A stretch of 64,000 bases of DNA. It comes from Haloferax larsenii JCM 13917. GTDB taxonomy: Archaea; Halobacteriota; Halobacteria; Halobacteriales; Haloferacaceae. The DNA lies in NCBI RefSeq assembly GCF_000336955.1, contig NZ_AOLI01000009.1, positions 165,171 through 229,170 on the forward strand. Direction: 5' to 3'. The notes beneath the pieces were generated by a model, which was given only the letters and a program-made list of their open reading frames with translations, did not search any database and was not told the origin of the DNA. Position numbers and translations under genes: made by a program. Every line of letters begins with the position of its first letter. Positions within the stretch are counted from its first letter, which is position 1. Positions 1 through 64,000 of this stretch are shown piece by piece.

Positions 1-33
1 TCGAGTTCCGAGACGTGACGCTCGCGACCGAAC

Positions 34-1449
34 TCAGTACTTCGGGTCCGCGCCAGTGACTTCGTAGATTTCGTCCATGATGCGGTCGCGTTCGTCCTGC
101 CAGCCCGCGAGCGCACTCGGCCGCGTCGGGTAGCGGTCGTAGTGGGCCATCAGTTCGTCGGCGAGTCGCTTCACCTTGAAGAAGTTCCAAATCTGGCCCC
201 AGTGGCCGTAACTCGACACGGCGGTCTGGAGGAGGAGCGCCGGGCTAAACGAGGTCGTCCCCGAGTAGAGCGCTTCGGCCAGGTTCTCGCCGGGTAGCGA
301 GGCGATGAGACCCATCAGGTCGTCCACGTCGACGGCCGTCGAGAGGATGTTGTACACGTCGAGACTGGCGTAGCGACCGCCGAAGTGGTCCATGACGCGC
401 TGGTTGTACCGCCAGAGCGTCTCTTCGGACACGTCGTCGTCTTCGAGCGCGACGATGGCTTGCTCGCCAGCGTAGGCTCCGGCGTAGGCCGCGCCGGCGA
501 TACCACCGCCGGTCGTCGGGTTGACGTGTGCTGCGGCGTCACCGACTGCCATATAGCCCGGTGCGGTGGCCGAGTCGTAGGGGCGGCGGGTCGGCAGCGC
601 CGCGCCGAGTTTGTCGACGACTTCTGCGCCCTCGAACTCGGGACGGGCGCGCAGGTCCTTCTTCAGGTCGTCGACGAGCTTCATCGGCTCTTCTGTCATC
701 TGGAAGCCCAATCCGGCGTTGATTTCGGTCTCGGTGCGCGGGAAGTACCAGACGTAGCCGGCGGCGACGTCGGCCGGTTTGAACACCAGCGCGTCGGACC
801 ACTCGACGGGTTCGGGGACCTCGACGACTTCGCGGTAGGCAGAACAGAACTGCGAGTACGAGACGTTCGTGTCGAACGTCGCGTCCGAGAAGTCGACTTT
901 GTCTTGGAGCAGCGAGAGCGCGCCCGCACCGTCGATGACGATGTCGGCGTCGTACTCGACGACGTCGCCGTCGTGCTTGGCTCGGATGCCGGTCACGACG
1001 CCGTCGTCGTCCTGCGTGACGTCCTGTACGACGGTGTCGTAGTGGAACTCGGCACCGGCCTCGTCCGCGCCCTCGATGATGAGACGGCCGTACTCCCAGC
1101 GGTCGATGACCGCGAGTTCACCGGGAACGGGAATGTCGAGGACCGTGTCTTCCTGTGGAATCTCGAACCGACCGTGGTCGACCTCCGTGTTCGTGAACGC
1201 GGGTTCGATTTGCGACTTCGGAATCGCGTCGGGGAAGGCGTCTGCGCCTTTCAGGGCGTCACCGCACGCGATGTGTCCTGCTTCCTCGGCGGACTTTCGC
1301 TCGACGACGGCGACGTCGTAGCCCGCGTTGGCGATGGTCGCAGCGGCGTAGCAACCGGAGGTTCCCGCGCCGACGACCACCACATCCACGGACTCTGTCC
1401 GTGGGTTCGCCGAGGAGTCCTCGGCGGTTTCGTTCTCGTCTGTGGACAT
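34..1449 (-). CDS. Geranylgeranyl reductase family flavoprotein
   Basis: FAD-dependent reductase of the geranylgeranyl reductase (ChlP/digeranylgeranylglycerophospholipid reductase) family, which saturates double bonds in archaeal lipid chains or isoprenoid side chains. Visible signs are an N-terminal dinucleotide fold with GAGTSG near residue 27, a CGDALKG segment near residue 62 and the second FAD motif GDAAAHVNP followed by TTGGG near residue 302. At 471 aa it is somewhat longer than the usual ~400, because of a polar N-terminal tail and a C-terminal extension. The start at 1449 has a strong Shine-Dalgarno, GGAGGTGAT, about 5 nt upstream. It follows the permease genes after 105 bp and could be read through from them. 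The exact lipid or quinone substrate cannot be told from sequence. Confidence 0.88.
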   Translation of the reverse strand: MSTDENETAEDSSANPRTESVDVVVVGAGTSGCYAAATIANAGYDVAVVERKSAEEAGHIACGDALKGADAFPDAIPKSQIEPAFTNTEVDHGRFEIPQEDTVLDIPVPGELAVIDRWEYGRLIIEGADEAGAEFHYDTVVQDVTQDDDGVVTGIRAKHDGDVVEYDADIVIDGAGALSLLQDKVDFSDATFDTNVSYSQFCSAYREVVEVPEPVEWSDALVFKPADVAAGYVWYFPRTETEINAGLGFQMTEEPMKLVDDLKKDLRARPEFEGAEVVDKLGAALPTRRPYDSATAPGYMAVGDAAAHVNPTTGGGIAGAAYAGAYAGEQAIVALEDDDVSEETLWRYNQRVMDHFGGRYASLDVYNILSTAVDVDDLMGLIASLPGENLAEALYSGTTSFSPALLLQTAVSSYGHWGQIWNFFKVKRLADELMAHYDRYPTRPSALAGWQDERDRIMDEIYEVTGADPKY

Positions 1450-1554
1450 GGTATCACCTCCATATCGTGGGCAGAAAACTCTTTACTCCCAATCTGTCCT
1501 TCTACAGAAAACGAAACACCGAACGGGGCGAGAAAATCGGACGACGACCGAACG

Positions 1555-2658
1555 TTAGCGGTTGTCTTCGCCCGTGTCGTAGTGTTCCCCGGCGGCCTGT
1601 GGGATGCGAGTGCGGCCGACGAGTGCGAGGATGACGATAACCGTGATGTACGGAATCGTCTGGATAAGCGAGTCGGGAATCGCATATCCCGGGACCTGCT
1701 GGAGGCGAATCTGGACGGCCTCCAGTCCGGCGAAGAGGAACGACGCGCCGAACGCGCCGAGCGGGTTGTAGTTCCCGAAGAGGTACGCGACGATGGCGAT
1801 GAACCCCTTGCCGTTGACCATCGTCTGGTTGTTCCCGATGAACTGGCCGAGACCGAGCGACAGCGCCGACCCGCCGATACCGGAGAGGAACCCGGAGAGG
1901 AGCACGCCCGCGTAGCGGACGCGACTCACGTCGACACCCACGGTGTCGAGCGCCTTCGGGTTCTCACCGGACGCGCGGATGTGACGACCGAACGCCGTGC
2001 GGTTCAGCACGAACCACGACGCCGGAACCGCGATGAGCATCATGTACACCGCCGGGCCAGCGTCGAAGAGCGCGCCGAAGAACGGGATGTCCGAGAGGAC
2101 GGGAATCGTCCACGTTCCGAGCGTCGTCCCCACGTTGTCGGTGTTGACGCCGCCGTAGTAGACCGTCGCCGCGAACGGGGCGAGACCGAGGGCAATGAGC
2201 CAGACGGCGAGGCCAGCGATGATTTGGTCTGCCTTGAACCGGATGCAGACCACGGCGAAGATGAGGGAGAACGCGAGCGATGCGAGCACGCCCGCGAAGA
2301 AGCCGACCCAGATTGCTGGGAGGCCGAGGATGGTCACACCGGGGCCGATGACGGCCGTCGTGATGACTGCCGTAAAGGCCGAGATGATGAGCAGGCCTTC
2401 CAGTCCGATGTTGATGACGCCGGCCTTCTCGGCGAAGATACCGCCGAGTGCGGCGAACGTGATGGGCACCGCGAGCCGCAGCGCCGACGAGAGCGTACTG
2501 CGACTGATGAGGATACCCAGCAGGTCTGCCCAGATACTCTCGGGGAACACGAGACCGAAGAACGCGATAAACGAGAACACCGCGATAGCCCCGGCAGCCA
2601 AGAACATCCGATACGACAGTTCCGTGTCACGGAGTTGGTCGATGGTGGTCGTGCTCAT
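1555..2658 (-). CDS. BMP-type (nucleoside) ABC importer, permease 2
   Basis: Inner-membrane permease of a basic-membrane-protein-type ABC importer, related to the NupQ/YufQ permeases that carry nucleosides. The 367-residue chain is almost entirely hydrophobic segments joined by short loops, with the EKAGVINIGLEG signature near residue 81 that is typical of this family. Its ATG overlaps the stop of the preceding permease by 4 nt (ATGA at 2655-2658), so the two are translationally coupled. With 2655-3920, 3917-5485 and 5699-6829 it makes a complete importer. Nucleosides or other ribosides are the likely cargo from family knowledge; no experiment is implied. Confidence 0.9.
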   Translation of the reverse strand: MSTTTIDQLRDTELSYRMFLAAGAIAVFSFIAFFGLVFPESIWADLLGILISRSTLSSALRLAVPITFAALGGIFAEKAGVINIGLEGLLIISAFTAVITTAVIGPGVTILGLPAIWVGFFAGVLASLAFSLIFAVVCIRFKADQIIAGLAVWLIALGLAPFAATVYYGGVNTDNVGTTLGTWTIPVLSDIPFFGALFDAGPAVYMMLIAVPASWFVLNRTAFGRHIRASGENPKALDTVGVDVSRVRYAGVLLSGFLSGIGGSALSLGLGQFIGNNQTMVNGKGFIAIVAYLFGNYNPLGAFGASFLFAGLEAVQIRLQQVPGYAIPDSLIQTIPYITVIVILALVGRTRIPQAAGEHYDTGEDNR

Positions 2659-3920
2659 TCGTCGTCACCTCCGAGGAGACTGCGGCCGCCGTCGGTCGCC
2701 ACGGCGTCGTCGTCGGTTTCGAGGTTGATGCTCGACCCAATCATGCGGAAGAACTCCGGCATGGCGACGAAAAGGATGATGAGGCCGCGAAGGACCCCGA
2801 CGAGTTGCTTCGGGACGCCCGTCCCGAACTGCACGGCGAGTGACCCGGACTTGAGCGTCCCGAACAGGAGCGCCGCCGGGACGATACCGAACGGGTTGTT
2901 GCCCGCGAGGATGGTGACGGTGATGCCGTCGAAACCGAGCGACGGGACACCGGCTTGCCACTTGCCCATGACCATGAGAACCCAGATAGCCCCGCCGATA
3001 CCACCGAGGGCACCGGAGAGGAACATACTGGTGACGGTCGTGCGCTTGGCATCGACACCACCGTACTCGGCTGCCTCTGGCTGTTCACCGCTCGTCCGCA
3101 AGTCGTAGCCGAACGACGTCTGTTCGAGTAGATACCAGACAGCAACGACCAAGGCGAGACCGAATGCGAGCGCGAGAAGCGAGAAGTCACCGCCCTTGGG
3201 GAATGCGACCGGAAGCAACGTCCCCCAGTCGGGAAGCGGCGTCGTCTCGACGACTTGCGAGTCGGGGTTGCGGAAGAACTCGCTGACGAGGACGAACGCC
3301 ACCTGTGCGGCGATGAAGTTCAGCATGATGGTCGTGATGACCTCGTTCGCGTCCGCGTAGGCTTTCAGTGCGCCCGGAATCGCGCCGTAGAGGCCGCCGA
3401 CGAGCGCGCCGACGAGGATTGCAAGCGGAATCAGGATGAGGCCACCGAGGATTCCCGCCGGGAGGAACGGCGCGACGAAGAACGCGAACAGCGCCGTCGC
3501 GAGCGCGCCGAGGATGAGTTGTCCCTGCGTCCCGATGTTGAACAGCCCCGCGCGGAAGGCGACAGCGACCGAGAGGCCGGTGAAGATGAGGAGCGTCGTC
3601 TCCTTGAGCGTGAGCGCGAGTCCGAAGTTCAGCGGGTTCCAGTTCGGGTTGAACAGTCCGGGAGCGTCCAAGAGGAACGGCCCACCGAGTGCGCCGTTGA
3701 ACAACACGAGATACACTTCGACAGGGTCGTAACAGAAGCCGAGACCGAAGAAGGTCGCCGCCGCGGTCTGGCACGTGGCGACCCGGCCGGAGATGAGAAC
3801 GATGACCGCGCCGACGACGACGGCCATGAAGAGCGCCGCGAAACTAATGAGAATACGTTCGACGGTCGAGGCGTTCACGAGGCGGCGAAGGACGGACTTT
3901 GCGCCGTTTCCGGCACTCAT
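2655..3920 (-). CDS. BMP-type (nucleoside) ABC importer, permease 1
   Basis: Permease subunit of the same importer, related to NupP/YufP. It has 421 residues, a first membrane segment near residues 20-50, a long extracytoplasmic stretch at about 50-105 and then many helices. The FRAGLFNIGTQGQ motif near residue 122 is the family hallmark and pairs with the similar motif in the other permease. The ATG at 3920 overlaps the stop of the ATPase gene by 4 nt. The C-terminal tail is acidic and polar, as in many haloarchaeal membrane proteins. Confidence 0.9.
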   Translation of the reverse strand: MSAGNGAKSVLRRLVNASTVERILISFAALFMAVVVGAVIVLISGRVATCQTAAATFFGLGFCYDPVEVYLVLFNGALGGPFLLDAPGLFNPNWNPLNFGLALTLKETTLLIFTGLSVAVAFRAGLFNIGTQGQLILGALATALFAFFVAPFLPAGILGGLILIPLAILVGALVGGLYGAIPGALKAYADANEVITTIMLNFIAAQVAFVLVSEFFRNPDSQVVETTPLPDWGTLLPVAFPKGGDFSLLALAFGLALVVAVWYLLEQTSFGYDLRTSGEQPEAAEYGGVDAKRTTVTSMFLSGALGGIGGAIWVLMVMGKWQAGVPSLGFDGITVTILAGNNPFGIVPAALLFGTLKSGSLAVQFGTGVPKQLVGVLRGLIILFVAMPEFFRMIGSSINLETDDDAVATDGGRSLLGGDDE

Positions 3921-5485
3921 TGCGCGTCACCAACCGATGGGTTTGCGGTGTCTATCTCGGTGTCCGACCACCCGGGGCGTTCCCCGGCCATCAGGAGGCC
4001 AATCTCTTCTTCCGTCGTGTTTCGTGGGTCGACGATATCCATGAGTTCGCCGTCGTGCATGACGCCGAGGCGGTCCGAAAGTCCCTGCACCTCGTCGAGT
4101 TTCGAGGAGATGAGAAGGACCGCCTTGCCCTGCTGTCGCAGGTCCAACAGTCGTTCGTGGATGAACTCCATCGCCCCGATGTCCACGCCGCGGGTCGGGT
4201 GGGTTGCGACGACGAAATCCGGTTCGCGTTCGAACTCACGTCCGACGATGAACTTCTGCTGGTTGCCGCCCGAGAACGACTCGGCGTCGGCGTCCGCGTG
4301 TGGCGGCCGCACGTCGTACTCGGAGATAATTCGTTCTGCGTGTCCGCGCGCGGTAGACCAGTCGATAGACCCACCGGACGAGAACTTCGAACTGTGCTGG
4401 CTGCCGAGGATGCCGTTCTGGACGAGGTCGAAGTCCATCACGAGGCCGCGTTCGTGGCGGTCCTCGGGGATGTACGCCATCCCGTCTTCGATACGAGAGC
4501 GACGGGATGCGCGTGTGATGTCGCGGCCCTTGTAGGTAATCTGCCCCGACGTGGGTTCGCGAAGCCCGGTAATCGTCTCGACGAGTTGCGACTGCCCGTT
4601 GCCGTCGACGCCCGCGATACCGAACACCTCACCCTCGCGGATGTCGAACGACACGTCGGAGACCGCTTCGATACCGCGGTTGTCGTCGGCGTGGACGTTC
4701 TCGACCGAGAGGACCTGTTTGCCCGGTTCTCGGTGGGCGCTCTTGGGTTCGAGGAGGACCTCGCGGCCGACCATCAGTTCGGCGAGTTCCTCGTTGGAGG
4801 TCTCGTCCGCCTTCACCGTGCCCACGTTCTTCCCGTCGCGGAGGACGGTGATGTCGTCGGCGGCGTGCATCGCTTCGCCGAGTTTGTGGCTGATGAAGAT
4901 AATCGTCTTGCCCTGCGCCGTCAGTTCCTCGAAGACTTCGAATAGCTCTTCGACTTCCTGTGGCGTGAGGACCGCGGTGGGTTCGTCCAGAATCAGAATC
5001 TCTGCCCCACGATAGAGTGCTTTCAGAATCTCGACGCGCTGTTGAACACCGACACTCACGTCCTCGATGGTGTCGTCGGGGTTCACGTCGAATCCGTATC
5101 GTTGCGAGAGGTCGATGACCTCTTGGCGCGCGCGCTCCCGGTCGACCGTCGTCCCGAACCATTTCCGCGGCTCGTTGCCGAGGACGATGTTCTCGGCGAC
5201 AGTCATGGGGTCGACCAGCATGAAGTGCTGGTGAATCATCCCGACGCCCGCCTCGATGGCGTCCGCTGGGGAGTCGAAGTCCCGCGGTTCACCGTCGACG
5301 TAGACGGTCCCCTCTGTGGGTTCATAGAGCCCGTAGAGGATGTTCATCAGCGTCGTCTTGCCGGCCCCGTTTTCACCCAGAAGTGCGTGCACCGTGCCGC
5401 GCTCGACGGTCAGGTCCACGTCGTCGTTCGCTACGACGCCGGGGAACCGTTTGGTGATTTCGTCGAGATGAACAGCGGTGCTCAT
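3917..5485 (-). CDS. BMP-type (nucleoside) ABC importer, ATP-binding protein
   Basis: Energising ATPase of the importer, a NupO-like protein with two fused nucleotide-binding domains. The first half carries Walker A GENGAGKTT at residues 37-45, signature SVGVQQR near 137 and Walker B ILDEPT. The second half has a degenerate P-loop (GVDGNGQSQ) and signature SGGNQQKF, so only one canonical ATP site is expected, as in sugar- and nucleoside-type ATPases. I place the start at the ATG at 5485, not the GTG three codons upstream, because a TATA-like TTTAAG lies about 29 nt before that ATG, fitting a leaderless mRNA. A run of seven Cs lies between promoter and start. Confidence 0.92.
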   Translation of the reverse strand: MSTAVHLDEITKRFPGVVANDDVDLTVERGTVHALLGENGAGKTTLMNILYGLYEPTEGTVYVDGEPRDFDSPADAIEAGVGMIHQHFMLVDPMTVAENIVLGNEPRKWFGTTVDRERARQEVIDLSQRYGFDVNPDDTIEDVSVGVQQRVEILKALYRGAEILILDEPTAVLTPQEVEELFEVFEELTAQGKTIIFISHKLGEAMHAADDITVLRDGKNVGTVKADETSNEELAELMVGREVLLEPKSAHREPGKQVLSVENVHADDNRGIEAVSDVSFDIREGEVFGIAGVDGNGQSQLVETITGLREPTSGQITYKGRDITRASRRSRIEDGMAYIPEDRHERGLVMDFDLVQNGILGSQHSSKFSSGGSIDWSTARGHAERIISEYDVRPPHADADAESFSGGNQQKFIVGREFEREPDFVVATHPTRGVDIGAMEFIHERLLDLRQQGKAVLLISSKLDEVQGLSDRLGVMHDGELMDIVDPRNTTEEEIGLLMAGERPGWSDTEIDTANPSVGDAQ

Positions 5486-5504
5486 CTTGCACACTTTTTC
5501 GGGG

Positions 5505-5518
5505 GGGTTTGCTTAAAC
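5505..5518 (-). promoter_or_regulatory. Promoter of the importer ATPase-permease operon
   Basis: On the minus strand a TATA-like TTTAAG is centred about 29 nt upstream of the ATG at 5485. This spacing is normal for leaderless haloarchaeal transcripts. It suggests that the ATPase and both permeases are transcribed separately from the lipoprotein gene, which ends 213 bp upstream and is followed by a T6 tract at about 5671-5676 that could stop its transcript. Confidence 0.55.
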
Positions 5519-5698
5519 TCGTGGGATTCGATTCGCCGCGGGACACCTCCACACGGTGTATCGAGGCGCTTCGTGGGCGATTTGGAATATTCACCAGTCG
5601 TGAATTACCAATTTATTGAAATATGAAAGCGGCAATAGTGTCTGGTTGTTGCGTCGCTCGACGACAGTATCGAAAAAACGACAGGTTCGGTGACGGAG

Positions 5699-6829
5699 TT
5701 ACTCGGTCGTCGTCGGGACTTCGATGTCGCCGGCGATGATGGACTCACGGGACTCCGTGAGCGAATCCTTGACGTCCTGCGGAATCTCGGAGCCGAGTTG
5801 GGCACCGAAGACGGCGGCGACGCCGTCCTCTTCGAGTCCGAGCGTCGTGGTCGACCCACCGTTGAACTCGCCGTTGACGACGTTTTCGACGGAGGCGAAC
5901 ACGGGCGTCTCGACGCGCTTGACCATCGATGCGAGGATGACGTCGGCGTAGTTCGACTCGGTCTTCGACTGGTCGGAGTCGACACCGATAGCGAACTTGC
6001 CCTGTTCCTTCGCCGCCTGGAAGACACCGAGACCGGTCCCACCAGCAGCGTGGTAGACGATGTCCGCACCCTTGTCGTACATCGACGTGGCGATTTCCTT
6101 CCCCTTCGCGGAGTCGGAGAACGAACCAGCGTACGCGGTGTCGATGGTGATTTCCTCGTCAGCGTGCTTCACACCGGCCTCGTAGCCAGCCTGGAACTTG
6201 CGGATGAGCGGTGCGTCGACACCACCGACGAAGCCAACGCGCTTCTCGCCGGTCGTCGTCGCGCCAGCACCCGCGGAGAACTCCTGCGTCGTGAGCAGAC
6301 CGGCCATGTAGCCGACCTGGAACGAACCCTGCTCTTCGCGGAACTTGTAACTCGCAACGTTCGGTTCGTCGACTTCGTCGTCGACGATCATGAAGTTCTG
6401 GTCCGGGAAGTTCGGTGCCGTCTCGGAGAGCGCAGACTTCTGCGCGAAGCCGATACACGACACGAGGTCGTAGTTCGGACTCGACGACTGCGCGAAGCGG
6501 CGCTGGAACTGCGGGAACTCCTCGGCCGCAGACGGCTGTGCTTCCTCGTAGGCGATGCCCAGTTCGGACTTCGCCTGTTCGATACCGCGCTTGGCCGCGT
6601 CGTTGAACGACTTGTCGCCGAGACCGCCGAGTGCGTAGACCATCCCCACGTTGGCTGCGGGACCGGACTCCTCGGTCGGCTGCTCGGTGGCCGTCGTCTC
6701 GTCGCCACCGTTGCCACCGGACTGCTCGGTGGTCGTCTGTTCGCTACCCTCGGACGGGCCGCCTGTACACCCTGCGAGGCCGGCGATACCCGCGACCCCT
6801 GCCGCTTTGACAAAAGAGCGTCTGTCCAT
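5699..6829 (-). CDS. BMP family substrate-binding lipoprotein
   Basis: Extracytoplasmic binding protein of the importer (basic membrane protein/Med family, usually nucleoside binding). The N-terminus has the twin arginine motif DRRSFVKAAG and a lipobox LAGC with the modified Cys at residue 21, so export by Tat and lipid anchoring are expected. A Ser/Thr/Glu-rich linker follows, then the ligand domain starting with VGMVYALGGLGDKSFND. The ATG at 6829 is preceded by AGGAGA about 10 nt away, and a TTTATG box lies about 43 nt upstream, giving a short leader of roughly 16 nt. It is the first gene of the importer cluster and has its own promoter, as expected for a protein needed in excess. Confidence 0.92.
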   Translation of the reverse strand: MDRRSFVKAAGVAGIAGLAGCTGGPSEGSEQTTTEQSGGNGGDETTATEQPTEESGPAANVGMVYALGGLGDKSFNDAAKRGIEQAKSELGIAYEEAQPSAAEEFPQFQRRFAQSSSPNYDLVSCIGFAQKSALSETAPNFPDQNFMIVDDEVDEPNVASYKFREEQGSFQVGYMAGLLTTQEFSAGAGATTTGEKRVGFVGGVDAPLIRKFQAGYEAGVKHADEEITIDTAYAGSFSDSAKGKEIATSMYDKGADIVYHAAGGTGLGVFQAAKEQGKFAIGVDSDQSKTESNYADVILASMVKRVETPVFASVENVVNGEFNGGSTTTLGLEEDGVAAVFGAQLGSEIPQDVKDSLTESRESIIAGDIEVPTTTE

Positions 6830-7020
6830 GACTATTGTCTCCTATTGATACAGGGGCCGTGAAAATTGCATAAAGGTGTCGTTTCGGTATTCAGAGGATA
6901 CAAGCCTCCTCGCTTACAAATTCGGCAAAACTAGAGCCTCGTTTGTGCCACCGTCACGCGATTTAGTCAGCCCGAGATTGGCCTCGACTACTCGGTGGTG
7001 GCTGAGGGACCCGTGACCGC

Positions 7021-8382
7021 TCAGGCGTTTGCGATTTCGTCTTCGACCACGGCAGTCACCGACTCGACGAGCGCGTCGACGTCGTCGGCTTCGGCGTAGA
7101 CGCGGATGTACGGCTCCGTGCCCGACGGTCGAACCAGCGTCCACGACGCGTCGTCGAATTCGAGGCGAACACCGTACTCGGTATCGACCGACTCCGGCGA
7201 CAGCGCCTCGGGGAGTGACGTTTCGAGGGCAGCCATCGCGACCGCTTTCTTCTCGTCCGGGCAGGAGACGCTCACTTTCCGGTAGGGTCGCTCAGTCACC
7301 GGCTCGCGCAGGCCATCGAGACCCGACTCGGCGACGAGTCGCGCGACGAGCGCGGCGGAGACGACGCCGTCTATCCAGCCGCCGAACGCCGGGTGGATGT
7401 GCTTCCACGGTTCGGCCGCGAAGACCACGTCACCGCCGTCGGCGCGGGCGCTTGCGATTCCCTCGTGGAGCGCGCCGAGTCGGACGCGCTCGACGCGACC
7501 ACCGGCCTCGCGGACGCGCTCGTCGATGCGGCCCGAGGCGTTCGGCGTCGTGACGACAACCGGGTCTTCGGCGTCACTCACGCGAACGTAGTGCGACGCG
7601 ACGATGGCGACGACCGTGTCTTCGTGGACCACGTCACCCTCGCCGTCGATGATGACGATGCGGTCGGAGTCGCCGTCGTGCCCGATGCCGAAGTCGAAGT
7701 CGCCGTCGGCGACGAACGCACGGAGGTCAGACAGCGTCTCGGGCGTCGGCTTCGACTCGCGACCGGGGAAGTGCCCGTCGATTTGCGCGTTCAGCGTGAC
7801 GACGTGTGCACCGAGGTCACGGAGCACCTGTGGCGTCCCGAGTGCGGACATTCCGTTGCCGCAGTCGACAGCGACGTTGAGACCGTCGAGGTCTGACCCG
7901 TGGTCCCGTGCGAAATCGACGATGGCGTCGCGGTAGTCGTCGAGCACGTCGGCAGCGCCGCTTTTCCCCCACTCGTCCCAGTCGGCGGCGGTGACACCGG
8001 CTTCGACGCGGGTTTCGATGTCGCGTTCGAGGTCGCGGTCGTACTCCTCGCCGTCGACGAACATCTTGATGCCGTTGTCGGTCGGCGGGTTGTGCGAGGC
8101 GGTCAACATGACGCCGCGTCGACCTTGGGAGGCGTATGCGAGCGCCGGTGTCGGGACGACGCCGACACGGACGACATCCGCACCGGCAGAGAGGAGACCC
8201 GCCTCGACTGCGGCGGCGAGACTTTCCCCACTCGTCCGGCCGTCACGGCCGACGACGAACTCGGCGGTGGCGTCCGATTCGAGTGCGGCTCGGCCGGCGG
8301 CGCGACCGACGTCGAGAGCGAGTTCCGGTGTGACTCGCGTCGTCACGCTGCCGCGAATCCCGGCAGTACCGAAGAGTTCCAT
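7021..8382 (-). CDS. glmM: Phosphohexomutase (phosphoglucosamine/phosphomannomutase)
   Basis: Alpha-D-phosphohexomutase that moves phosphate between the 1 and 6 positions of glucosamine or mannose phosphates, feeding UDP-sugar or glycosylation pathways. The catalytic serine lies in TASHNPP (Ser96), the metal loop is GDSDR, and the C-terminal phosphate-binding loop reads RPSGTEPYIR. I use the ATG at 8382, which begins MELFGTAGIRGS, the conserved N-terminus of the family; the eight codons upstream are not conserved in character. Length 453 aa is normal. Sequence alone does not separate GlmM from phosphomannomutase, so the symbol is tentative. Confidence 0.85.
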   Translation of the reverse strand: MELFGTAGIRGSVTTRVTPELALDVGRAAGRAALESDATAEFVVGRDGRTSGESLAAAVEAGLLSAGADVVRVGVVPTPALAYASQGRRGVMLTASHNPPTDNGIKMFVDGEEYDRDLERDIETRVEAGVTAADWDEWGKSGAADVLDDYRDAIVDFARDHGSDLDGLNVAVDCGNGMSALGTPQVLRDLGAHVVTLNAQIDGHFPGRESKPTPETLSDLRAFVADGDFDFGIGHDGDSDRIVIIDGEGDVVHEDTVVAIVASHYVRVSDAEDPVVVTTPNASGRIDERVREAGGRVERVRLGALHEGIASARADGGDVVFAAEPWKHIHPAFGGWIDGVVSAALVARLVAESGLDGLREPVTERPYRKVSVSCPDEKKAVAMAALETSLPEALSPESVDTEYGVRLEFDDASWTLVRPSGTEPYIRVYAEADDVDALVESVTAVVEDEIANA

Positions 8383-8517
8383 ACTCCAGCGTGGTGTGGG
8401 CCGCACTTAGATGCTGACGATTCGGGAGGCGCGTGCGAGGTGCAGGCACGGTCGGGATAGCTGAAGCGCGACCGCGTAGACGCCACGCCTTTTGTGTCGG
8501 CCGTCGAAGCACCGCTC

Positions 8518-8802
8518 ATGAGCGAGAGTTCGCGTACCCGCGCACACGTGTACGTCTCAGGTCACGTCCAAGGCGTGTACTACCGAGCGACGACCCGAGA
8601 CACCGCCCGCGACCTCGGCGTCGACGGCTGGGTGAAGAACCTCTCCGACGGCCGCGTCGAAGCCGTCTTCGAGGGGCCGCGCGACGACGTCGAAGAGATG
8701 GTTCGGTGGTGTCACGACGGAAGTCCGATGGCCAGCGTCTCCGACGTGGACGTGACCTACGAAGAACCGCAAGGCGAGACCGGATTCACCGTCGAGCGGT
8801 AG
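8518..8802 (+). CDS. acyP: Acylphosphatase
   Basis: Small cytoplasmic enzyme that hydrolyses carboxyl-phosphate bonds. The 94-residue chain contains the classic GHVQGVYYR segment with catalytic Arg23 and VKNLSDGRVE with catalytic Asn41. The start at ATG 8518 is favoured over an in-frame codon at 8494 because a TTTTGTG box lies about 25 nt upstream, fitting a leaderless mRNA, and because the family normally begins just before this point. It is divergent from the phosphohexomutase. Confidence 0.93.
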   Translation: MSESSRTRAHVYVSGHVQGVYYRATTRDTARDLGVDGWVKNLSDGRVEAVFEGPRDDVEEMVRWCHDGSPMASVSDVDVTYEEPQGETGFTVER

Positions 8803-8858
8803 CTCACGTCAACGAATCGGCCAAATTATTCAAGCGGCCACCTCGCAGACGTGGCCGC

Positions 8859-9101
8859 ATGAGCTTCCGGAGCGACACCCGTGGAATCGGCGTGATACAA
8901 CTGTTTTTCACCATCGTCTGTGGAATCGGGCTTGGTCTCTCGATTGGCACCGCATTTCTCATCATCCAAGGGCCGTTTCTCGGCGGCCCGACGCTCGACC
9001 CGTTCCCGATGATGGGCGCACTCGCCGCCTTCGTGGTCGGCATCGTCGTGTTGTCGTGGGGAACGACGCGGCTGTTCGGTATCGGTGGCGTGGCCGCCTG
9101 A
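8859..9101 (+). CDS. Small two-helix membrane protein
   Basis: Not recognised as a named family. The 80-residue product has two hydrophobic segments, at about residues 11-40 and 53-72, separated by a short Pro/Gly-rich loop, so a hairpin membrane protein is likely. An AT-rich AATTATT box lies about 33 nt before the ATG at 8859. It lies 56 bp after acylphosphatase on the same strand. Haloarchaeal genomes carry many such short membrane proteins; no function can be inferred. Confidence 0.75.
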   Translation: MSFRSDTRGIGVIQLFFTIVCGIGLGLSIGTAFLIIQGPFLGGPTLDPFPMMGALAAFVVGIVVLSWGTTRLFGIGGVAA

Positions 9102-9295
9102 GAGTCTAATCGAGACAGGACGTTCACAGGTCGATAGACAGCAGTCACTGGCTTCCTTGAACATCTCCTGACTTGGGTTGTCGCTTCGTTTGTCATTGGG
9201 GAGTGCAACACCAAGCTGCGAGTATAGTGCAAGAAACGCCGCTACCGGCCCAGATAGTGGCTATTTCACCGAATAACTATACCCTGTGTGCACTA

Positions 9296-10687
9296 ATGAC
9301 AAATGTCATGGGTGGAAGTGTCGACGCTGCGAACAGAACTGACCGACGAACGTTCCTGAAAAAGACGGGGGCATGCTCAGTTCTCACCGCTGGGCTCGCT
9401 GGCTGTGTCGGAACCGAGGGGAACGGGAACGGTGACGGGAATGGTGGGACTCCCACCGACGAGCCAACTGACGGGGACACTACCGCTGGCACGACCACAG
9501 AGATGGCAGGACCCGAGCGCGTCGTCATCGGTCAGCCGGCGTCGCTGACCGGACAGTGGGACTTCCTCCAGCCGGCAGTGTCGCAGTCGACGGACCTCGC
9601 GGTGCAGGAAATCAACGAGGCAGGTGGACCACTCGACGCGACGCTCGAAGTACAACGACGCGACACGGCAGTCGACCCACAGCAGGCCCGACAGGTCGTC
9701 AGGCAGTTGGTCGATAGCGACGAAGTCCACGCGATAAACGGGCTGTTCTCCAGCGAAATCGTTCCGCTGTGGGACTTCCTCCAGGAACAGCAAGTCCCGG
9801 TCGTCACGCCGTGGCCGGGGACGACGTTCCTCGACACTCGGGGCGGGGACAAGGGAACGGACGACCTCGGTGACGATGAGTGGCTCTGGCGAACTGTCAT
9901 CGGCGACACCGTCCACACTTCCGGGGCGGCGGAAGCGATGATTGACGAAGCCGGAATCGAACAGATGGGTATCCTCAGCGCCACGTCTGCGGGCGAAGAG
10001 GGGTGGACGAGGCAGTTCGTCAACTGGTACGAGAGCCTCGGTGGAGAAGTCGTCGAGGTCGTCTCGGCGCAGGGCGGGCAGTCCTCCTATCAGAGCCAAC
10101 TCGACAGACTGTTCGAGAACGACTTCGAGGCGTGGGCACTCTCCTTTGCTCTCGAAGATGCAACTACAATCATCCGTAACTGGGACGAAGGAGGGTACGG
10201 CAGACAGCTTCTGATGGAAGACGGCCTGCGGGACCCTGGCCTCATCGACGCGGTTGGGGACGTCGCCGAAGGAGCGTGGATTGCGGCCGGGAGCACAGAG
10301 GGCCCGAATTTCGAGAGTTTCCTCCCGAAGTTCCGCGACGCGGGTGATGCCAGCCTCCACCCGTGGGGAGTCGCCGCCTACGACGCCACGAACGTCATCG
10401 CACTCGCCATCCACCACGCCGGTGAGGCTTCGCACGACGCCATCCAGCGGAGCCTCGGCGATGTCGCCCGAGGAGGTGGGACGACCGTCACGACGTTCGC
10501 CGAGGGCAAAGAGGCGCTCGACAACGGCGAAGAAATCAACTACGAGGGCGCGGTCACGAACGTCGATTTCACCCCGCACGGGAACGTCTGGGGAGACGTC
10601 GCAGTTGATAGGGTCACTCCCGACGGCTTCGAGAACGAGTTCACCATCGGGGCCGACAAGCTGCAGGCCGAAATCGACGACTACTGA
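9296..10687 (+). CDS. livK: Branched-chain amino-acid-type ABC substrate-binding lipoprotein
   Basis: Periplasm-facing binding protein of a Liv-type importer (type I periplasmic binding fold). A Tat signal (DRRTFLKKTG) is followed by lipobox LAGC (Cys37) and a long Gly/Asn/Asp/Thr-rich linker, then the ligand domain beginning VVIGQPASLTGQWD. The ATG at 9296 is taken as start; an in-frame ATG at 9308 fits a TATA-like AACTATA at about 9275-9281 equally well and would remove four residues. First gene of livK-livH-livM-livG-livF. The cargo may be amino acids, amides or urea, because this family is broad. Confidence 0.88.
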   Translation: MTNVMGGSVDAANRTDRRTFLKKTGACSVLTAGLAGCVGTEGNGNGDGNGGTPTDEPTDGDTTAGTTTEMAGPERVVIGQPASLTGQWDFLQPAVSQSTDLAVQEINEAGGPLDATLEVQRRDTAVDPQQARQVVRQLVDSDEVHAINGLFSSEIVPLWDFLQEQQVPVVTPWPGTTFLDTRGGDKGTDDLGDDEWLWRTVIGDTVHTSGAAEAMIDEAGIEQMGILSATSAGEEGWTRQFVNWYESLGGEVVEVVSAQGGQSSYQSQLDRLFENDFEAWALSFALEDATTIIRNWDEGGYGRQLLMEDGLRDPGLIDAVGDVAEGAWIAAGSTEGPNFESFLPKFRDAGDASLHPWGVAAYDATNVIALAIHHAGEASHDAIQRSLGDVARGGGTTVTTFAEGKEALDNGEEINYEGAVTNVDFTPHGNVWGDVAVDRVTPDGFENEFTIGADKLQAEIDDY

Positions 10688-10708
10688 CTGCGGGTTGGTT
10701 CCTCGATT

Positions 10709-11593
10709 ATGGCACTCCCTCTTGCACAAGAACTCATCTTCGGACTCGTCATCGGGTCGTACATCGCGCTGGGTGCCATCGGGTTCACCCTGGTGTACGG
10801 GCTCGTCAACATGATTAACTTCGCCCACGGGGAGTTCATCACTATCGGGGCGTTCGTCGGCTACCTCGCCGTCGTGTTCGGTGGGGTGTCCCTCCCGGTT
10901 GCGCTCCTCGTCGCGCTCCTCGTCGCCGCCGTCACCGGATGGGCCATCGCACGACTCACCTTCGAGCCGATGAACGACGCCGGCGCGGTGCCGCTGCTTT
11001 TGATGTCTATCGGTCTGGGGCTCGTGCTCCGGAACGGCATGCGAGCGATTGCAGGGCCCGACCGCCGGAACGTACCGGTTGCCGTCACGACCTATCGCTT
11101 CGACGACCTCGGCTTCTTCGTGACGAGCAATCAATTGTTCATCATCGGGGTGACGCTCTTCGCGGTGCTCGTCTTACACCTGTTTCTCAGTCGAACGATG
11201 GTCGGGATTTCGATGCGTGCAACCGCCGACAACGAGCGTCTCGCACTCGTCTCCGGCATCGATACACGGCAGATTCGGAACGCGGTCTGGCTCGCAGCCT
11301 CCGGGCTGGCGGGCGTGGCCGGTGTCATGCTTGCGGTCTCACAGTCTGCGAATCCCAGCGTCGGATTCGGCCAACTGTTGTTGATAATCACGGCTGCCAT
11401 CCTCGGTGGTGCCGGAAGTCCGTACGGAGCGGTCGCCGGTTCGTATCTGCTGGGGGTCGGCATCGCCGTCTCCGTGGCCTTCTTGCCAGCCGACATCGTG
11501 GCGCTCAGTTCGACCATGGCCTTTGCCATCCTCATCGTGGTCCTTCTGGTCCGTCCCGGTGGCATCGCCAACACGGAGGTGCGGACGTCATGA
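10709..11593 (+). CDS. livH: Branched-chain amino-acid-type ABC permease LivH
   Basis: Inner-membrane permease of the Liv importer. The 294-residue protein has about eight hydrophobic segments and the family motif VYGLVNMINFAHGEF near residue 30. It starts 21 nt after livK stops. Its stop codon overlaps by 4 nt the ATG of a 13-codon ORF that leads into livM. Confidence 0.92.
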   Translation: MALPLAQELIFGLVIGSYIALGAIGFTLVYGLVNMINFAHGEFITIGAFVGYLAVVFGGVSLPVALLVALLVAAVTGWAIARLTFEPMNDAGAVPLLLMSIGLGLVLRNGMRAIAGPDRRNVPVAVTTYRFDDLGFFVTSNQLFIIGVTLFAVLVLHLFLSRTMVGISMRATADNERLALVSGIDTRQIRNAVWLAASGLAGVAGVMLAVSQSANPSVGFGQLLLIITAAILGGAGSPYGAVAGSYLLGVGIAVSVAFLPADIVALSSTMAFAILIVVLLVRPGGIANTEVRTS

Positions 11594-11631
11594 CGTTGCA
11601 GTCCGTCGTCGACACAGAGGTGCGCCAATGA
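11590..11631 (+). CDS. 13-codon ORF bridging livH and livM
   Basis: A short frame encoding MTLQSVVDTEVRQ. Its ATG overlaps the livH stop (ATGA at 11590-11593), and its TGA overlaps the livM ATG (ATGA at 11628-11631). There is therefore a double coupling that would hand ribosomes from livH to livM across a 34-nt gap. Whether the peptide itself matters is unknown; the frame may serve only translation. Confidence 0.45.
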   Translation: MTLQSVVDTEVRQ

Positions 11632-12665
11632 GCCGCTTCGAACTCCCCGAAATCGACGCGACTCGCGCCGGTCTCGTGTTGTTCGTCGCCTCAGTTATCT
11701 TCCTCTACAGCCCGGTTTTTATCAGGCCGCCGAGCGGAACGTTCGTCTTCCTCGAACTCGCCGTCCTCTTTCTGTTGTATGCGCTGATACTCATCGGACT
11801 AAACCTCCAATTCGGCCACACGGGACTCGTCAACTTCGGACCCGTCGCCTTCTTCGCCGTCGGCGGGTACGCCGCTGCGATACTGACTGCGAACGACCCC
11901 TACAGAGCTGTCGGACTCGGCTTCGCGTGGCCAGTCGGCCTCGTCGCCGGGGTCCTCGCCGCGGTCGCACTCGGCGTCTTACTCGGCTTCTCGACGCTTA
12001 AACTCCGGGACGACTTCCTCGCAATCGTTACGCTTGCGGTAGCCGAAATCATTCAGGGACTGACCATCACGTTCCGCGACGTCACCGGCGGTTCGATCGG
12101 ACTGCAGAACGTTCCGCGACCGATAGCCGACATGACCGGTGGTGGCGGCGGCGCAGAGCTATTCGCAACAATCGTCGTCCTCGGCTCGGTTTGCCTCCTC
12201 GCCTACGGCGTGTTCCATCGGCTGTCAGCGTCGCCCTACGGGCGTGTTCTCAGAGCCATCAGGGCCGATGAACAGGTGACTGAAACGCTCGGCAAGCGGG
12301 TGTTCAGGTACAAACTCGTCGTCTTCATCTACGGGGCAGCTATCGGGGGGCTAGCTGGCGCGCTCCTCGTCTTCTACAACGGCGCTGCCTCGGCGAGCTT
12401 TTTCACTATCGACGTCACAGTCATCGTCTGGATAGGCATGCTCGTCGGCGGCGCTGGCAGCGACCGCGGCGTGCTCGGCGGACTCGCGCTCATCATGGGC
12501 TTTCAGTTGTTCACCCGCTTTCTCAACGACCTGCTTCCGTTCGTCACACAGGACCAGTTCGCTTCGATTCGCCTCGTTCTTGTGGGACTGCTGTTGATGC
12601 TCGTCGTCAAGTATCGCCCCGAGGGAATCTGGGGAACCGCCGAGGAACTGGAGGCCGACTCGTGA
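11628..12665 (+). CDS. livM: Branched-chain amino-acid-type ABC permease LivM
   Basis: Second permease of the Liv importer, 345 aa from the ATG at 11628 (MSRFELPEIDA). An upstream extension of the frame is rejected because it runs through livH. Hydrophobic helices start near residue 12; the family motif GLNLQFGHTGLVNFGPVAF is near residue 55. Its stop overlaps the GTG start of livG by 4 nt (GTGA). Confidence 0.92.
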   Translation: MSRFELPEIDATRAGLVLFVASVIFLYSPVFIRPPSGTFVFLELAVLFLLYALILIGLNLQFGHTGLVNFGPVAFFAVGGYAAAILTANDPYRAVGLGFAWPVGLVAGVLAAVALGVLLGFSTLKLRDDFLAIVTLAVAEIIQGLTITFRDVTGGSIGLQNVPRPIADMTGGGGGAELFATIVVLGSVCLLAYGVFHRLSASPYGRVLRAIRADEQVTETLGKRVFRYKLVVFIYGAAIGGLAGALLVFYNGAASASFFTIDVTVIVWIGMLVGGAGSDRGVLGGLALIMGFQLFTRFLNDLLPFVTQDQFASIRLVLVGLLLMLVVKYRPEGIWGTAEELEADS

Positions 12666-13417
12666 CGCTTTTGGAAGTCGATGGGCTTCACCGCTCGTTC
12701 GGCAGTCTCGTCGCAGTCGACGACGTCACCTTCGAAATCGAGCCCGGAGAAATCGTCGGGATGATTGGACCGAACGGTGCCGGAAAGACGACGACGTTCA
12801 ACTGCATTTCCGGCGTCCTCGCCAGCGACGCTGGCACCGTCACCTTCGACGGCGAGGACGTGACTAACGTCCCCGCGTACGAACTCGCACGGAGCGGGCT
12901 GGTTAGGACGTTCCAGCAAACGCGAGAACTGTCGACGATGACCGTCGAAGCGAATGTGTTGCTACCGACACCTGCTCATCCCGGCGAACGGGCCTGGCAT
13001 GCCATCACGCGGTCGGAGGCGAGCCAGCAACGCGAGCGAGAGGCGCGAAAGCGAGCGATGGAACTACTCGACGTGTTCGACATTCGTTCGAAGGCTGACG
13101 AGTACGCTGGTACCCTCTCAGGTGGGCAGCGGAAACTGCTGGAACTGGCGCGGGCGTTGATGCTCGACCCGACGATGCTCATGCTCGACGAACCGTTTGC
13201 GGGAGTCAATCCAACGCTCACGACAGAACTCGTCGCCCACCTCGAATCGCTCAACGACGACGGACTCTCGCTTCTCATCATCGAGCACGAACTAGAGACG
13301 CTCACCGACCTCGTCGACCGCCTGATTGTGCTGACCGATGGGCGCGTCTTGGCGACCGGTACGCCGGCGGAAATCACGAGCAACGAGGAGGTAATCGATG
13401 CCTATCTGGGTAACTGA
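12662..13417 (+). CDS. livG: Branched-chain amino-acid-type ABC ATPase LivG
   Basis: ATP-binding subunit of the Liv importer, 251 aa. Walker A GPNGAGKTTT near residue 37, signature LSGGQRKL near 154, Walker B MLMLDEPFAG and the switch histidine in IIEHE are all present. The start is GTG at 12662, chosen because it overlaps the livM stop and begins directly at the LLEVDGL strand of the domain. Confidence 0.93.
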   Translation: MTLLEVDGLHRSFGSLVAVDDVTFEIEPGEIVGMIGPNGAGKTTTFNCISGVLASDAGTVTFDGEDVTNVPAYELARSGLVRTFQQTRELSTMTVEANVLLPTPAHPGERAWHAITRSEASQQREREARKRAMELLDVFDIRSKADEYAGTLSGGQRKLLELARALMLDPTMLMLDEPFAGVNPTLTTELVAHLESLNDDGLSLLIIEHELETLTDLVDRLIVLTDGRVLATGTPAEITSNEEVIDAYLGN

Positions 13418-13471
13418 ATTCACAGAGAACAGGGCAACCAGCCGACCGGGGCCGATACAGAGGCGAGGCCG

Positions 13472-14194
13472 ATGAGCCTGCTTGAGGTCACTGAACTGGA
13501 CGCAGGATACGGCGACCTGCAGGTACTATTCGGAGTCGACCTCCACGTCACCGAAGGCGAGTACGTTGCAATCGTCGGCCCCAACGGGGCCGGGAAGTCG
13601 ACGGTGATGAAAGCCGTCGTCGGGTTGGCCACGCACATGGGTGGGGAAATTCGGTTTGACGGCGAGGATATCACGGGCTTGGAACCCCAAACGAGAATCG
13701 AGCGCGGACTCGGATACGTCCCACAGACGGAGAACATCTTCCCGACACTGACCGTCGAGGAGAATCTCAAGATAGGTGGCTATCTGCTCGGCGGTCTCCC
13801 GGACGACCGGCAGGAAGCGGTCGTCGAACAGTTCCCCATCCTCGCAGAGCGCTTGGACCAGCGGGCCGGCAACCTCTCCGGGGGCCAACAACAGATGCTT
13901 GCGATGGCGCGGGCACTAATCCCGGACCCACCCGTGCTGTTGCTGGATGAACCATCCGCGGGACTGGCCCCGGACCTCGTCGACACCGTGTTCGACCATA
14001 TCGACGCGGTCAACGACCGCGGAGTCACGGTGGTCATCGTCGAGCAGAACGCGAAGACCGCCCTTCGTCGCTGTGACCGCGGCTACGTGCTTACACAGGG
14101 CGAGAACCGATACACAGACGAGGGCGACGCGCTGCTGAACGACCCCGAGGTCCGAAAGCAGTTTTTGGGTGGGGGAGATTCTCCCACCGGCTGA
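13472..14194 (+). CDS. livF: Branched-chain amino-acid-type ABC ATPase LivF
   Basis: Second ATPase of the Liv importer, 240 aa, with Walker A GPNGAGKST, signature LSGGQQQM, Walker B VLLLDEPSAG and IVEQN. It lies 54 bp after livG. The last residues (GGGDSPTG) and the stop codon are encoded by an IS605-like palindrome, so the natural C-terminus has probably been replaced; the catalytic domain ends earlier and looks intact. Confidence 0.92.
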   Translation: MSLLEVTELDAGYGDLQVLFGVDLHVTEGEYVAIVGPNGAGKSTVMKAVVGLATHMGGEIRFDGEDITGLEPQTRIERGLGYVPQTENIFPTLTVEENLKIGGYLLGGLPDDRQEAVVEQFPILAERLDQRAGNLSGGQQQMLAMARALIPDPPVLLLDEPSAGLAPDLVDTVFDHIDAVNDRGVTVVIVEQNAKTALRRCDRGYVLTQGENRYTDEGDALLNDPEVRKQFLGGGDSPTG

Positions 14195-14213
14195 AGCCGT
14201 GGGTGTTCTCCTC
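14167..14213. repeat. IS200/IS605-type right-end-like palindrome
   Basis: Two adjoining imperfect hairpins. The first is formed by GGTGGGGGAG and CTCCCACC around 14169-14188. The second is CCCACCGGCT / AGCCGTGGG at 14183-14203, with one bulged base and the livF TGA in its loop. Such sequences resemble the subterminal hairpins at right ends of haloarchaeal IS605/IS1341 elements. No transposase or TnpB frame is present here, so this would be a solo end or small non-autonomous remnant. The family link is from memory and needs a search. Confidence 0.5.
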
Positions 14214-14254
14214 GGTTCCCCTCATCTCTAGGCATTCTCCCCGTCTCTCTGACT

Positions 14255-16783
14255 TCAATCGTCGCCCGGCGTGGGACCGACGTCCATCTCCAGTGCGCCG
14301 AGTGGGACCATCGGGTCGTTGCCGCTGAATCTGTCCCAGACGACGAGTGCCGACGGGAGGACGAGCACCGACGCGAGGAACGAGTAGACGATGCTCGCCG
14401 CAGTGAGAAGCCCGAACTGCCCGAGGACCGAGAGGACTGCGAGGACGAGCACGCCGAGTCCGAAGACGGTCGTGAGCATGCTGCCCGCGAGTGCGCCGCC
14501 GGTTCCGCGGACAGTTCGGTCGAGCGCCGTCCGGAGGTCGTTCTCTGCGCGCTCGTCGATGAAGCGGTGGACGACGTGAACCGAGTAATCGACGCCGAGA
14601 CCGATAGTCAACGCCAGCACCGTCGCGGTGAAGGCGTTGAACGAGATTCCGACCAGTCGCATCGTTCCGGCGACCGACGTGACGGCGACCAAGATAGGCA
14701 CGAGATTGGCGAGCGCCAGCGAGGGTCGGCCTTCGAGCCACCAGTAGACGAAGATGAGGAACGCACCCGTGCCGGCGAGAGAGATGGCGAGGCTCTGAAT
14801 CGCCGAGTCGAGGATGAGGTCCGAGATGGCCGTGAAGACGACGACTGTCCCCGTCGCAGTGCTCGTGGTTCGGAACCGGTCGGCTATGGTGCGAGCGTCG
14901 GCGACGACCGTATCGTCATCTGCGTCGGCTTTGACGCGGTAATCTACGCGGGCGCTCCGGTAGTCGTCGGCGAGATAGTTGGCAGCCTGTTCGCCCGACT
15001 CGGTGGCGAGCAGCGCATCGTACACCGTCTCTAACTCACGGTCGGGGATGCCGTCGCCGTCGGTATCGTGGCGCGCGACGACTGTCGCGAAGTCCTCGTT
15101 TTTGGCTGCCTCAGCCTGCAGGACGGTCAGAATGCTCGTCGATTCCGCCCGGCGGTTCTCGACGAGGAACGTGTCCGGCGGGTCCTGTGCGACCCGGTCG
15201 AGTTCTTCGAGGAACGCGCCGTCTGTCATCCTACCCTCCAAGAATATCGTCACGACGCCGCTTTGGGAGGACGTAAAGCGGTCTTCGAGGAACTCGATGT
15301 CGGCGACGACACTGTAGTCACCGGGTGCGAACGGTTCGGGTAGCGCCTTCAGGTAGGCTGGTGCCTCCGCGGGCGGCAGAAAGTCTTCCTGGCCGAACTC
15401 GGTGCCGACGCCGGTTGCGTACCACATCGCGCCGCTGGAGAGAAGCAGTGCGGCGACGAGGACGACTACAGGCGCGCGAAGCGCAGGGCCGATGCCGATT
15501 CGGAGCGCCGACCCGAGTGAACTTCCCTCGCGCCCGAGTGGGGACTGGCTGAACGTCGGAATCGGGTATCGCTGGCGGAGACGGTCGATTTCGACCTTCG
15601 CGGCGGGGAGGAAGACGCCGAAGACGAAGAACGTGAAGATGATACCGATAGCCGCGACCACGCCGAAATCACGAATCGGCGTGAGGTTGCTCACGAGGTT
15701 CGAGAGAAAGCCGATGACCGTGGTTCCGGTGACGATGAAGAACGCGACGAGGAGTTGGTCGGTCGCTTTGCGCATGGCCTCGCCGACGTCGTGGCCCTCG
15801 GCGCGGTCTTCGCGATAGCGATTCACCGCGTGAATCCCGAAATCGATGCCGACCGCCAACAAGAGCGGCGGCACGGCAATCATAATCTGGTTGAACGGGA
15901 TGCCCGCGAGGCCGAGGAACCCGAAGGTCCAGACGAGAGCCATCCCGAGCGCAGCAGTCCCTAACAGCAGGTCCACGAGGTCGCGGTAGGCGACGACGAG
16001 AAAGAGGACGATAAACAGGACTGCCGCGGGCACGACGATGATGAGCGAGTCCACGATGACCGTGCTGAACTCGTCGGCGATGACGCCGGTTCCGAACACC
16101 GAGATGTCGCCGCCGACGGTGGCGACGATGCGCTGTGCTTTGCGCTGAATCGGCGTCAGTTGACTCTCACCACCCTGTCCTGCACTGGCGGCTTCGTCCT
16201 TCGGGAGCGAGTGAGTGATGACGGCGATAGTCGCCGTCGACGAAGCGCCGGTCGGGTTGAAGTCGTCGGCGAGAAGCCCGATGAATCGGGGGTTGTTCGC
16301 GTTCGCGCTGACCGCGGCGGCGACGTCCCTGTCTGTCGCCCGTTCGACGGCAGTTATCTGTGCGTCGAGTGTATCGGCGTCCTCGTCGAGCGTCTGTGCG
16401 ACGACAGACGCTGCACTCGCGGTCGAACTCACGCGGAGGTCGTCACGGTCTGCCAGTCGCTTCTGCGCTTCGAGCATTCGAAGGAGTTCGCGCCTCGTCA
16501 GGACGTTCGGTGCGCGTTGGATGAGTTGCGTACTGCCTGTGGACTCGGCGAAACTCGGTGAGAACTCCTCGCTGATGCGCGAGAAGGCCTCTTCTTCGGG
16601 AACTTCCTCGGCGAACTGTTCAGTTCCTGCTTCCGTCTCGACGGCGCTCAGGCCAGCCCCGAAGACGAGCGTCAAGGCGAGAAAGACGAGGATAACGCGC
16701 CGAGAGCGATTGACGATGCGGTAATCGACCCAGTCGACGAACCGCTGAAAGTCGAATCGAGACACCGAGTCCAAGCGGGACAT
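14255..16783 (-). CDS. RND/MMPL family exporter (HAE3-like)
   Basis: Large membrane exporter of the RND superfamily, 842 aa. It has the expected duplicated plan: one helix near residue 35, a soluble loop to about residue 240, a block of five or six helices with a long extracytoplasmic domain after them, then a second block of helices from about residue 670 to the end. The IDFGIHAVNRYREDR and LGVDYSVHVVHRFIDER segments are equivalent sites in the two halves, and their Asp residues are candidates for proton relay. It starts 3 nt after the upstream secreted protein gene ends, so the two are one operon. Archaeal members are linked to lipid or hydrophobic substrate export, but the cargo is unknown. 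Confidence 0.87.
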   Translation of the reverse strand: MSRLDSVSRFDFQRFVDWVDYRIVNRSRRVILVFLALTLVFGAGLSAVETEAGTEQFAEEVPEEEAFSRISEEFSPSFAESTGSTQLIQRAPNVLTRRELLRMLEAQKRLADRDDLRVSSTASAASVVAQTLDEDADTLDAQITAVERATDRDVAAAVSANANNPRFIGLLADDFNPTGASSTATIAVITHSLPKDEAASAGQGGESQLTPIQRKAQRIVATVGGDISVFGTGVIADEFSTVIVDSLIIVVPAAVLFIVLFLVVAYRDLVDLLLGTAALGMALVWTFGFLGLAGIPFNQIMIAVPPLLLAVGIDFGIHAVNRYREDRAEGHDVGEAMRKATDQLLVAFFIVTGTTVIGFLSNLVSNLTPIRDFGVVAAIGIIFTFFVFGVFLPAAKVEIDRLRQRYPIPTFSQSPLGREGSSLGSALRIGIGPALRAPVVVLVAALLLSSGAMWYATGVGTEFGQEDFLPPAEAPAYLKALPEPFAPGDYSVVADIEFLEDRFTSSQSGVVTIFLEGRMTDGAFLEELDRVAQDPPDTFLVENRRAESTSILTVLQAEAAKNEDFATVVARHDTDGDGIPDRELETVYDALLATESGEQAANYLADDYRSARVDYRVKADADDDTVVADARTIADRFRTTSTATGTVVVFTAISDLILDSAIQSLAISLAGTGAFLIFVYWWLEGRPSLALANLVPILVAVTSVAGTMRLVGISFNAFTATVLALTIGLGVDYSVHVVHRFIDERAENDLRTALDRTVRGTGGALAGSMLTTVFGLGVLVLAVLSVLGQFGLLTAASIVYSFLASVLVLPSALVVWDRFSGNDPMVPLGALEMDVGPTPGDD

Positions 16784-16786
16784 CGC

Positions 16787-18364
16787 TCAGTCCTGTCCGC
16801 GTCTGCGGACGACGAGGAAGCCAGCACCACCCGCCGCAGCGATGACGACAGCAGCACCGAGAAGCGGCAGTGTGAGACCGAACGGAAGCCCACTGCGGTT
16901 CTCGACCGCTTCGACCTGAACCGGGACGCGGTAGGCGTCGGAGATGGTCGTCTCACCGCTTTCGTCTTCGTAGCGGAAGTCGAGTTCGGCCGGGTACTGT
17001 TTCTCCAGTGCGCCGCCGTCGGCAGCGACCCGGAAGACGAGCGTCGCCGACTCGCCGGGTTCGAGTTCACTGACGAACGATTCGGTGTCCGACGACGACA
17101 ACGGTTCTTCGAAGTACACCTTCGCCGAGATGTCCCGAAGCGTCTCGTCGCGGGTGTTCACGATGGTGACGCGGAGTTCGGCGCTCTGGCCCGGCGCGAC
17201 AGTCGATTCTTCGACGGAGACGTCGAACTCTGGCGTCTCGGGTGCCACCTCGACTCGCAGGTCGATATCGTCGCTCGACCGGCGCTCACCGTCTGCGTCG
17301 CGGTAGGTGACGGTGGCAGTGAACTGTCGCGGGCCGGGGTCAGCGTTGCCGGCTACCTGCACGTCGAACGAAAACGGCACCGACTCGCCGGGTTCCATGT
17401 CGCCGAGTGCGTACTCTGTCTCGGTCGCTGTCGCAGTTCCTTCGGGCACCGAGAGCGTCACGACGGCGTTTTTCGCGAGCGCGCCACCGTCGTTCACCAC
17501 CTCACCGCTGACGCGGCCCTCGTCACCGACGCGAAGCGTGCTCGTCACCTCGTCGACGCTGAACGACTGTTCTGCGACCGGGATGAACCCCGCGGCGAGG
17601 TCAGTGTACGCCAGTCGCGCCCCGTCAGGGTTCTCGTAGGCGACGTTCAAGCCGAGCGCGTAGCCGCGGACTGAACTCTCAGACGAGAGCGACGTGTCGT
17701 AGACGAAGGTTCTGTTCTCGCCCGCCGGCCACGACGCCGCGAACTGCGTCGCAGTCGCCGAGCCCTCGAATCTAACCTCGTCGGACTGCGACGTGACGGC
17801 GACGATTGCGTTTCGCGCGTCGAGTTCGCCGGTGTTCTGGATGGTGATGGCGACGTCGCCACGACCGCCGACAGGGACCGTCGCCTCGGAGCCGACGACT
17901 GCGAATCGGACGCGTTTTTCGACGCGGAGGGGCACGTCGAGGTTGTACGTTCGGCGGTGGGCGTTGTCGAACTCGTAGAACACTTTCAGTCCGAGGTCGT
18001 ACTCACCGGCCGCGATGTTCTCGGGGGCTTCGACGCGGAAGGCGACCTCTCGCGTGTCGCTGTCGTTCATGCGCCCGACGACGATATCACCGGTTCGAAC
18101 GACGAACGGAGTGTTCCGAGATTCGAGCCGAACCCGGACGTTCTCGGCCGTCTTCGACACGTCTTCAGGCTTTCCCGGGTCGTTGGTGAAGACGACGCGA
18201 ACCATCATCTCCTCGCCCGGCTCGACGACTGGGTCGACGACGTAGGCGCGAAAGACGGGGACTTTGTTCGGGTCACGCTCCTCGTCGCTTTGCGCTACGA
18301 CCGGGGCCGCAATCGGGACGAGGACGAGCAGTACGACAGATAGGATGACCAGGATTCTCTTCAT
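16787..18364 (-). CDS. Secreted COG1361/CARDB-type repeat protein, membrane anchored
   Basis: Probable extracytoplasmic partner of the RND exporter. From the ATG at 18364 it has a Sec signal peptide (MKRILVILSVVLLVLVPIAA, cleavage after AQS), several immunoglobulin-like beta domains of the COG1361 (S-layer-like/CARDB, NEW3) type, and one C-terminal helix followed by VRRRGQD, giving a type I topology. The start is supported by a strong GGAGGT 8 nt upstream; an in-frame ATG at 18448 would put 28 polar residues before the signal. 525 aa. It is transcribed with the exporter, and COG1361 proteins commonly accompany RND exporters in archaea. Confidence 0.82.
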   Translation of the reverse strand: MKRILVILSVVLLVLVPIAAPVVAQSDEERDPNKVPVFRAYVVDPVVEPGEEMMVRVVFTNDPGKPEDVSKTAENVRVRLESRNTPFVVRTGDIVVGRMNDSDTREVAFRVEAPENIAAGEYDLGLKVFYEFDNAHRRTYNLDVPLRVEKRVRFAVVGSEATVPVGGRGDVAITIQNTGELDARNAIVAVTSQSDEVRFEGSATATQFAASWPAGENRTFVYDTSLSSESSVRGYALGLNVAYENPDGARLAYTDLAAGFIPVAEQSFSVDEVTSTLRVGDEGRVSGEVVNDGGALAKNAVVTLSVPEGTATATETEYALGDMEPGESVPFSFDVQVAGNADPGPRQFTATVTYRDADGERRSSDDIDLRVEVAPETPEFDVSVEESTVAPGQSAELRVTIVNTRDETLRDISAKVYFEEPLSSSDTESFVSELEPGESATLVFRVAADGGALEKQYPAELDFRYEDESGETTISDAYRVPVQVEAVENRSGLPFGLTLPLLGAAVVIAAAGGAGFLVVRRRGQD

Positions 18365-18581
18365 TTGACCTCCGAGGTGAACACACCGACTGCGAATCGA
18401 CTCGCGAGCGCCGGTGGAGGACGGAATTGTACCGACCCAACTGGCCATTGATACGTTGCCGACAGGGAAATACCCGTATTCACACTAGTTAGGATACTCA
18501 GCCAACCGAGACAGTCAGTTTGTGCTGTGGCTATGGCGCTGCGAGCGTTGCCCAGTAGATGTAGCCCTGTTGTGCGTCTCG

Positions 18582-19028
18582 TTACGACGTTCGAGGGTGG
18601 CTACCGAGTTCCGCCATCGCGCGGACGACGATGTGGGCCTCGACGAGGTCGCGACGTTCGACTAGTGGATTCTCGGCGTCGTCGAGAACTTCGCGTGCCT
18701 CCGAGAGGAGTTGCTGCTCCTGTTCGGTCTGGTCTGGTTCGTCGCGGGTGGCGTTCAACAGCGCCTCGAAGTCCTCGCGAATACTGAAATCGGCACGCGC
18801 GACGTTACACCGAGAGAGTGGGTGTGTCCCCAAATCGAGAACGAGTTCGGAGACGAGTTCCCAGTCGCTCTCACAGAAGTGCAGCGTCACGTCGCCGACG
18901 ATATCCCGCCAGGCGATGGGGCCGGAGTTCTTCATGAGCAGCACCGCTCGCGGCGGCACTGCGATTCGTGCGACGGTCTTCGGGTCGTCGCAGAGACAGC
19001 ACGGTTGCTCCGTCCTGCCGGTGTACAT
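18582..19028 (-). CDS. Hypothetical Cys-containing cytoplasmic protein
   Basis: Not recognised. 148 aa, soluble and acidic. The N-terminus has CCLCDD (Cys10, 11, 13); HFCESDW (His50, Cys52) and SRCN (Cys74) follow, a spacing that could bind a metal. The second half is predicted to be helical and rich in Glu and Gln (EQEQQLLSEAREVLDD). It stands alone between the RND operon and a 550-bp gene-poor stretch. Confidence 0.7.
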   Translation of the reverse strand: MYTGRTEQPCCLCDDPKTVARIAVPPRAVLLMKNSGPIAWRDIVGDVTLHFCESDWELVSELVLDLGTHPLSRCNVARADFSIREDFEALLNATRDEPDQTEQEQQLLSEAREVLDDAENPLVERRDLVEAHIVVRAMAELGSHPRTS

Positions 19029-19546
19029 ACCCGTCGTATGGAGGGCAGAGAGATGTACTTTCGGTCCGGAACGACGCGGAACTCGCTCGTCGAGACATGC
19101 GTGTCGACGACAGAACTGAGATGTATGAGGTTCGACCGCCGGGGCAAGGCAGTCGAACCCGTTGGCAGCGGGAGGCGCGACCGGCTAACTGGCTGGCACT
19201 GAATCACGCATTAGGCTGGGCTGGATGTAACACAGTAGATGGTGTCAGTGGTCACGCCAACTACGCATTCATCGACTTCGCATAAATATCTTGTTCTGCG
19301 AGACATACCACGTCATATTGTGCACTATATATTCTAACACTAGGTAGAAAGGTGACAAAATGTGCACGATTGTAAATATCTGTGAGGAGTCGGAGAGACA
19401 ACCTAGAATGCAAAGGCCCACCCTCCGCACACCAGCCTCCAGGCACCACCCTCCGCACAGCAGTCCCCGTACTCCAGACGCTGGGCCGAAAACTGTTCAG
19501 ATACCAGTGTCTGGTGACTAACTGTATCACCAAGAGAACAAAGTCA
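19029..19546. other. Gene-poor stretch with a 14-bp direct repeat
   Basis: No convincing gene on either strand; frames here lack the acidic haloarchaeal signature. The right part (from about 19260) is AT-rich. The 14-mer CCACCCTCCGCACA occurs at 19418-19431 and again at 19446-19459, and ACCAG-TGT-CTGGT is a small perfect inverted repeat at 19503-19515. This could be a decayed region or could contain an untranslated RNA; nothing identifies it. Confidence 0.5.
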
Positions 19547-19563
19547 GGGGGCCACTGTCCCCC
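19547..19563 (-). terminator. Hairpin after the winged-helix regulator
   Basis: GGGGG (19547-19551) and CCCCC (19559-19563) flank a 7-nt loop. On the minus strand the hairpin lies 19 nt past the stop of the regulator gene and is followed by a T-containing stretch (TGACTTTGTT). It is a plausible transcription end, though archaeal terminators rely more on U-tracts than on hairpins. Confidence 0.4.
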
Positions 19564-19582
19564 GTGTAGTGAGAGTGCAGTA

Positions 19583-20266
19583 CTAGTTTGATTCCAGTGC
19601 CACCACCTGCGTTGCAGAGTGGCACGTCTCGATGAGTCCGCGAAGCTTCCCGTCGAAGTCGGCATCGACGGAGACGAGCAACGCGATCTCGCTCTCCACA
19701 GGAAGTCTGACCACGAGCGCGTCCTCGAGTCCGAATGCGACAAATTCGGGGCCGCCAGTCGGCGAGTCCGCCAACACAGCCTCGAACTCTTCGTCGTCTT
19801 TGAACGTCGAGACGATTGCTTTCAGCGTCTCCGTGTCGTAGTCGTCAGATACCGTCGACGAGGTGAAGTTGACCCACGTTTGGTTTGGCTCGCACCAGAC
19901 GACTGCCCGAAGGTCGTCGTCGTAGGACTCTGCGAGCGACTCGACCAGTTCTGGGGCCGGAAACTCACTCCTCTCGACGATGTTCAATTCTGCTTCTCGG
20001 TCCGATGCGACTCGTTCGTACGCAAGTTCTCCATGGTCAGTCAGTCCGTACAACCGACCTTTCTGCTGCGATTCGGGAACAAGTAATTCTACGATGTCCC
20101 GGTCTCGAAGCTCGGAAAGTGCTCGCGATACGTGTGGTTGTGCGAGTCCCGTCTCCGTCGCGATTCGCGACAGAAGTCCAGAACCGTGCTGGACGAGATA
20201 CTCACACACTGCGAGTCTGTAGCGAGAACTCGCAATGTAGCCAGCCGAATCCCACGTTTCGGTCAT
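19583..20266 (-). CDS. Winged-helix transcriptional regulator
   Basis: Predicted DNA-binding regulator, 227 aa. Residues about 15-80 form a winged helix-turn-helix: LLSRIATETGLAQPHVSRAL is the helix-turn-helix and GRLYGLTDHGELAYERV the wing. The C-terminal ~130 residues look like a mixed alpha/beta sensor-type domain of unknown ligand. A TATA-like ACAAATAG lies about 27 nt before the ATG, so it is probably leaderless. It is divergent from doxX and the flavin reductase, across a region containing a palindrome over a TATA box, so it may control them and itself. Confidence 0.82.
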   Translation of the reverse strand: MTETWDSAGYIASSRYRLAVCEYLVQHGSGLLSRIATETGLAQPHVSRALSELRDRDIVELLVPESQQKGRLYGLTDHGELAYERVASDREAELNIVERSEFPAPELVESLAESYDDDLRAVVWCEPNQTWVNFTSSTVSDDYDTETLKAIVSTFKDDEEFEAVLADSPTGGPEFVAFGLEDALVVRLPVESEIALLVSVDADFDGKLRGLIETCHSATQVVALESN

Positions 20267-20581
20267 GGCGTATCGTCCTCGCTATTTGTTTTCATCATTG
20301 CTGACACGTCCCGTTTAACCATCGATTTTCGAGACGGGTATATTTTTCGAGGAATTCAAGACAAATCCATACCACATTTATACAATGTGTCATTTTGTCG
20401 GGGGAGACGACCGAGACTCCGCCCGTAGTACGGTAATTGTAAAATAAGTTCTGAAATTAACAATCTTGTCAATCGAATGGTTGTTCAGTATCACCGGTGT
20501 GACCTGGTGTGCGTGCAGCCCTCCGGTAACATACATGTTAGCAAACGTACATTAGTGGGGCGAACTGTAGTGAAAGGTGCA
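20267..20581. other. AT-rich divergent control region
   Basis: Intergenic region between the regulator and doxX. It contains the regulator promoter on the minus strand, an AT-rich TATA with overlapping palindrome at 20373-20389, and a second AT-rich patch around 20439-20470. A 20-codon frame from ATG 20385 was rejected because it starts inside the palindrome, before the likely transcription start. Confidence 0.5.
20373..20389. promoter_or_regulatory. Palindromic operator overlapping a TATA box
   Basis: CACATT-TATAC-AATGTG, a perfect inverted repeat with 6-bp arms and a 5-bp spacer. The TTTATA of a putative promoter lies inside it. A protein bound here would block TBP, so it is a good candidate target for the adjacent divergent winged-helix regulator. 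Confidence 0.5.
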
Positions 20582-20644
20582 ATGTCATCCTACCCACTGC
20601 AGCCAGCACAGCAGTCGACCACCCCCGCGAGCGAGGTGGCGTAA
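20582..20644 (+). CDS. 20-codon ORF coupled to doxX
   Basis: Short frame encoding MSSYPLQPAQQSTTPASEVA. Its TAA shares an A with the doxX ATG (TAATG at 20642-20646). AAAGGTG lies just upstream of its own ATG, so it has a ribosome-binding site. It may act as a leader whose translation delivers ribosomes to doxX. It is too short to judge as a protein. Confidence 0.4.
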   Translation: MSSYPLQPAQQSTTPASEVA

Positions 20645-21075
20645 TGAGCGTCCCAGTTCAATTCGCCACTCCGACGGCCGACATCGCGTTCCTACTGGCG
20701 CGTGTGCTCTTCGGTGCTGTCATCGCGTTCATGGGCCTCAACCACTTCATGAACACTGACCAGATGGCTGGCTACGCCGAGATGAAGGGCCTCCCGGCAC
20801 CTCGTCTCGGGGTCGTCTTCTCCGGTGGGATGCTCGTCTTCGGCGGTCTCGGTATCGCGGCAGGCGTCCTTCCGGGGGTCGCCGCCGGTGCCATCATCCT
20901 CTTCTTGCTCGTCAGCACACCGATGTTCCACAACTTCTGGGCGGTGCCCGAAGAGCAGCAAGAATCCGAGATGACCAGTTTCCTCAAGAACGTCGTGATG
21001 CTCGGTGGCGCACTCGTCTTCCTCGCGCTCAGTTCGGTCTCGTGGCCGTACGCCATCGGACTCACGGTGTTCTGA
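20644..21075 (+). CDS. DoxX family membrane protein
   Basis: Four-helix membrane protein of the DoxX family, 143 aa, with LARVLFGAVIAFMGLNHF at the start, the form seen in family members linked to redox balance or quinone chemistry. The hydrophobic segments are at about residues 12-35, 55-75, 77-95 and 118-140. It starts inside the stop of a 20-codon ORF and precedes a flavin reductase by 110 bp, suggesting a redox-related role. Confidence 0.85.
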   Translation: MSVPVQFATPTADIAFLLARVLFGAVIAFMGLNHFMNTDQMAGYAEMKGLPAPRLGVVFSGGMLVFGGLGIAAGVLPGVAAGAIILFLLVSTPMFHNFWAVPEEQQESEMTSFLKNVVMLGGALVFLALSSVSWPYAIGLTVF

Positions 21076-21150
21076 GACGACCGACAACCGACGTAGACAC
21101 CCTTCTCGACCGACCACACTTTCATCTCGCTTCACCTCCCTTTCCCAAGC

Positions 21151-21186
21151 ATGACTGACGCGACGACTACGATGGAGGCACCCTAA
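21151..21186 (+). CDS. 11-codon ORF coupled to the flavin reductase
   Basis: Short frame encoding MTDATTTMEAP, ending in TAA whose last A begins the next ATG (TAATG at 21184-21188). A weak TATA-like CTTTCAT lies about 30 nt before its ATG, and GGAGG inside its sequence would serve the downstream gene. This matches the layout in front of doxX. Peptide function is unknown and the frame may be fortuitous. Confidence 0.3.
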   Translation: MTDATTTMEAP

Positions 21187-21767
21187 TGGAGGGGTCGCCG
21201 ACCGACTTCGGGTCCGCCTACAGACTCCTGTCCGGGGCGGTTGTCCCACGGCCCATCGCGTGGGTGAGTACTCGCGACGACGGCGCAGACAACCTCGCAC
21301 CGTACAGTTTCTTCACCGTCGCCAGCATCGACCCGCCGATTGTCGTATTCGCACCCGTCGGCCGCGGTGACGACCTGAAAGATACGCCGCGAAACGCCAT
21401 CGAACACGGCGAGTTCGTCGTCAACGTGGTCACCCGCGACCTCGTCGAACAGATGAACCAGACCGCTGCGACAGTCTCCGCTGGTGTCGACGAGTTCGAC
21501 CACGCCGGCGTCGAGAAAGCCGAGTCCACGGTCGTCGACGCGCCGCGCGTCGCCGATGCGCACGTCGCCTTCGAGTGTACGCTCCACGATACCGTCGAGA
21601 TGGGGTCGTCCACACTCGTCTTCGGTGAAGTCGTCCACGCCCACGTCGCAGACGACGTCTTGACCGACGGGAAACTCGACACGACGAAGCTCGAAGCGGT
21701 CGGACGACTCGCGGGGAGTCAGTACGTTCACACGACAGACCGATTCGAACTCACGCGGCCGCCGTAG
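21186..21767 (+). CDS. Flavin reductase (DIM6/NTAB) family protein
   Basis: Flavin-binding split-barrel protein, 193 aa. The family motif GAVVPRPIAWVST near residue 17 and APYSFFTVASIDPP are the FMN-binding strands. Members reduce flavins or act as FMN-binding redox proteins. The ATG at 21186 has GGAGG 7 nt upstream. It is probably co-expressed with doxX. Confidence 0.87.
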   Translation: MEGSPTDFGSAYRLLSGAVVPRPIAWVSTRDDGADNLAPYSFFTVASIDPPIVVFAPVGRGDDLKDTPRNAIEHGEFVVNVVTRDLVEQMNQTAATVSAGVDEFDHAGVEKAESTVVDAPRVADAHVAFECTLHDTVEMGSSTLVFGEVVHAHVADDVLTDGKLDTTKLEAVGRLAGSQYVHTTDRFELTRPP

Positions 21768-21807
21768 GCGGGAAGATTTATTTCTCGATGTTCTGTTCCT
21801 TCGGCTA

Positions 21808-22461
21808 ATGAGTGACGTGTCGCTGTCGAACGTGCTCTCTTTCCTCGATGTCGACGACCTCGCGACCGTCGTCGAGCGAGTGCGCGCTCGACGTGGTGAA
21901 CGAACGAAGCGAGTCCACCGCGACGACCGGACGTTCCTCTTCGTCGCACCGGAAGGTGAAAAGCAACCGACTGAGGTCGTCTGGGTCGATATCGCAGCCG
22001 AGTTCGACACGAAAACGGTCGAAGTGTTCGCCGAGCGCTGCGACTCGCGGGACGTCTCCGGGACGCTCCTCACGACCGGTGATGGAGACGAGGCTCGGGA
22101 GACGCTGGCGAGAGCCTTCGCAACCGAAGAGCAATTCGAAGAACCCGAAGACGAAGAGGCGGAACCGGAACTCGCGGTCAACCCCGAGGACGTCGAGACA
22201 CCGATTACGCTCGAAACGCTCGACGACCTCGTCGAGGCGCTGGAGGAACACGAACTCGACGAGGACGTCATCGACGAGTATCACGAACCGCACGAACCCG
22301 AGTTCGAAGAGGTGCTCAACGAAATCGACGCGGAGGAGGAGGCGGCAGCCGCGACAGCCGACACGTCTGACTCGGGACTCGGACTGACGACGCTTCTCCT
22401 CGTCGCAGTCGTGCTCGTCATTCTCGTCGGCGGGGCACTGGTCGTACTCGGCGTTCTCTGA
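21808..22461 (+). CDS. Tail-anchored acidic protein of unknown function
   Basis: Not recognised. 217 aa. A soluble domain of about 110 residues is followed by a very acidic helical region (EEPEDEEAEPELAVNPED and further) and one C-terminal membrane helix (LLLVAVVLVILVGGALVVL) ending at the last residue, the layout of a tail-anchored protein facing the cytoplasm. TTTATTT lies about 30 nt before the ATG, so it is leaderless. Confidence 0.78.
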   Translation: MSDVSLSNVLSFLDVDDLATVVERVRARRGERTKRVHRDDRTFLFVAPEGEKQPTEVVWVDIAAEFDTKTVEVFAERCDSRDVSGTLLTTGDGDEARETLARAFATEEQFEEPEDEEAEPELAVNPEDVETPITLETLDDLVEALEEHELDEDVIDEYHEPHEPEFEEVLNEIDAEEEAAAATADTSDSGLGLTTLLLVAVVLVILVGGALVVLGVL

Positions 22462-22494
22462 GGACTGTTCGCCACGTATCCGTCGCCTTCTCAC

Positions 22495-22920
22495 TCAGCG
22501 GCGTCGAGAGACGATATCGTCGATTCGGCGGAGTGCCACTGCACAGACTGCTGCGTAGGGCGCAGCGCACAGCGGAATTTCGAATGCGACTTCACACTGT
22601 TCGACACCGGCCGGTTTCACTCGGTGGCCGGTGGCGGAGACACCAGCGACGCGCCACGTCCAGCGATAGTCTCGACACGTTTCGACGACGAACGGAATCC
22701 ACGCGCCGGCAACCTTGACTTCGCCGCGGGTTCCCTCCTCGATTGCTCCTTCGACACCCCGGACCGCCGAGACAGATGGTCCCCACGCAGGCCAGTGAGC
22801 GACGGTGACGAGAACGTCCCACACCTCGTCGAGTGGCGCGTCGACGACGCGAGCGACGACCAATCGCCGACCATCGGGCGTCTGCTCGATTCGAGAGCGT
22901 CGACCTGATATCACATTCAT
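22495..22920 (-). CDS. SRPBCC (START-like) family protein
   Basis: Small ligand-binding fold of the SRPBCC/polyketide-cyclase type, 141 aa. It shows the N-terminal strand (RRLVVARVVDAPLDEVWDVL), the tryptophan-rich VAHWPAWGPSV turn and a beta sheet ending in a long helix. The ATG at 22920 is used; a TTG one codon upstream is not needed, and TTATTACC about 20-25 nt away could be its TATA. The ligand is unknown. Confidence 0.78.
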   Translation of the reverse strand: MNVISGRRSRIEQTPDGRRLVVARVVDAPLDEVWDVLVTVAHWPAWGPSVSAVRGVEGAIEEGTRGEVKVAGAWIPFVVETCRDYRWTWRVAGVSATGHRVKPAGVEQCEVAFEIPLCAAPYAAVCAVALRRIDDIVSRRR

Positions 22921-22996
22921 CAACCTAGTATGGTAATAAGTCGTAATATAACATGGGCGAAAACTTTACATAGAAACCGAGTTAGGTGATACCAAG

Positions 22997-23122
22997 ATGC
23001 ACACAAACCACTCCGAACCCCGACGAAGCATGAAAGACGTTAGCCACACGCCGCCAGCGGGCGAGAGCGTCACCAACGTCTGGGAACGAGGAAACGAAGC
23101 AGAAGCAAACGCAGACGACTGA
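22997..23122 (+). CDS. 41-residue small protein
   Basis: Encodes a short polar protein with the segment SHTPPAGESVTNVWERGNEA. A clear TATA-like CTTTACATA is centred 29 nt before the ATG, matching a leaderless promoter, which makes it likelier to be a real gene than most short frames. No motif is recognised. It is divergent from the SRPBCC gene. Confidence 0.5.
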   Translation: MHTNHSEPRRSMKDVSHTPPAGESVTNVWERGNEAEANADD

Positions 23123-23438
23123 CAATCCGAACACAGACAGGTAAGAGACCAGATACGGCAACGAAGGAACCGAACACAAACAACTGAGAAACCGAACAGA
23201 ACGGCGAACTCGTACCGGCGGTCGTCTCCACGACCCCTGTCGTGGGGGTCTCCTTCTCCGTTCGAACTGACTCCGCGCACAGTGACGACGTTCCGTCTCC
23301 GCGAAGGTGTTCTGTCTCCGCGAAGGCGTTCCATCTCCACGAAGGCGTTCCATCTCCGCGAAGCCGAACCGTGTCGACCGACTCGCCGTTCCGATACCTA
23401 TCGGGACGTTTAACCCCGAGTCCGACGGGCGTTCGAAT
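23123..23438. other. Non-coding leader region before mvaD
   Basis: No credible gene. It begins with a purine-rich, GAAC-rich stretch and contains CGACCCCTGTCGTGGGGGTC, an imperfect hairpin at about 23230-23249, and four tandem 19-bp repeats at 23290-23365. It ends with the mvaD promoter TTTAA at 23409-23413. Confidence 0.5.
23290..23365. repeat. Four tandem copies of a 19-bp repeat
   Basis: Units start at 23290, 23309, 23328 and 23347. The consensus is GTTCCRTCTCCGCGAAGGC with one to three changes per copy. The unit is not a multiple of three and lies outside genes. It sits about 45 bp upstream of the mvaD TATA box. Confidence 0.8.
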
Positions 23439-24413
23439 ATGAAGGCTACCGCCAAGGCTCACCCGATTCAGGGCCTCGTGAAGTATCACGGGATGCGAGA
23501 CACGGAGCGCCGAATGCCGTACCACGACAGCATCAGCGTCTGCACGGCACCGAGTCAGACGAAGACGACGGTCGAATTCCTCCCCGACGCCGACGAAGAC
23601 GTCTACGTCATCGGCGGCGAGGAAGTCGACGGACGCGGTGCGGAGCGTATCTGCGCCGTCGTCGACCGAGTCCGCGAGCTGGCCGACTTCGACCACCGGG
23701 TTCGACTGGAGAGTGAGAACTCCTTCCCCTCGAACATCGGGTTCGGGTCGTCGGCGTCCGGGTTCGCCGCCGCCGCGATGGCCCTCGCCGAGGCGGCCGA
23801 CCTCGACATGACGCGCCCCGAAGTCTCGACTATCGCCCGCCGCGGGTCGGCTTCTGCCGCCCGCGCCGTTACGGGTGCGTTCTCGCATCTCTACTCCGGG
23901 ATGAACGACACCGACTGTCGCTCCGAGCGCATCGAGACCGACCTCGAAGACGACCTGCGCATCGTCGCCGCGCACGTCCCGGCTTACAAGGAGACCGAAC
24001 AGGCCCACGCCGAAGCGGCGGACAGCCACATGTTCGACGCACGGATGGCGCACATACACGCCCAAATCGACGACATGCGTGACGCGCTGTACGACGCCGA
24101 CTTCGACGCCGCCTTCGAACTCGCCGAACACGACTCGCTGTCGCTCGCGGCGACGACCATGACCGGCCCCGCCGGATGGGTCTACTGGCAACCACGCACT
24201 ATCGCCGTCTTCAACGCCGTCCGCGAACTGCGCACCGAAGAAGAGATTCCGGTCTACTTCTCGACCGACACGGGCGCGAGCGTCTACATCAACACGACCG
24301 AGGAGTACGTCGACCGCGTCGAGGAAGTCGTTGCCGACTGCGGCGTCGAGACTGACGTGTGGAGCGTCGGCGGTCCGGCCGAAGTACTCGACGAGTCCGA
24401 AGCGCTGTTCTAA
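23439..24413 (+). CDS. mvaD: Phosphomevalonate decarboxylase
   Basis: GHMP-superfamily enzyme of the archaeal mevalonate pathway. In Haloferax the homologous enzyme decarboxylates mevalonate 5-phosphate to isopentenyl phosphate, upstream of isopentenyl phosphate kinase. Visible motifs are KAHPIQGLVKYHGMRD at the N-terminus and the GHMP phosphate loop NIGFGSSASG near residue 100. The ATG at 23439 is chosen over the longer open frame because TTTAA lies 28 nt upstream and the extension is repeat sequence. 324 aa is typical. It supplies isoprenoid units for the ether lipids, to which the UbiA protein and geranylgeranyl reductase of this window also contribute. Confidence 0.9.
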   Translation: MKATAKAHPIQGLVKYHGMRDTERRMPYHDSISVCTAPSQTKTTVEFLPDADEDVYVIGGEEVDGRGAERICAVVDRVRELADFDHRVRLESENSFPSNIGFGSSASGFAAAAMALAEAADLDMTRPEVSTIARRGSASAARAVTGAFSHLYSGMNDTDCRSERIETDLEDDLRIVAAHVPAYKETEQAHAEAADSHMFDARMAHIHAQIDDMRDALYDADFDAAFELAEHDSLSLAATTMTGPAGWVYWQPRTIAVFNAVRELRTEEEIPVYFSTDTGASVYINTTEEYVDRVEEVVADCGVETDVWSVGGPAEVLDESEALF

Positions 24414-24536
24414 CAGCGCGACTGCGTTCTGACAGCGCGACGCGACAGTCTACCACCTCGACGCGATGGTGTGCCTCGCCCACGTTGATTTTCTGCTGCC
24501 GTCACCCTCATTTCTCTCGGCTCCTACGTCACGGTC

Positions 24537-25670
24537 ATGCGCGTCCTCGTACTCGGCGCAGGATATGCTGGCCTGACACTCGCCCGCGACCTCGAACGCC
24601 GACTCCCGGCAGCCGTCGAGTTGACCGTCGTCAACGACTCGCCCGTCCACCTCGTCCAACACGAGGTCCACCGCGCGATTCGTCGCCCGTCTGTCGCCGA
24701 CGCTATCGAAGTCCCACTCGACGAGGCGCTCGACCGCGCCGAAATCGTCGTCGACCGCGTGACCGACATCGACAGGACTGGCCGCCGGGTCCACCTCGCC
24801 GACGCCGACCCACTCGACTACGACTACTGCGCGGTCTGTCTCGGCGCGACGACCGCATACTACGACATTCCGGGCCTCGAATCCCACGCGATTCCCCTCA
24901 AGTCACTGGACGACGCGGCAGCAATCCGTGCTCGCTACTTCGACGCCTGCGACGACGGCGGCCGAGTCGTCGTCGGCGGGGCCGGTCTCTCGGGCATCCA
25001 AGTCGCCGGTGAACTCGCGACACTCAGCGCCGAAGAAGACGCGCACACCGATATCGTCCTCGTCGAGCAGTTAGACACTGTCGCGCCCTCGTTTCCCGAG
25101 TCGTTCCAGCGCGCCGTTCGAGACGAGTTACTCGACCGCGGCGTCGAGATTCGAACTGAGACGACCGTCGAGTCCGTAAGCGCGTCGACCGTCGAGACCG
25201 ATACCGGCGACCTCGATTACGAACTGCTCGTCTGGGCCGGAGGGCTCGCCGGGCAAGACGCGATGGGTGCCGACAGGCCCGCCGTCCGCGCCGACCTCCG
25301 TCTCGACCGTCGAACCTACGTCGTCGGTGACGCTGCCCGAGCCGTGGACGCCGACGGGGAACCCGTCCCCGCGAGTGCCTCCGCGGCAATCCGCGAAGCG
25401 AAAGTCGTCGGCGAAAACATCGCGGAACAGGTCGCCTACGAACAGACTGGTGACTTCGGAGACTTCCCGCCCCGGCCGCGACAGTATCGGTTCGACGTCC
25501 CCGGCTGGATTGTCTCTGTCGGCGACGGGGCCGTCGCACAGGTCGGCCCGAGCATCTTCTGTGGGAGCGCGGCGAAGGCGATGAAAGCGACCGTGGGAGC
25601 AGGCCACCTCACGTCGGTCGGTGCCATCTCGAAGGCGGCCGAACTCGTCGAAGAGGAACTGAACAGCTAA
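24537..25670 (+). CDS. FAD-dependent NADH dehydrogenase-like oxidoreductase
   Basis: Pyridine-nucleotide-disulfide oxidoreductase fold, similar to single-subunit (type II) NADH:quinone dehydrogenases. It has an N-terminal FAD site (GAGYAGLTLA, residues 7-16), a second dinucleotide site (VVVGGAGLSGIQVAGE) near residue 142 and the C-terminal FAD motif YVVGDAAR near residue 260. No redox-active Cys pair is visible, fitting an NDH-2 rather than a disulfide reductase. 377 aa. It is likely peripheral on the membrane, reducing menaquinone. Confidence 0.83.
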   Translation: MRVLVLGAGYAGLTLARDLERRLPAAVELTVVNDSPVHLVQHEVHRAIRRPSVADAIEVPLDEALDRAEIVVDRVTDIDRTGRRVHLADADPLDYDYCAVCLGATTAYYDIPGLESHAIPLKSLDDAAAIRARYFDACDDGGRVVVGGAGLSGIQVAGELATLSAEEDAHTDIVLVEQLDTVAPSFPESFQRAVRDELLDRGVEIRTETTVESVSASTVETDTGDLDYELLVWAGGLAGQDAMGADRPAVRADLRLDRRTYVVGDAARAVDADGEPVPASASAAIREAKVVGENIAEQVAYEQTGDFGDFPPRPRQYRFDVPGWIVSVGDGAVAQVGPSIFCGSAAKAMKATVGAGHLTSVGAISKAAELVEEELNS

Positions 25671-25765
25671 TCGAAACATCTCGGCGGGAGAGGGGCGTCC
25701 ACACCGAATTCGCTGCTGTCTCGATGGTGGTTTTTATCCGGTTCCGATTCTTCCGGCCGTACGAG

Positions 25766-25825
25766 ATGGGACGGTCGAGTGGCGCGGCCCGAGAGCTAGA
25801 CGGTGTGAGGTCGTCGTTCCAGTGA
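25766..25825 (+). CDS. 19-codon upstream ORF of the sensor kinase
   Basis: Encodes MGRSSGAARELDGVRSSFQ. A TTTTTAT box lies about 30 nt before the ATG, so this may be the first frame on the kinase mRNA, with a 5' leader of about 125 nt to the kinase start. It could be a regulatory uORF or chance. Confidence 0.25.
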   Translation: MGRSSGAARELDGVRSSFQ

Positions 25826-25892
25826 GCGGTGTGAGTTCGACGAGCCGTATCAACACAGTGAACGATGTGGTGCCAGTGAGTGTCGACGTCTG

Positions 25893-27593
25893 ATGGAGTG
25901 GCAGTACACAATCTACGCGTATCCGACGATATTCGCCGCCGTAGCGTCGGCCATCATCTTCATCTACACCCTCGATTTCATGCGGCAACGGGGGCAGAGC
26001 CCGGTCGCGCTCTCGTTTGCCGCGCTCGCGGTGGCGACGACACTCTGGACCGGGACGACCGTCGTCAAGCTACTCGCCGTGGATGCGGGCGTGAAGCTCC
26101 TCGCCTACAAGGTGTTGCACATCGGCGGCACGTTCGCTCCGCCGGCGTTTCTCCTCTTCGCGCTGGCTTACACCGACCGGAAACAGTACCTGAACAGGAA
26201 GACCGTCGGGGCGATATTCGTCGTTCCGTCGGTGTTCGTCCTCGTGTTGTTTACCAACCCGATGGAACTCGCGTACACGGGGTGGGACCTCTCCACGACC
26301 GCCAATGGCGTCAGGACGCTTAGTGTCGAGGACGGCCCCGTAAGCACCCTCACGTTCATCTACGTGTTCGCCGCTCTCTTCGCGGCATTCGGCGTTATCG
26401 GACACCACGCTATCAGGCTCGGCAAACCGTTCAGCCTGCAAGCGGCGTTGTTACTCACCGGCATGGTCGCGCCAACTGTCATCGCCGTGTTCGAGTTCAC
26501 AGACACGCCACCGCTCGCGGGCGGCGTGAACCTCGTCCCGGCGTCGCTCGCGATTCCGACGATGCTGTACGCGATTGCCGTCTTCCGCTACAAGCTTCTC
26601 GACATTCTCCCCATCGCCTACGCCGCGGCCGGGGAGCACTCGACCGACGGGTTCATCGTCCTCGACTCGTCGGAGACCGTCGTTCACACGAACGACACCG
26701 CCGGCAACTTGCTCGGGACGAGACGGCCGCTCAGAGGGAACGCCGCAGCCGACGTGATTCCGGCGTACGACCAGCTGAAGCGAAGCGACGAGCCGCTCGA
26801 CTGCCAGGTACAGCAAGCACCGAACCGATACGTGGAACTCACGCGGATTCCGCTCGAACAGTCCTACGGGCGCGTCGGCTGGGTCATCACCGTCCGGGAC
26901 GTGACGCCGCGAAAGCAGTACGAACTGTCGCTGGAGTCGCGAAACGACGAACTGGAGATGTTGAACCGAATCGTCAGACACGACATCCGAAACGACATGC
27001 AAATCGTCACCGCCTACATCGAGCTGGCGATGGAAGACGGGCTGGTCGAGCCGGACGGGCGACCATATCTCCAGACGGCGCTCACCCGGGCGCAGAACAC
27101 AGTCGAGTTGACCGACGCCCTCGGTCAGTTAACGAAAGTGACCAACGAGGACGAACGACTGTATTCGGTCGACGTCGGCACCGTCGTCTCGAAAGTCGCC
27201 GACAGCGTCCGCGAGAGCCACCCCGAGGCCACGATTACGGTCGCGTCGCTTCCGGCGGCGGCTATCCTCGGAAACGACCTCCTCGAATCCGTCTTCGTGA
27301 ACATCATCGAGAATGCAATCGTCCACAACGACGCTGACGACCCCGCCGTCGACGTGGGACTGTCGGTGACTGAGGACGTTGCAACCGTCCGAATCGGCGA
27401 TAACGGCCCCGGAATTCCAGACGACAAGAAGAAAGAGGTCTTCGGAAAAGGGGAGAAGGGCCTCGAAAGCCCGGGAACGGGGGTTGGTCTCTACCTCGTC
27501 GACGCAATCGTCACAACCTACGGCGGGAAGGTGTGGGTCGAAGACAACGACCCCCGCGGCGCGCGGTTCATGGTCGAACTCCCGTTGGCGTGA
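25893..27593 (+). CDS. 7TM-PAS sensor histidine kinase
   Basis: Membrane sensor kinase, 566 aa. Residues 1-235 contain about seven hydrophobic helices of the 7TM histidine-kinase N-terminal type. A PAS-like domain covers about 245-345 (STDGFIVLDSSETVVHTND). The HisKA helix has the phosphoacceptor His363 in IVRHDIRND, and the HATPase domain has NIIENAIVHND and the G boxes DNGPGIPDD and GTGVGLYLV. No response regulator is adjacent, which is common in haloarchaea. The ATG at 25893 is the first start before the helices. Confidence 0.87.
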   Translation: MEWQYTIYAYPTIFAAVASAIIFIYTLDFMRQRGQSPVALSFAALAVATTLWTGTTVVKLLAVDAGVKLLAYKVLHIGGTFAPPAFLLFALAYTDRKQYLNRKTVGAIFVVPSVFVLVLFTNPMELAYTGWDLSTTANGVRTLSVEDGPVSTLTFIYVFAALFAAFGVIGHHAIRLGKPFSLQAALLLTGMVAPTVIAVFEFTDTPPLAGGVNLVPASLAIPTMLYAIAVFRYKLLDILPIAYAAAGEHSTDGFIVLDSSETVVHTNDTAGNLLGTRRPLRGNAAADVIPAYDQLKRSDEPLDCQVQQAPNRYVELTRIPLEQSYGRVGWVITVRDVTPRKQYELSLESRNDELEMLNRIVRHDIRNDMQIVTAYIELAMEDGLVEPDGRPYLQTALTRAQNTVELTDALGQLTKVTNEDERLYSVDVGTVVSKVADSVRESHPEATITVASLPAAAILGNDLLESVFVNIIENAIVHNDADDPAVDVGLSVTEDVATVRIGDNGPGIPDDKKKEVFGKGEKGLESPGTGVGLYLVDAIVTTYGGKVWVEDNDPRGARFMVELPLA

Positions 27594-27599
27594 GTGGTC

Positions 27600-27623
27600 C
27601 GCGCGAGGAGCGCGACAGGTTTT
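27600..27623 (+). terminator. Hairpin plus T-tract after the sensor kinase
   Basis: CGCGC (27600-27604) and GCGCG (27610-27614) form a perfect 5-bp stem with a GAGGA loop, followed within 6 nt by TTTT. It lies directly after the kinase stop. Confidence 0.5.
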
Positions 27624-27810
27624 CAGTGGTCGGTGCGATGGGACAGACTTGTGAGAGCGCCGCTCATCGCCACCAGGACGATGACCAACGTCGAAGATAT
27701 CTCCGATGACTTAAAACACCGAAATTTGGAGCCTGGAGCACTATATCTACATATTATCTCGTGAGCAAAAACTCGAACACAGACAACAGAGCCTCCGTTT
27801 TTTTGAGTGT

Positions 27811-27836
27811 CACAAACATTATTGGACTCGTTTGTG
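27811..27836. promoter_or_regulatory. Palindrome upstream of acyl-CoA dehydrogenase
   Basis: CACAAAC, 12 bp, GTTTGTG: a perfect inverted repeat with 7-bp arms centred 24 bp before the ATG, in the region where TATA and transcription start should be. A repressor site for fatty-acid control is plausible; the cognate protein is not identified. Confidence 0.5.
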
Positions 27837-27846
27837 ATTATTAACC

Positions 27847-29001
27847 ATGGATTTCCATCTCACAGAGGAGCAGGAGGCCATCCGCGAGGAGGTCCGCCGA
27901 TTCGCCGAGAACGAGATTGCACCCGTCGCCAGCGAGTACGACGAGGAAGAAAAGTACCCCCACGACATCATGCAGAAGGCAGCCAAGATGGGGCTGACCG
28001 GGGCGCACTTCCCCGTCGAGTACGGCGGTGTCGGGTACTCGTCGCTGGAGAACGCGCTCGTCACGGAGGAACTGTTCGCCGTCGACCCCGGAATCGGACT
28101 CTGTATCACGAGTGCTGGCTTCGGAGCAGAGGCCATCATCAACTTCGGAACCGAAGACCAGAAAGAGCGATTCCTGCCGCCTATCGTGGAGGGAGAGTCC
28201 GTGATGGGCGCGGCAATCAGTGAACCGCAGGCTGGTTCAGACGTGACGTCCGTGCGCACGCAGGCAGAGAAAGACGGCGACGAGTGGGTCCTCAACGGCA
28301 ACAAGATGTGGATTACGAACGGGACCGTCGGCGACTACTTCGTCGTCATGTGCCAGACTGACCCCGACGCGGACGACCGCTACTCCGGGTTCTCCCAAAT
28401 CGTCGTCGAGTCCGACCGCGACGGATTCAGCGCCGACAAGATTACCGGAAAGATGGGCATTCGCGCCAGCGACACGGCCGAACTCATCCTCGACGACGTG
28501 CGCGTCCCCGAAGAGAACCTCATCGGAACCGAAGGGATGGGCTTCCTTCAGCTCATGCAGTTCTTCGACGAGACCCGGACCGCAGTGGCCGCACAGGGCG
28601 TCGGTATCGCCAAGGGTGCCTGCGAGCGCGCACTCGAATACGCGAAAGAGCGCGAACAGTTCGGTCGCTCCATCAGCGACTTCCAGGCGATTCAGCACAA
28701 ACTCGCCGAGATGCACACCGCGACCGAAGCCGCGCGCCAGTTGACCTACAAGTCCGCCTGGAGTGTCGACAACGACGAGGGCCAACTGACCGCGCTCGCC
28801 TCGATGGCCAAGGAGTTCGCATCCGACGTCGCCACCGACGTCGCCGACGAAGCCGTCCAGATTCACGGTGGTGCCGGATTCGTCAACGACCACGACGTCG
28901 AACGCCTCTACCGCGACTCCAAGATTACCCAGATTTACGAGGGGACGACCGAGATTCAAAAGACCATCATCGCACGCGAACTGCTCGGGAAGGGCTTCTA
29001 A
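27847..29001 (+). CDS. Acyl-CoA dehydrogenase
   Basis: FAD-dependent enzyme that introduces the alpha-beta double bond in acyl-CoA during fatty-acid or amino-acid catabolism. All three domains are present in 384 aa: helical N-terminal, middle barrel with the EPQAGSDVTS and WITNG flavin signatures, and C-terminal helices. The catalytic glutamate is in QIYEGTTEIQ near residue 364. The chain-length specificity cannot be read. It is preceded by the palindrome at 27811-27836. It may work with the 3-hydroxyacyl-CoA dehydrogenase at 49921-50781. Confidence 0.93.
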   Translation: MDFHLTEEQEAIREEVRRFAENEIAPVASEYDEEEKYPHDIMQKAAKMGLTGAHFPVEYGGVGYSSLENALVTEELFAVDPGIGLCITSAGFGAEAIINFGTEDQKERFLPPIVEGESVMGAAISEPQAGSDVTSVRTQAEKDGDEWVLNGNKMWITNGTVGDYFVVMCQTDPDADDRYSGFSQIVVESDRDGFSADKITGKMGIRASDTAELILDDVRVPEENLIGTEGMGFLQLMQFFDETRTAVAAQGVGIAKGACERALEYAKEREQFGRSISDFQAIQHKLAEMHTATEAARQLTYKSAWSVDNDEGQLTALASMAKEFASDVATDVADEAVQIHGGAGFVNDHDVERLYRDSKITQIYEGTTEIQKTIIARELLGKGF

Positions 29002-29097
29002 CCCTCCCCGTTCGGTCGCCGCTCCGGCGGCGTCGTCACCGAGAAGCACGTCGATTCGACACGAAGTACTAACACCATGTCTGTGGTATAACACGTC

Positions 29098-29409
29098 ATG
29101 CCGCGAAAAGATGGCAAGCGAAACTTCGTCCTCATCGAAGACGACGGTGAAGAAACGAGCGTGTTTAGCGGACAGTATCCACGGCAGGCGGCGTTGAAAG
29201 CCGCCCGTCGACTCCATCCCGCCCCGAGTCGCGACGAGGTAGACGGGAAAGCCACCCTGCGACTCCGCGAGCGCGGGACCGACCGCGTCCACGTCTACGA
29301 CGGCTGGGCGTGGACCGAATCCAAGAGCGACGACGACCCCGAGTGGATGGGCGACAGCGTCACGCGAGCCAACGTCTCGAAACAGGGTATCGAACACCTC
29401 GACGAGTGA
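29098..29409 (+). CDS. MC1 family chromosomal protein
   Basis: Small archaeal chromatin protein of the MC1 family, a monomer that sharply bends DNA. The 103-residue sequence shows the family pattern KRNFVLIEDDGEETSVFSG, PRQAALKAARR and the C-terminal WAWTESK. It is more acidic than methanogen MC1, as usual in halophiles. GTACTAAC lies about 26 nt upstream of the ATG at 29098. Confidence 0.88.
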   Translation: MPRKDGKRNFVLIEDDGEETSVFSGQYPRQAALKAARRLHPAPSRDEVDGKATLRLRERGTDRVHVYDGWAWTESKSDDDPEWMGDSVTRANVSKQGIEHLDE

Positions 29410-29511
29410 CTGCCCGGCAGTCACCGCCGTGACGACGGGCGTTCGGTCGCCGCCTCCAACGTGCAAGGCATCTCTACGCGTCACGTGCAGGAGGCGTCTC
29501 TACGCGTCGAT

Positions 29512-30141
29512 TTAGCTGTCTTGCCGTTCGAAGACTCGCAACGTATCCGGGTCGTCGCGCGCGACGTCGCGCTGTGAAAAGCCGAACTGTGTGAAGATAT
29601 CGTTCCAGTCGCGGTAGTAGAGCGGAAAGTCGTACTGAGTGTCGTTCACGTCGGAACCGTTCGATTGGTCGTCGTCAGCCCCCTCGTTTTCGACGGTGAC
29701 GAGAAGGTCGTTCGTACACCGGGCGAGTTCTTCGAAGACCCACGCGTCGTCGGGATGGATGTGCTGAAGCGTCTCGATGGAGTACACCACGTCGAACTGG
29801 CCGTCGTCGAACTCCTCGACGACGTCCTCGATGGCTGCCGCGTAGAACGTGCCGCTGGCAGCGAGTTCGGGATACGCCTCTCGCATCACCTCGAACGAGT
29901 CGTCGTTGATGTCGATGCCGTAGACGCTCTCGAAGCCGTTGTCCCGAAGGTGCGACAGATGTCGCCCCGACCCGCATCCGAGTTCTAACACCGACGCAGA
30001 CGGGTCGATGGCGTCGTCGAGAATCTGATGAATCGCTTCGCTCGTTTCGTTCGGGCCGTAATAGGCGTAGTACTCCGGGGAAAACTCTCCCGACCGGTCT
30101 GCCCACTGCCGACGAACATCGTTAGGACCCACAGGAATCAC
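29512..30141 (-). CDS. Class I SAM-dependent methyltransferase
   Basis: Methyltransferase domain protein, 209 aa. Motif I VLELGCGSGRHL binds S-adenosylmethionine near residue 51; GIDIND is the acidic loop and VYSIETLQHI the motif IV region. The N-terminus is about 45 residues of helical lid. The C-terminal FGFSQRDVARDDPDTLRVFE is the usual last strand pair. Its substrate is unknown, and no partner gene is adjacent. Confidence 0.83.
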   Translation of the reverse strand: MIPVGPNDVRRQWADRSGEFSPEYYAYYGPNETSEAIHQILDDAIDPSASVLELGCGSGRHLSHLRDNGFESVYGIDINDDSFEVMREAYPELAASGTFYAAAIEDVVEEFDDGQFDVVYSIETLQHIHPDDAWVFEELARCTNDLLVTVENEGADDDQSNGSDVNDTQYDFPLYYRDWNDIFTQFGFSQRDVARDDPDTLRVFERQDS

Positions 30142-30258
30142 GGGTTCCTCGACGGGTAAAGCCTCGTCGGACGAGCGGCCCCCGATGCTGCGACCAGAAC
30201 TGCCGATACCACAGAATCCACCCAGAACACCGACGATGCGCTAGCCGAGCACACACAG

Positions 30259-30286
30259 AATAGACGAATCAGAACAAATGTCTATT
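30259..30286. repeat. Inverted repeat between methyltransferase and cspA
   Basis: AATAGAC (30259-30265) and GTCTATT (30280-30286) form a perfect 7-bp inverted repeat with a 14-bp spacer in the intergenic region. It is about 65 bp before the cspA TATA. It could be an operator or an RNA hairpin. Confidence 0.4.
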
Positions 30287-30383
30287 TGAGTGGCGACATC
30301 AGAAAAAGAATTCAACAAAATCGAGGCATGACACTACGACCCTCACAAGCTTTATCCCCAAACGGCCACTGTGTCCAAAAGCA

Positions 30384-30578
30384 ATGGCGAAAGGAAACGT
30401 TGATTTCTTCAACGACACTGGCGGCTACGGTTTCATTTCGACGGACGATGCGGACGACGACGTGTTCTTCCACATGGAAGACATCGGCGGCCCTGACCTC
30501 GAAGAAGGAACGGATGTGGAGTTTGACATTGAACAGGCCCCCAAGGGCCCGCGTGCGACGAACCTCACGCGTCTTTAA
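30384..30578 (+). CDS. cspA: Cold-shock domain protein
   Basis: Single cold-shock domain of 64 aa, a nucleic-acid chaperone binding single-stranded RNA or DNA. RNP1 is GGYGFIST and RNP2 is DVFFHMED. CTTTATCC lies about 30 nt upstream of the ATG (leaderless or near-leaderless). The short inverted repeat GTCGC-GCGTA-GCGAC just after the gene may mark its end. Confidence 0.93.
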   Translation: MAKGNVDFFNDTGGYGFISTDDADDDVFFHMEDIGGPDLEEGTDVEFDIEQAPKGPRATNLTRL

Positions 30579-30775
30579 ATCGGTAGGACGTCGCGCGTAG
30601 CGACAATACTACGGATTATTTCTCACGAAGCTACACTCGAAGAGCGGCGGTGCTCTCGAACGCTGTGCGACGTATCGAACACAGTCTCATCACTCCCCGA
30701 GACCGTCAGGTTCTGCGTCAAGTAAACTATTCTACCGTTGCATACAGTTTTGCTCAGTTGGATTGTATATCCTGT

Positions 30776-31834
30776 ATGTCATCCGCGCTCGTCATTGGGG
30801 GAACTGGCTTCGTCGGCCACCACACCACAGCAGAACTGCTCGACCACGGATACGAGGTGACGGTGTTCAGCCGTGGGGTCCGAGACTATCCATCGGACCC
30901 GCGCGACGGCGTCTCCTACGTCACGGTCGATAGAACCGACGCCGACTCGCTCGAATCGGCCGCCGAACGCGTCGACCCCGACATCGTCATCGACAACGCC
31001 CTCTTCCACCCGGAACACGCACGCGAGGCAGTGGAGATTTTCGCAGACGTCGAGGCGTACGTCTACGTCTCCAGCGGTGGCGTCTACGACGCCCACGAGA
31101 TTCCGAAGCGAGAGGACGAAACCACACTGCATTCGTTCTCCGCAGAACAGGCGGGCGACAACACGATGCGAACCTACGGCCCTCGCAAGGCCGAGTGTGA
31201 CCGAATCGTCAGGGCTGCTGCCGACCGAGGCGTCGCTGCCATGTGTGTCCGACCGACGATGGTCTACGGGCCAAAATCGGCCGCCTCCGGCGACACCTCG
31301 TTGGTGGGGTCTATCTCTTGGGCGGCAGACCTTCCAGAGCTACAGGACCACCACGACTACTGGATTGACCGACTCGACCGCTACGACCGGGTCGTCGTCC
31401 CCGGCGACGGAACCGCAATCTGGCACCGCGTGTACGTCGAAGACGTGGCGCGGGCACTCCGAATCGTCGCCGAGGAGGGGACGCCCGGCGAAGCCTACAA
31501 CGCGGCCGACCGCACCGTGTTCACGATGGAAGACGTCATCGACCTCATCGCCGAGACGCTCGATACCACCGTGGAAGTGTTCCACGCGAGTCGCCGCGAA
31601 CTCGCCGAATTCGGTCTCGAACCGGACGACTTCGTCCTCTATCACCACCTCGGAAGCGACTACCCGCACGTCCTTTCGACGTGCAAACTCTCGTCGCTCG
31701 GATGGGACTCGACGCCTCCGGAAGTCGCGATGGAGCGAACCGTCGAGGAGTCGCTGGCGAGCGAGCGCGACGGCAGCATGTTTGACCCGGGTCGAGAGGT
31801 CGAAGAACGCTTCCTCGACGCAGTCACCGAGTAG
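30776..31834 (+). CDS. NAD-dependent epimerase/dehydratase family protein
   Basis: Extended short-chain dehydrogenase, 352 aa, of the atypical type. The Rossmann motif GGTGFVGHH is at residues 8-16 and the catalytic YGPRKAEC (Tyr and Lys) near residue 142. The ATG at 30776 is used because it sits directly before the first strand; the open frame upstream has no coding character. The C-terminal half likely binds a nucleotide sugar or similar substrate, not defined here. Confidence 0.85.
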   Translation: MSSALVIGGTGFVGHHTTAELLDHGYEVTVFSRGVRDYPSDPRDGVSYVTVDRTDADSLESAAERVDPDIVIDNALFHPEHAREAVEIFADVEAYVYVSSGGVYDAHEIPKREDETTLHSFSAEQAGDNTMRTYGPRKAECDRIVRAAADRGVAAMCVRPTMVYGPKSAASGDTSLVGSISWAADLPELQDHHDYWIDRLDRYDRVVVPGDGTAIWHRVYVEDVARALRIVAEEGTPGEAYNAADRTVFTMEDVIDLIAETLDTTVEVFHASRRELAEFGLEPDDFVLYHHLGSDYPHVLSTCKLSSLGWDSTPPEVAMERTVEESLASERDGSMFDPGREVEERFLDAVTE

Positions 31835-31869
31835 TGGAAAAAACGCCCCCGGTTCGACCGACTGTCCGG

Positions 31870-33339
31870 TTACCTGTCGCCGTCGGCCGGGCTAATGTTC
31901 CGGTTCGTGCGGAACACGTTCTCTGGGTCGTATCGCGCCTTACTCTCCTGAAGCCGGTCGAAGTGCTCGCCGTAGGTCGCGCGAACACGCTCTTCGCCTT
32001 CGTCGGCAGTCTGGAAGTTCACGTAGTTGCCGCCGGTCGAGAATGGACGGAGTCGTTCCCATGCATCGCGGACCCACTGCCGGTAGTCGTCTTCGTTCGG
32101 TTCGTCCGGTTCCCACATTCCGGCGACGCCGTACACGAAGCGGGCGTCCCTGTTTCCGACACTCCCGTCGTCAGCGTCCCGTTCGTTGAGAGCGCCGCCG
32201 ATGTGTGCGAGCACTAACTGTGCCCCCGGAATCGGGCACTCTTCGGTGAGTTCCCGCACGGTCGAACAGAGCTCGTCGGGTAGCTCTGACGCGAACTCGG
32301 TCTTCCAGTAGTAGTGGTTGCCCTTGGGTTGTGTCGCATCGAGGTACGATTGGAGTTGGGTGTACGGTTGCTCCTGAAGCAAATCGACCACCGGGTCGCC
32401 GAGTCCCCGAATCGGTGCGAGCGCGTCGTCGACGTCGTCCAGGTCACCGGTGTAGCAGACGGCCATCGCGCAGATTCGCTTTCCGTGCCACTCTTCGGGG
32501 ACGAACGGTGCCGGTGGTGCCCGTCGGAGGATATGGAAGACCGTCAACTCCCTCGGCCCCTCGTCGGTGAGTTCTCGGTAGGTGTCGAGAACCTCGTCCG
32601 CCCTGTCGAACGGCCACGCGATGAGCCCGCCGTAGACCATCGGCCCAACCTCGTGGAGGCGGAACGTAAAGGACGTAATGACACCGAAGTTGTGCCCTGC
32701 GCCCCGAATCGCCCAAAAGAGGTCCTCGTTCTCGTCGCGGCTGGCTCGTCTGACTTCCCCGTCCGCGGTGACAATCTCGACTTCGAGCAGATTGTCGACT
32801 GTCCACCCAAACCGTCGAGTGAGATAGCCAAATCCGCCGCCGAGCGTAAGCCCTGCCAGCCCGGTCTCCGAGACGAATCCAAGCGGCGTCGCCAGCCCGT
32901 GGAGTTGCGTCTCGCGGTCTACATCCCGGAGGAGACACCCGGCCTGCGCCGTCACGGTCTGCGCCTTGGGGTCGACGATGACTCCTCGAAGCTCGGACAT
33001 ATCGATAGTGAATCCGCCGTCGGCCAGTGCAGTCCCCGCGATGTTGTGCCCGCCGCCCCGAACAGACAGTTCGAGGTCGTGTTCACGGGCGAAGTTGACG
33101 GCGTCGGCGACGTCTGCCGTTCCCGTTGGCTGCACGACGAGTGCCGGAGACTTCTCTATCATCCCGTTCCAGAGGCGCGTCGCCGCTTCGAACTCCGGGT
33201 CCGTGGGAACGAGTAGTCGTCCTTGCACACGCTCGTCGAAGGCATCGACTGCCTCTTCCGGTATCGTTGTCTTCGACCCTCCCCGAGTCGCGATTGTTGT
33301 TTGTGTAGCAGTACCGCCGTTCGAGCCCACTTCACTCAT
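31870..33339 (-). CDS. FAD-linked oxidase (berberine-bridge type)
   Basis: Flavoprotein oxidase of the FAD-binding PCMH / BBE family, 489 aa. The FAD domain has VRGGGHNIAG, whose His is the usual covalent flavin attachment, and GLTLGGGFGYLTR. The C-terminal BBE element YVNFQTADEGEERVRATYG is present. The Cys that makes a second flavin bond in bicovalent members is not visible in the matching SETG segment. The ATG at 33339 is preferred to a GTG three codons earlier. Substrate unknown; sugars and alkaloid-like alcohols are used by relatives. Confidence 0.85.
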   Translation of the reverse strand: MSEVGSNGGTATQTTIATRGGSKTTIPEEAVDAFDERVQGRLLVPTDPEFEAATRLWNGMIEKSPALVVQPTGTADVADAVNFAREHDLELSVRGGGHNIAGTALADGGFTIDMSELRGVIVDPKAQTVTAQAGCLLRDVDRETQLHGLATPLGFVSETGLAGLTLGGGFGYLTRRFGWTVDNLLEVEIVTADGEVRRASRDENEDLFWAIRGAGHNFGVITSFTFRLHEVGPMVYGGLIAWPFDRADEVLDTYRELTDEGPRELTVFHILRRAPPAPFVPEEWHGKRICAMAVCYTGDLDDVDDALAPIRGLGDPVVDLLQEQPYTQLQSYLDATQPKGNHYYWKTEFASELPDELCSTVRELTEECPIPGAQLVLAHIGGALNERDADDGSVGNRDARFVYGVAGMWEPDEPNEDDYRQWVRDAWERLRPFSTGGNYVNFQTADEGEERVRATYGEHFDRLQESKARYDPENVFRTNRNISPADGDR

Positions 33340-33469
33340 GGTTTCCACCCCGTGCTAGATACGGTCGAAGAGAGGATGACGATTCCTCGTGAAATATTTC
33401 ACCGCCTGAAATCACGCCCGGGCAGAGAGGTCGCCTGCCGACCCAACCGAAGAGGTCGGGTTCCCCCGG

Positions 33470-34294
33470 CTACGGGAGTCGACTCGACGGAAAGAGTTCT
33501 TCGAGTTCGTCGGCGGTAACTGGGTGTGCGTCGGTCCGATGCCGCTCGAAGACGGCAGTGGCCCACTCACGCGCTTCGGGCGCATCGGTATCGATGACGG
33601 CTTCGAGCAGCCCCGTCTCGGCATCGTGACAGCAGAGACCGATACGGTCGTCGAAGATGCCGATACCGCATCGCTCTCCGTGGGAAAGGCCCTCGTGAAG
33701 GAAGATGGTACAGTTCTCACACGCTGCCGCCTGGGCGACTCGTTCTGGATTCCACGCGAGCGTCTTTTCGAGTACGTCTGGCGAGTAGACGTACTCGAAC
33801 TCCATGCCGTCTTCGACCCTCCGGCAGACAGTTTCGTTGTTGGCCGATTTGAAGACGGTCGTTCCGAACCCCCGCAGCGCGGTCGTCTCTTCTATCAGCT
33901 GTGTAACCCGCTCGACCGGCTGGTACGGGTACCCGGGACCGGGATACGAGACCACCGCGTCGGCAAACAGGTCGACCGAAAAGCCCTCCATCTCGCGAGG
34001 GAGCCATCGCCATACGTCTCGGAGTTTCTGCTCTGTCTCCATCGCCGTGTGGAGGTTCGCGAACTGCTCGGCCACGTACGCGCCGAGTGGCGTCAGTTCG
34101 TACGCGGAACCGGCTCTAGTTATCCACTCTCGGTCCTCGAAATCACCGAGTACTCGCCCGACGGTCGGCGATGAGGCACCCGTTTCCGTTCGCAACTCGT
34201 TCCGGTTTCGGGGGCGGTCGGCGAGCGCGTCGAGAATCTTGACACGGTGGTCTGAGCGGACCACGAACGCTATCTCCTCTCTCGGAGACGCCAT
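33470..34294 (-). CDS. Winged-helix regulator with effector domain
   Basis: Transcriptional regulator, 274 aa from the ATG at 34294 (MASPREEIAF). Residues 5-80 form a winged helix (SDHRVKILDALADRP, then GASSPTVGRVLGDFEDREWI). The remaining ~190 residues are a domain found in a common haloarchaeal regulator family, with CENCTIFLHE and IGLCCHD in the sensor part. TATTATCG lies about 30 nt upstream, supporting the shorter start over the open frame beginning at 34348. It lies upstream of the FAD oxidase on the same strand, a possible target. Confidence 0.8.
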   Translation of the reverse strand: MASPREEIAFVVRSDHRVKILDALADRPRNRNELRTETGASSPTVGRVLGDFEDREWITRAGSAYELTPLGAYVAEQFANLHTAMETEQKLRDVWRWLPREMEGFSVDLFADAVVSYPGPGYPYQPVERVTQLIEETTALRGFGTTVFKSANNETVCRRVEDGMEFEYVYSPDVLEKTLAWNPERVAQAAACENCTIFLHEGLSHGERCGIGIFDDRIGLCCHDAETGLLEAVIDTDAPEAREWATAVFERHRTDAHPVTADELEELFPSSRLP

Positions 34295-34411
34295 GTTACA
34301 AATACACATGGTTCGATAATAGACTCCACGATTGCCGAGAGTCGTCACTCACCGGTTGTCTATGGTTCGTGGTCGGCCGCCAGACTGTGGCCCGCGTGTA
34401 CAGGAGTTCGA

Positions 34412-34636
34412 CTAGTGGTCGTGGAACGAGTCGTGAAGGTCCCGTGCCTCTTCGAACGTCGTCGTAATCCACTCACCGTCCTCTTGGAGTTTGATTTGGA
34501 CCATCCCGTCCGGGATATCCGCCTCCACGGTCTTCGCGTGGGCCTCGACGAGATGCTCGGCATACTGCGCCATCGCCGCATCCGCAGACGGGGCGATAGC
34601 CTGCCACGAACAGCCCGGGTGTGAGCAGCGTTTCAT
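34412..34636 (-). CDS. DUF1059-like small zinc-finger protein
   Basis: 74-residue protein with a Cys/His pattern: Cys4, Cys9, His28 and His33, as in DUF1059 proteins, which are thought to bind metal. The remainder is an acidic domain ending FEEARDLHDSFHDH. The ATG at 34636 has GGTGGTAAG nearby. The longer open frame in this register is rejected as non-coding. Confidence 0.72.
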   Translation of the reverse strand: MKRCSHPGCSWQAIAPSADAAMAQYAEHLVEAHAKTVEADIPDGMVQIKLQEDGEWITTTFEEARDLHDSFHDH

Positions 34637-34898
34637 TCTCTTACCACCGGCATTTCCCGGGCCAGTATGAATCTTTTCTTCAGTGCAGCATTCTTGGTAG
34701 TCGGGCTGACAGTATCGAGACCGGCTAGTTCGCTTGTCCGAACGCACCACGGCGAATTGGACAGAGAGTTGGAAGAGAGTTGGAAAAGAGCTCAAGTAGA
34801 TTTCTGGACGAGTATACACCTGCACAGTAGTGAATTCGGTGTTCGGCCGCAAACACACTGGGTTCCGCTCACAGAACACGTCAGCTTCACCGTCGCCA

Positions 34899-36416
34899 AT
34901 GTCCCATCCAACACACCCTGTCACCGACCGATTGCCCGGCATCGAATCAGTGCTCGTCGCACTTCTCGCCGGCGTCGCGGGCGTCGCAGGGTCGTTTGCT
35001 GTCGCCGCGTTCACCCCCGCGTTTATCGCCGGCCCGATTGCGGGATTCATGGCCCGAACGCTTCCAGGTGCGCTCATCACGTTCAGTATCGTCGTGCTTG
35101 GCGACGTGGGGAGCCAGCTCAACGTCCTCCTCGCGGTGGGCCTTTCGACCACCGTCTTCGCTGTCGCGGCACTACTCGGACAGGCCGTCGGACAGCGCAC
35201 GGCGTATCCCATCGCTGGCGTCGTCGCGGCCGCGACGGCCGCACTCATCTCGGTCGGGATTACCGCCGCACCGACTGCCTCGGTCGTCGCGGGCGTCGCT
35301 ACCGGAACCGTGGTTCTGCTCTCCGACCTCGGCCGGAGTCAACCCGTTTCGTCGCTTACGTCCCGGGCTTCCGACCTCTCTGCAGGCCGCCGACGTCTGC
35401 TCGCAGCGGTTGCGAGTGCAGCCTCGCTCGGCATCGGGGGCTACGTACTCGGCTCGCAGCAATCGACCCAGGTCTCCCCACCGACGTTCGAAGGAATCCA
35501 ACCGTGGGCCGCTCCCGAAGTCGAACCGCTCCTCGCGGAAGCGGCCGAGAAATCCCTCGACGTCTCGGGGCTCGAACCCCTCGTGAGCGACCGCTTCTAC
35601 GAGGTCGACATCAACTCCACCGACCCGACGCTCGACGCCGCCTCGTGGTCGCTGACTGTCACCGGCACGGTCGACCGAGAGCTATCCTACTCGTACGAGG
35701 ACATCCTCGCGATGGAGGTCGACCACCAGTTCGTCTCGCTGCGCTGTGTCGGCGAGGCACTCAACGGGAAGAAGATGGACAACGCGCTGTGGACTGGCGT
35801 CTCGATTATGGACCTCGTCGAACCCGCCGGCCTCCCCGAAGGCTGCTGTGTGATGCTCCGCGCCGCCGACGGGTTCTACGAAGAATTCCCGCTTTCAGCC
35901 CTCCAAGACGGGTTTCTCGCCATCGGAATGAACGGGGGGCCGCTTCCCCGCGGCCACGGCTACCCCGCGCGGGCACTCATCCCCGGCCACTGGGGCGAAA
36001 TCAACGTCAAGTGGCTCACCGAAATCGAGATTCTCGAAGCAGAGCAAGACGGCTACTGGGAAGAACGCGGCTGGCACGGAACCGGCCCGGTCAACACGGT
36101 CGCGAAACTCCACGTCATCAACACGCTCGACGATGGCCGCAAGCAAGTCGGTGGCCACGCCTACGCGGGCGTTCGAGGTATCGACCGCGTCGAAGTCTCG
36201 ACCGACGGCGGCGACACGTGGGTCGACGCCACACTCTCGGACCCGCTTCCCGGAGCCGACGTGTGGCGACAGTGGACCCACACCTACGACCCGCCGGAGG
36301 GCGAACACGAAGTCGTCGTCCGCGCCACCGACGGCACGGGCGCACTCCAACCCGAAGCAAAGTCGTCGCCGTTCCCGAGCGGGCCGTCTGGCTGGGTGAC
36401 GAAAACCGTCCGGTAG
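34899..36416 (+). CDS. Membrane-linked molybdopterin oxidoreductase (sulfite oxidase family)
   Basis: Molybdenum-cofactor enzyme of the sulfite oxidase/MsrP superfamily, 505 aa. Residues ~15-145 contain four or five membrane helices with no catalytic motif. A linker precedes the Mo domain at about 185-375, where the Mo-ligating cysteine is in SLRCVGEALNG. The C-terminal domain is the Ig-like dimerisation fold (HAYAGVRGIDRVEVSTDGG). No Tat motif is seen, so the membrane domain may carry the catalytic part. The ATG at 34899 is the first suitable one. Substrate and electron partner are unknown. Confidence 0.85.
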   Translation: MSHPTHPVTDRLPGIESVLVALLAGVAGVAGSFAVAAFTPAFIAGPIAGFMARTLPGALITFSIVVLGDVGSQLNVLLAVGLSTTVFAVAALLGQAVGQRTAYPIAGVVAAATAALISVGITAAPTASVVAGVATGTVVLLSDLGRSQPVSSLTSRASDLSAGRRRLLAAVASAASLGIGGYVLGSQQSTQVSPPTFEGIQPWAAPEVEPLLAEAAEKSLDVSGLEPLVSDRFYEVDINSTDPTLDAASWSLTVTGTVDRELSYSYEDILAMEVDHQFVSLRCVGEALNGKKMDNALWTGVSIMDLVEPAGLPEGCCVMLRAADGFYEEFPLSALQDGFLAIGMNGGPLPRGHGYPARALIPGHWGEINVKWLTEIEILEAEQDGYWEERGWHGTGPVNTVAKLHVINTLDDGRKQVGGHAYAGVRGIDRVEVSTDGGDTWVDATLSDPLPGADVWRQWTHTYDPPEGEHEVVVRATDGTGALQPEAKSSPFPSGPSGWVTKTVR

Positions 36417-36530
36417 CGATATCGGTCTGGACGTGACCCAGCTATTCAAAGGCAGATTCTGACGAGGGGACGAGAGAGGGGACGAGGGAGGACACGGAGG
36501 GAGGGGACTCAGCCCCCGTGTTCCCCGGTG

Positions 36531-37223
36531 TTAGACGGTGAACGTCGTTTCAGTAGCGCTCGTGTTGCCGTGTGAGTCGGTCACGACGAGTTTCAGCGAG
36601 AACGTGTTGTCGTCGGCGAACTGCTCGACGAGCGTCGGGCCGGTCTTCCACGGCGAAGACAGGTAGTCGTCTTGGTGCTCGTGGTTTCGGACGTACCACT
36701 CGTAGGACTCGATAGTGCCACGCGGCGCTGCCGAGAGTCGGCCACTGAAGGTAATCGGCCCGCTGTTGTCCGGTGCTTCAGGAAGTCGGGTGATGCGTGC
36801 GGTCGGTGTGACCGTTTGGTGTGCGATGAAATCCAGTCGCGTGCTGTCCGTGTTCCCGTCGTTGTCAGTGACGACGAGTTTCAGCGAAAACGGACTGTCC
36901 GCGAACGATTCGGTGAACGTCTCGCTGGTTTTCCACGGCGAGGAGGGAAAGTCGTCCTGCGCCTCGTTGTTACGAACGTACCATTCGTAGGACTGGATTC
37001 CGGCGGGTGCGCTCGATTCGCTCGCATCGAACGTAATATCGTCACCCTGTTCGGCCGGAATCGAGTCGGCGTTGATGACGGCTGTTGGACCGCTCGATGC
37101 GGCGGCGCTGCCGGTACTCGCGCCTACGCTAAGCATTCCAATCCCCGCTGCTGCGCCAGTCTTGAGGACCGTTCGTCGCGTCGAGTCGTCGACCAATCCA
37201 GAGTCGTCGTTGTCGTCTTTCAT
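36531..37223 (-). CDS. Tat-exported protein with two PKD-like repeats
   Basis: Secreted protein, 230 aa. A Tat signal (DSTRRTVLKTGAAAG) ends in an Ala/Ser-rich cleavage region with no lipobox Cys. Two homologous PKD/Ig-like repeats of about 85 residues follow, each with SYEWYVRN near the start, DD[FY]xSSPWKT in the middle and FSLKLVVTD near the end. No catalytic residues are visible; a binding or surface role is likely. It is convergent with the molybdopterin enzyme. Confidence 0.75.
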   Translation of the reverse strand: MKDDNDDSGLVDDSTRRTVLKTGAAAGIGMLSVGASTGSAAASSGPTAVINADSIPAEQGDDITFDASESSAPAGIQSYEWYVRNNEAQDDFPSSPWKTSETFTESFADSPFSLKLVVTDNDGNTDSTRLDFIAHQTVTPTARITRLPEAPDNSGPITFSGRLSAAPRGTIESYEWYVRNHEHQDDYLSSPWKTGPTLVEQFADDNTFSLKLVVTDSHGNTSATETTFTV

Positions 37224-37478
37224 GACAACATCCCAATTGTATTCAAACTACATATTGAACGTTATGGGAGCGAGGTTCCGCCGTCGCCACTGGACGTGCA
37301 CCCCATCTCACGGTGAAAAATCTAATTAAAAACGTTTCGCTATTCTTGGATTTTCCAAAACTTCTAACAGTTGATAACTTAAAACTCCGGTCGAATTTTC
37401 CTGTCCGATTCATGGCTGTGAGAAAGGATTAAATATCTGATAATAACTAAGTGGTAGCAGCCACTGGCTGAGATTGCA

Positions 37479-37607
37479 ATGCAAGAATCCAAACTCAATG
37501 CATTGACGCTCGCACTGCCACTGATTCCAGCCTTCGTGCTTGCAAGTTGGCTCGACGTAGCCAAGGCCGGTCTCGAAATACTGCAGATAATCCTCGGCCT
37601 CTTCTGA
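37479..37607 (+). CDS. 42-residue hydrophobic peptide
   Basis: Encodes an amphipathic, hydrophobic chain (LTLALPLIPAFVLASWLDVA, then GLEILQIILGLF at the C-terminus), composition typical of a membrane peptide. The ATG is 50 nt after an AT-rich ATTAAATA box and 35 nt after ATAATAACT. A short stem GTGG-TAGCAG-CCAC lies between promoter and start. An antisense 80-codon frame covers the same DNA. Family not recognised; could be a small membrane regulator or toxin-like peptide. Confidence 0.45.
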   Translation: MQESKLNALTLALPLIPAFVLASWLDVAKAGLEILQIILGLF

Positions 37608-37771
37608 CACGACGGGGGGCTTCGCAGCCACTCCCCCGTCCCTGTCTGGCATTCAGACCACAGTGGCTAGTCGTGTCTCCGTCTGCAACTTCTGCGGCGG
37701 CGACGAGAGTTGCGCTTACAGCCGACCGACGAACCGACCTGTTTACACCCAATCGGTGACGAGCGACTCAC

Positions 37772-37984
37772 ATGAGCCTCGATTCGAGCGACGACCCGAC
37801 TGTTCCGATTGTCTGCGACGACTGTGGCACGCGAACCCGCGTCCCGCTTTCCGACCTCGCAGACCTCCTCGAACGACACAACGAGACCCGCCACGACGGC
37901 GAGTCGGTCGCCACGGTCGAACCCAAACTCGCAGAGCAAATCGCGGACCTCGTCACGGAAGATATGGGACTGCTCGAAGAGTAG
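37772..37984 (+). CDS. Small zinc-finger-like protein
   Basis: 70-residue acidic protein with CDDC (Cys15, Cys18) and HNETRH (His36, His41), a C2H2-like set of ligands. The rest is helical (EPKLAEQIADLVTEDMGLL). A GTTTACAC box lies about 30 nt before the ATG, so it is probably leaderless. No family is recognised. Confidence 0.7.
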   Translation: MSLDSSDDPTVPIVCDDCGTRTRVPLSDLADLLERHNETRHDGESVATVEPKLAEQIADLVTEDMGLLEE

Positions 37985-38121
37985 CCCGGTGGCGTGGTGT
38001 CGAGTTGGCTGTTGGTCACTCTCGCGGGTTTTCCGGGCGGAACTACGTTGCGAACCCTGTCGGTTCTGTTTCGTGTTCGGCGTGAGTGCTCGATTACACT
38101 GGAAACTGGGTTTCCAGACGA

Positions 38122-38247
38122 ATGAGTAAACTCAGCAAAGTGGGGTTACTCGAAGAGGTCGAGCGCAGGTACTCCCGGATTTCTACGGAGGGGTGTGTCT
38201 ATCTCTCCGGGGAGATCGACGCCTCGACGTTGGAACAAAGCGAGTGA
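38122..38247 (+). CDS. 41-residue small protein
   Basis: Encodes a charged peptide with LLEEVERRYSRISTEGCVYL. ATTACAC lies about 30 nt before the ATG. It is on the same strand as, and 137 bp after, the zinc-finger-like protein. Composition and promoter make it a plausible gene, but no family is recognised. Confidence 0.42.
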   Translation: MSKLSKVGLLEEVERRYSRISTEGCVYLSGEIDASTLEQSE

Positions 38248-38308
38248 GGAAGCACCCACCAGCCTTACCCGTAAAGGGGGCGGGTGGATGGGTTGTAGAG
38301 TGGTTTTC

Positions 38309-38587
38309 CTAACAACTCGGTTGTTTTAGAAGGTTGTCGTCTGGTGTGTCGTTGGGTTCCGTTCGGACATATTTCGTGGAGCCACGCTTTGCCGCGATTA
38401 GGTCTGTTCGAGACCCATTATGTTTCACGTAGAACTCATCTCCATTGTTAATTCGACCATGTATCTGTTCAGGAGTGTATCTGTTTGTTCCGCCACCTTT
38501 GACTGGTATACCTATAGTCGTAATACTACGACAGTCGTCATGTGGTGACGAATTATCCGTGCTAACACACTTCACTTGATATGCCAT
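38309..38587 (-). CDS. DUF3892-like small protein
   Basis: 92 aa, starting MAYQVKCVSTDNSS. The pattern (ITTIGIPVKGGGTNRYTPEQ, then GDEFYV, KYVRTEPN and the final DDNLLKQPSC) matches the DUF3892 type, found on mobile elements and in many bacteria, with unknown role. The ATG at 38587 is preferred to one 15 codons upstream because the family starts there. It is the first gene of the accessory block that ends at tRNA-Arg. Confidence 0.68.
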   Translation of the reverse strand: MAYQVKCVSTDNSSPHDDCRSITTIGIPVKGGGTNRYTPEQIHGRINNGDEFYVKHNGSRTDLIAAKRGSTKYVRTEPNDTPDDNLLKQPSC

Positions 38588-38674
38588 CACAATACACAAC
38601 ATTGTCCTTTGTAATAGTTTTTTGTCCGACACTATTGGTATCGCTCTGGTATAGAATACAGAATCGAACTAGTC

Positions 38675-39469
38675 TTATTCCTCTGCAAACTCCAAATTCG
38701 AGTGCTTGTACGTGTAGAGCTTGATTTTCTGGTCGTAGCAGTACGACGCATACAGCGCCGGGTGAATCGTTTCCCAGTCGCCCGGACCCTCGTCAAGACT
38801 GGACGGGAACGCCACACTAACCGCTTCGCCTTCCATCTCCTGCCCATACGCACCGGTGTTCTGCTCCGGCGGTAGTACCTCCACGACGACCGCGACTGAC
38901 GCGTCATCGTCGCCTTTCTTCTTCACGCGGTCGCCGGGCGAGAACGGATTCTCCGGCTTCTGGTTCATGTACGCCGTGTTCGGACCGAGGTCGATGAGTT
39001 CGTTCATCGGCCGCGCTGCGAGGTGGTCGAGCTTTTCGGGTTCCTCGCCGGAATACTTCTCCTGCGACGCCGCTTTCGACTTCAACGTCTCGACGCGCTC
39101 CCAGCCGAGCATGATGAGACTGTCTTCCTTGTCTCGGTGCCAGACCATCACGATGATGTCGTCATCGGGGTCGTTGTCGAGGAGGGTTTCGGGGAGGAAC
39201 GCCGACACGTCGCGCGAGGTCTTTACGTCAACCTCGTAGCCGAATACTTCGAAGTCGTACGACGAGAAACTTTCAGGATTGCAGCGCCGCATCGCTTCTT
39301 CGTTCTTCCACTCCCACAGGTCTACTGGGAGGTATTCACGGCAGAACTGCTCGAACGCGAGTTCTCCGAGGTTCCCGATTCGTTTTACGTCGAGGTTCTT
39401 TCGGTCTTGGACCTTCGCTTGGTGGTTGGCGCGTTCGTAGTCGATTTCTGAGGGAGTGTAGCGGTACAT
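38675..39469 (-). CDS. PD-(D/E)XK nuclease-like protein
   Basis: Putative endonuclease, 264 aa. The N-terminal half has the restriction-like core: GELAFEQF (Glu36), Asp72 in SYDFEVFG and the D-X-K pair Asp81-Val-Lys83 in YEVDVKTS, followed by a strand DDDIIVMVWH. The C-terminal half (about residues 175-225) looks like a small beta-barrel (PFSPGDRVKKKG, then VAVVVEVLPPE). No methyltransferase lies next to it, so a plain type II system is not supported. It sits in the island between DUF3892-like and zinc-ribbon/HTH genes, all on the minus strand. The nuclease call is from motif spacing only. Confidence 0.6.
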   Translation of the reverse strand: MYRYTPSEIDYERANHQAKVQDRKNLDVKRIGNLGELAFEQFCREYLPVDLWEWKNEEAMRRCNPESFSSYDFEVFGYEVDVKTSRDVSAFLPETLLDNDPDDDIIVMVWHRDKEDSLIMLGWERVETLKSKAASQEKYSGEEPEKLDHLAARPMNELIDLGPNTAYMNQKPENPFSPGDRVKKKGDDDASVAVVVEVLPPEQNTGAYGQEMEGEAVSVAFPSSLDEGPGDWETIHPALYASYCYDQKIKLYTYKHSNLEFAEE

Positions 39470-39571
39470 TTCTAGAATGAACTATAGTTAGATGATTGAA
39501 TCTTCCTCAGATGTTAGCACGCTATGCGTCCCCAAAGTAGTGTGTAGAAGAAACCAGAATGGGTTATTAGA

Positions 39572-40414
39572 CTAGTTGAAAACGTCACGAACATATGGGT
39601 CCTCAAGGGTGAGAGACCCAGCTTTGTACGGAGTCCGTAAGGAAGCAAATCGTGCATCAAGAGACCCTATGTCTGCTTCGACTAGGGCAACTAGTGAACC
39701 CGCTTCCTGAAACTCATCAAAGAATTCATCAATTGACATTGAATGACCGACGGGGGCTGCAATATGGTAATCATCACGGTCACATTCCTTGCAATACATC
39801 TCGTGTGTTTGCCAGTTCTGACCAACGAATTCGAGAACTGCGACTGCCTCAGAGCCGGCCTCAATTATGCTTCCACAGCCGCCACAGGGATATTCGTCAC
39901 CAATGAAGACTGGCCATCCATTAAGTTGTCCCTCCATGTGGCGGAGAGGGTGGATTTCATTACTAACTTCCTCAAGTGTACGAATCGACTCTTCGACTCT
40001 ATTTTCGACACGACGCACATATTCGCCGACGGTACTTTTGCTGATTCCAAGGGTCTCTGCCACCTCAGAGTGGCTGTTCAATTCTTCTTTTAATGCTTTG
40101 ACTTGTGCCTCGCGGCGTTTCAGTACTGTTTCATTCTCTAAAACTTGTGCTCGGTACACCCACGAGTTCGGAGACACAAGGGGGTCATCAATAAAGCCCA
40201 CATCGTCTGATTCGTAGTGTCGTTGGACAACTATGCCACAACGAGAACATTCGATTTGGGTATATTCTCCGTGCTTAGAGTCAGAGTCCGTGTAACTATA
40301 GCCCGGGCCAGTGGGCGGCGATCCAATTTTTTCTTTGAACTCATTGCTACAATTTGGACAGTTTGGTGGAATCTCAACCCAGTCTGGTCGGTGAATGTCT
40401 ATTTTGTCAACCAT
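39572..40414 (-). CDS. Zinc-ribbon / HTH / zinc-ribbon protein
   Basis: 280 aa, family not recognised. A first CxxC pair (Cys19, Cys22) and second (Cys56, Cys59) would form one zinc ribbon. A helix-turn-helix (SHSEVAETLGISKSTVGEYV) spans about 115-133, followed by a coiled helix. A second zinc ribbon uses CGGC (177-180) and CKEC (208-211). The C-terminal 60 residues are mixed. The lower GC of the gene (many ATA, TTA and AAA codons) suggests acquisition by transfer. It may be a DNA-binding regulator of the island. Confidence 0.6.
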   Translation of the reverse strand: MVDKIDIHRPDWVEIPPNCPNCSNEFKEKIGSPPTGPGYSYTDSDSKHGEYTQIECSRCGIVVQRHYESDDVGFIDDPLVSPNSWVYRAQVLENETVLKRREAQVKALKEELNSHSEVAETLGISKSTVGEYVRRVENRVEESIRTLEEVSNEIHPLRHMEGQLNGWPVFIGDEYPCGGCGSIIEAGSEAVAVLEFVGQNWQTHEMYCKECDRDDYHIAAPVGHSMSIDEFFDEFQEAGSLVALVEADIGSLDARFASLRTPYKAGSLTLEDPYVRDVFN

Positions 40415-40483
40415 AGTGTGCTACTATTTGTTCGTACCCCATACTACAGAATAGTGGTACAAAATTCTTTCTTCAAATCATGC

Positions 40484-40870
40484 TTATGTAGGCATCTCTC
40501 TCTGTAACAACTCGTGGAACTCTGTCCAATCCTGGAACTGCTCCTGAAACAGGCCCCCGGCAGATTCCACGCCCACGGCGCGGTGTCGTCGGGGTCGTAC
40601 TTCTCTAACGTAGGTTCCAAATTAACCACGAACCACCGAGCAACTTCCCTCAAGCACATCAAAATCGGCGTCCCAGTCACAGTAGACGTCACTTCGTCCT
40701 GTTTCTCTTTATAGAACGAGAGCGTCGAGAGTCGTTTCTGTTCGAGATGCACGTCTTCCCGGTGTGACTCACCACGCCGACGGATTCGACGCCGAGCTTC
40801 GAGAGTCGCTTACTCGCACGTACCCACTTCGAACCGATCCAGTATGTCGAAAAAGACTGAGTTTCGTACC
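40484..40870 (-). pseudogene. Frameshifted gene remnant next to tRNA-Arg
   Basis: Coding-like sequence continues through three frames. The upstream part reads GSKWVRASKRLSKLGVESVG. Near 40765 it moves to the frame with HLEQKRLSTLSFYKEKQDEV and CLREVARWFVVNLEPTLEKY. At a G5 run near 40557-40561 it moves again to GLFQEQFQDWTEFHELLQ, ending at the stop at 40484-40486. A single missing G would explain the last shift. The upstream end is cut at the tRNA-like repeat at 40871. It is probably a decayed mobile-element gene; its family is not recognised. Confidence 0.5.
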
Positions 40871-40890
40871 GGCGCTGCAGGATTGTGAAC
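40871..40890. repeat. Partial copy of the tRNA-Arg 3' end (att-like)
   Basis: GGCGCTGCAGGATT at 40871-40884 is identical to 40987-41000 within the tRNA gene, and the match continues to 40890 with a small difference (GTGAAC against TGAAC). This is the acceptor stem and T-arm 3' half of the tRNA, the usual attachment site of archaeal integrative elements. An inverted copy, GTTCAAATCCTGCA, lies at 40931-40944. Confidence 0.6.
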
Positions 40891-40930
40891 TACGCCCGAG
40901 AACCTGCGCTCCGCGCAGAACCTCGGTCTA

Positions 40931-40944
40931 GTTCAAATCCTGCA
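40931..40944. repeat. Inverted copy of tRNA-Arg T-arm segment
   Basis: GTTCAAATCCTGCA is the exact reverse complement of 40992-41005 within the tRNA gene. Together with the direct copy at 40871 it shows that tRNA-derived sequence has been rearranged here more than once. Confidence 0.65.
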
Positions 40945-40984
40945 TACCCAGATTTAGCTCGTCACGAAGTTCCTCGCAAAATCA

Positions 40985-41059
40985 TGGGCGCTGCAGGATT
41001 TGAACCCACGGCAACTTGGTCCGAAGCCAAGCACTCTGTCCAGACTGAGCTAAGCGCCC
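40985..41059 (-). tRNA. tRNA-Arg(TCG)
   Basis: Read on the minus strand. The acceptor stem pairs GGGCGCT with AGCGCCC, and the discriminator base is A. The D arm is GCTCAGTCTGGACAGAG. The anticodon stem CTTGG/CCAAG closes loop CTTCGGA, giving anticodon TCG (codon CGA, arginine). The T arm contains GGTTCAAATCC. 75 nt, no CCA encoded and no intron. Its 3' end is duplicated nearby, marking it as an integration target. Confidence 0.93.
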
Positions 41060-41153
41060 GACAATACTCCGTCTGTTGCCAACCATTTTAAATGGATTGA
41101 TTCGCGGCGACAACTCCGCGCGATTTATACCAAGTCACCGAACAGTACGGGGT

Positions 41154-42008
41154 ATGTCTCTGGGAGTGCGGGCGCGCGGCTTTCTCGAACTCACCCGGCC
41201 AGGGAACGCCATCGCCGCGGGCGTGCTCACGTTTACGGGTGCAATCGTCGCAGGGGGGACACTCGAAGACACACTCGTCGTCGTCGCGGCTATCCTCGCG
41301 ACGGTGTTCGCAACGGGAGCAGGAAACGCGGTCAACGACTACTTCGACCGCGACATCGACCGCATCAACCGCCCCGATAGACCGATTCCGCGCGGCGCAG
41401 TCAGTGCCGACGAGGCCAAGTGGTTCAGTATCGCGCTCTTCGGCGGCGCGGTCGTGTCGGCGCTCGTGTTGCCACTCGTCGCTATCGCTATCGCGGTCGT
41501 GAACCTCGTCGCCCTCCTCGCGTACACTGAGTTCTTCAAAGGGCTACCGGGCGTCGGGAACGTCGTCGTCGCGGCCCTCACGGGGTCGACGTTCCTCTTC
41601 GGCGGGGCGGCTATCGGCGAGCCACTCGGTGCAGCCATCCTGAGCGTGCTGGCCGCGCTGGCGACGCTCACCCGTGAAATCGTCAAAGACGTCGAGGACA
41701 TCGCCGGCGACAAGGAGGAGGGACTTCGCACGCTTCCCATCGTCGTCGGCGAGCGACCGTCGCTCGTGTTCGGGACAGTCGTTCTCGTCGTCGCCGTCCT
41801 CGCGAGCGCGGTCCCGTATCTCGACGGCGAGTTCGGACTCGCGTACCTCGGATTGGTCGTTCCCGCCGACGTGCTGATGCTCGCGGGGACGATTCGGTCG
41901 TTTCAGGACCCAACGCTGGCACAGCGCCGCCTCAAACACGGGATGTTTCTGGCTGCTGCCGCATTCATCGTCGGCCGGGTTGCAGCGCTCGGTGGTGTTT
42001 CGGTATGA
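41154..42008 (+). CDS. UbiA prenyltransferase (digeranylgeranylglyceryl phosphate synthase)
   Basis: Membrane enzyme that adds the second geranylgeranyl chain to geranylgeranylglyceryl phosphate in ether-lipid synthesis. 284 aa with about nine helices. The first Asp-rich motif is NDYFDRDIDRINRPDRP near residue 63, and the second is REIVKDVEDIAGDK near residue 180. The start is ATG 41154 because ATTTATAC lies about 29 nt upstream, giving a leaderless mRNA; the longer frame crosses into the tRNA side. Other UbiA functions are possible, but this form is typical of archaeal lipid synthases. Confidence 0.88.
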   Translation: MSLGVRARGFLELTRPGNAIAAGVLTFTGAIVAGGTLEDTLVVVAAILATVFATGAGNAVNDYFDRDIDRINRPDRPIPRGAVSADEAKWFSIALFGGAVVSALVLPLVAIAIAVVNLVALLAYTEFFKGLPGVGNVVVAALTGSTFLFGGAAIGEPLGAAILSVLAALATLTREIVKDVEDIAGDKEEGLRTLPIVVGERPSLVFGTVVLVVAVLASAVPYLDGEFGLAYLGLVVPADVLMLAGTIRSFQDPTLAQRRLKHGMFLAAAAFIVGRVAALGGVSV

Positions 42009-42161
42009 GTGACCCCCATCGAAATCCAAAATCGGGATGGGATAATCAAAAAGAATATTACTTGCTCACGGTATGGTCGTATTATCCGATGACTCCCGGC
42101 GAGCGGAAGCGTCATTCGATTGTCCACCTCGGAGCGAACGGTGAACAGCCGAGGTGCTCGT

Positions 42162-42773
42162 ATGTATGACCTCGGCCCCGACCTCGACGCCGAGGTCGAA
42201 CCGGGAACGAATCTTCTCATCAGTGGACCGCCGCTGACCGGCAAGCGAGCCCTCGCACTCGACATCTTGGCAGCGGGGACCGAGAACGGAGAGGGTGCGG
42301 TCATCGTCACCACCAAAGACGGTGCCGAACGCGTCCTCAACGACTACGCGAAGCGCATCGACTACGAGGGGAAACCCGTCTCGGTCGTCGACTGCGTCAC
42401 GCGACAGCAAGGTGTCGGCGACGTGCGTGACGACGAGCGTGTCAAGTACACGTCGTCGCCCGTGGACATGACAGGTATCGGTATCAAACTCTCGGAGGTA
42501 CTTCAGGAGTACTACCAGCAGCGCGGTCTCGAACAGAACCGTATCATGCTGCATTCGCTTTCGACGCTCCTGATGTACGCCGACTTGCAGACCGTCTTCC
42601 GGTTCCTCCACGTCTTCACCGGTCGCATCCAGAGCGTTGGCGGCCTCGGCTTGTTCGCTATCGACGCGGACGCACACGACGACCGAACGATGAACACCAT
42701 CAAACAGCTGTTCGACGGTATCATCACCACCCACGAAGACGCGGAGCCCGACGTTCGCCTCGCAGGCGACTAA
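42162..42773 (+). CDS. KaiC/RecA-like ATPase-fold protein
   Basis: RecA-superfamily protein of the haloarchaeal KaiC-like group, 203 aa, often placed near signalling genes. The P-loop reads GPPLTGKR (residues 22-29): the Lys is kept but the usual Thr/Ser is Arg, so ATP hydrolysis is doubtful. A Walker B-like strand GGLGLFAIDAD is near residue 160. The ATG at 42162 has GAGGTG about 7 nt upstream and is preferred to upstream TTG/GTG codons. No partner gene is evident. Confidence 0.75.
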   Translation: MYDLGPDLDAEVEPGTNLLISGPPLTGKRALALDILAAGTENGEGAVIVTTKDGAERVLNDYAKRIDYEGKPVSVVDCVTRQQGVGDVRDDERVKYTSSPVDMTGIGIKLSEVLQEYYQQRGLEQNRIMLHSLSTLLMYADLQTVFRFLHVFTGRIQSVGGLGLFAIDADAHDDRTMNTIKQLFDGIITTHEDAEPDVRLAGD

Positions 42774-42863
42774 CGAGTCGGTGGCGACCGCCGAACGACT
42801 GCGCCTTCGGCGCACGGCCGCCCGCCGTTTTTACCGACTCACTACTAACACCCAGCACCAATT

Positions 42864-43286
42864 ATGCCCAGCACCAGCAGCGACACGCTACAGGACCTCT
42901 TCGACCTCGAAACGATTGCGGTCGTCGGCTGTTCGGCCACGCCGGGCAAGGCCGCCCACGAGATTCCGGCGTACATGCAACGCCACGGCTATCGAGTCAT
43001 TCCAGTCAACCCGTTCCACGACGAAATTCTCGGCGAGAGAGCGTACGACTCGCTGGCCGACGTGGAAGAAGACGTCGACCTCGTCAACGTGTTCCGGCCG
43101 TCGGACGAAGCGGGCGACATCGTCGACGCGGCCATCGAACGAGCACAGACGCGCGGCGACGTAGCGGCAGTCTGGCTTCAGTTGGGAATCACAGACCACG
43201 AGGCGGCCGCTCGCGCCGAAGCGGCGGGCCTCGCGTTCGTTCAAAACAAGTGCTACAAAGTCGAACACGCTCGGGTTGTCGCCTGA
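42864..43286 (+). CDS. CoA-binding protein
   Basis: Single Rossmann-type CoA-binding domain (YccU-like), 140 aa, with IAVVGCSATPGKAAHEIPAY, GYRVIPVNPF and NVFRPSDEA. The conserved late segment GLAFVQNKCYKVEH is present. TTTTTAC lies about 31 nt before the ATG. Its role in cells is not well established. Confidence 0.88.
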   Translation: MPSTSSDTLQDLFDLETIAVVGCSATPGKAAHEIPAYMQRHGYRVIPVNPFHDEILGERAYDSLADVEEDVDLVNVFRPSDEAGDIVDAAIERAQTRGDVAAVWLQLGITDHEAAARAEAAGLAFVQNKCYKVEHARVVA

Positions 43287-43322
43287 GTGGGACGGAACAG
43301 TCCAGCGACCCAGTGACGAGCG

Positions 43323-44303
43323 TCAGCCTTCCCAGGACTCGAAGTCGCCGTAGACGCCTTTCGAGAGGTAGCGTTCCGAGGAGTCGGCGAAGACAGTCAC
43401 GACCGAATCGTACGGAAGGTCGACCTCACCGGCGGCAGCGCGCTCGGCGAGGTCGACGGCCGCGAGGCAGTTCGCGGCGGCGCTCGACCCGACGAGGTGG
43501 CCTTCCTCGGCGGCGAGTCGCTGCATCTCCGCGTGCGTGTCGCGGTCGTCGATTTGGACGATTTCGTCCACGAGCTCCGGGTCGAACAGTTCGTTCGTCG
43601 CGGGGTTGTGCGTCCCGATGCCTTCGGTCTTGTACTCGGCTTCTTCGACGTCGCGGCCGTGGAGCGTCGAGTAGAGCGAGCCAGCCGGTTCGACGGCGGT
43701 GACGAACGTGTCTTCGTGTCGCTCGCGTCCGTAGCGGGCCATCCCCATGAGCGTCCCCGCGGTTCCGCAGCCGGCGACGAGCGCCCCGACTTCGTCGTCG
43801 AGCGCGTCGTAGACTTCCGGCGCAGTGGTTTCGTAGTGCGCTTCGGGGTTGAGCGGGTTCGAGAACTGCTGTGGGACCACGGCGTCGTCGAGTTCCTCGG
43901 CGAGTTGGTGCGCGCGGTCGATTGCCCCGCCCATGCCGTCTTCGGTCGGGGTGTTGACGACGTCAGCGCCCAGTGCGCGCATCAGCGTCTGCTTTTCGAC
44001 GCTGAACCGCTCGGGGACGACGAACACCGCGCGGATGCCGAGTTGGTTGGCGGCGACGGCGATGCCGATGCCGGTGTTGCCCGCGGTCGGTTCGACGACG
44101 GTGCCACCTTCGGGAAGCGTCCCGTCGTCGAGCATCTGTTCGAGCATGTACTTCCCGATGCGGTCTTTGACACTCGCGCCGGGGTTGAACGATTCCAGCT
44201 TCGCGTAGACGGGGACTTCGTCGGGCGATGCCTGAACCCGGACGAGTGGCGTCTCGGCGATGGTGTCGAGCACCGAGTCGAGGGGTTCGCGGTGCGTGGT
44301 CAT
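43323..44303 (-). CDS. cysK: Cysteine synthase (PLP-dependent)
   Basis: PLP enzyme of the cysteine synthase/cystathionine beta-synthase family, 326 aa, making cysteine from O-acetylserine (or O-phosphoserine) and sulfide. The PLP lysine is in ASVKDRIGKYM near residue 43, and the substrate loop is EPTAGNTGIGIA. Gly-rich phosphate binding is CGTAGTLMG. The start is ATG 44303; the upstream extension is divergent promoter sequence. No CBS domains. Whether it uses acetyl- or phosphoserine is not decided by sequence. Confidence 0.88.
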   Translation of the reverse strand: MTTHREPLDSVLDTIAETPLVRVQASPDEVPVYAKLESFNPGASVKDRIGKYMLEQMLDDGTLPEGGTVVEPTAGNTGIGIAVAANQLGIRAVFVVPERFSVEKQTLMRALGADVVNTPTEDGMGGAIDRAHQLAEELDDAVVPQQFSNPLNPEAHYETTAPEVYDALDDEVGALVAGCGTAGTLMGMARYGRERHEDTFVTAVEPAGSLYSTLHGRDVEEAEYKTEGIGTHNPATNELFDPELVDEIVQIDDRDTHAEMQRLAAEEGHLVGSSAAANCLAAVDLAERAAAGEVDLPYDSVVTVFADSSERYLSKGVYGDFESWEG

Positions 44304-44426
44304 ACTGGGGCAAATGTTGCCCCCGGTCCTGAACGTTATCATCCCGTCGTCGGGGGACGCGAAGTGACCACCCTCACCGCCACCGAGAGGTAGATTTAAT
44401 GTTACTCTGTAGACACCATAGCAGAT

Positions 44427-44657
44427 ATGGAACGTCTCCTCTCGGATGTCCGGGACGAACTCGACAGCGACCTCGAACACCAGAGGTTCGGTAGCGTCCT
44501 CACTGTGCTGTCGACCGGCGTTGGCGTATGGGCCACAGCGACGTTCTTCGACTCTGTGGTCCGGGCACCGGAAGCCATCGTCGCCATCACGACTCTGATT
44601 GCCGCCGGAGTCACTCCTGCTGTGACGTGGTACGTACTCAGCAAGAACGGCGTGTGA
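44427..44657 (+). CDS. Small two-helix membrane protein
   Basis: 76 aa: an amphipathic acidic N-terminus (LLSDVRDELDSDLEHQRF) then two hydrophobic segments (about residues 23-45 and 48-70) ending YVLSKNGV. ATTTAATG lies about 30 nt before the ATG, a good leaderless promoter. It is divergent from cysteine synthase. Function unknown. Confidence 0.72.
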   Translation: MERLLSDVRDELDSDLEHQRFGSVLTVLSTGVGVWATATFFDSVVRAPEAIVAITTLIAAGVTPAVTWYVLSKNGV

Positions 44658-44687
44658 GGAAGACGGGGAGAAAAGCGAGTCGTCGCG

Positions 44688-45002
44688 CTACTCGGACTGG
44701 TCGGCGTCGGCAGCCTCGTCGGTCGTGTCGGTCGCCGAGTCGTCTGCGGGCGCCTCCGCTTCGGTGATGTGTGCGTCGGCGATGACGGCGTCGAGGTCGA
44801 TACCCTGCTCTTCGGCGATGGCTTCGAGAATCGCGCGCTGTTCTGCGTTCTCGGCTTCGAGTCGGTCCACGCGGTCTTTCGTCTCTGTGACCGTCTCACG
44901 TACCTCGACGATTTGCTCGCGGAGTTCGTTGAGTTTCTTGTAGACGTCTTCGGCCATCTCTGCGACCTTCTGGAGCTTTTTCGCGGTTCCTCCGAGTGCC
45001 AT
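44688..45002 (-). CDS. Coiled-coil protein (DUF5798-like)
   Basis: 104 aa. Residues 5-65 form a continuous coiled coil (KLNELREQIVEVRETVTETK, then DRVDRLEAENAEQRAI). The C-terminal 30 residues are an acidic low-complexity tail. The N-terminus MALGGTAKKLQKVAEM fits a conserved haloarchaeal family that I believe is DUF5798. It is cytoplasmic with no known function, located after the ABC-2 operon on the same strand. Confidence 0.75.
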   Translation of the reverse strand: MALGGTAKKLQKVAEMAEDVYKKLNELREQIVEVRETVTETKDRVDRLEAENAEQRAILEAIAEEQGIDLDAVIADAHITEAEAPADDSATDTTDEAADADQSE

Positions 45003-45082
45003 GTGTCGGTTCTCGAACTCCGGACTTGTACGACTTCCGGTGCCGCGGGAGAGGAGACGCAAAACACAGCGACGAAGTCGCC

Positions 45083-46141
45083 TTAGCCGAGTTCGTTGGG
45101 GTCGACGCGTCTGACGACGAATCGGAGTCCGACGAGCGCGACGAAGCCAACCACGACGAGTCCCGTGACCGCGGCCTGCGCGCCCACACCGGCCGTGCCG
45201 ATTGCGAGGCGCGCAGCCGTGTTCGCGGGGTTCAGCGGGAGGAGCGACGTGCCCGCGAAGACGAGCAGGACGCCGAGCGAGTAGAGCAGTTGCGCGATTC
45301 TCCGGTCGGGTGCCGTCAGCGCCACCGTCGCGCCGAGGGTGACGACGAGCGCGGCCAATCCGGCGACCATCCCGAACAACCACGGGAGGTTGTCGATGCC
45401 GGTGCCGTTCAGTTGGAGCAACACCATCCACGCGACCCCCTGAATCGGTGCGAGGGCACCGGCGGCGAGGACCTTCCCGTCGACGACGGCCGAGAAGCTC
45501 ACCGGGGCGACGCGCAGGAGTTCGAGCGTCCCGCGTTCTATCTCCTCAGTCAGCGAGTCGACGACGAGCGACCCGGAGATGAACACCGGGAGGAACAACA
45601 GCAGCGGGACGAGCACCGTGTACGTGAAGCTGAAATACGGGCTCGACGTCCCGGCGGGCGGGAGTGAAAGCGGCGTCGTGGAGAGGTACGCGCTTCGCTC
45701 GGTGCGCTCGCTCCGTTCGAGTTCGCGGAGTGCGTCCCGCAGGCGGACGACCACCGCAGTCGTTTCGACGCCGGAGTCGGGAGCGATAGCGAGCACTCGT
45801 ATCCGACCGTCTTCTCCCGTCGAGGCCTCTATCACCGCGTCTGCGCGCCGTTCTTCGAAGGCGGTCATCGCCGCGTCGGTCGAGGCGTACGACCGTCCGG
45901 CGAGCCCGTCTTCGGTGCCAATCGCGTGCAACAGGTCGTCGACCGCCTCGTCACCACCAGTGACTGCGACATCGACTTGGTAGTTGGACGCGCCGGGGTC
46001 GTACAGCGAGACGAGGCCGACGACGAGGAACGACGAGAACGCCGCCACGAACAGCTGGATAGCCAGCGCGAGCACGATTGTCTTTTCTTTGCCGAGACTC
46101 CCGAGTTCGCGCCGGGCGATGTCGAATCGCGGGTTACCCAA
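45083..46141 (-). CDS. ABC-2 type exporter permease
   Basis: Membrane component of an ABC-2 exporter, 352 aa: one helix near residues 20-45, an extracytoplasmic domain of about 120 residues, then five or six helices from about residue 170 with EEIERGTLELLRVAPVS between the first two. Overlaps the end of the fused permease gene by 8 nt. With 46134-47972 and 47969-48892 it forms an exporter similar to the Nat/Cop families (sodium, drug or lipid export). Confidence 0.85.
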   Translation of the reverse strand: MGNPRFDIARRELGSLGKEKTIVLALAIQLFVAAFSSFLVVGLVSLYDPGASNYQVDVAVTGGDEAVDDLLHAIGTEDGLAGRSYASTDAAMTAFEERRADAVIEASTGEDGRIRVLAIAPDSGVETTAVVVRLRDALRELERSERTERSAYLSTTPLSLPPAGTSSPYFSFTYTVLVPLLLFLPVFISGSLVVDSLTEEIERGTLELLRVAPVSFSAVVDGKVLAAGALAPIQGVAWMVLLQLNGTGIDNLPWLFGMVAGLAALVVTLGATVALTAPDRRIAQLLYSLGVLLVFAGTSLLPLNPANTAARLAIGTAGVGAQAAVTGLVVVGFVALVGLRFVVRRVDPNELG

Positions 46142-47972
46142 GGGAACTCACCACCTGCAGGTTGTAGACGACGTGAATGCCGATTGCACCGAGTAGTGCG
46201 AGCGCGTAGGTCGACCGTCCACGCGTGGCCCCGAGTGCCGTCACCGTAGCCGTCACGGCGTGCAGGACAAGCGGTGCGAGCAGGAGGCCCGTGGCTGCGA
46301 CGACACCGATACCAGACGGTGCGAACGCCGCCTGTCCGAGCGTGAGCGAAGGGAGACCAACGAGTTGGACGATGGCCGTGAATTTCTCGCCGACGAAGAA
46401 GCCGAAGCCCGAGAGCGCGCCGAGCAGGAGCGAGACGCGAAGCGTCCGGGCGAACCGTGCCTTCTCGAAGGCGGCGTACACGTGCAGACTCTTCGCCAAC
46501 TCCTCGACCACCGCGACCGCGAGGAGGACAAGCGGAATCGTGAGGTCCACCGGGAGAACGTACAAGACGGCGATGACCAGCAGTTCGGCGATGAAGACGA
46601 ACGGAATCGACAGCGCCGAGAGGGTCGCGACCGACCGTGGGCGAGAGATTCGACTGTCGAGCGCGTCGAGGAACTTCAGCGGGACGGGACGCTGGGTGAA
46701 CATGTCTTCCTCGCGGTAGACGCCGGTTCCGAGGAGGAACAAGACGAGCGCGGCGAGGAGAATCGGGCCGACGGAGAACGCGAAGTCCCCGAGCGATACG
46801 GCCGTTCCACTCAAGTCGCGGACGACCAACGTGAGCGGCGAGATGAGCGCGATTGGCGTCACGTTCGTGAAGATAGCCGGAACGAACGTGTAGGTCGTCA
46901 GGAACACCGAGATAGTCACGGTGACGAAGGTCAGTTCCTTGAACGACCGCGCGAACATCGCGCCGACGAAGGTCGCAGAGAGGAACAACAGCCCGATTGG
47001 GACGACGGCGGCGACCGAGACCGGCCCACCGCCGATTGCGAGCGCGATGGCGACGGTGAGACCGACCATTCCAGCGAGGTACGGCGCAGTCTTTCCGGCG
47101 ACGATGTCTCCGGGCGTCACGGGCGCGACGAGGAGAAGTTCACCGCGGCGGTTCACACGCTCGTTGAGGATGCTCGACCCGTAGGCCTGAATGACGAAGT
47201 TCATCGGGACGAGGAAGGCGAAGGCGAGAACCAGCGAGGCGAAGGGGAACGGCGGGCTGATGCTCGCGGGCGACCCGCTGGTGTCGCCGCCGAGGAAGCC
47301 ACCCGCGCCGCCGACATCCGGGGCACCTATCGGCCCGTCGTCTGCTGCGGCGGCACCACTGGCCGCTGAGGAGCCAGCTGTTCCGCCTGCTTGTCCATCG
47401 GTGTCGCCATCAGATGAGCCACTGCCGCCGTCGCCCGTTGCGGCCGCGCCATCTGCACTGCCATCACCGTCTCCGTCACCGACGCGACTTCCGGGTGGGA
47501 CGAGTGCCCCGCGCTCTCGATATTGGAGGTTCACGACGACCGGGAACGCCGCAGTCTGATTCGACTCGCGGAGCATCTGGCGCTCGTTGTAGGTTTGCAC
47601 CGCGTCGCGGAACGCTTCGTAGGCGGCCATCCCGGTCGGCGTGTCAGTGACCGAGACGTGCGTCTCGCTGACGATGAGTTCGACGTTCGGGTCGGAGACC
47701 GGCCGCGGGTCGAGAACCGTCGATTCCTCGACAGCGTCGTAGTACGGGCTGTCGGACGCGACGCCGACGCGATAGAGGTCTTTGTCGATTGCAACACCAC
47801 CGCCAGCAGCCCCGAGTGCGACACCACCGGCGACGAGGACGGCGATGAATCCGAGGATAATCGTCCGGCGGTCGAGCGTCCCCGCGGAGCGCGTGACCTC
47901 CCAGCGAGCGATTCTGGCTATCGCACGAGTGTGCGCGACGAGACGGGGTTTCAGTCCGGTGTCGTCGGTCAC
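46134..47972 (-). CDS. ABC-2 permease fused to a PrsW-like membrane protease domain
   Basis: 612 aa. The first ~420 residues are an ABC-2 type permease like its neighbour, with a large external domain holding a Gly/Ser/Asp-rich low-complexity stretch at about 150-210 and the NERVNRRGELLLVAPV coupling segment. The last ~180 residues form a separate block of helices with VEELAK near residue 488, GFGFFVGEKF near 525 and late conserved His and Asn positions, resembling PrsW/CPBP-type intramembrane proteases. The fusion suggests proteolysis coupled to export. Overlaps the ATPase gene by 4 nt. Confidence 0.78.
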   Translation of the reverse strand: MTDDTGLKPRLVAHTRAIARIARWEVTRSAGTLDRRTIILGFIAVLVAGGVALGAAGGGVAIDKDLYRVGVASDSPYYDAVEESTVLDPRPVSDPNVELIVSETHVSVTDTPTGMAAYEAFRDAVQTYNERQMLRESNQTAAFPVVVNLQYRERGALVPPGSRVGDGDGDGSADGAAATGDGGSGSSDGDTDGQAGGTAGSSAASGAAAADDGPIGAPDVGGAGGFLGGDTSGSPASISPPFPFASLVLAFAFLVPMNFVIQAYGSSILNERVNRRGELLLVAPVTPGDIVAGKTAPYLAGMVGLTVAIALAIGGGPVSVAAVVPIGLLFLSATFVGAMFARSFKELTFVTVTISVFLTTYTFVPAIFTNVTPIALISPLTLVVRDLSGTAVSLGDFAFSVGPILLAALVLFLLGTGVYREEDMFTQRPVPLKFLDALDSRISRPRSVATLSALSIPFVFIAELLVIAVLYVLPVDLTIPLVLLAVAVVEELAKSLHVYAAFEKARFARTLRVSLLLGALSGFGFFVGEKFTAIVQLVGLPSLTLGQAAFAPSGIGVVAATGLLLAPLVLHAVTATVTALGATRGRSTYALALLGAIGIHVVYNLQVVSSLG

Positions 47973-48892
47973 GACTGGCCGCGACCCCCTTCTGCCGCGC
48001 TCGTCGTCGGTGCTTCGCGAGCGAGTTGCAGGAAGATGTCCTCCAGCGATGGCTCGTCGGTTCGAATGTCGGCGACGCTTCCACCGGCTGCTTCGGCCGC
48101 CTCGCGAATGGCCTCCACGTCGGACATCTCGTCGACGACGGCGACGTGCTGGTCGCCCTCGGGCTCGGTCGCTGGATGGTGTTCTGTCTCAGAGAGAGAT
48201 ACGGTGGTGTACACGCGATAGGTGGTCTCACCGTGTTCCGCGCGGATTTCGGGAATCGTCCCGCGGGCAATTATCTCCCCGCGGTTCATGATGACCACGC
48301 GGTCACAGACCGATTCGACGTGAAAGAGGTTGTGTGCGCTGAAGACGACGGTCTTGCCCTCGTCGCGGAGTTCGCGAACGAACTCCAAGACGACGTTCGT
48401 CGTCAGCGGGTCCAGCCCGCTCGCGGGTTCGTCGTAGATGAGCAAGTCGGGGTCGTTGACGAGCGACCGGGCGATAGCGACCTTTCGCTTCATCCCTTTC
48501 GACATGTCGCCGAGGCGGCGGTCGCGGTATTCGAGGTCGAGTCTGTCGAGGACGGCCTCGGTTCGTTTGGTTCCCTCTTCGCGCGGCACGTCGTACAAGT
48601 CGGCGAAAAATCGGAGGTACGACCGCGGCGTCATGTCTTCGTAGAGTGGCGACTCTTCGGGGAGGAAGCCGAGTCGGCGGCGCATCTCCGGCTCTTCGGG
48701 GTCGAATCCGAGGACCGAAGCGGTGCCGTCGGTGGGTTCGACGAGTCCGGCGAGCATCTTCAGCGTCGTCGTCTTGCCCGCGCCGTTGGGACCGACGATG
48801 CCGAACACCTCGCCAGACTCGACCGAGAAGTCGCTGCCCACGACGGCGGGGAAGTCGCCGTAGGCCTTCCGCAGGTTCTCGACCGTTATCAT
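47969..48892 (-). CDS. ABC-2 exporter ATP-binding protein
   Basis: ATPase of the exporter, 307 aa. Walker A GPNGAGKTT near residue 36, signature MSKGMKRKVAIA near 135, Walker B LLIYDEPASG and the switch HNL are present. The C-terminal ~80 residues are an extra domain (TTYRVYTTVSLSE) as in drug- and sodium-exporter ATPases. The ATG at 48892 is chosen: TTTTATCC lies about 30 nt upstream, and the frame beyond it overlaps repeats. Confidence 0.9.
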   Translation of the reverse strand: MITVENLRKAYGDFPAVVGSDFSVESGEVFGIVGPNGAGKTTTLKMLAGLVEPTDGTASVLGFDPEEPEMRRRLGFLPEESPLYEDMTPRSYLRFFADLYDVPREEGTKRTEAVLDRLDLEYRDRRLGDMSKGMKRKVAIARSLVNDPDLLIYDEPASGLDPLTTNVVLEFVRELRDEGKTVVFSAHNLFHVESVCDRVVIMNRGEIIARGTIPEIRAEHGETTYRVYTTVSLSETEHHPATEPEGDQHVAVVDEMSDVEAIREAAEAAGGSVADIRTDEPSLEDIFLQLAREAPTTSAAEGGRGQS

Positions 48893-48969
48893 TGCCAGAC
48901 CTTCACGCGGGACGGGATAAAAGGGTTCGCGCGGGATTTCAGAACTGATAGGCTTCGTCTTCGCAGGAT

Positions 48970-49044
48970 AACAGGTCCGAGGCGCGTCGTCTCCGCGGGA
49001 CAACAGTTCCGAGGCGCGTCGTCTCCGGAAGACAACAGTTTCGG
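48970..49044. repeat. Tandem 32-bp repeat, 2.3 copies
   Basis: Units at 48970-49001 and 49002-49033, with a third partial copy from 49034. The shared core TCCGAGGCGCGTCGTCTCCG is identical in the two full units. It lies in the divergent spacer between the exporter operon and a small membrane protein. Confidence 0.85.
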
Positions 49045-49067
49045 TCCCCCACGGCGAATGGAGAGTC

Positions 49068-49283
49068 ATGCCCGCCGACGATTTCCTGACACCCGCGTTC
49101 GTCCTCTTCGTCGGTGGTTTCGTGGCAGCGATGTTCTTCTTCGGGGCGCTACTGGCCAGCGTCGCGGGCGGTGGCTCAGACATCGTAAACGGGTTAGCGT
49201 TCGCGCTCGCCGGTCTCGGTGGGTTGTTTCTCGTCGCGGGTGTCGTCGGCGCTGGCGTGCTGAAACTGTTGCGCGACGACTGA
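49068..49283 (+). CDS. Small two-helix membrane protein
   Basis: 71 aa with two long hydrophobic segments (about 8-32 and 39-64) and a charged C-terminus KLLRDD. It follows the 32-bp repeats and lacks a clear TATA at -28. Related in layout, but not clearly in sequence, to the small proteins at 8859 and 44427. Function unknown. Confidence 0.7.
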   Translation: MPADDFLTPAFVLFVGGFVAAMFFFGALLASVAGGGSDIVNGLAFALAGLGGLFLVAGVVGAGVLKLLRDD

Positions 49284-49371
49284 CGAGACGGTGGCGCGGC
49301 GACTGACCAGAGAACACACCTGCGTCCCGACTGACCAGAAGATACTCACCGAGTTGTTATCAGACAAGCGT

Positions 49372-49899
49372 ATGGTCAGCATCGATAGACGAACGTTTCT
49401 TGGCGTCGCTGGCGCGTCGGTTTTGGGTGCGAGTTCGGGATGTCTCGGCCGTGCCGCGGTGGTCCCGTTGCGGGAAACCGACCTCGACGGGGTGGGAATG
49501 CTTCCGCTAAACGTCCAAGAAGACGCCCATATCGTAACGACCCACGTCGTCGGCCACCGCGGTCCCGACGACGTCTTCGCGGGGAAGCCAGTCGGCCTCG
49601 TCGTCGCCAACCAGACAGGGTCGGCTGCCGAGATGAGTATCTCCATCGAACGGCGGGACCTCCTTTCGTGGACCTCGCTGTACGACGGGCGACACAGTCT
49701 CGCAGCGAACGCCAGAATCGACTTCGTCCTTCGGGACCCCGCGACCTATCGGATTCGAGTCTCGACGCCCACACACGAGGGTGAAACGGAGATAGCTAAC
49801 TCGGAGTTCGACTGCAACGAAAAAGCGTTCAGCCTCGTCGCGACCGACGAGGGTATCGACCACTCGTCGATTTCGACGACGATGGGCTGTGGACTCTAG
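49372..49899 (+). CDS. Tat lipoprotein of unknown function
   Basis: 175 aa starting MVSIDRRTFLGVAGASV. The twin-arginine motif is followed by the lipobox ASSGC (Cys24), so it should be an exported lipoprotein. The rest is beta-rich, with GKPVGLVVANQTGSAAEM and RIRVSTPTHEGE, like a small Ig-type domain; single Cys residues occur near residue 145 and at the end. The ATG at 49372 is used because the Tat motif follows directly. Ligand unknown. Confidence 0.75.
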   Translation: MVSIDRRTFLGVAGASVLGASSGCLGRAAVVPLRETDLDGVGMLPLNVQEDAHIVTTHVVGHRGPDDVFAGKPVGLVVANQTGSAAEMSISIERRDLLSWTSLYDGRHSLAANARIDFVLRDPATYRIRVSTPTHEGETEIANSEFDCNEKAFSLVATDEGIDHSSISTTMGCGL

Positions 49900-49920
49900 C
49901 GGCCGTCGGCCGTACCTTCC

Positions 49921-50781
49921 TCAGTCGTATTCGTAGAAGCCCTTGCCCGTCTTCTTGCCGAGGTCGCCAGCGTCGACCTTGCGCTTGAGCAGGTACGCGG
50001 GCTTGTAGCGGTCGCCGAGTTCCTCGAAGAGCGTCTCGGAGGCGTCGAGACAGATGTCCAGTCCGATGTGGTCGGCGAGCGTGAGCGGCCCCATCGGGAC
50101 GTTGGTGCCGAGGGTCATGCCGCGGTCGATGTCTTCCTTCGAGGCGACACCTTCGTCGTAGGCGCGGATACCCTCGTTAATCCACGGCATGAGGATGCGG
50201 TTCGTGACGAATCCGGGCTTGTCGTCGGACTCCCACGTCTCTTTGCCGAGTTCTTCGGAGAACTCGTGGGCGAACTCGACGACTGCGGGGTCGGTTTTCT
50301 CGCCGCGGACGACTTCGACGCCTTTCATGATGGGAACGGGGTTCATGAAGTGAAGACCGACGACCTGCTCGGGGCGCTCTGTCGCGGCCGCGATGGTCGT
50401 AATCGAGAGCGTGCTGGTGTTCGTCGCGAGAATCACGTCCGCGGGCATCAGGTCGTCGAGGTCCGAGAAGATGTCGCGCTTGACGTCCATGTTCTCGACG
50501 GCGGCCTCGACGACGAGGTCGCAGTCGGCCAGCGCGTCGAGGTCCGTCGTGCCCGTGATGCGGTCCTTCGTCGCTTCGGCCTCGTCCTCGCTCAGTTTCT
50601 CTTTCGAGACGAAGCGCGAGAGACTGTCGTCGATTGCAGAAAGCCCGCGGTCGACGAACTCCGCCTGGATGTCCCGCATAACCACGTCGTAGCCGGACAT
50701 CGCCGCGACCTGTGCGATTCCGTTGCCCATGGTTCCAGCGCCGATGACTCCAACCGTGTCGATATCGTTCATGCCGCGCAT
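49921..50781 (-). CDS. hbd: 3-hydroxyacyl-CoA dehydrogenase
   Basis: NAD-dependent beta-oxidation enzyme, 286 aa, oxidising 3-hydroxyacyl-CoA. The NAD site is [15 protein letters not shown] and the catalytic His is in [15 protein letters not shown] near residue 143; the C-terminal helical domain includes [11 protein letters not shown]. The ATG at 50781 (MRGMND) is favoured over that at 50772 because a TTTTAC box lies about 28 nt upstream, placing the transcript start there. Likely works with the acyl-CoA dehydrogenase at 27847. Confidence 0.9.
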
Positions 50782-50832
50782 GCGCTGGACTCCGCGAGGA
50801 CGCAAGGTAAAACTTGCCGAGTCATCCAGAAC

Positions 50833-50870
50833 TGTGACAATTGATTACTCAGTTCACTCGATTGTGACAA
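50833..50870. promoter_or_regulatory. Paired TGTGACAA sites in a divergent promoter region
   Basis: TGTGACAA occurs at 50833-50840 and 50863-50870, 30 bp apart (about three helical turns), between the hydroxyacyl-CoA dehydrogenase and the helix-hairpin-helix gene. The repeat places two identical faces on the same side of DNA, typical of a regulator binding cooperatively. The protein is unknown. Confidence 0.35.
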
Positions 50871-50944
50871 CTGTGTGACTTTCACGGAAACGCTCAAGTT
50901 CGGGGCCGGAATGGTCACACGCAACGGTGACTGGCGCGAACAAC

Positions 50945-51973
50945 ATGGGCAGGGACGACGGGGATGCCGCACCGGACGGTGGTTCGTCCGGGAACGAGAG
51001 CGGCCGCGGGGCGCAAACCGGGAGTGTGAATTCGGCGTCCGGCGCGGCCGACACACACCATTCTGAGAGCGACGGCCGACCAGATTCCGGGAGCGACGAC
51101 GCACGCGAACCGAGTACCGACGAGGCAATCGAGAAGCTTCTCAGGCCGCGCGGCGCGGCCGATGGCGACGACACGCCGGAGGAGTTAGCGGACCTGAAAT
51201 TCATCGGTCCCGCGACGGCAGCAGAACTCGGCGACTCCGAAATCGGCGTCGAATCTATCCTCGACGGGGCAGTCTGCTACCGCGACCTCGTCGATGCGGG
51301 GGTCAATCCGGGCGTCGCGGCCAAGATTCGTCGCTGGCACTCGCTTTCGTGGTCGTTCAGTTCCGGTGACGACCTCGACCGCCGCTCCGCGCAAGTTCGT
51401 GGACTCGGCGACGAAGAACGGGAGTGGGTCGCGGCGAGTTCCGGCGACTGGGGCACCGACGACGACGCCGAAACTGCTGACGGCGATTGGACCCCGACCG
51501 GCGAGTCGCAGGCGACGACCGGCCCGACGCGAGAGGGCGATTGGACGCCCTCCGGGTCGGCCGCACAGTCCGAGAATGCGACCAAAAGCGGTGATTGGAC
51601 GCCGACGAACCGAGAGGAGTCATCCGACGCGACACGTTCCACTCAGGGATGCGACCCCAATCAGCGAAGTGGCACCAGTCACGGGGGAGACTGGACACCG
51701 AGCGGGACGTCCAACGCCGGGAGTAGCGCGTCCGCAGATGGGTCCGGTGACGCGCTCGCCGCCGAAGCAGCGTGGCGTGAGCGTTCGAAACCGACGCCAC
51801 TCACCACGCTCGACGGTATCGACGAAGCCGACGCCGAGATGCTCGCCGAGGCGGGCGTTCGCTCCGTGCGCCGACTCGCCACTGCCGACCCCGAACACGT
51901 CGCAGACGCCCTGCAAATCGACCCTGCGGTCGTCAGCGCGTGGAAGGGACAGGCCCGCGAGTCGATGGAGTAG
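50945..51973 (+). CDS. Helix-hairpin-helix protein with GDWTP repeats
   Basis: 342 aa. A Ser/Gly/Asp-rich N-terminus is followed by a helix-hairpin-helix-like segment (ELADLKFIGPATAAELGDSE) near residue 83. A central low-complexity region has five GDW repeats, four of them GDWTP[ST] (about residues 165-260). A C-terminal helix-hairpin-helix-like domain reads TLDGIDEADAEMLAEAG. Both ends could bind DNA or proteins. Start is uncertain: ATG 50945 is used, GTG 50927 is possible. Confidence 0.72.
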   Translation: MGRDDGDAAPDGGSSGNESGRGAQTGSVNSASGAADTHHSESDGRPDSGSDDAREPSTDEAIEKLLRPRGAADGDDTPEELADLKFIGPATAAELGDSEIGVESILDGAVCYRDLVDAGVNPGVAAKIRRWHSLSWSFSSGDDLDRRSAQVRGLGDEEREWVAASSGDWGTDDDAETADGDWTPTGESQATTGPTREGDWTPSGSAAQSENATKSGDWTPTNREESSDATRSTQGCDPNQRSGTSHGGDWTPSGTSNAGSSASADGSGDALAAEAAWRERSKPTPLTTLDGIDEADAEMLAEAGVRSVRRLATADPEHVADALQIDPAVVSAWKGQARESME

Positions 51974-52135
51974 TCTATACTGTCCGAAAATTTACTATCT
52001 GAGTAGTAATTTATATTCACAGTATTTTGAATCGCAATATTTGACTAGAGCGCTTCTACCGGTTGGATTCCACACTTTCTGAGTTCCCGCTCCAGCCAAT
52101 GACTTTATATACAAAGTTACCCGATGCTGACGTAG

Positions 52136-52270
52136 ATGATGCTCGGTGTCGACACGTCCGTTAGCCCCGCCGAGGCGGGTCCCACGTCTTCGACAGCCCC
52201 CGGTTCTGATTCCTCGCTGGTCCGAACTCCCCGGTGTTGTATCTGCGGTGCGTCGGAGGTGCGGTGCTGA
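52136..52270 (+). CDS. 44-residue Cys-rich small protein coupled to fructose-bisphosphatase
   Basis: Starts with two ATG codons. Most of it is Ser/Pro/Ala-rich and it ends in [13 protein letters not shown], four Cys residues that could bind zinc. A strong TATA (CTTTATATA) lies about 30 nt before the ATG, so this frame is first on a leaderless mRNA. Its TGA shares an A with the fructose-bisphosphatase ATG (TGATG at 52268-52272), so the two are coupled. Confidence 0.55.
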
Positions 52271-53163
52271 TGGCGACCCACGACGTGAACACGGCAGATT
52301 CCACGGAGGATGTCCGAACTATCGACCAAGTGGTCGACGTTATCGCGACCACCGCGCCCGAGATTCGCACGGGACTTCCCGGCCGCCGCGTTGCGTCGGA
52401 AGAAGAGAACCCGAGCGGCGAGACACAGATGGCCGCCGACGTGTTCGCCGACGACCTGCTCTGTGAGCGAATCGGCGCACTCGACGGTGTCAGCGAGTAC
52501 GCGAGCGAGGAACGCCCCGAGTCTATCGACGTCGGCAGTGGCAACCTCTCGGTCGCTGTCGACCCCCTCGACGGGTCGTCGAACCTCAAGCCGAACAACA
52601 CGATGGGGACCATCTTCGCCGTCTACGACGCGCCGCTTCCGGCCCACGGCCGCGACCTCGTCGCCGCCGGCTACGTCCTCTACGGCCCCGTGATGACGAT
52701 GATTGTCGCCCGCAAGGGCTCGGTCGACGAGTTCGTCATCTACGACGATTCGAGCTACGAACTCGTCCGTGAGGACGTCACGCTCCCCGACGAGGGGACC
52801 GTCTACGGATTCGGTGGTCGCGTCCCCGACTGGACCGAGGACTTCGAGAACTTCGCGCGCGAGGTCGAACAGGACGCGTCGCGCAAACTCCGCTACGGCG
52901 GCTCGATGATTGGCGACGTGAACCAGATTCTCTCCTACGGCGGCATCTTCAGCTACCCCGGTCTCCAGTCGGCACCGGAGGGGAAACTCCGCGTACAGTT
53001 CGAAGGCTACCCCATCGGCTACATCCTCGAAACCGCCGGTGGCGCGTCCTCCGACGGAACACAGTCGCTTCTCGACGTCGACAAAGACGAACTCCACGCA
53101 CGGACCCCGGTCCACATCGGCAACGAGAGTCTTATCGACGACCTCGAAGCGGCGCTCGACTGA
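52270..53163 (+). CDS. fbp: Fructose-1,6-bisphosphatase class I
   Basis: Gluconeogenic phosphatase, 297 aa, converting fructose 1,6-bisphosphate to fructose 6-phosphate. The metal motif VDPLDGSSN is near residue 97, with the early acidic cluster RVASEEEN (residues 40-47). [11 protein letters not shown] and [12 protein letters not shown] match the class I substrate region. The ATG at 52270 overlaps the stop of the upstream 44-codon ORF. Sedoheptulose bisphosphatase activity is not excluded. Confidence 0.9.
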
Positions 53164-53174
53164 CTCGGTCTGGA

Positions 53175-54485
53175 CTACCGACCGAGTTCGTTTGCCACGG
53201 CCTGAGTGAGTCTCGTAGCCGTCGGCTTCGCCGCCTCTGCGAGCGTTCGAGCAGCGACGTAGCGGGCGTACGCCTCTGTCGCAAGCTTGGTGGACCGGGC
53301 TCCGGTACTCCGCGCTTCGCTGACTACGTTCTCTAGGTCACGGTCACCGTTGATGGCTTTGAGCTGTGCCTGTCGAACACAGGTTTGCTCGACGGGGCCA
53401 CCGACGTTTGAACGCGCCTGCTGGAGTGCGTCGAGAGCTGCACGCCGAGACGAGACCAGTGCCTCGCTCGACTTTGGAACCGATAGCGTGTCAGTATCGA
53501 GTCGTTCCCGGGCTGTGAGTCGTTGTCGCCGCCATCGGAGGTTCGAGAGTGCCGTCGCCGGACGGTCCGCGCCGAGCGCGTCTCGAACGTCGCGCGGTGG
53601 CCTGACGGACAGTTCGTCGAGCACCTCGCGGACGACCCATGGCCGGTCGTCCGAGACCGGAGTTACCGATTCGATGTCTGCCTCGGTCGTTTCGAGGAGG
53701 TTCCGCGCCGCGACTGTCATCGGGTCTCGAAGCGATGGCGTTCCCTCGAAGACCTGTGTTCGTTGCCCGCCGATGACGGCGTTCGCGTCCGCGAGTGCCG
53801 CACGGGCGTGTGCGATTTCGGCCGCAGCAGCGGCGAACAGTCGAGCGCGTTTCTCGTCGTCGTCGGTGCTGTCGACGCCGTCCAGTGCCTGGTCGACCGA
53901 TTCGAGTGAGGACGCGGCTTCAGAGAGAAGTTGTTCAGTCACGCTGGCGACGTAGATACCGACCGAAACCGTCGTCGCCCGATACTCGACCCCAGTCCAC
54001 GAACGGGCGAGTACACGGACGAGGTTGGTGTGCTGCTCTCGGAGACCGTCAGTCTCGGCCGGGCCCACGGCAGTATCGAGCCATCCGTGCCCTCTTCCGA
54101 GCGTCGTTCGTGCTTCTCGGACCCTCCGCATCGCACTGGTGGACTGTTGGGTGGTGCTCTCAGTAATGGCCGCTCGACCCCACTTCAAGTGCTTCGACGC
54201 TTGCTCGACGGAGGGATTGTCCGGTGAGACGTGGTTGGGGAGCGAGGACAGACGCTCGGCGAGTACCGACGCGCTTCGTTCCGCGGTCTCACGCGCGCTC
54301 CAGAGGTAGCCGTCGGCGAGCGGAAGGTCACCCGGTGGAACTCGCATAATTTGGTCTTGGAGTTCCCTTTCGAGCGCCGCCGCGTCGTAGTTCCAGCGGC
54401 CGAGACACCCCGCGAGTCCGGAGAAGACGATGGCACCGGCAGCACCGAGGAACGCGCGTCGGGAGGGAGTCGAGAGAGGAGACAC
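53175..54485 (-). CDS. Tat lipoprotein with long helical domain
   Basis: 436 aa. The Tat signal is SRRAFLGAAG and the lipobox GLAGC (Cys27). The mature part is nearly all alpha helix, rich in Ala, Arg and Glu (RARLFAAAAAEIAHARAALA), with no catalytic signature. It may be a surface or scaffold protein. It stands alone, convergent with fructose-bisphosphatase and divergent from the carboxylase subunit. Confidence 0.75.
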   Translation of the reverse strand: MSPLSTPSRRAFLGAAGAIVFSGLAGCLGRWNYDAAALERELQDQIMRVPPGDLPLADGYLWSARETAERSASVLAERLSSLPNHVSPDNPSVEQASKHLKWGRAAITESTTQQSTSAMRRVREARTTLGRGHGWLDTAVGPAETDGLREQHTNLVRVLARSWTGVEYRATTVSVGIYVASVTEQLLSEAASSLESVDQALDGVDSTDDDEKRARLFAAAAAEIAHARAALADANAVIGGQRTQVFEGTPSLRDPMTVAARNLLETTEADIESVTPVSDDRPWVVREVLDELSVRPPRDVRDALGADRPATALSNLRWRRQRLTARERLDTDTLSVPKSSEALVSSRRAALDALQQARSNVGGPVEQTCVRQAQLKAINGDRDLENVVSEARSTGARSTKLATEAYARYVAARTLAEAAKPTATRLTQAVANELGR

Positions 54486-54581
54486 GGCGAATACGTTTCG
54501 TCAGATAACACATCCCTGTTTCGGAGAGGTGGCAAATCGTGCATGGAAAACCATTTTGATTCCGGTGTGTCATCCGAACGT

Positions 54582-56327
54582 ATGAAGGTTAGAATCGGTG
54601 ACGGCGCGACCGGCGAAGAGGCAGAAGCCATCGCGGGCGCGCTGGCGCGACACCTCGGAACGGACGTCGACGTGTACGTCGGCGACGAGGACGACGCCGC
54701 AGCGAACGCCGAACCGCCAGCAGAGGCCTTCCCGCTCGACGACGACCTCTCTCCGACAGAGCGTGAAGAACAACTCAAAGAGGAGATTGCCGACATCCTC
54801 GGTGGGGGTCCACAGAAGTACAAAGACCGCCTCCCCGAGCAGGGCAAACTGTTCGTCCGTGACCGTCTCGACCTCTGGTTCCCCGAGGGCCTGAAGTTCG
54901 AAGACGGCAAGTTCGCTAACTTCGACTCGTGGCACGAAGACTCGCCGGAAGTCGAGGAATCAGACCCGAACAATCGGCTTCCGGGTGACGGGCTGCTCAC
55001 CGGCGCGGCCGAGTTCGAAGACCGCGACCTCCACTTCATGGCCAACGACTTCACCGTCAAGGCCGGGTCGATGGCGCGCCGCGGCGTCGAGAAGTTCCTC
55101 CGCATGCAACAGCGCGCGCTCAAGACCGGCAAGCCGGTACTCTACCTGATGGACTCTTCCGGCGGGCGCATCGACCAGCAGACCGGCTTCTTCGCCAACC
55201 GCGAGGGCATCGGGAAGTACTACTACAACCACTCGATGCTCTCGGGGTACGTCCCGCAAATCTGCGTCCTCTACGGGCCGTGTATCGCCGGTGCGGCGTA
55301 CACGCCCGTCTTCGCGGACTTCACCATCATGGTCGAGGGGATGTCGGCGATGGCCATCGCCTCCCCGCGGATGGTGAAGATGGTCACTGGCGAGGAAATC
55401 GACATGCAGGACCTCGGCGGTGCGCACATGCACGCCCAAGAGTCGGGAAGCGCCGACCTCGTCGCCCGCGACGAGGAACACGCCCGCGAACTCGTGGCGC
55501 AGCTCATCACCTACCTGCCCGACAAGGCAGGCGAGAAACCGCCGCGCTCGGAGCCGAAACCACCGCGGTTCTCCCCCGAAGGCATCGACGAACTCATCCC
55601 CGAGTCACCGAACCGCGCCTACGACGTTCACGACCTCATCGCGCGCATCGCCGACGCCGAGTCCGTCTTCGAACTGAAACCCGACTACGGCAAGGAAATC
55701 GTCACGGCGTTCGCCCGCATCGACGGCCGACCGGTCGGCATCGTCGCCAACCAACCCACGGAGCGTTCGGGCGCAATCTTCCCCGACGCCGCCGAGAAGG
55801 CCGCAGAGTTCATCTGGACGTGCGACGCCTACGAGATTCCGCTTCTGTACCTCTGTGACACGCCGGGCTTCATGGCCGGGTCGCAGGTCGAGAAAGACGC
55901 CATTCTGGAGAAAGGCAAGAAGTTCATCTACGCCACGTCGTCGGCGACGGTGCCGAAGCAGACGGTCATCGTACGCAAGGCCTACGGCGCGGGTATCTAC
56001 GCGATGGGCGGCCCCGCCTACGACCCAGACAGCGTCATCGGCCTCCCGTCGGGCGAAATCGGTATCATGGGCCCCGAGGCAGCAATCAACGCCGTCTACG
56101 CGAACAAACTCAACGCCATCGACGACCCCGAAGAGCGGAAAGCGATGGAAGACGAACTCCGCGAGGAGTACCGCGAGGACATCAACGTCCACCGGATGGC
56201 GAGCGAAGTCGTCATCGACGAAATCGTCCCGCCGTCGACGCTCCGCGAGGAACTCGTCAATCGCTTCGAGTTCTACGCCGACGTGGACAAGTCGCTGCCG
56301 GACAAGAAACACGGCACCATCCTCTAA
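54582..56327 (+). CDS. Acyl-CoA carboxylase, carboxyltransferase subunit
   Basis: Biotin-dependent carboxyltransferase (acetyl-/propionyl-CoA carboxylase beta type), 581 aa. It has two crotonase-like halves: the N-terminal with LMDSSGGRIDQQTGFFANRE and the oxyanion segment GPCIAGAAYTP; the C-terminal with GIVANQPTERSGAIFPDAAE and GFMAGSQVE. The family core is ~515 aa; here an acidic N-terminal extension of ~60 residues is present. CATTTT lies about 30 nt before ATG 54582. No biotin carboxylase or carrier gene is adjacent. Substrate (propionyl- or acetyl-CoA) unresolved. Confidence 0.88.
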   Translation: MKVRIGDGATGEEAEAIAGALARHLGTDVDVYVGDEDDAAANAEPPAEAFPLDDDLSPTEREEQLKEEIADILGGGPQKYKDRLPEQGKLFVRDRLDLWFPEGLKFEDGKFANFDSWHEDSPEVEESDPNNRLPGDGLLTGAAEFEDRDLHFMANDFTVKAGSMARRGVEKFLRMQQRALKTGKPVLYLMDSSGGRIDQQTGFFANREGIGKYYYNHSMLSGYVPQICVLYGPCIAGAAYTPVFADFTIMVEGMSAMAIASPRMVKMVTGEEIDMQDLGGAHMHAQESGSADLVARDEEHARELVAQLITYLPDKAGEKPPRSEPKPPRFSPEGIDELIPESPNRAYDVHDLIARIADAESVFELKPDYGKEIVTAFARIDGRPVGIVANQPTERSGAIFPDAAEKAAEFIWTCDAYEIPLLYLCDTPGFMAGSQVEKDAILEKGKKFIYATSSATVPKQTVIVRKAYGAGIYAMGGPAYDPDSVIGLPSGEIGIMGPEAAINAVYANKLNAIDDPEERKAMEDELREEYREDINVHRMASEVVIDEIVPPSTLREELVNRFEFYADVDKSLPDKKHGTIL

Positions 56328-56390
56328 GACGGCGTCTGAGCGGCGTTAATACTCTGTTTTTCCGGCCGGTAATGTCGCGATAAGTGACGT

Positions 56391-56813
56391 ATGGAGTGGC
56401 TACTGAGGATACCTGCGCGCCAACCACGGGTGTCACCGTCTCTGGTGCGTGTTATGAGCCTCGAAACACCGCGGCCTGAGTCCGCCCCGACGCTCTTCTC
56501 CCGCGTCGTCAGCGACGATTCCCACCTCTGGTTGGTCACGCTCTTGGCGCTCGTCCTCGACGTGGCGACCACGATGTTCGGGCTGAGTCTCGGCCTCTCT
56601 GAGCTGAATCCGGTCGTCCTCGCCCTGATGCCGCAGTTCGGCGCGCTCGGGACGTTGCTCTTGTTGAAATCGGTCGTGCTTCTCATCTCAGGGACGATGT
56701 GGGTGTTTCTCCCCGTTCGCTACCGCGGTGCGATTCCAATCGGTGTCGCGGTCCCGTGGGGCGTCGCGGGCCTGATGAACGCCCAACTCATCCTCTTGAC
56801 GTCAGTGGGGTAG
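56391..56813 (+). CDS. DUF5658-like membrane protein
   Basis: 140 aa. Three hydrophobic segments (about residues 45-68, 80-105 and 110-138) with DVATTMFGLSLGLSELNPV, the conserved pattern of a small membrane family I take to be DUF5658. An alternative ATG at 56454 would remove 21 residues; neither has a clear TATA. Function unknown. Confidence 0.7.
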   Translation: MEWLLRIPARQPRVSPSLVRVMSLETPRPESAPTLFSRVVSDDSHLWLVTLLALVLDVATTMFGLSLGLSELNPVVLALMPQFGALGTLLLLKSVVLLISGTMWVFLPVRYRGAIPIGVAVPWGVAGLMNAQLILLTSVG

Positions 56814-56848
56814 CAGGGCAGCGCGAACGAGAAGCGCGTAGCCGGGTG

Positions 56849-57280
56849 CTAATTGGCGGTGGTGTCCCGAAGCGACTCGACGAGCACCGCCCACGCGAGT
56901 CCCGCCAATCCGATGTCGCGGGCGAGCACGTCGCCGAACAGCCCGCCCTCGACGACGAATGCGACCGCGAGATACAGACACGTCGCCGTGAGCGAGACGG
57001 CCGCGACGGCGCTCGCAACGCTGGTGTATCGGTCCGCGACGATGGCCGCGCCGAAGCCGACTTCGAGGACGCCGTTGACGAGCATGAACACGACCGGCGA
57101 GACGACGAGAAACGGCGCGAGCCAGTCTGTGACGTAGGCCGACCACGCCAGCGGGTCGAGGAGTTTGTGCACACCAGCGGCGAACACCATCGCGCCGAGA
57201 CCGACCCGCGCGAGAGCCATCGGTGCGGGGGCACGAGCGGCGCGCTCGGCGAGGTGCGACGCGAAGCCGTCGAAGTCCAT
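56849..57280 (-). CDS. DoxX-like membrane protein
   Basis: 143 aa with four hydrophobic helices; ALARVGLGAMVFAAGVHKLL at the first helix resembles DoxX/MauE-like proteins. The ATG at 57280 (MDFDGF) is used, not an upstream frame. A second protein of this type in the window (other at 20644), but the two are not close paralogues. Redox or quinone-linked roles are suspected for the family. Confidence 0.75.
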   Translation of the reverse strand: MDFDGFASHLAERAARAPAPMALARVGLGAMVFAAGVHKLLDPLAWSAYVTDWLAPFLVVSPVVFMLVNGVLEVGFGAAIVADRYTSVASAVAAVSLTATCLYLAVAFVVEGGLFGDVLARDIGLAGLAWAVLVESLRDTTAN

Positions 57281-57363
57281 AGCCCGACGTAGCGACGCAG
57301 CGCACAAAGCGGTACGGAACGAGAAGGTCGAAGCGGAGAAGAGCCTGTTTCGGATACGACGCC

Positions 57364-57825
57364 CTACGCTTCGTCGACGTTCGCTTTCTTCAGCGACAGC
57401 GCGGTGCGCTCGAACTCACACACGAGGTCGTCGTCCTGATTGAACACCTCGACTTTCATCGTCACGATACCGCGCTCTCCATCGGACGTTTCGCGCTTGT
57501 CGAGGACGGTGGTTTGCGCGCGGAGCGTGTCGCCGTGGAACACCGGGTTCGGATGCGACACGTTGTCGTAGCTGAGGTTCGCGACGATGGTCCCGTCGGT
57601 CGTATCGGGAATCGAGACGCCGACTGCGAGGCTCATCGTGAACAGGCCGTTGACCAGACGCTCGCCGAACTGCGTGTCCGCGGCGAACTCCTCGTCGAGG
57701 TGCAGCGGCTGCTGGTTCATCGTCATGTCGCAGAAACGCTGGTTGTCTGACTCCGAGACCGTCCGCCGCTTTTCGTGTTCGATGGTCTGTCCGACCTCGA
57801 ACTCCTCGTAGTACAGGCCAGTCAT
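57364..57825 (-). CDS. MaoC-like hot-dog dehydratase
   Basis: Single hot-dog domain of the MaoC type, 153 aa, with the hydratase motif: FCDMTMNQQPLHLDEEFA carries the active-site His (residue 42) and nearby Asp. GLFTMSLAVGVS is the central helix. Such proteins hydrate enoyl-CoA or mesaconyl-CoA. It is divergent from the first glutamate dehydrogenase, and a CitE-like lyase lies 1.6 kb away, a combination that hints at C4/C5 CoA chemistry. Confidence 0.85.
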   Translation of the reverse strand: MTGLYYEEFEVGQTIEHEKRRTVSESDNQRFCDMTMNQQPLHLDEEFAADTQFGERLVNGLFTMSLAVGVSIPDTTDGTIVANLSYDNVSHPNPVFHGDTLRAQTTVLDKRETSDGERGIVTMKVEVFNQDDDLVCEFERTALSLKKANVDEA

Positions 57826-58007
57826 ACGCCAGTTTGTGTAAGACCGTGATAAAACCGTGACGGTTCGGTGGCCGTTTCACGGTATGACAACTCTTGCCCC
57901 AAGCGAAATCAGATAACAACCGTTATAATTATTCAACGAAGAGCAACGCGAACACGCTCATTAGCTGCCCACACGGGCGGCTGGTGAACGTCATGGACAG
58001 TATCTGA

Positions 58008-58037
58008 CCGGCTGCACGGCCGGTACCAGGCTGGTAC
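58008..58037 (+). promoter_or_regulatory. Two hairpins in the leader of the first glutamate dehydrogenase
   Basis: CCGGC...GCCGG around 58010-58024 is followed by GTACCA-GGC-TGGTAC at 58023-58037, a perfect inverted repeat ending 9 nt before the ATG. An AT-rich TATA candidate is near 57923-57935, so both lie in a ~90-nt leader. They could modulate translation or bind a regulator. Confidence 0.35.
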
Positions 58038-58046
58038 GAACGCACT

Positions 58047-59333
58047 ATGGCATCCGCAGCACCAACATCCGAGCCGGACGACGAACCGACGGAAGAGACA
58101 GCCCTCGAAACAGCCCGACGTCAACTCGACCGCGCGGCAGCGCACCTCGACGTCGACCCGGGCATCATCGAGCGGCTTCACCACCCGAACCAGGTCCACC
58201 GCGTCTCGGTCCCTCTCGAGCGTGACGATGGCTCGACCGCAGTCTACACCGGCTACCGCGCCCAGCACGACAGCGTGCGCGGCCCGTACAAAGGCGGCCT
58301 CCGTTTCCACCCCGACGTCACCGAAGACGAGTGTATCGGCCTCTCGATGTGGATGACGTGGAAGTGCGCCCTGATGGACATCCCATTCGGCGGCGGGAAG
58401 GGCGGCATCGTCGTCAACCCCAAAGACCTCTCTGTCGACGAGAAGGAGCGTCTGACGCGCCGCTTCGCCGAGGAACTGCGTCCCTTCATCGGCCCCACGA
58501 AAGACATCCCTGCACCCGACATGGGCACGGACTCGCAGGCGATGGCGTGGTTCATGGACGCGTACTCGATGCAGGAAGGCGAGACGCAGGCGGGCGTCGT
58601 CACGGGCAAGCCCCCTGTCGTCGGCGGGAGCAAGGGCCGTGACACGGCCCCCGGTCGCTCTGTCGCCATCATCGCTCGCGAAGCTATCGAGCACCTCGGC
58701 TGGGACCTCGAAGACACCACCGTCGCCGTGCAGGGCTTCGGCTCTGTCGGCGCACCCGCCGCGCGCCTCCTCGACGACTACGGCGCGACGGTCGTCGCCG
58801 TCTCCGACGTGAACGGCGCAATCTACGACCCCGACGGACTCGACACCCACGACGTCCCGACCCACGAGGAAGAGCCTGAAGCCGTCATGAAGTACGACGC
58901 GCCGCAGAAACTCTCCAACGAGGAACTCCTCGAACTCGACGTCGACGTCCTCATCCCGGCAGCAATCGGTAACGTGCTGACCGAGGAGAACGCCGACGAC
59001 GTGAAGGCGGACCTCATCGTCGAAGGTGCGAACGGACCGACGACCTCGGCCGCCGACGCGACCTTCGAAGAGCGCGGCATCCACGTCGTTCCCGACATCC
59101 TCGCCAACGCGGGCGGCGTCACCGTCTCGTACTTCGAGTGGCTGCAGGACCTCAACCACCGCTCGTGGTCGCTCGAACGCGTCCACGACGAACTGGAGTC
59201 CGAGATGCTCGATGCGTGGGCCGCCGTCTGCGAAGAAGTCGAATCCCGCGACGTGACGTGGCGCGACGCCGCGTACATCGTCGCACTCGAACGCGTCGCG
59301 GCCGCCCACGAGCACCGCGGGCTCTGGCCCTAG
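58047..59333 (+). CDS. gdhA: Glutamate dehydrogenase (first copy)
   Basis: Hexameric-type glutamate dehydrogenase, 428 aa, interconverting glutamate and 2-oxoglutarate plus ammonia. The substrate domain has [16 protein letters not shown] and the catalytic lysine motif [12 protein letters not shown]; the coenzyme domain has [12 protein letters not shown] near residue 229 and the following VVAVSDVNG. The N-terminus is polar. It shares the same plan as the copy at 60471-61724, with a CitE-like gene between them. Cofactor (NAD or NADP) is not assigned. Confidence 0.92.
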
Positions 59334-59381
59334 ACGCGTCGAACACAGGCCGAACCAGCCTCGGCCAGATACGAGTGCAAC

Positions 59382-59402
59382 CGACGGCTGTCTCCGCCGT
59401 CG
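59382..59402 (+). terminator. Hairpin after first glutamate dehydrogenase
   Basis: CGACGGC (59382-59388) and GCCGTCG (59396-59402) form a perfect 7-bp stem with a 7-nt loop, 49 nt past the stop. No strong T-tract follows, so it may be an RNA-stability element rather than a true terminator. Confidence 0.35.
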
Positions 59403-59474
59403 CCACTCGTCCGCGACGACGAACAATTCAATCCCCGTACAACTTTCACCCTTCCATCCCTCTCTCCGCACGAC

Positions 59475-60314
59475 ATGCCACGACGGAGCGTCCTGTTCTC
59501 ACCCGGCGATAGACCCGAACTGATGCGCAAAGCCCCGGGCTCCGGTGCCGACGTACTCGTCTTCGACCTCGAAGACGCCGTCGCACCCGGGCGAAAAACC
59601 GAAGCCAGAGCCGCCGTCGGCGACCTCCTCGCCGACGACGAGTTCGACCCGGACGCGGAGGTTACGGTCCGTGTGAATCCGGGCGAGACGGGCCTCGAAG
59701 ATATCGCGGCCGTGTGCGAGACACATCCGCCGGACGCGCTCGTCGTCCCGAAGGCAACCGACGGGACAGACGTGACGAACGTCGCTGCCGCGGCACGGGA
59801 GGTCGGTGCCGACTGTCCAGTGATTCCGATTGTCGAGAGCGCCGCTGGTGTCCTCGCGGCCCCGGAGATTGCCGCCGCGCCCGACACCACCGCCGTCATC
59901 TTCGGTGCGGAGGACTTCGCCGCCGACGTGGGCGCGACGCGGACCGACGAAGGGACCGAAGTGCTCTACGCCAGAGAGCGCGTCGTCGTCGCGACCGCCG
60001 CAGCGGGCGTCGATGCTATCGACACGCTCCACGTCGATTACCACGACGAAGAAGGCCTACGCGAAGACGCGCGCTTCGGTCGGGAACTCGGGTACGACGG
60101 GAAGTTAGCGATTCACCCCGCACAGGTCGGCCCAATCAACGAGGCGTTCTCACCTGACCCCGAAGACGTGGCGTGGGCGAAAAAGGTGCTGCGAGCGCGT
60201 GACGAGGCGAACGCGGACGACCGCGGCGTCTTCGGCGTGGACGGCGAGATGATAGATGCGCCGCTGATTAAACAGGCGGAGAATATTCTCGACCGGGCCG
60301 GCGAATCGTACTAG
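59475..60314 (+). CDS. CitE-like (HpcH/HpaI family) acyl-CoA lyase
   Basis: TIM-barrel lyase of the CitE family, 279 aa, which cleaves or forms malyl-CoA-type esters. Visible are VLVFDLEDAVAPGRK, the catalytic-site strand IPIVESAAG, GAEDFAADVGA and KLAIHPAQVGPIN. It is a stand-alone form without citrate lyase partners, like archaeal malyl-/methylmalyl-/citramalyl-CoA lyases and the haloarchaeal malate synthase relatives. It lies between two glutamate dehydrogenases. The precise substrate is not resolved. Confidence 0.85.
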   Translation: MPRRSVLFSPGDRPELMRKAPGSGADVLVFDLEDAVAPGRKTEARAAVGDLLADDEFDPDAEVTVRVNPGETGLEDIAAVCETHPPDALVVPKATDGTDVTNVAAAAREVGADCPVIPIVESAAGVLAAPEIAAAPDTTAVIFGAEDFAADVGATRTDEGTEVLYARERVVVATAAAGVDAIDTLHVDYHDEEGLREDARFGRELGYDGKLAIHPAQVGPINEAFSPDPEDVAWAKKVLRARDEANADDRGVFGVDGEMIDAPLIKQAENILDRAGESY

Positions 60315-60403
60315 AAATCAAACAGTTTCTCGGTCCGCGTGTCGGCACGCACTAATCGGCCGACAGGTCCGTGTGCTGAATACTCCTATTACCACTAGGT
60401 ACG

Positions 60404-60423
60404 CATATTATCATTATAATATG
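60404..60423. promoter_or_regulatory. AT-rich palindrome upstream of second glutamate dehydrogenase
   Basis: CATATTA, 6 bp, TAATATG: a perfect inverted repeat just upstream of the TATA (CTTAAACC, 60441-60448). Position suggests an activator or repressor site. Confidence 0.4.
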
Positions 60424-60447
60424 GTAAAATTTCCGCTACTCTTAAAC

Positions 60448-60459
60448 CACCGGCCGGTG
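60448..60459. promoter_or_regulatory. GC palindrome between TATA and start of second glutamate dehydrogenase
   Basis: CACCGGCCGGTG, a perfect 12-bp palindrome immediately after the TATA box and 11 nt before the ATG at 60471. A bound protein would block the initiation site, so this is a good operator candidate. Confidence 0.5.
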
Positions 60460-60470
60460 CGTATCATAAC

Positions 60471-61724
60471 ATGGCACAAGAGGCGAATCCGTTCGAGAGT
60501 TTGCAGGAACAAGTCGACGACGCAGCCGCCTACCTCGACGTGAGCGAGGATGTCATCGAGCGCCTGAAGAACCCCGAGCGAGTGCTCGAGACGAACCTCT
60601 CCGTCGAGATGGACGACGGCGACATCGAACTCTTCCGCGCCTATCGCTCGCAGTTCAACGGCGACCGAGGCCCGTACAAAGGAGGTATTCGCTACCACCC
60701 GGGCGTCACACGAGACGAAGTAAAGGCCCTCTCCGGGTGGATGGTGTACAAGTGCGCCGTCGTCGATATCCCGTACGGCGGTGGCAAAGGCGGTATCGTC
60801 ATCGACCCCGCAGACTACAGCGAGTCTGAACTCGAACGCGTCTCTCGCTCGTTCGCGAAGGAACTTCGCCCCTTTATCGGCGAGAGTCGCGACATCCCCG
60901 CGCCGGACGTGAACACCGGCCAGCGCGAGATGAACTGGATTAAGGACACCTACGAGACCCTCGAAAACACCACGGCACCGGGCGTCATCACGGGCAAGGC
61001 GCTCGAAAACGGTGGCAGTGAGGGTCGCGTCGAAGCGACCGGTCGTTCGACGATGCTCACCGCGCGAGAGGCGTTCGAATACCTCGACCGCGACATCGAG
61101 GGCGCGACCGTCGCCGTCCAAGGCTACGGAAACGCCGGTTCTGTCGCCGCGAAGCTTATCGAGGACCTCGGTGCGAACATCGTCGCCGTCTCCGACTCTT
61201 CCGGCGGTATCTACGACCCCGACGGCCTCGACGCCCGCGCCGTCAAGGACTTCAAGACCGAGACCGGCTCCGTCTCCGACTATCAGGACACCGAGGCTAT
61301 CACGAACGACGAACTGCTGACGCTCGACGTCGACCTGCTCGTCCCCGCCGCACTCGAAAACGCCATCGACGGCGACCTCGCGAAAGAGGTTGAAGCCGAC
61401 ATCATCGCCGAGGCCGCGAACGGCCCACTGACGCCCCGCGCCGACGACGTGCTCACCGAGCGCGATGTCCACGTCTTCCCCGACATTCTCGCCAACGCGG
61501 GCGGCGTCACCGTCTCGTACTTCGAGTGGGTCCAGAACCGCCAGCGGTTCTACTGGACCGAAGACCGCGTCAACGACGAACTCGAACGCATCATCGTCGA
61601 TGCCTTCGACAACCTCGTCGACGCCTACGAGAAACACGACCTGCCGAACTTCCGCACCGCCGCCTACGTCGTCGCCATCCAGCGCGTCGTCGACTCCTAC
61701 GAGTCGAGCGGCAACTGGCCCTAA
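60471..61724 (+). CDS. gdhB: Glutamate dehydrogenase (second copy)
   Basis: Second glutamate dehydrogenase, 417 aa. Motifs: [33 protein letters not shown] and the nucleotide site [12 protein letters not shown] near residue 220. The region after the second strand reads [10 protein letters not shown], where the first copy has VVAVSDVNG, so coenzyme use or regulation may differ. CTTAAACC lies about 27 nt upstream of the ATG and a palindrome sits between them. The symbol letters are only labels for the two copies. Confidence 0.92.
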
Positions 61725-61878
61725 CTGACGGGCTCGTTACCCCCGGTGGCGTCATCGGCATCGCACCGGCATGGAACAGGAATTTCCCGACGCTCACGCG
61801 TTATTGCATGGAAATGTATAGCACCCACTCCGGCCGATGCCGAGGGATTCAAGTCGGTGTAGGTCGGTCAAATCATCA

Positions 61879-62793
61879 ATGCGTCAGGACCACCTCATCT
61901 CCGCGGTAGACCTCTCGCGGGAGGACATCGAGGCGGTGCTCGACCGCGCGGCCGAAATCGACGCGAATCCAGCGGCGTTCCGACAGCGGCACGCCGGAAC
62001 GGTTCTCGGACTCTGTTTCTTCGAGCCGAGTACGCGAACCCGGATGAGCTTCGATACCGCGATGAAACGCCTCGGCGGCCAGACGGTCGACATGGGACCG
62101 GTCGAGTCGTCGTCGGTCAAGAAAGGCGAGACGCTCGCCGACACCGTCCGCGTCGTCGAAGGCTACGCGGACGCCCTCGTCCTTCGCCACCCGAGTGAGG
62201 GTGCAGCGACGATGGCCGCCGAGTTCATCGACGTGCCGCTCGTCAACGCGGGCGACGGCGCGGGTCAGCACCCGAGTCAAACACTCCTCGACCTCTACAC
62301 CATCCGCGAAAACGCCGGACTGGACGACCTCACCATCGGTATCATGGGCGACCTGAAGTACGGCCGGACGGTGCACTCGCTGGCCGAAGCGCTGACGAAC
62401 TTCGACGTGAATCAGCACTTCATCAGCCCCGAGAGCCTGCAACTGCCCCGAAACGTTCGCTACGACCTGCACGCCTCGGGCGCGAGCGTCAAGGAACACA
62501 CCGAACTCGACGAGGTCCTTCCGGAACTCGACGTGCTCTACGTGACGCGCATCCAGCGCGAGCGCTTCCCCGACGAAAACGAGTACCTGAAAGTCGCGGG
62601 CGAGTACAAAATCGACGACGAGACGCTCGCCGCCGCGTCCGACGACCTCGTCATCATGCACCCGCTGCCACGCGTGGACGAGATTGCACCCGAAATCGAC
62701 GACAGCGACCACGCGAAGTACTTCGAACAGGCACACAACGGCATCCCCGTCCGGATGGCACTTCTGGACATCCTCCTCTCCAACGATGACTGA
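61879..62793 (+). CDS. pyrB: Aspartate carbamoyltransferase catalytic subunit
   Basis: First committed enzyme of pyrimidine synthesis, 304 aa, joining carbamoyl phosphate and aspartate. The carbamoyl-phosphate motif is [10 protein letters not shown] near residue 53; [12 protein letters not shown] and [12 protein letters not shown] are the aspartate-domain motifs. The ATG at 61879 (MRQDHLI) is used; ATTCAAG lies about 30 nt upstream. The gene overlaps pyrI by 8 nt, so the two subunits are made together. Confidence 0.95.
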
Positions 62794-63253
62794 CGACCAC
62801 CAACTCCGCGTCTCCAAGATTCAAAACGGAACCGTCATCGACCACGTCGAGGCTGGCCAGGCACTCAACGTCCTCGCCATCCTCGGAATCGACGGCACCA
62901 GCGGTGAGACCGTCTCTGTCGGGATGAACGTCCCCTCGGACCGCCTCGGCCGCAAGGACATCGTCAAGGTCGAAGGGCGCGAACTGAGTCAGTCAGAAGT
63001 GGACGTGCTCTCGCTTATCGCCCCGGCGGCGAGCATCAACATCGTCCGCGACTACGAAGTGGTCGAAAAGAGCCGCGTCGTCCGCCCCGAAACCGTCTCG
63101 GGCGTCGTCTCCTGTCCGAACCGCAACTGCATCAGCAACGCCGACGAGCCGATTACCTCCGGGTTCGCCGTCCTCTCTGACGGCGTCCGCTGTGACTACT
63201 GCGGGAGTATCGTCCGCGAGAAAGAAATCGCCGCGAACCTCGACGTCAGCTAA
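62786..63253 (+). CDS. pyrI: Aspartate carbamoyltransferase regulatory subunit
   Basis: Regulatory chain, 155 aa, which binds nucleotides and contacts PyrB. The allosteric domain reads [19 protein letters not shown], and the C-terminal zinc domain uses Cys residues in [11 protein letters not shown] and RCDYCGSIV. The ATG at 62786 overlaps the pyrB stop. Confidence 0.95.
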
Positions 63254-63262
63254 CGCACGTCG

Positions 63263-64000
63263 TCACTCGTTTTCGCCGGTCGAGTCCGTGTCGTCTGCCG
63301 CCGATTGGCAGAACGTCACGCCAGTGAACTCGAAGCGCGCACCCTTGGCGTCCCCGCTTGCGTTTTCTACCGACCAACCGTGTGCGTCCGCCAGCGACCG
63401 GACGATGTCGAGGCCAAATCCCGTCCCGTCGGGGTTGGTGGTGACACCTGGTTCGAAGACGTTCCCGTCGACGTTCGGATTGATTCCGTCCCCGTCGTCT
63501 CCGACGGCGAACCCCGCGTTCGAGTCGAGCAGTCCGACCGTCACCGTCGGCGATGGACCGGCGTGTTCTATCGAGTTGCGAAAGAGGTTCTCGAACAGTC
63601 GTTGCAGGCGTTCGCGGTCCGCCTCGATGGTCGCGTCCGCCTCGACGACGAGCGTCGACCCGTTCGTGTCGACTGTCGACCACGCGTCTCGTGCGACCGA
63701 TTCGAGTGAGACGGTGTCGATGTCGAGGACAGCGGTCCCCTGTCGGGCGACGTGCAACACGTCATCGACGATGTCTCGAATCCGTTCGAGCGAGTCGGCC
63801 ACGCGACCGAGATACTCCGAGTCGTTGGCCTCCCGTTCGAGTTCGAGAAAGCCCATCGAGATGGAAAGCGGGTTCCGGAGGTCGTGCGAGAGGACGCGGG
63901 CGAACTCGTCGAGGCGTTCGTTCTGTCGCGCGAGTTGCTCTTCGTGGTGTCTGTGGAGCGTCACGTCGCGCGCGACACCACAGACGCCGACGATAGACCC
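63263..64000 (-). CDS. PAS-linked sensor histidine kinase (partial)
   Basis: C-terminal 245 residues of a histidine kinase; the frame stays open to the window edge. The first residues (GSIVGVCGVARDVTLHRHHE) are the last strand of a PAS domain. HisKA has VLSHDLRNPLS with the phosphoacceptor His, and the ATPase domain has LFENLFRNSIEHAG, GDDGDGINP and GTGFGLDIV. The short C-terminal tail ends in STGENE. The full gene must continue beyond 64000; no start can be given. Confidence 0.88.
   Translation of the reverse strand, partial: GSIVGVCGVARDVTLHRHHEEQLARQNERLDEFARVLSHDLRNPLSISMGFLELEREANDSEYLGRVADSLERIRDIVDDVLHVARQGTAVLDIDTVSLESVARDAWSTVDTNGSTLVVEADATIEADRERLQRLFENLFRNSIEHAGPSPTVTVGLLDSNAGFAVGDDGDGINPNVDGNVFEPGVTTNPDGTGFGLDIVRSLADAHGWSVENASGDAKGARFEFTGVTFCQSAADDTDSTGENE

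Follow-up and report, generated by a model that had tools for sequence, protein, structure and literature searches.

A decayed Halfgib1-like provirus and its intact cargo genes at a tRNA-Arg gene of Haloferax larsenii

The tailed phage P2 and the satellite P4 carry defence hotspots, in which interchangeable defence genes occupy a fixed slot between core genes. Among the pleolipoviruses, HHPV4 encodes HHPV4I, a biochemically tested m6A-dependent endonuclease for which exclusion of other viruses has been proposed (PMC10101028). The published integration site of Haloferax virus Halfgib1 and of Halfvol3 is tRNA-Arg (PMC7911831). We analysed a stretch of 64,000 nucleotides from Haloferax larsenii JCM 13917 (hereafter the window), in which an earlier note had described an unassigned accessory island beside a tRNA-Arg gene. 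The island can now be assigned, as two gene remnants and a nuclease-like gene tie it to pleolipoviruses at this published site. Taken as a whole, the locus is likely to combine a decayed Halfgib1-like provirus with an exclusion nuclease and two separate passengers.

Borders and viral remnants of the insert

The GC content at 38–41 kb was 0.465–0.53 per kb against a window mean of 0.622, in agreement with the low-GC block reported in the earlier note. A blastn comparison with the empty site of G025 (L115), the closest relative compared, delimited an insert at 37985–40870, where 2886 bp stand against 157 unrelated bases in G025. The left homology ended at 37984, and the insert begins directly after a small zinc-protein gene that ends at this position; the right homology resumed at 40871, and the insert stops where the tRNA 3' end is partially duplicated. 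The identity between G025 and the window was approximately 90% on the zinc-protein side and 95% on the tRNA side, extending into the UbiA gene. The insert thus differs from the extent of 38309–41059 given previously. ARAGORN placed tRNA-Arg(TCG) at 40985–41059 on the minus strand. The proposal of a tRNA-linked accessory element was borne out by the comparison of Haloferax genomes, some of which have the element and some not, with defined borders.

The 3' end of the tRNA-Arg gene at 40985, TGGGCGCTGCAGG, is the reverse complement of the Halfgib1 attP, CCTGCAGCGCCCA (MW344766). The partial, att-like second copy of this 3' end, GGCGCTGCAGGATT, lies at 40871–40884 (repeat pair 40871/40987). It is also present at the same position in the empty site of G025 (L115), and complete 13-nt copies occur there in G028 and G036 (L116, L117); we therefore regard the copy as part of the site, not of the insert. 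The region 40871–40950 can fold into a hairpin of very high stability (about -47 kcal/mol, z -7.1), and its arms repeat the 3' end of tRNA-Arg in the two orientations. The hairpin is kept beside tRNA-Arg in G025, G027, G028, and G036, and partial copies were found elsewhere (G000:C28:22631 and G029:C1:2118038). An Rfam match to mir-239 over 40877–40943 was rejected because it fell under the gathering score. The 12-nt inverted repeats around the nuclease-like gene (38667/39566) were judged to be due to chance, as pairs of equal length occurred elsewhere in the same search. Outside the insert, a tandem PKD-domain repeat was observed at 36561–36998 within a secreted protein gene (36531–37223).

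The minus-strand open reading frames (38309–38632, 38675–39469, 39572–40414, and 40444–40752) were found as described previously, and the frameshifted remnant was real. It is the 3' end, truncated on its 5' side, of a pleolipovirus VP8/ORF9-type ATPase gene, at 40496–40868 on the minus strand, as determined by tblastn and DNA comparison. Residues 200–322 of HfxHg1_060 were recovered by tblastn across three reading frames at 40502–40868, and the DNA was 83% identical to Halfgib1 across 40496–40817. A second remnant, which the earlier note had missed, lies on the plus strand at 38089–38297 and comprises a pleolipovirus winged-helix repressor gene of the HfxHg1_090/pHK2 ORF11 type without its 5' part, together with a conserved 3' tail. 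Residues 36–87 of HfxHg1_090 aligned by tblastn at 38089–38244, and over 38089–38293 the DNA shared 86% identity with the G023 provirus; the tail also occurs in L065 and L095. Three DNA blocks are common to the window and Haloferax proviruses (38089–38297, 38675–39511, and 40496–40817). The ATPase remnant, the nuclease-like gene, and the repressor remnant are ordered and oriented as in Halfgib1, the nuclease-like gene lying in the middle.

The same tRNA-Arg gene is occupied by pleolipovirus proviruses in G023, G026, and G031 among 15 Haloferax genomes, and G034 is a fourth Haloferax carrier, with a pleolipovirus element at tRNA-Arg on broken contigs. At the same gene, G029 contains a lone ATPase scrap and G030 contains a different integrase element. 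In another genus (G162), a UbiA-linked tRNA-Arg gene is accompanied by a broken nuclease copy with an internal stop (L128:14168–14959), from which we conclude that the site has been used repeatedly. The insert at 37985–40870 contains no integrase and no distal att, and the ATPase remnant was the only pleolipovirus core gene found in it. Owing to the absence of an integrase and a distal att, we call the insert a remnant and not a provirus; the absence of the other core genes is as expected of a deletion derivative.

These comparisons identify the insert as what remains of an integrative pleolipovirus similar to Halfgib1. The virus entered at tRNA-Arg(TCG), a known site of such viruses in Haloferax, and its provirus then decayed. 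Deletions on one side removed all genes from the replication gene through the middle of the VP8-like ATPase gene, and those on the other side removed the integrase gene and the first part of the repressor gene. The remainder is the viral cargo slot, from ATPase to repressor, in which three cargo genes are intact. To find a decayed provirus at a known site is not in itself unusual.

Cargo genes and the ATPase–repressor slot

The central gene of the insert (38675–39469, minus strand) is intact and encodes a PD-(D/E)XK-type nuclease-like protein with one C-terminal barrel-like domain. The protein was 94% identical to HfxHg1_080 of Halfgib1 and matched phrog_18072 over its full length (E 5.6e-172). 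E36, D72, and D81-V-K83 were invariant across 25 relatives, a PD-(D/E)XK-like pattern. Foldseek, which the earlier note had suggested, gave only non-significant PDB matches (Tudor/CAP-Gly-like barrels) and three low-coverage viral matches for a model of too low confidence to be conclusive. This AlphaFold model, with a pLDDT of only 58, has a helix-strand-strand-strand-strand-helix core that fits the PD-(D/E)XK topology. No domain model recognised the protein, no sequence match to solved structures was obtained with it singly or as a profile, and a pattern-seeded scan of viral contigs gave no relative. Relatives were present in 50 of 170 genomes of the family and in several megaplasmids of other families. 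A short form of approximately 264 amino acids occurs in pleolipoviruses, and a long form of approximately 340 amino acids, with a second C-terminal domain, occurs elsewhere, on chromosomes and megaplasmids with no pleolipovirus structural genes detected nearby. In the tree, the window protein grouped with three Haloferax provirus copies (support 100/99).

The intact small ORF at 38309–38632 (minus strand) encodes a DUF3892 protein (Pfam PF13031, phrog_8224), with a score of 27.8 bits against a Pfam gathering score of 22.3 bits. Relatives were found in 25 of 392 genomes of the order. Since many of these homologues align from residue 11–16, the real start is probably the ATG at codon 16 (38587). 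A published analysis describes fusions of DUF3892 with Min-Wnt domains among predicted antiviral proteins and proposes RNA or ribosome sensing (PMC12419801). At another locus (L133:465–2393), a DUF3892 gene is flanked by genes for a Pycsar-type cyclase and a probable membrane protein. The third intact ORF (39572–40414, minus strand) encodes a protein with CxxC pairs at both ends and a central HTH, and is lineage-specific cargo. The match to HTH_10 was weak (23.3 bits against a cut-off of 23.1), and resemblance to other proteins was confined to the HTH. No full-length relative was found in 392 sampled genomes of the order, and none was found in pattern-seeded scans of genomes and viral contigs or in phage and plasmid collections. 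A single-sequence structure model was unusable (pLDDT 42). No protein of the island matched PADLOC-DB better than E 0.03.

We surveyed 33 loci at which the ATPase gene is accompanied by a gene for an integrase or a repressor. Where a repressor was found, it lay 663 to 6128 bp from the ATPase gene, and the contents of the slot varied. The nuclease was present in 7 of the 33 proviruses and absent from 26, and it recurs in the same slot in proviruses of at least four genera. The slot of Halfgib1 also contains a Type II nuclease, a cytosine methylase (Dcm), and a SIR2-TPR gene. Other slots contain a Pycsar-type cyclase, PycC (L108/L196), PDC-M19A (L109/L197), GmrSD (L173), ParE-like toxins (L172, and by sequence L173), or a Schlafen AlbA_2 protein (L189). 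Some slots had no recognisable defence gene among the part of their ORFs that was scanned; the contents identified suggest that defence genes may be enriched in the ATPase–repressor slot. In a G164 provirus, the slot (L170:1933–4653) contains a TIR-effector-like gene followed by two genes without assignment. In the Halfgib1 provirus, a second copy of the ATPase gene 3' end lies directly downstream of the nuclease gene (L097:10451–10593), and this copy may mark how cargo was added. We did not find a description of the slot in the literature searched, and one could still exist elsewhere; the island is of a known kind, in a slot that has been little described.

Function of the nuclease-like gene

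Based on its residue pattern, the protein is a candidate for DNA cleavage, and the function that we infer as best is that of a virus-carried, DNA-targeting exclusion nuclease; the presumed link to defence comes from neighbouring genes. The nuclease would cut incoming foreign DNA and would formerly have excluded other viruses. The host would now profit from it, and such a benefit would explain its conservation. HHPV4I, from another pleolipovirus, is a precedent for this reading. The earlier suggestion of a role in defence or competition is plausible for the nuclease, but the pairing of nuclease and regulator in one module is not supported, as set out below. It is possible, though only tentatively proposed here, that phrog_18072 is an undescribed haloarchaeal exclusion nuclease directed at DNA, with a viral short form in a dedicated defence slot of integrative pleolipoviruses and a domesticated long form, its C-terminal domain doubled, beside restriction systems, and that provirus decay at tRNA-Arg has left the host a defence gene.

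The nuclease could also be a restriction endonuclease whose partner is a DNA methyltransferase and which survives alone in the window, and methyltransferases do occur beside the family: Dcm in Halfgib1, an N6/N4 methylase in L103, and a D12 adenine methylase with an Mrr endonuclease in nine Halorubrum loci. In these nine loci (L100, L101, L102, L144, L145, L147, L150, L153, and L155), the long-form nuclease, Mrr, and D12 genes have nearly constant spacing. However, the methylases are mutually unrelated, and at most of the 44 other nuclease loci no methylase of the three reference types was found up to a distance of approximately 4.5 kb. No cognate methyltransferase was found in the island, and no constant partner across the 44 loci. 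In Halfgib1, a Type II nuclease is already available to Dcm in the neighbouring HfxHg1_070 (PADLOC REase_II, E 2.8e-30). The idea, drawn from Halfgib1, of the nuclease as the restriction partner of Dcm was dropped, as HfxHg1_070 probably fills this role. A restriction enzyme on its own would, moreover, cut the DNA of its host, and we regard the restriction explanation as unlikely.

It is less probable still that the nuclease serves the life of the viral DNA, in replication, resolution, or breakdown of host DNA, and not exclusion. Its strong sequence conservation and its recurrence in one slot across genera would fit such a role, but the 26 surveyed proviruses that do without it and the long form that lives outside pleolipoviruses indicate that no pleolipovirus needs it. 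The idea that all three genes are dead passengers awaiting decay, to which the broken flanking virus genes lend some weight, is just as improbable. All three ORFs are open, and the changes private to the window nuclease comprise 22 silent and 4 replacement changes. The pairwise dN/dS values of the nuclease were 0.045–0.065. Both results go beyond the expectation under neutral drift. The nuclease is under purifying selection, and most of this signal may have arisen before the provirus decayed.

A single dedicated defence or maintenance module of all three genes is very improbable even though they are adjacent, intact, and on the same strand, because the trio, the co-occurrence of which the earlier note had proposed to check, recurred in none of the 44 other nuclease loci, the GC contents are sharply unequal within the GC trough (DUF3892, 0.438; nuclease, 0.575; zinc-ribbon/HTH, 0.477), and the nuclease has retained an upstream block of approximately 40 bp of its own that other proviruses share (38675–39511). 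The DUF3892 and zinc-ribbon/HTH proteins would instead be independent passengers and not partners of the putative exclusion nuclease.

Significance and comparison with known systems

An unexplained island has thus been given a specific history, in which both the virus group and the site can be named and passenger genes survive. The variable ATPase–repressor slot of integrative pleolipoviruses is indicated as a collecting place of defence genes, and one recurrent uncharacterised nuclease family is testable in the genetically tractable archaeon Haloferax volcanii. Should the nuclease prove to block other viruses, haloarchaea would, like bacteria, draw immunity genes from dead proviruses at tRNA genes. 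The novelty is modest; the defence-rich slot and the nuclease family merit follow-up.

The window shares with Halfgib1 (MW344766) the att core, the arrangement of ATPase, nuclease, and repressor, and a nuclease of 94% identity, and it shares the tRNA-Arg site with both Halfgib1 and the provirus Halfvol3 (PMC7911831). Unlike Halfgib1, the window copy lacks the replication, spike, and integrase genes and most of the ATPase gene, and its cargo contains no Dcm, Type II nuclease, or SIR2 gene. The phrog_18072 profile covers the whole length of the window nuclease but is longer, with 335 positions, and many of its chromosomal members have a second C-terminal domain. HHPV4I is likewise an accessory nuclease of an integrative pleolipovirus, encoded (ORF6) beside repressor genes; however, its architecture is SRA-wH-HNH, in contrast to the PD-(D/E)XK-like pattern in the window, and HHPV4 is a betapleolipovirus. 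The ATPase–repressor slot resembles the P2 and P4 hotspots in being fixed between core virus genes, whereas pleolipoviruses are archaeal membrane-vesicle viruses and their slot is defined here by a small survey only.
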